DNA of 14,293 bases from Acetobacteraceae bacterium (GTDB lineage Bacteria > Pseudomonadota > Alphaproteobacteria > Acetobacterales > Acetobacteraceae): NCBI GenBank assembly GCA_030039695.1, contig JASHVB010000625.1, positions 1-14,293 of the forward strand, read 5' to 3'. Each line of letters begins with the position of its first letter. Within the stretch, counting starts at the first letter, position 1. Below, piece after piece: positions 1 to 14,293 of this stretch. Under the pieces are notes generated by a model, which worked only from the letters and a program-made list of their open reading frames with translations, was not told the origin of the DNA and did no database searches. Position numbers and translations under genes: made by a program.

Positions 1-123
1 CGCGTTCCGGGCCAGCCAATCTGAATCGATGCTCGGCAGCTCGGCATGAACCACGTCGTAGGAGCTGTCCAATCTCGCTTGGGCATCGGGATGAATTGAG
101 GTCACCTGAAGTATTGTGGGCAC
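1..123 (-). CDS. Probable D-isomer 2-hydroxyacid dehydrogenase, N-terminal fragment (cut by window edge)
   Basis: The minus strand stays open from the stop of the IdnO-like gene (169-171) to the window edge. The only credible start is GTG at 121-123, because there is no ATG between that stop and it. The 41 visible residues begin (M/V)PTILQVTSIHPDAQARLD and continue to DSDWLARNA. This resembles the N-terminal half-domain of 2-hydroxyacid dehydrogenases of the hydroxypyruvate/glyoxylate/2-ketogluconate reductase type, which open with a short beta strand and a 'P.A...L...Y.V' helix. The NAD-binding GxGxxG and the catalytic Arg/Glu/His lie outside the window, so the assignment rests on the N-terminus only. 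It follows the IdnO-like gene by 45 bp, in the same direction, and is probably the next gene of the operon. A reductase of 2-keto acids would suit the idonate/gluconate-type neighbours, but that is inference. Confidence 0.45.
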   Translation of the reverse strand, partial: MPTILQVTSIHPDAQARLDSSYDVVHAELPSIDSDWLARNA

Positions 124-168
124 GATTGAAGTTCCGTTGATCTGCCTGATCTCAGTGTCGCGGACTTG

Positions 169-945
169 TCAGACGACGCTCGTCATGCCGCCGTCCACGT
201 ACAGGATCTGTCCGTTGACGAAATCCGCGGCGGATGAAGCCAGAAAGATGGCAGCCCCGGCAAGCTCCTCGACCTTGCCCCAGCGCCCGGCCGGGGTTCG
301 CTTGCACAACCACTCCGTGAATTGCTTGTCCTCCACGAGCGGCTGGGTGAGTTCGGTCGCGAAGTACCCGGGTCCGATCCCGTTTACCTGCAATCCGTGC
401 GGGGCCCAATCGGCGCACATGCCCTTGGTCAGCATCTTTATCGCCCCTTTGCTCGCTGCGTATGGGGCGATGGAGGGTCGGCCCAGCTCGCTCTGCACCG
501 AGCAAACGTTGATGATTTTACCGCGCTTGCGGGCGATCATGTGCCTGGCGACGGCCTGACTGACGAAGAAGACACTGTCGAGGTTGGTGCGCATGAGTTC
601 GCGCCACGTCTCGGCGGGAAACGCTTCCAGCGGCGCTCGCCGCTGGATTCCGGCATTGTTCACCAGCGCGTCGATCGCGCCGAACTCCGATTCGATCCGG
701 CTCACGCCGGCGATGACGGCTTCCTGGTCCGTCACGTCGAACGGAGCCAGCTCGACCATGATGTCGTGGTCCCGCAATACTTTCGCAGCATGCTCAAGCT
801 TGTCCAGGTGTCGCCCATTCAGAACAACCGTCGCGCCCGCACGCCCCAGAGCGCCCGCCAGAGCCAGGCCGATGCCCTGGCCCGATCCGGTGATCAAGGC
901 CCGCTTCCCCGTCAGATCGAACAGTTGGATCGCTTCAGATTGCAT
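169..945 (-). CDS. idnO: SDR-family oxidoreductase, gluconate 5-dehydrogenase-like (IdnO type)
   Basis: A 258-residue classical short-chain dehydrogenase. It has the nucleotide loop TGSGQGIG at residues 19-26, NNAG at 96-99, and the catalytic set N121, S149, Y162 and K166 (YAASK). The C-terminal 'ADFVNGQILYVDGG' is usual for the family. The opening 'FDLTGKRALITGSGQGIG' and overall length match gluconate 5-dehydrogenases (IdnO/Gno), which interconvert 5-keto-D-gluconate and D-gluconate with NAD(P)H in the cytoplasm. An L-idonate 5-dehydrogenase-like gene lies at 12007-13041. Together they would make the two redox steps L-idonate to 5-ketogluconate to gluconate. The gene starts 36 bp after the binding-protein stop, with no clear Shine-Dalgarno before ATG 945, so it may be weakly translated or coupled. 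SDR substrate specificity cannot be read from motifs, so another polyol or sugar-acid oxidoreductase role is possible. Confidence 0.8.
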   Translation of the reverse strand: MQSEAIQLFDLTGKRALITGSGQGIGLALAGALGRAGATVVLNGRHLDKLEHAAKVLRDHDIMVELAPFDVTDQEAVIAGVSRIESEFGAIDALVNNAGIQRRAPLEAFPAETWRELMRTNLDSVFFVSQAVARHMIARKRGKIINVCSVQSELGRPSIAPYAASKGAIKMLTKGMCADWAPHGLQVNGIGPGYFATELTQPLVEDKQFTEWLCKRTPAGRWGKVEELAGAAIFLASSAADFVNGQILYVDGGMTSVV

Positions 946-981
946 GAATGACTATCGGGTACTGGTGAGGTTTAGCGCGCT

Positions 982-1824
982 TCAGGGAATCGGCGTGAAG
1001 TGAATCGCCGAGATAGACTGCACGTGATCGTCACGGGTCATCTTGAACTCGGTATTGGGCCCCAGCCACTTGTTCCACATCGCATTGATCTCGCCATCCT
1101 TGTCCATGGCATACAGCGCCTCGTTGACCTTATCGCACAACCGCTGCTCTCCCTTCTTGATACCCACCGCGATCGGCTCAAGCAGCATAGGGTCCTTGAT
1201 CATCTTGAGTGGCACGCCCGACTTTTGCGATTGGCCGACAAGTTTTGTGATCGTCATGGTGTTGGCGACCATCCCGACCACCTTATTTTGCTCCAGTGCC
1301 ATGTAGGCCGACCCGGTATCCTGGAAGGTCACCGGCTGGGAGCCGTTCAGGTTGATCGAGAGCTCGGATGTGGAGCCCTTGGCGGCGCTGACACGCTTGC
1401 CCTTAACGTCGGCGGGGGTCGTTGCCGGATTATTGGCACGAACCGTCAGCATCTCCTTGGCGACATAGTATGGGTCACTGAAATCGATCTCCTTTGCCCG
1501 GCTGGTGGTATAGGCCAGATTGGCGATCGTCACGTCGACGCGGCCCATCTCCACTTCCGGCACGCGCGCCTCGACCGAGAGCGGCGTGATCGAAGCCGAA
1601 ACACCAAAATGCTTGGCCAGCGCGCGGCACATATCGACATCGAAGCCAACCATCTCTCGCGTTTTCGGATCCGGCGCTGCAAAGGGCGGCACATCAGCGA
1701 ACGTGCCGCACTTGAGTTCTTTGTGCTGCATGATGTCGTCCCACTGGTCCGCGCGCGCGGACTGTGCCGCGGCCGCGCTACCTAGGCAGACGAGGGCCAG
1801 GCAGACGGGCGTCATGCGAGACAT
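982..1824 (-). CDS. Periplasmic substrate-binding protein of a polar amino-acid ABC importer (family 3)
   Basis: A 280-residue secreted binding protein. The N-terminus has a basic start, a hydrophobic core at about residues 7-20 and an Ala-x-Ala-type signal-peptidase I site near ARA|DQ (25/26). The mature part carries the SBP_bac_3 signature 'VGFDVDMCRALAKHFG' (59-74) after 'KCGTFADVPPFA', and 'RVDVTIANLAYTTSRAKEIDFSDPYY' in the first lobe, all typical of binding proteins for glutamate, glutamine, cystine or opine-like ligands. A GGGAG Shine-Dalgarno precedes ATG 1824 by about 8 bases. It lies 25 bp downstream of the ATPase gene, as the last component of a complete importer. The ligand cannot be named. 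The neighbouring Pxp and biotin-carboxylase genes suggest 5-oxoproline or another small lactam or amide, by context only. Confidence 0.93.
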   Translation of the reverse strand: MSRMTPVCLALVCLGSAAAAQSARADQWDDIMQHKELKCGTFADVPPFAAPDPKTREMVGFDVDMCRALAKHFGVSASITPLSVEARVPEVEMGRVDVTIANLAYTTSRAKEIDFSDPYYVAKEMLTVRANNPATTPADVKGKRVSAAKGSTSELSINLNGSQPVTFQDTGSAYMALEQNKVVGMVANTMTITKLVGQSQKSGVPLKMIKDPMLLEPIAVGIKKGEQRLCDKVNEALYAMDKDGEINAMWNKWLGPNTEFKMTRDDHVQSISAIHFTPIP

Positions 1825-1849
1825 GGTTCAGACTCCCTAATCGGATGGA

Positions 1850-2587
1850 TCAGTGGCTACGCAGGTCGGAAAGGAATCGCTGTGCGCGCGGATGCTGCGG
1901 GGAACGGAAGAACGTCTCCGGCTCCGCGGCCTCGAGGATGCGGCCGGCGTCCATGAACCAGACCCGGTCTGCGACATCGCGTGCAAAACCCATTTCATGT
2001 GTCACGCACATCATGGTCATGCCGTCATCCGCCAGACCACGCATGACGGTGAGCACTTCTCCCACCATTTCGGGATCGAGTGCGCTTGTCGGCTCGTCGA
2101 ACAGCATCGCTGGCGGCTCCATCGCGAGCGCCCGTGCGATCGCAACCCGTTGCTGTTGCCCGCCGGAAAGTTGCGCCGGAAAGGACCCTGCCTTGTTGGC
2201 GAGCCCAACCCGCCCGAGCAACCGCATGGCCCTGCTGCGCGCTTCTTCGCGCTTCACACCGAGAACCTTCATGGGCGAGAGGGCAATGTTCTCCAGCACC
2301 GACAGGTGCGGAAACAAGTTGAAACTTTGGAATACGAAGCCGATGCGACTGCGCATGCGGTTGAGTGCGCGCCCCTTGTTCGACGCAGCTTGGATATCAG
2401 TGCCGTCGACGGTCAGCGAGCCCGACTGGATTGCCTCGAGCCGGTTGACCGTCCGGATCAACGTCGACTTGCCCGAGCCCGACGGCCCACAGACGACGAC
2501 GACCTCGCCTTTTTTGACCTCTGCGTTGATGTCACACAGAGCGTGGTAATGGCCGTACCATTTGTTGACGCCCGAGAATTCGATCAC
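1850..2587 (-). CDS. ATP-binding subunit of the amino-acid ABC importer
   Basis: A 245-residue ABC ATPase of the GlnQ/HisP/GltL group, of normal family length. Motifs in order: Walker [10 protein letters not shown] (34-42), Q-loop FQSFNLFPH (Gln87), signature LSGGQQQR (140-147), Walker B MLFDEP with Asp164/Glu165 followed by the D-loop SALDPE, and switch His197 in VTHEMGFA. All catalytic residues are intact. It acts as a dimer on the inner face of the membrane and drives the two permeases encoded upstream. Its ATG overlaps the stop of the preceding permease gene by 4 bp (2584-2587), which implies translational coupling. Confidence 0.96.
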
Positions 2588-3354
2588 AGAAGCTCCTCCC
2601 CTGTCGGCAGCGGCAGGTCATCGGTGAGGGTGGCCTTGAGAGCAATCGGCTGGTCTGCTGTCCCGCGGCGCCGCGCGGCAACGCGTTGTTCCAGCAGGTG
2701 AGTGAGCCGGGTCAAGGTAAAGCACACGACGAAGAACGTGACGGCCAGAATGAAGAACACCTGAAAGGGCTTGGTCAGAAGCTGATTGTTGATCTGATTC
2801 GCAGCGAAGGTCAGTTCCTGAACGTTGATGACGTAACCAAGGGTGGTATCTTGAATCGTCGAGATAAATTGGCTCAGCATGCTGGGAAGCATATTGTACA
2901 GCGCCTGCGGCAGGACGATGTAGCGCATCCTGCTATAGTAGCCGTGCCCGAGTGCCCTCGCCGCCTCAGTCTGCCCTTTCGGGAGCGCCTCGATACCGGC
3001 CCGCACCACCTCCGAGAGATAGCATCCTTCGTAGAGCACAAGCGTGCACAGCATGGTGACGAAGCCAGAGACGGGCCGGCCGAGCAGTACCGGCAGCAGA
3101 AAATATGTCCACAGAATGATCATCAGCAGCGGCACGCCGCGGGTGGTATAAACGAGGCCGGTCACTGGCCAGCGCAGCACCGCAACCGGTGAGAGCCGCG
3201 CGAGCGCGAGCAGGATGCTCACCGGGAATGCCAGCAAGATGCCAAGCATCGACAGCATGAGCGTTGCGGCGATGCCGCCCAGCGGGCCGTGCGGGTATTG
3301 GCCGATCAGCAGCAGCAGCCAATTGTCCCGGACGATGTCGATGACGCTCATCAT
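2584..3354 (-). CDS. Amino-acid ABC transporter permease (HisM/GltK type)
   Basis: A 256-residue membrane protein with about five hydrophobic segments. The cytoplasmic coupling loop '[30 protein letters not shown]' lies near the middle and contains the EAA---G motif that contacts the ATPase. The '[16 protein letters not shown]' stretch is the usual early signature of polar amino-acid permeases. There are two tandem ATG codons (3352-3354 and 3349-3351), and either could be used. The C-terminus carries a polar tail of about 35 residues, longer than in many relatives. The gene sits 1 bp after the other permease and overlaps the ATPase gene, so the pair probably forms the heterodimeric channel. 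Confidence 0.94.
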
Positions 3355-3355
3355 G

Positions 3356-4054
3356 TCAGCGCGCCGCCGCCAAACGATAATGCCGGGCCAGTGCTGCGCC
3401 CGCCGCCATCAGCAACAGGGAGACAGTCAGATAGAACGCAGTGCCGGTCGCGTAGATTTCGAAGGTGCGAAAGGTTCGGCTCTCGATTTCCTGAACCACA
3501 TGCGTAATCTCGGTCACGCCGATGACCATGCCGAGGCTGGTGTTTTTGAACAGTGAGACAGTGTGGTTTACCAGGGCAGGGATCGCATTACGGATGGCCT
3601 GCGGCAGAATGATGTAGCGCATCGAGCCGACATAGGAGTGACCCAGTGCACGGGCCGCTTCGGACTGTCCGGGCGCAACGGCCCGCAGCCCCGAGCGAAG
3701 GTCCTCGCTGAAGAATGCCGCCTGACAAAGACCAAGTGCGATGATGGCGAAGATGACTTCGCCGCTATGGTTCGAAAGCCATCCTTGTGTCGCGTCGGGC
3801 AGGACATTCCAGATGCCGAAGTACCAGACCATCAGTTGCACCAGGGTCGGCACATTGCGGTGGTATGAGACATAGGCGGCGACCGCACGCTGTGTGATCG
3901 GCGACGGCGTGAGGCGGATCGTCAGCAGCACCATGGCTAGTGAGATTGCTAGCAGCCAGGCACCTGCGAACACGATGAATGTGGTACGGATGCCGGCGAA
4001 GATCATCGCCGTAAACTCTGGCTTCAGGACCGCCGAAAGATCGAAGGCATTCAT
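3356..4054 (-). CDS. Amino-acid ABC transporter permease (GltJ/HisQ type)
   Basis: A 232-residue permease starting at ATG 4052-4054 (MNAFDLSAVLKPEF). The open frame extends upstream to 4117, but that would add 21 Arg-rich residues and run into the SDR gene, so the inner ATG is preferred. Hydrophobic segments start at about residues 15, 55, 95 and 200. The signature 'YHRNVPTLVQLMVWYFG' is seen, together with the EAA loop '[36 protein letters not shown]'. It pairs with the next permease (1 bp gap) and follows the YdfG-like SDR by 22 bp. Substrate specificity is not readable. Confidence 0.94.
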   Translation of the reverse strand: MNAFDLSAVLKPEFTAMIFAGIRTTFIVFAGAWLLAISLAMVLLTIRLTPSPITQRAVAAYVSYHRNVPTLVQLMVWYFGIWNVLPDATQGWLSNHSGEVIFAIIALGLCQAAFFSEDLRSGLRAVAPGQSEAARALGHSYVGSMRYIILPQAIRNAIPALVNHTVSLFKNTSLGMVIGVTEITHVVQEIESRTFRTFEIYATGTAFYLTVSLLLMAAGAALARHYRLAAAR

Positions 4055-4076
4055 TCGGCAGCCCCTTTTTCTGGCC

Positions 4077-4829
4077 TTAACACGCCGTCTGGTCGGGACG
4101 CATCGTCTGCAGTCCACCGGGAACCTGCAGCGTCGGCATGATCTCGATAAGGCCGACGTTCACGCGTGTGGGGGCGGCAATGGCGAACGCAATGGCATCC
4201 GCAATATCCGAGGCCTCCGGCAACAGGAATCCGTCAAGAAACCGCTCACGCGTCGCGTCGCTGTCGCCATGCACGTGGGCAAAGATCTCCGTCGCAACCC
4301 GGCCTGGACAGATCTCGGTCACGCGAACCAGCTTGCCGTAAAGGTCGATTCGCAACTGGCGGGATAGCATGTGCACAGCGGCCTTGGTGGCGTGATAAGT
4401 GCTGTTGCCACCGAAATGGTAGCTCCCGGCAATAGAGCTAACATTTACCACGTGCCCGCGATTGCGCGCCGCCATGCCGGGCACGATGAGGCGGATCAGG
4501 TGCAGCACGGCACGCAGGTTTACATCGACCAGCAGATCGACGCCGTCCGCATCGGCGTCAAGAATCGAACCGGGCCGGTCCACGCCCGCGCTGTTCACCA
4601 GGATGTCGAACGCTTCGCCCTCGGCCAGGCGGGTGATGCCCTGCAAGTCGCTCACGTCCACTGCGTGGGGAATGCAGCCGGTGCGGGCCGCAAGTGCACG
4701 CAGCTTGTCAGCCCGGCGTGCAAGAGCATGAACCGTGAGCCCTTCACGGCATAACCGCTCGACCACCGCGGCGCCAATCCCTGAGGAGGCACCGGTGACG
4801 AGAGCAGTACGATAGTCGGAAATCGGCAT
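4077..4829 (-). CDS. SDR oxidoreductase resembling YdfG (3-hydroxy acid / L-allo-threonine dehydrogenase group)
   Basis: A 250-residue classical SDR. It has TGASSGIG at 12-19, NSAG at 79-82, and catalytic N104, S132, Y145 and K149 (YHATK). The mid-region 'NRGHVVNVSSIAGSYHFGGNSTYHATKA' and the C-terminal 'VNVGLIEIMPTLQVPGGL' closely follow the pattern of E. coli YdfG, an NADP-dependent dehydrogenase of serine, allo-threonine and 3-hydroxy acids. Arg38-Arg39 after the second beta strand favour NADP(H). It begins 88 bp after the pxpA stop, the largest gap in the chain. AAGG about 8 bases before the ATG may be the ribosome-binding site. It may oxidise a hydroxy-acid or hydroxy-amino-acid intermediate of the pathway; which one is unknown. 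Confidence 0.88.
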   Translation of the reverse strand: MPISDYRTALVTGASSGIGAAVVERLCREGLTVHALARRADKLRALAARTGCIPHAVDVSDLQGITRLAEGEAFDILVNSAGVDRPGSILDADADGVDLLVDVNLRAVLHLIRLIVPGMAARNRGHVVNVSSIAGSYHFGGNSTYHATKAAVHMLSRQLRIDLYGKLVRVTEICPGRVATEIFAHVHGDSDATRERFLDGFLLPEASDIADAIAFAIAAPTRVNVGLIEIMPTLQVPGGLQTMRPDQTAC

Positions 4830-4917
4830 GTTCGGACCTTGATCCCGTAAGGCCTATTGTGGGCGAAATCGCCGCGCGCGGGCCAAGACTATTCGGCTGT
4901 GGGCCGATAAGGTGATC

Positions 4918-5697
4918 CTATGTCGCAGCGCGCTTTTGGTGAGCGAGCGGCACGACTTGCGCCCCGGAACGCTCGACCGCGGCGCGGATCTCGCCGGCGA
5001 GCGCGAGCGCCCCCGGCGTATCGCTGTGCAGCAGGATGGAGGTGGCAGGCATGGCGAGGCGCTTGCCCGAATAGGTTGTGACCGTCCCATCTTGCAAGAG
5101 CTGGGTCACGCGCTCGACGCACGCCGTGGGATCCTTGACGATCGAATTTGGCAGTTTTCGTGGAACCAGCAATCCGTCGTCGTCATAGGCGCGGTCGGCG
5201 AGAAAGCTGGTTGCAGCACGCAGCCCATACCGGCTCGCCGCATCCTCGATCGCGCGTGACGTGGATGACAGGATCATGAGGCCGGGATCAAATTCGGCGA
5301 CAGCCCGCACCAGAATATCCGCCAGTGCTGCGTCCGCGGCTGCCAGATTCCCCAGCGCGCCGTGGAAGCTCATATGGGTCGTCCGGTGCCCGGCCCGGTG
5401 GGCGATTCCGGCGAGCGCGCCGAGCTGGTACACGACGATGCTCGTCAGCTCGGCCGGTTCGATCTGCATCACGCGGCGGCCGAAACCCTGCCGATCGGGG
5501 AATCCGACATGGGCGCCCACATCAACGCCACGATCGAGCGCTTCCCGAACCGTGCGGTCCATGATGGCGGGATCGCCCGCGTGGAAGCCGCAGGCAATGT
5601 TGGCGGACGACAAAAGGCCAAGCAGGGCTTTGTCATCACCCATCTGCCAGGGGCCAAAGCCCTCACCCAGGTCCGCGTTCAGGTCGATCTCAGCCAT
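4918..5697 (-). CDS. pxpA: LamB/YcsF-family protein, 5-oxoprolinase subunit A-like (PxpA)
   Basis: A 259-residue LamB/YcsF protein of normal length. The family hallmarks are present: IDLNADLGEGFG (4-15), SSANIACGFHAGDP (30-43), GVDVGAHVGFPD (57-68), QGFGRR (70-75), and HSDTPGA near the C-terminus. In the known 5-oxoprolinase PxpABC, PxpA acts with PxpBC in ATP-dependent opening of 5-oxoproline to glutamate. One normally invariant block differs: the usual KPHGALYN reads SFHGALGN (110-117), losing Lys, Pro and Tyr. That may mean a changed substrate or partner. The start has a good ribosome-binding site (GGGAGCAGGA) and overlaps the upstream carrier-like gene by 8 bp. It is a certain family member; the exact reaction is less sure. 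Confidence 0.88.
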   Translation of the reverse strand: MAEIDLNADLGEGFGPWQMGDDKALLGLLSSANIACGFHAGDPAIMDRTVREALDRGVDVGAHVGFPDRQGFGRRVMQIEPAELTSIVVYQLGALAGIAHRAGHRTTHMSFHGALGNLAAADAALADILVRAVAEFDPGLMILSSTSRAIEDAASRYGLRAATSFLADRAYDDDGLLVPRKLPNSIVKDPTACVERVTQLLQDGTVTTYSGKRLAMPATSILLHSDTPGALALAGEIRAAVERSGAQVVPLAHQKRAAT

Positions 5698-6106
5698 TCC
5701 TGCTCCCTTTCTCTACAACGCGCATCAACGCAGTCCCGTAGCCGACCGCGGCGCCGTCCTCGGCGAGGATGTCGATCACGATCCCGTCCTTTGGCGCGAC
5801 GACATGGACCAGCAGCGCACCGATCTGCAGCAACCCGACAACATCGCCCGCCCCGACCTGCTGCGAGGGCTGGACGAGAGGAGCCGTTCGCACTGGATGG
5901 GTGCGGCGGAAAATGCCCACCGAAGGCGCCGTGATCTCGAATGACGCAATGCCGGCTGCCACCGATGGAGGCGGCGCCGACCTCTGGCGGGATGCCTCGC
6001 GCCGGAGGCGAATCATGTCCTTCCCAACATCAAGCTCCAGAAGCTCGATGTCCGTTCCCTCCAGCCAGCAGTCGAGTTCGCGGATCTGATCGGCAAGTCC
6101 AGGCAT
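5690..6106 (-). CDS. AccB-like biotin carrier paralogue without the biotinylation lysine
   Basis: 138 residues from ATG 6104-6106, which overlaps the pxpC stop as TGATG; a TTG one codon earlier is also possible. The N-terminal 'LADQIRELDCWLEGTDIELLEL' matches the start of AccB carriers, a Pro-rich linker follows (about 44-52), and residues 57-133 align without gaps to a biotinyl domain ('ITAPSVGIFRR...PLVQPSQQVGAGDVVGLL'). The canonical EAMK is replaced by QIGA (94-97), so the modified lysine position is Ala97 (codon 5816-5818 on the plus strand). It therefore cannot carry biotin at the usual site. A normal carrier with EAMK is encoded at 9113-9559. The gene is in frame, tightly coupled on both sides and keeps the fold's glycines, so it is not an obvious pseudogene. 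A structural or assembly role is inferred. Confidence 0.85.
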   Translation of the reverse strand: MPGLADQIRELDCWLEGTDIELLELDVGKDMIRLRREASRQRSAPPPSVAAGIASFEITAPSVGIFRRTHPVRTAPLVQPSQQVGAGDVVGLLQIGALLVHVVAPKDGIVIDILAEDGAAVGYGTALMRVVEKGSRNG

Positions 6107-7101
6107 CAAGGGCGGCCCCCGGTTGCTTGCGCGCGTCGCAGTCCGATGAGCCGCTCCAACTCCGTAAGCCAGGCACGCATCTCCTGTTCCGCGGCAATGG
6201 CATCGTCCCAGGTGGTTTCAACGAACCTTATGGAACTGCCGATCGGCGCTTGCCCAAGCCGCCACAGGTCGGCTTCGATAACGGTCCCGATCTTGGGGTA
6301 CCCGCCTGAAGGCTGGGCATCGCTGAGTTGTATGATCGGCTGGCCGCCGGATGGGACCTGGATCACGCCCGGTACGATTCCGTGCGACAGCATCTCGACT
6401 GGCTCGGCAAATTCGAGAGCAGTACCCGCCAGACGATAACCGTATCGGTCGCTCTGCGCGGTGATCCTCCACTCGCCCGACCAAAAGATCTCTTTCGAGC
6501 GAGGCGTGAAGCAACAGTATTCGGCAGCGGGAAGCACGCGAATAGCGGGACGCTCGCCCACCTGCAACGGCAAGCCGACGGATGGCGGCACCAGCCCAAA
6601 CCCGGCAGTGATGTTAGCCGGATCCGGAGCCGCGGCCCGCAGATGATCGCCAGTTTGCAGAAAGCGGCCTGCCAGGCCACCAAACGCGCCGCGCAACTGG
6701 GTGCTGCGAGAGCCCAGCACCTCGGGCACGTCGATGCCGCCGGGGAGCGTGAGATAGGCCCGGCTGGCACGCAAAGTGGATCCCTGTGGCAATCCGAGCA
6801 CGAGTTCCTGGCCCGCGTAGGCGGGATAGACTGACCATGGCAGCAGGGCCTGTCCGTCCAACTGCGCCGCGCAGTCAGCACCGGCGATCGCGAAACCACA
6901 GTCCGAGGTGAAGCGAACGGCAAACGGAAACAGCTGCACTTCCACTCCGGCAGCACCCTCGTTATTCCCAAGCAGGAGGTTCGCGGCGGCCAGCGCCAGG
7001 CGGTCCATCGCACCGGACCGGCCAACGCCGTAACGAAGCTTGCCGTAGCGCCCCAGGTCCTGCACCGTCGCAAGCCCGGCAGTGGCGATGATCTCGATCA
7101 C
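6106..7101 (-). CDS. pxpC: PxpC / KipA-like carboxyltransferase-domain (AHS2) protein
   Basis: 331 residues starting at GTG 7099-7101, which overlaps the pxpB stop as GTGA. An open frame continues upstream to 7344 but lies entirely over pxpB, so it is rejected. Family hallmarks: TVQDLGRYG (12-20), GVGRSGAMDRLALAAANLLLGN (25-46), GGIDVPEVLGSRST (121-134), SDRYGYRLAG (217-226), and GVIQVPSGGQPIIQLSDAQPSGGYPKIGTVI (245-275). This AHS2 fold occurs in 5-oxoprolinase subunit C and as one half of the carboxyltransferase domain of urea carboxylase and allophanate-type enzymes. It forms a complex with PxpB. Its position between pxpB and the carrier-like gene, with 4-bp and 1-bp overlaps, supports stoichiometric co-expression. 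Confidence 0.93.
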   Translation of the reverse strand: MIEIIATAGLATVQDLGRYGKLRYGVGRSGAMDRLALAAANLLLGNNEGAAGVEVQLFPFAVRFTSDCGFAIAGADCAAQLDGQALLPWSVYPAYAGQELVLGLPQGSTLRASRAYLTLPGGIDVPEVLGSRSTQLRGAFGGLAGRFLQTGDHLRAAAPDPANITAGFGLVPPSVGLPLQVGERPAIRVLPAAEYCCFTPRSKEIFWSGEWRITAQSDRYGYRLAGTALEFAEPVEMLSHGIVPGVIQVPSGGQPIIQLSDAQPSGGYPKIGTVIEADLWRLGQAPIGSSIRFVETTWDDAIAAEQEMRAWLTELERLIGLRRAQATGGRP

Positions 7102-7751
7102 CGTATCAACTTTTCGGCGTGGAATCTGATCGCATCGCCTGGTTGCAACGCCGTAGGGGGCGATGCTGCCGAATCGAAGAAGCAGAGTGAGGTACAGCCG
7201 ATCGTGTTCCAGCCACTCGGGCCCGGCGACGCTGAAACTCCGGTCTGCGTGCCGCCGATCGAGACGGCGCCTCCGGGAATTCTCAGCACCGGGACTTTGC
7301 GGCGCGGTGTCGCGATCCGTTCGTCCATGCCGCCGAGATAGCAATATCCGGGATGACTGCCGATCGCGTAAACCGGATAAAGCGGGGTTGTATGCCGGTC
7401 GATCAGCTCATCGACGCCGAGGCCGGTATAAGCGAGTACGTCCGCCAGATGCGGTCCGCCATCGCCGCCATAAAGCACCGGCAATTCGACGATGCGCCCC
7501 TGCAGCCGCAAGGGTTCGGCCTCGATCCATGCATCCAGCAGCCTCGCCTTCAATGGCCCAAGATCGCGTGGCGGATTTGTAAACGTGAGCATCAGACTGT
7601 TCACGCCCGGCACGGCCTCCTGGATCTCTGGCCACTCCGCGGCGAGCTGCGCCAGAGCCCAGATGCGCTGCTGCGATTCCAGCGCGGCAGGCGCCGGCGC
7701 CTCGAACAGTAGTGCTGTCGTCCCCAGCAGACTGATCTTGGGGATCATCAT
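7098..7751 (-). CDS. pxpB: PxpB / KipI-like carboxyltransferase-domain (AHS1) protein
   Basis: 217 residues of the AHS1 (KipI/PxpB) family, at usual length. Recognisable blocks are VELPVLYGGDGGPHL (88-102), YLGGMDERIATPRRKVP (138-154) and PGGAVSIGGTQTGVS (159-173). In the family the middle block generally reads FLPGFPYLGGLD; here it is GSHPGYCYLGGMD, a visible divergence near the predicted active site. PxpB pairs with PxpC in 5-oxoprolinase, and the same two folds form the carboxyltransferase of urea carboxylase. The start is a tandem ATG (7749-7751, 7746-7748) overlapping the accC stop as ATGA. The next gene begins inside its stop. Confidence 0.92.
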   Translation of the reverse strand: MMIPKISLLGTTALLFEAPAPAALESQQRIWALAQLAAEWPEIQEAVPGVNSLMLTFTNPPRDLGPLKARLLDAWIEAEPLRLQGRIVELPVLYGGDGGPHLADVLAYTGLGVDELIDRHTTPLYPVYAIGSHPGYCYLGGMDERIATPRRKVPVLRIPGGAVSIGGTQTGVSASPGPSGWNTIGCTSLCFFDSAASPPTALQPGDAIRFHAEKLIR

Positions 7752-9100
7752 GCTTGGCGTCTCCGAGCCAGCCAGCGCTCGAGGTGGTGAATATCGACAC
7801 CGCCCGCATTGAACGCTGGATCTTCAAGAACCGCCTGATGCAGCGGCAGGTTTGTCCGGATGCCCCCAATCGCCATCTCGGACAGCGCCAGGCGCAGGCG
7901 GGTCAGAGCGTCTTCGCGGGTCGCGCCGTGCACGACCAGTTTGGCGATCATGGAATCGTAGAACGGCGGCACGCGGTATCCAGTGCCAGCGTGACTATCC
8001 ACGCGCACACCGAAGCCGCCGGGCATCGTCCATTCGGCAATACGCCCAGGCGACGGCGTGAAACTGTCAGGGTCCTCGGCGTTGATGCGACATTCGAAGG
8101 CGTGACCTCGGCAGACAACAGAGGCCTGATCGAATGACAGGCATTCGCCACGAGCCATGCGGAGCTGATGCTGCACGATATCGATGCCCGTGGTCATCTC
8201 GGTCACTGGGTGCTCGACCTGAATGCGCGTGTTCATTTCGATGAAGTAGAATTGGCCGTCCTCGAACAGGAACTCGAAGGTGCCGGCGCCGCAGTAGCCG
8301 ATGCGGCGGCACGCCTCGGCACAGCGTCCGCCGACACGGGCGACATCCGCGGCGGGAATCCCGGGCACCGGTGCCTCCTCGATGACCTTCTGGTTACGGC
8401 GTTGCATTGAGCAGTCCCGGCTTCCCAGCCATAGCGCCGAGCCGTGACGATCGGCGATCACCTGAATCTCGACATGGCGGGGATGCGACAGGAATTTTTC
8501 GATATACACCTCAGAGTTGCCGAAGGTTCGGCGCGCTTCCTCTTTTGTAAGCGCCAGCATCTCCGGCAAGGCAGCGGGGCGTTCGACAACGCGCATGCCG
8601 CGTCCGCCACCGCCGCCCGCCGCCTTGATAATGATCGGGTAGCCGATCCCGCCGGCGATCCTTTCAATCTGGGACGAATCGTCGGGAAGCGACTCGTCAG
8701 GGCCCGGCACGCATGGCACGCCGGCGCGGCGCATTTCGCGCTTGGCCGCGACCTTGTCGCCCATGGTCCTTATACAGGCGGCGCTGGGGCCGACGAAGAT
8801 GAGTCCGGCGTCTTCGACACGCGCCGCGAATTCGGCATTCTCGGAAAGAAACCCGTAGCCTGGATGGATTGCCTGCGCGCCGCTGACCTTTGCTGCGAAC
8901 AGGATCGCGGCTTGGTTCAGATAACTTTGTGAAGCTGCGGCTGGGCCGATGCAGAGGGCCTGATCCGCTTGCCGAACGTAGGGCGCGCCGGCATCGGCCT
9001 CTGAATGGACGGCAACACTGCGCAAGCCAAGTCCTCGGCACGCACGTTGGATGCGGAGCGCGATCTCGCCGCGATTGGCGATCAGGACTGTGTCGAACAT
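7748..9100 (-). CDS. accC: Biotin carboxylase subunit (AccC type)
   Basis: 450 residues, the normal length of stand-alone biotin carboxylase, which uses ATP and bicarbonate to carboxylate biotin on a carrier protein. Seen in order: [12 protein letters not shown] (5-16), [15 protein letters not shown] (78-92), ATP-site Lys116 and Lys159, the glycine-rich loop AGGGGGRGM (161-169), [17 protein letters not shown] (228-244), and [14 protein letters not shown] (288-301). Glu288, Arg292 and Arg338 fall at the same numbers as in E. coli AccC. All catalytic residues are intact. No AccA or AccD follows; instead the downstream genes encode the urea-carboxylase-like transferase halves PxpB and PxpC. It therefore probably serves a dedicated carboxylase, not fatty-acid synthesis. 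Ribosome-binding site: GAGAAGAG before ATG 9100; 12 bp from accB. Confidence 0.95.
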
Positions 9101-9112
9101 GGTCTGCTCTTC

Positions 9113-9559
9113 TCAGTCTAATTGAAACAGCGATTGCCCGGCCTCGACTTCCTGGCCGGATTGGACCAGCACGGCGGTGATCTTGCCGTCGCGTTCGGCA
9201 CGTACTTCGCTGAACACTTTCATTGCCTCGATTAAGCAAAGAACCTGTCCAGCGGTCACCGATTGCCCAAGGGCTACAAGCGGCGGCGCGCCTCGCGTTT
9301 CCTGCAAATGAACGATCCCGTAGATCGGCGCCACGATCGCGTTGGAGACCACCGCTTCCGGTTCGGAGCGCGGCGGTGACGGCGAAGCAGGGACAGGGGA
9401 CACGCCGCCATGCTGGGCCGGCACAGTGTGAGGCGGCGCTGCTGCAACGGCGGCACGCTTGACAAGCCGGAGCGTCTCGTCGTTGCTGCGGTATTCAAGC
9501 TCCACGAGGTCGGAGGCCGCCAACGCCTCGATCAGTTGCTTGATGACGTCTCGATCCAT
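9113..9559 (-). CDS. accB: Biotin carboxyl carrier protein (AccB type)
   Basis: 148 residues: an N-terminal AccB domain ('IKQLIEALAASDLVELEY', 6-23), an Ala/Pro linker (about 38-68), and a C-terminal biotinyl domain with VLCLIEAMKVFSE (106-118), so Lys114 is the biotin attachment site. The conserved glycines around it (G104, G124) are kept. It is probably the first gene of the operon, 125 bp below the LysR stop. A GAGGG about 11 bases before the ATG may serve as a weak ribosome-binding site. It would shuttle carboxybiotin between the AccC-like subunit and the PxpBC-type transferase. A contribution to general acetyl-CoA carboxylase is possible but less likely given the neighbours. Confidence 0.93.
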   Translation of the reverse strand: MDRDVIKQLIEALAASDLVELEYRSNDETLRLVKRAAVAAAPPHTVPAQHGGVSPVPASPSPPRSEPEAVVSNAIVAPIYGIVHLQETRGAPPLVALGQSVTAGQVLCLIEAMKVFSEVRAERDGKITAVLVQSGQEVEAGQSLFQLD

Positions 9560-9612
9560 GGTTTACGTCGCCCTCGCGGTCGGATGCATCGCCGGCGCGT
9601 CAGCATCCTGCT

Positions 9613-9626
9613 TGTGCTCGAGCACA
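9613..9626. promoter_or_regulatory. Perfect 14-bp palindrome upstream of the accB operon (operator candidate)
   Basis: TGTGCTCGAGCACA reads identically on both strands and lies 54 bp before the accB start, in the 125-bp gap between the LysR stop (9685) and accB. A perfect 7+7 palindrome is expected only about 0.01 times by chance in a gap of this size. No convincing -35/-10 pair was found beside it. Which protein might bind is unknown: it does not show an obvious T-N11-A LysR site and could belong to another dimeric repressor. Confidence 0.4.
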
Positions 9627-9684
9627 TTAGTTGGCGACGGGCAGCCGAGATAAGACGGATTGGCTTTGCCGCGATAGGACGGAC

Positions 9685-10614
9685 TTATGGGGCGCCGGGA
9701 TCGCCGCTCTCGTGCGGCCAAAATGCATCCGTGCGCAGTCCGGCGACCAGATCCAGCAGGATCGCCCTGACGATCTGGGCTGGCTCGGACAGCGGCAGAT
9801 GGTCCGATTGGCAGAGCGTCAATGGAGCCCTGATGACCGGATCCACGATGTGCCGGCACCATGACTGGCGATCACCGACAACTTCACGGGCCATGGACCA
9901 GGGAAGGATGGTGGCGCCCAAACCCTCGGCGATCACCGCTTTCAGGGTCATTGCGGACTCCACTTCGGCGATCAGCCGGAACTCGATCCCGGCGCGCATG
10001 AAGCTCTCGTCCACCAGTTTGCGAACGATATTATACGGTCGCGGCAAGAACAATTCGATGCCATCCATTTCCGCTACGGGAACCGGATCCGCCGTGGCCG
10101 ATGGCCCAATCAGATAAAGCTCTTCATGTAGCAGCGGTGTGAAACTCAAACCGTGGATTGTCCGGTCGCCGTAGAGGATCGCCAGATCCATGCGGCCGCT
10201 CATGATCAGCTCCGACAGGGTGGTTCCGTAATTCTCATTGAGATATGGAATTATCCCCGGGTACTGTGATCGGAGGTTTCGGATCAATGGCAGTCCGAGC
10301 GTCGCCGCCGCTGTTCCCGGAGCAAGCCCGACCGAGACCCGGCCTGACACGTTGCGGCTTCCCGCCGCCATGTCGGTGCGGGCTTGCTCACACTGGCGCA
10401 GGATTGCTTGCGCGTGCCGGTAGAGTGTCTTGCCCGCCTCGGTCGCGGAGACGCCCCGCTTGGTGCGGACCAGCAATTGCTGTTTGACCTCCGCCTCCAG
10501 GGTCGCGATTTGCTGACTGAGGGCAGGCTGAGCGATATGGAGCAGGTCTGCGGCCTGGGTCATGCTGCCGACATCGACGACTTTGGCGAAATACCTCAAC
10601 CGGTTGAAGTTCAT
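9685..10614 (-). CDS. LysR-family transcriptional regulator, Nac-like
   Basis: 309 residues from ATG 10612-10614. The open frame runs on to 10761, but that would overlap the divergent aminotransferase start, and a GGGAGA ribosome-binding site sits 6 bases before the inner ATG. The N-terminal helix-turn-helix is 'RLRYFAKVVDVGSMTQAADLLHIAQPALSQQIATLE' (5-40), followed by 'LLVRTKRGVSATEAGKTLY' and the linker helix. Both follow the pattern of the enterobacterial nitrogen assimilation control protein Nac very closely. An effector-binding domain of usual length follows ('VSVGLAPGTAA', 'LSELIMSGRMDLAILYG'). It is placed to control both the divergent aminotransferase-idnD unit and the accB-pxp operon. 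Nac itself is known to respond to nitrogen limitation through its own expression; whether this homologue senses a ligand is not visible. Confidence 0.92.
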   Translation of the reverse strand: MNFNRLRYFAKVVDVGSMTQAADLLHIAQPALSQQIATLEAEVKQQLLVRTKRGVSATEAGKTLYRHAQAILRQCEQARTDMAAGSRNVSGRVSVGLAPGTAAATLGLPLIRNLRSQYPGIIPYLNENYGTTLSELIMSGRMDLAILYGDRTIHGLSFTPLLHEELYLIGPSATADPVPVAEMDGIELFLPRPYNIVRKLVDESFMRAGIEFRLIAEVESAMTLKAVIAEGLGATILPWSMAREVVGDRQSWCRHIVDPVIRAPLTLCQSDHLPLSEPAQIVRAILLDLVAGLRTDAFWPHESGDPGAP

Positions 10615-10734
10615 GGGCGTCTCCCGACCCATAAGACATAGGGCAATCGCGCGGCCATAGCCATAAGCATCGCTTCTTTCGGCAGACGCAACTCCTCTTG
10701 GACCGCCTCCAAAGCGAGGCCTAAGCGTTGGGGC
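10615..10734. promoter_or_regulatory. Divergent intergenic region with repeated ATA half-sites
   Basis: This 120-bp region separates the regulator from the aminotransferase and must hold both promoters. It contains an exact direct repeat CCATAAG at 10629-10635 and 10661-10667, starting 32 bp apart (about three helical turns). Two further ATA cores lie at 10638-10640 and 10657-10659, all in the same orientation. Known Nac sites begin with ATA. No full ATA-N9-TAT palindrome is present. The 7-mer ATAAGAC at 10631-10637 recurs at 9650-9656, upstream of the accB operon. No good sigma-70 promoter could be chosen by eye. Confidence 0.4.
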
Positions 10735-11967
10735 ATGAATGACGCTCCTAACGCTCTGCACATCCCGTCCCGCATCGCCAGCCGAGTTGCGCGCATCAAG
10801 CCATCTCCGAGCACAGGCGCGGCCGATCGCGCCAACATGCTTCGCCAGGCCGGTCGGTCAATCGTGAACCTGGTTGTCGGCGAGCCCGATTTCGACACCC
10901 CCGCGCACATCCGGGCCGCGGCGGCGGCGGCGATGGAGCAAGGGGCAACCCGCTATACGCTGATGGCCGGGACCGTGGAGCTGCGGCAAGCGATTGCCGC
11001 CAAACTCGACCGCGAGAACGGGCTGAAATACGACATCGACGAGATCATCGCGACCAATGGCGCCAAGAGCGCGATCTACACGGCGCTGGCCGTCACGCTG
11101 GAGCCGCGCGACGAAGTGGTCATCCCGGCACCGTACTGGGTGTCCTATCCTGACATGGTCCTTGCCTGCGACGGCGTACCCGTCGCGGTGCGGTGCCCAG
11201 AGGGGAATGGGTTCAAGTTGACGCCGGCGCAGCTCGCGAATGCGGTCACCTCACGCACACGTTGGCTACTGATTAATTCGCCAAGCAACCCGACCGGAGC
11301 CAGCTATACAAAAGCCGAGTACCAAGCATTGGGCGAGGTCTTGCTTGCGTATCCGCATGTGCTCGTCATGACCGATGACATCTATGAGCACATCCGCTTC
11401 GATGGAGCTCGCACGCCCCATCTGCTTGAGGCGGTGCCCGAACTTCGAAACCGCGTGCTGGCCGTGAATGGCGTTTCAAAGACCTATGCGATGACGGGTT
11501 GGCGCATCGGATACGCGGCGGGTCCGGCGGACATCGTCGAAGCCATGAACACGATGCTGTCGCAGTCCAGCGGCAACTGCTGCTCCATAAGCCAAGCGGC
11601 GGCGACCGAGGCGTTGAATGGCGACCAAAGCTTTGTCGCTGAGAGTGTGGTCGTCTATCGCAAGCGCCGGGACGCCGTTTTGGCTCGGATCAACGCCATT
11701 CCGGGGCTGAGCTGCACGCCGCCGGTCGGCGCCTTCTACCTCTACATCAACTGCGCCGGGCTGATTGGCAAGATCGCACCTGACGGAAGCAAGCTGAACG
11801 ACGATGGCGATGTGGTCATGTTCCTGCTCGAGCAAGCGGGCGTGGCTGTTGTCCCCGGCGCGGCGTATGGCCTCTCACCCTATTTCCGACTCTCGATCGC
11901 AGCTTCTCTGGACGTCCTTGAGGAGGGCTGTGCGCGCATTGCCATGGCTGCAAAAAGCCTTCACTGA
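10735..11967 (+). CDS. Class I/II PLP-dependent aminotransferase (aspartate aminotransferase-like)
   Basis: 410 residues, fold type I, the length of bacterial Igamma-type aspartate/prephenate aminotransferases. Landmarks: VVGEPDFDTP (47-56), YTLMAGTVELRQAIAAK (74-90), PAPYWVSYPDM (131-141), SPSNPTG with Asn185, Asp215 in TDDIYEH, the PLP-binding Lys249 in NGVSKTYAMTGWRIGY, and the carboxylate-binding Arg385 in YFRLSIA. These are the residues that bind PLP and the alpha-carboxylate of the amino-acid substrate. It probably moves an amino group between an amino acid and 2-oxoglutarate or oxaloacetate in the cytoplasm. The ribosome-binding site before ATG 10735 is weak (GGGG). It is divergent from the regulator and 39 bp upstream of the idnD-like gene, so probably co-transcribed with it. 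The amino donor could be glutamate made by the Pxp proteins (inference). Confidence 0.92.
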   Translation: MNDAPNALHIPSRIASRVARIKPSPSTGAADRANMLRQAGRSIVNLVVGEPDFDTPAHIRAAAAAAMEQGATRYTLMAGTVELRQAIAAKLDRENGLKYDIDEIIATNGAKSAIYTALAVTLEPRDEVVIPAPYWVSYPDMVLACDGVPVAVRCPEGNGFKLTPAQLANAVTSRTRWLLINSPSNPTGASYTKAEYQALGEVLLAYPHVLVMTDDIYEHIRFDGARTPHLLEAVPELRNRVLAVNGVSKTYAMTGWRIGYAAGPADIVEAMNTMLSQSSGNCCSISQAAATEALNGDQSFVAESVVVYRKRRDAVLARINAIPGLSCTPPVGAFYLYINCAGLIGKIAPDGSKLNDDGDVVMFLLEQAGVAVVPGAAYGLSPYFRLSIAASLDVLEEGCARIAMAAKSLH

Positions 11968-12006
11968 GCAGGCCCTGGCGGCGACGGATTAATGGAAGAG
12001 CATGCG

Positions 12007-13041
12007 ATGAAAGCGATAGTCATCCACGCCCCGCACGACATCCGGCTCGATGATTGGCCCACCGAGGCGCCCGGTCCGGGGCAAGTCAGCGTCCGGATTG
12101 CTGCCGGAGGAATCTGCGGCTCGGACCTGCACTATTACCATCATGGCGGGTTCGGTACGGTACGTATCCAGCATCCGATGGTCCTGGGCCATGAGATTGC
12201 CGGCACCGTTGCCGATGTTGGGCCGGGCGTGACACGGGTTGCTGTCGGCGACAAAGTTGCGATCAATCCTTCATCGCCGTGCAGCCACTGTCGCTATTGT
12301 CTCGAGGGCATGCCGAACCAGTGCCTCGATATGCGCTTCTACGGCAGCGCCATGCGAATGCCTCATGTTCATGGCGCCTTTCGCGAGCAGCTGACGTGCG
12401 ACGAGGACCAGGTTCAGGCGTTGCCACCCGGGACAGACATGACGGAGGCCGCATTCGCCGAGCCGCTCTCGGTATGCTTACACGCAGCACGCCAGGCGGG
12501 CACGGTGATCGGAAAGCGGGTCCTGGTATCCGGCTGCGGTCCGATTGGGGCGCTCTGCATGCTTGTCGCGCGGCACGGCGGAGCGCGCGAGGTCGTCGTG
12601 ACCGACTTGCTCGACGAACCACTGGCAATCGCGCGCGCCCTGGGCGCCGATCGCACCATCAATATGGCAGAGCATCCCGACGGTCTCGCCGCGTATGGCA
12701 GAGACAAGGGGACGTTCGACGTGGTGCTGGAGGCTTCGGGGGCTGGGGCCGCGATCGCCGCGGCGGCTGCCGCGGCCAGGCCGGGTGCGGTCATGGTCCA
12801 ACTTGGCCTGGGTGGCGCCGAGACCGGGTTGCCGCTGAACACGTTCGTCGCGAAGGAACTCAACCTTCGTGGTACGTTCCGCTTCCATGAGGAATTTGCC
12901 TGGGCGGTGGAGGCCATTGTGCGGCGACAGATCGATGTGCGCCCGCTGCTCAGCGCAGTTCTGCCGTTAGCGGAAGTTCGGCGCGCGTTTGACCTGGCCT
13001 CCAACCGCAGACAATCAATGAAGGTGCAAGTGGCATTCTGA
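12007..13041 (+). CDS. idnD: Zinc-dependent L-idonate 5-dehydrogenase-like (sorbitol dehydrogenase family)
   Basis: 344 residues from ATG 12007. An earlier in-frame ATG (11992) is less likely because GGAAGAG at 11994-12000 is a strong ribosome-binding site for the later one. Catalytic zinc ligands are Cys37, His62 and Glu63, with Glu152 also placed. Structural zinc is held by Cys92, Cys95, Cys98 and Cys106. The Rossmann motif GCGPIG is at 176-181, with Asp200 after the second strand pointing to NAD+. Blocks such as GGICGSDLHYYHHGGFGTVR, CLEGMPNQCLDMRFYGSAMR and AFAEPLSVCLHA are characteristic of L-idonate 5-dehydrogenase (L-idonate to 5-keto-D-gluconate). With the IdnO-like SDR at 169-945 it would complete the idonate-gluconate redox pair, but the two genes lie in different transcription units. 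Another polyol acid is possible as substrate. Confidence 0.88.
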   Translation: MKAIVIHAPHDIRLDDWPTEAPGPGQVSVRIAAGGICGSDLHYYHHGGFGTVRIQHPMVLGHEIAGTVADVGPGVTRVAVGDKVAINPSSPCSHCRYCLEGMPNQCLDMRFYGSAMRMPHVHGAFREQLTCDEDQVQALPPGTDMTEAAFAEPLSVCLHAARQAGTVIGKRVLVSGCGPIGALCMLVARHGGAREVVVTDLLDEPLAIARALGADRTINMAEHPDGLAAYGRDKGTFDVVLEASGAGAAIAAAAAAARPGAVMVQLGLGGAETGLPLNTFVAKELNLRGTFRFHEEFAWAVEAIVRRQIDVRPLLSAVLPLAEVRRAFDLASNRRQSMKVQVAF

Positions 13042-13061
13042 ACTGCGGCCCGTTTGTCACG

Positions 13062-13391
13062 TTACCGTTTGGACGGTTCTGGCGCACATTTGGCGAAGGC
13101 ACTGTACGAACGGCAGCGGTAAGTTTCTGATTCGACGAGGACTTCTCTGTCTCGCTGGCCTACCCGAGAACATTCACCGCCCTCCGGGCGATCAAGGGCC
13201 GCGCGCAGTCTATCGATTAAGCCATCGAGTCGGCTGGCAATTTCCTCCGCCGCCGCAGAAGTTGCAGGCCTTGGCGGCGAATCTTCCACGTCGGACGTGG
13301 AACGACGCGTGCCAGCCAGCGCGGCGAACCGCTCCAGCGCAGCTTCCAGCCGGTCAGTAGCGGTGTCCGCGTCGTTGGTCTCGCCCGTCAT
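13062..13391 (-). CDS. Small helical hypothetical protein, possibly 3'-truncated
   Basis: 109 residues from ATG 13389-13391; a TTG at 13455-13457 would lengthen it. Two short amphipathic stretches, 'ATDRLEAALERFAALAG' and 'EEIASRLDGLIDRLRAALD', flank a Pro/Ser-rich linker. This organisation recalls the small coiled-coil proteins that sit beside zapA in some alphaproteobacteria, but that is a loose resemblance from memory. After about residue 73 the sequence changes to 'GECSRVGQRDREVLVESETYRCRSYSAFAKCAPEPSKR', which does not look like the same protein. The natural 3' end may have been replaced when the neighbouring idnD unit (converging, 20 bp away) arrived. No strong ribosome-binding site is visible. 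Confidence 0.4.
   Translation of the reverse strand: MTGETNDADTATDRLEAALERFAALAGTRRSTSDVEDSPPRPATSAAAEEIASRLDGLIDRLRAALDRPEGGECSRVGQRDREVLVESETYRCRSYSAFAKCAPEPSKR
13284..13302. repeat. 19-bp palindrome, 9-bp arms around one base
   Basis: TTCCACGTCGGACGTGGAA: arms TTCCACGTC and GACGTGGAA are perfect reverse complements around a central G. It lies inside the linker region of the small ORF at 13062-13391. It could be a DNA-binding site or a compact hairpin, and no function is known. A chance occurrence anywhere in a 14-kb window is possible but unlikely (about 5%). Confidence 0.5.
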
Positions 13392-13473
13392 GGCGTCCGA
13401 CCCCGTCCCGATTGCGGTTTCTGTAACACTCAAACCGGGCGAGCGCTTCGGGGTCAAGCCTGTGGCCGATCAT

Positions 13474-13561
13474 CGGGAGTGGAAAAATCCGGGCCTGTTA
13501 AGCGGCCAGCGAAAGATGGGTCGCCGGAATGAGCCGACCGTCCCGGATTTTTCCACTCCCG
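13474..13561. repeat. Perfect 20-bp inverted repeat with 48-bp spacer (insertion scar or MITE-like element)
   Basis: The left arm CGGGAGTGGAAAAATCCGGG (13474-13493) is the exact reverse complement of the right arm at 13542-13561; the 48-bp spacer is not itself symmetrical. No transposase lies between the arms. Long perfect terminal repeats flanking a very short core suggest either a miniature transposable element or the two ends of an insertion sequence whose interior was lost. The right arm adjoins a minus-strand open frame that looks coding (13470-13679) and ends within the element, as if a gene had been interrupted. A strong hairpin in RNA is also possible. Family assignment was not possible; target-site duplications are not evident. 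Confidence 0.6.
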
Positions 13562-13987
13562 CCCGCTGCAGGTTCTCGGCGATCAGCGAGATGAATTTTG
13601 AAGCGCGAAGGAAATCATTGCCCGCCGACGCGCGGCCGCGTTGCACGCTTTGCTGGGTGGCAAGCCGAGGGTCGCTCATTCCGGGAGCCGCTGCCAGCGG
13701 CAGGGGTGTCGGTACGCTTGCAGTTGGAGGGGTTGGATGCTTCACGTACAACTGGTCCTATGGCAGCGCGATACCAACGCACAACGCCGTGGCCGTCGGG
13801 GATGGACAAGGACGCCAGCTTCGCCGCCGGGGGATCGTGGCGGGGCAAAGGCGGTGGTCGGCCTGATGGTGGCGACGCCGTGAACGCTTGGTTCCATCCG
13901 AGGACCGAGGTGCGCCCCACCCTTGCCTCCACTGGCATCGACAAGAAGTTGTCCGCTTCGGCGGTCGTGGATGGTTCGGAGGCAGTT
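13562..13987. other. 426-bp region without a recognisable gene
   Basis: Several frames are open because of high GC, but none resembles a known family. The most coding-like is on the minus strand from ATG 13677-13679, giving 69 codons that start MSDPRLATQQSVQRGRASAG and continue 'NDFLRASKFISLIAENLQRAG' before running into the inverted repeat and stopping at 13470. It has no clear ribosome-binding site and may be the remnant of a gene cut by the repeat element. From about 13740 to 13987 nothing convincing is seen on either strand. Confidence 0.4.
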
Positions 13988-14164
13988 ATGCAGGAAACTG
14001 CGCCTGATGGTTATTGCGAATGGTGCGCGCGGAGCGTCGGGGCCAATCGTATTCCCTGTTCGCAGGCCGCCGAAGCTGATCGTCACACCATTGCTGTGAC
14101 CACGGATTGCGAGGTCTGTAGGAACGAACTTCGCAAGCGGGGCTATCCCGCTTCCACGAGGTGA
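13988..14164 (+). CDS. Small cysteine-rich protein, zinc-ribbon-like, unknown function
   Basis: 58 residues from ATG 13988-13990, chosen because an ideal Shine-Dalgarno GGAGG (13978-13982) lies five bases upstream; the same frame is open for 130 more codons upstream, but that part looks non-coding. Five cysteines are present: C10 and C13 (YCEWC), C24, and C41 and C44 (DCEVC), the two CxxC pairs being 27 residues apart. The spacing could hold one zinc ion as a treble-clef or ribbon knuckle. The tail 'RNELRKRGYPASTR' is basic. No family is recognised. A hairpin 37 bp after its stop could end its transcript. Coding status is unproven. Confidence 0.5.
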   Translation: MQETAPDGYCEWCARSVGANRIPCSQAAEADRHTIAVTTDCEVCRNELRKRGYPASTR

Positions 14165-14201
14165 CAAACTCCGCCTGACAGCGCCCGGCCCAAACGAAAG
14201 A

Positions 14202-14221
14202 GCCGCCCCTCGTAAGGCGGC
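14202..14221 (-). terminator. Hairpin, terminator candidate
   Basis: GCCGCC (14202-14207) and GGCGGC (14216-14221) form a 6-bp GC stem around an 8-base loop. Read on the minus strand, the stem is followed by TCTTTCGTTT, a broken T-rich run, so it best fits termination of a minus-strand transcript entering from beyond the window. On the plus strand no T-run follows, although the position suits the end of the 58-codon ORF. Confidence 0.4.
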
Positions 14222-14293
14222 CCGGTTCGCCGTCGCCGAAACCTGGAGATTCGAAGATGCTGCATATGTCGCGCTGACGCTAATTGCGGGCGC

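Follow-up and report, generated by a model that had tools for sequence, protein, structure and literature searches.

A biotin carrier paralogue without the acceptor lysine and its probable structural role in a bacterial PxpABC-type gene cluster

The gene cluster and its two carriers

The window, i.e., the whole analysed stretch of 14,293 nucleotides, harbors a catabolic-looking gene cluster. On the minus strand the genes follow the order K+, AccC, PxpB, PxpC, K-, PxpA, SDR oxidoreductase and ABC transporter; upstream of these lies a LysR gene and, farther out, an aminotransferase gene. K- designates the lysine-less carrier paralogue of a cluster and K+ the EAMK carrier of the same cluster. The K+ of the window (9113..9559, minus strand), the presumed partner of K-, was assigned as an AccB-type biotin carrier from the ORF list, profiles and alignment. 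AccC, the biotin carboxylase subunit (7748..9100, minus strand), scored 682 bits with NF006367 against a cut-off of 597 bits, and the PxpB-type carboxyltransferase-domain subunit (7098..7751, minus strand) scored 185.8 bits with TIGR00370 against 145.55 bits. The PxpC-type carboxyltransferase-domain subunit (6106..7098, minus strand) was assigned from profiles and relatives; the listed ORF reaches 7344, and the start was placed near 7098 on the basis of homologues. PxpA (LamB/YcsF; 4918..5697, minus strand) was recognized by profiles. Further members of the conserved cluster, assigned by profile and relatives' loci, are the SDR oxidoreductase (4077..4829, minus strand), the LysR-family regulator (9685..10614, minus strand) and the PLP-dependent aminotransferase (10735..11967, plus strand). 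An amino-acid-type ABC transporter (982..4060, minus strand), comprising a substrate-binding protein, an ATPase and two permeases, likewise belongs to the conserved cluster and was named after the products of annotated relatives. From AccC, K+ and the CT_A_B/CT_C_D domains of PxpC/PxpB we infer that the cluster would encode a biotin-dependent carboxylase; the link to the transferase domain of urea carboxylase is supported by one study (PMC3199775).

The cluster is flanked by a second SDR gene (169-945) and a zinc alcohol dehydrogenase gene (11992-13041), relatives of the latter (55-61%) being present also beside clusters L054, L064, L116 and L119. Other loci (L017, 2428-4328; L054, L019, L020 and L055) repeatedly carry, within the cluster or next to it, genes for an RraA-family/4-carboxy-4-hydroxy-2-oxoadipate aldolase and for an aspartate-type aminotransferase. 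Speculatively, such genes could fit the breakdown of a substituted glutamate lactam. No RNA elements were detected in the window at Rfam gathering thresholds.

K- (5690..6106, minus strand), a two-domain biotin-carrier paralogue, was characterized from the ORF list, profiles, alignments and a structural model. The ATG start gives a protein of 138 aa, and a TTG start extends the frame to 5690-6109 (139 aa). The sequence TGATG at 6108-6104 is common to the pxpC stop and the K- ATG, and the K- stop lies inside pxpA with an overlap of 8 nt. PF00364 (Biotin_lipoyl) matched K- at 32.8 bits against a cut-off of 22.1, and TIGR00531 at 38.3 bits, below its curated cut-off of 115.2; the K+ of the window likewise remained under this cut-off (91.1 bits). 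Ungapped alignments placed QIGA (94-97) of K- opposite the EAMK of both E. coli BCCP and the window's own AccB, and since they are free of gaps, the acceptor position corresponds to Ala97. Of the features of AccB, the biotinyl/lipoyl barrel and the N-terminal domain are present in K- and the acceptor lysine of (E)AMK is absent.

The profiles of K- and K+ aligned by hhalign over nearly the full length (probability 99.7%). The AlphaFold2 model of K- showed a helix (4-16), hairpin strands (22-27 and 30-35) and a barrel (55-132), with the linker (39-51) at low confidence, and the best ten rows of the fold comparison were all biotin carriers. K- is homologous to AccB-type carriers and has kept both the N-terminal domain and the barrel. 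The inter-domain linker was shorter in K- than in its own K+ in 40/40 pairs, a count uncorrected for kinship among the loci. Long open frames suggestive of AccC-K- or PxpC-K- fusions (L085, L068 and others) were rejected, since their upstream part represents a neighbouring gene read in the wrong frame. The preliminary description of this DNA had reported QIGA in place of EAMK with Ala97 at the acceptor site, an intact frame overlapping both neighbours, an N-terminal AccB domain and a functional-type EAMK carrier at 9113-9559 in the same cluster; all of these are in agreement with the present analysis, and its residue numbers are correct for the 138-aa form.

The missing lysine, descent and selection

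A first search gave 77 proteins including that of the window, with 67 A, 5 P, 3 S, 1 V, 1 E and no K in the acceptor column. After a profile search (best 120 of 290 matches), 176 rows including the window (155 protein records plus locus sequences) were aligned; this alignment, weighted to near relatives, contained 97 A, 55 P, 24 other residues and no lysine at the acceptor position. Among the 40 loci with a K+/K- pair (see below), P occupied the position in 24 and A in 4, nine other residues also occurring there, and Gly replaced the Met preceding the acceptor in 37/40 K-. A lysine shifted along the hairpin, found at the position of the E of EAMK in 29/176 rows, was considered and rejected as an acceptor because the model places this position in a strand that precedes the turn (96-97). 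The loss of the lysine is not a matter of chance but a conserved trait of the family. Where database names are given, they are mostly biotin carboxyl carrier, biotin/lipoyl-containing or hypothetical protein, so that the family is often named a biotin carrier in the sources despite the absence of the usual biotin site.

An unrooted tree was built from 40 K-, 40 K+ and 14 housekeeping AccB sequences; three K- entries with wrong-frame extensions (L105, L106 and L119) were trimmed to their C-terminal 140 residues, and L060 was excluded. K- formed one side of a branch with support of 100/100, present in 100% of the bootstrap trees, and remained so without the nine motif columns (SH-aLRT 99). The separation of K+ from housekeeping AccB was supported at 76/66, and when the motif columns were omitted it took two changes. 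The joint descent of the K+/K- pair is therefore less sure than a single origin of K-, as K+ stands only weakly apart from housekeeping AccB.

Several K- branches were very long, and the mean p-distance was 0.70 for K- against 0.61 for K+, indicating that K- evolves somewhat faster. Pairwise dN/dS over nine pairs ranged from 0.10 to 0.51 for K- and from 0.17 to 0.30 for K+ (rough values, some with dS >1). In most of these pairs, purifying selection acts on K-. Owing to the faster evolution, the very long branches and the one pair at 0.51, the interface of K- is not tightly kept. The preliminary description had set two possible findings against a retained, unmodifiable carrier, namely, orthologues with the EAMK lysine and relaxed selection (dN/dS near 1) with frequent frameshifts. 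Neither was encountered, given the alignment and dN/dS values above and the absence of stops in the 40 K- frames; L134, with a broken frame, lies outside this count.

Occurrence of K- with two-domain carriers

A K- type protein was found in 41 loci and a two-domain K+ in 40 of them; most of these 40 pairs were reached through K-, the remaining loci being from the same bacterial groups. Both genes were on the same strand and free of internal stops in 40/40 pairs. The pairs comprise the window, 19 of the first 20 loci and 20 further regions. The first 20 loci were from Variovorax, Bradyrhizobium, Agrobacterium/Allorhizobium, Burkholderia, Mesorhizobium, Microvirga, Bosea, Shinella, Rhizobium, Ensifer, Terrarubrum, two further genomes and Rhodococcus. 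The exception among them, L060 (7884-8297) on a Rhodococcus opacus plasmid, is a lone carrier-like protein with the hairpin KVLT and no such cluster nearby. Each of the 20 further regions, from the family or order of G405 (the centre genome of the family survey), held one K+ and one K-. The holders of K- include soil and plant-associated bacteria, in which K- and K+ repeatedly occur together.

The neighbouring genes were less constant. Within the 12-18 kb covered per locus and at the E-values applied, accC was not found in 5/40 loci (L019, L112, L113, L117 and L118), pxpB/pxpC in 2/40 (L055 and L101) and pxpA in 1/40 (L055). K+ and K- adjoin each other in all five loci in which accC was not found. 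In L019 (8469-9393; Agrobacterium vitis VAR03-1), accC is missing between the adjoining K+ and K- and is present in the close relatives L057 and L058, which looks like a loss of accC in this strain. L112, L113, L117 and L118 carry pxpA, K+ and K- with divergent pxpB/pxpC and no accC in the fetched 13-17 kb, and these clusters may borrow the housekeeping AccC. The place of K- also varies: the window shares the order pxpB-pxpC-K- -pxpA with several syntenic relatives (e.g., L001, L017 and L054), while in Bosea L055, with no pxpA/B/C in 16.4 kb, K- lies beside accB-accC, and elsewhere it lies between accC and pxpB.

Clusters reached by a query other than K- contained K- in 12/12 cases, or in 11/11 without the centre genome. 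Through AccC (62-66% identity to that of the window), K- was found in 6/6 genomes, or 5/5 without G405, which had been picked for its K-; four further AccC matches at 56-58% identity are outside this count. Through a K+ match (L116-L118), K- was present in all three loci. Through PxpC, ten regions were hand-picked among the best 60 of 521 records. The three with two-domain-carrier clusters (L126, L134 and L135, outside the 40 pairs) all had K-, whereas it was present in 0/4 regions with one short one-domain carrier (Rhizobium leguminosarum Ta6, Azospirillum, Pararhizobium and Agrobacterium RAC06) and in 0/3 in which two profiles detected no carrier (Vibrio, Paenibacillus and Streptomyces). EVMK takes the place of EAMK in the single-domain carriers of the other PxpA-AccC-PxpBC clusters (L127-L130), which are not accompanied by a K-. 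This contrast, albeit from small numbers and hand-picked rows, indicates an association of K- with the long, two-domain type of carrier. In L134 (5000-11050; Neorhizobium galegae VafX2), several cluster genes, K+ and K- included, have broken frames, which are probably sequencing errors.

Across Pseudomonadota, 3/398 genomes, the centre genome included, matched the family profile at E 1e-18 or better. In the order of G001, a Variovorax that served as the centre genome of the order survey, 1/300 genomes stood clear of housekeeping AccB (139 vs <=65 bits), and this was the centre itself. In the family of G405, 50/199 genomes matched at 1e-18; K- was present in at least 20/199 and housekeeping carriers in others, loci having been obtained for 30 of the matches and widened for part of these. 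The K- family is therefore patchy and not general.

Possible roles of K- and comparison with known systems

BADC, a BCCP-like plant protein without the biotin motif, is described either as a glue for BC-BCCP or as a competitor of BCCP (PMC11926652, PMC7712654, PMC12873504). By analogy, K- could with reasonable confidence be regarded as a dedicated structural subunit, itself not biotinylated, that partners K+ and biotin carboxylase in a BADC-like manner. The enzyme would consist of AccC, K+ and the carboxyltransferase pair PxpB/PxpC, with PxpA downstream. Through its N-terminal domain and/or the thumb of its barrel, K- would join K+ and biotin carboxylase in a mixed assembly, and it would stay put while K+ swings biotin between AccC and PxpBC. 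K- would thereby serve as assembly 'glue', the function put forward for BADC in the plastid acetyl-CoA carboxylase of plants. A structural role is favoured owing to this precedent and because K- has retained an N-terminal domain and a thumb, as have the carriers with which it pairs. The gene-neighbour evidence points first to K+ as the partner; the gene order also fits another one, as K- of the window overlaps pxpC and pxpA and not accB. As to the preliminary proposal that an unmodifiable carrier is retained for a structural, scaffold or regulatory role, or to bind another ligand, its retention under selection was upheld, and a structural or scaffold role fits the data; the mimicry of the carrier at the PxpBC or AccC surface that it also suggested is hypothetical.

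A structural partner could also, tentatively, provide insulation. Two-domain accessory carriers could mix with housekeeping AccB/AccC, and a K- pairing solely with its own K+ might define a private complex or recruit a shared AccC. This would explain why K-, in the regions read, accompanies two-domain carriers only and why it persists as the immediate neighbour of K+ where a local accC is lacking; one-domain carriers, without the assembly domain, would need no K- partner.

It is unlikely that K- is an inhibitory mimic, competing with K+ for biotin carboxylase or PxpBC and throttling the enzyme according to conditions, even though K- keeps the whole carrier architecture and the same dispute, competition for BC or assembly glue, surrounds plant BADC (PMC11926652, PMC7712654, PMC12873504). 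K- and K+ are likely made together, as judged from their common strand in all pairs and the overlap of K- with both neighbours in the window, and a scan of 4800-9800 for promoter-like sites of the sigma-70 type gave no hit, with 0.6 expected by chance. Moreover, a simple competitor needs no shorter linker. It seems similarly improbable that K- is a docking scaffold that links PxpBC with either PxpA or the AccC/K+ part so that the activated substrate is passed on. The order pxpB-pxpC-K- -pxpA, overlapping in the window, is in agreement with such docking, but K- lies elsewhere in Bosea L055 and the loci with K- between accC and pxpB, occurs in L101 without pxpB/C, and is missing from one-domain-carrier clusters that do have PxpABC.

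A conversion of the K- barrel into a ligand-binding or sensing domain is very doubtful. The His-Pro (HP) of the thumb was conserved in 173/176 rows and the G[YF]G of the last hairpin in 172/176, but these rows are weighted to near relatives; in the 40 loci the His was kept in 32, several divergent K- lack HP, and Tyr/Phe at 123 is found in 14/14 housekeeping AccB too. The best fold-comparison rows were biotin carriers, though such a fold is compatible with ligand binding. That K- is a decaying duplicate without function is scarcely tenable and contradicted by the evidence, since its fast evolution, free acceptor residue and broken frames in L134 (where neighbouring genes are broken too) are outweighed by uninterrupted frames in the 40 loci, purifying selection in most of the pairs tested, one shared ancestry across alpha- and betaproteobacteria, and its presence in the 12/12 clusters reached by another query.

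Among the best-ranked matches in the open-licence PMC literature, no description of a bacterial lysine-less BCCP partner was recognised. Clusters with K+ and K-, along with their natural one-domain relatives, would allow assembly to be tested against inhibition in culturable bacteria and with purified proteins.

K- resembles AccB/BCCP (TIGR00531; PDB 4hr7, 1bdo) in having an N-terminal helix and hairpin, a linker and a biotinyl barrel with thumb, and differs from it in the missing acceptor lysine, the Gly for Met, the shorter linker and the low TIGR00531 score. With the PxpABC 5-oxoprolinase and urea-carboxylase-type carboxyltransferases, homologues of PxpA, PxpB and PxpC form the rest of the K- cluster; the K+/K- pair belongs to clusters of the window's kind, and in other PxpC regions the carrier was undetected (3/10) or a single short one (4/10). 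Non-catalytic small subunits of bacterial acyl-CoA carboxylases are mentioned as 'glue' in one study, where BADC is called unique to the plant enzyme (PMC11926652). By description, these small subunits are comparable to the proposed K-, i.e., a non-catalytic assembly subunit of a biotin-dependent carboxylase. To our knowledge, they are unrelated to biotin carriers. BADC and K- are both BCCP paralogues that lack the biotinylation motif and are associated with a biotin carboxylase system; they are unlike in that BADC belongs to the plant plastid acetyl-CoA carboxylase and K- to a bacterial PxpABC-type cluster. The lysine was likely lost separately in the two, the likeness resting on published descriptions of BADC. 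Like the chloroplast helper, the lysine-less K- probably helps to hold an enzyme together.
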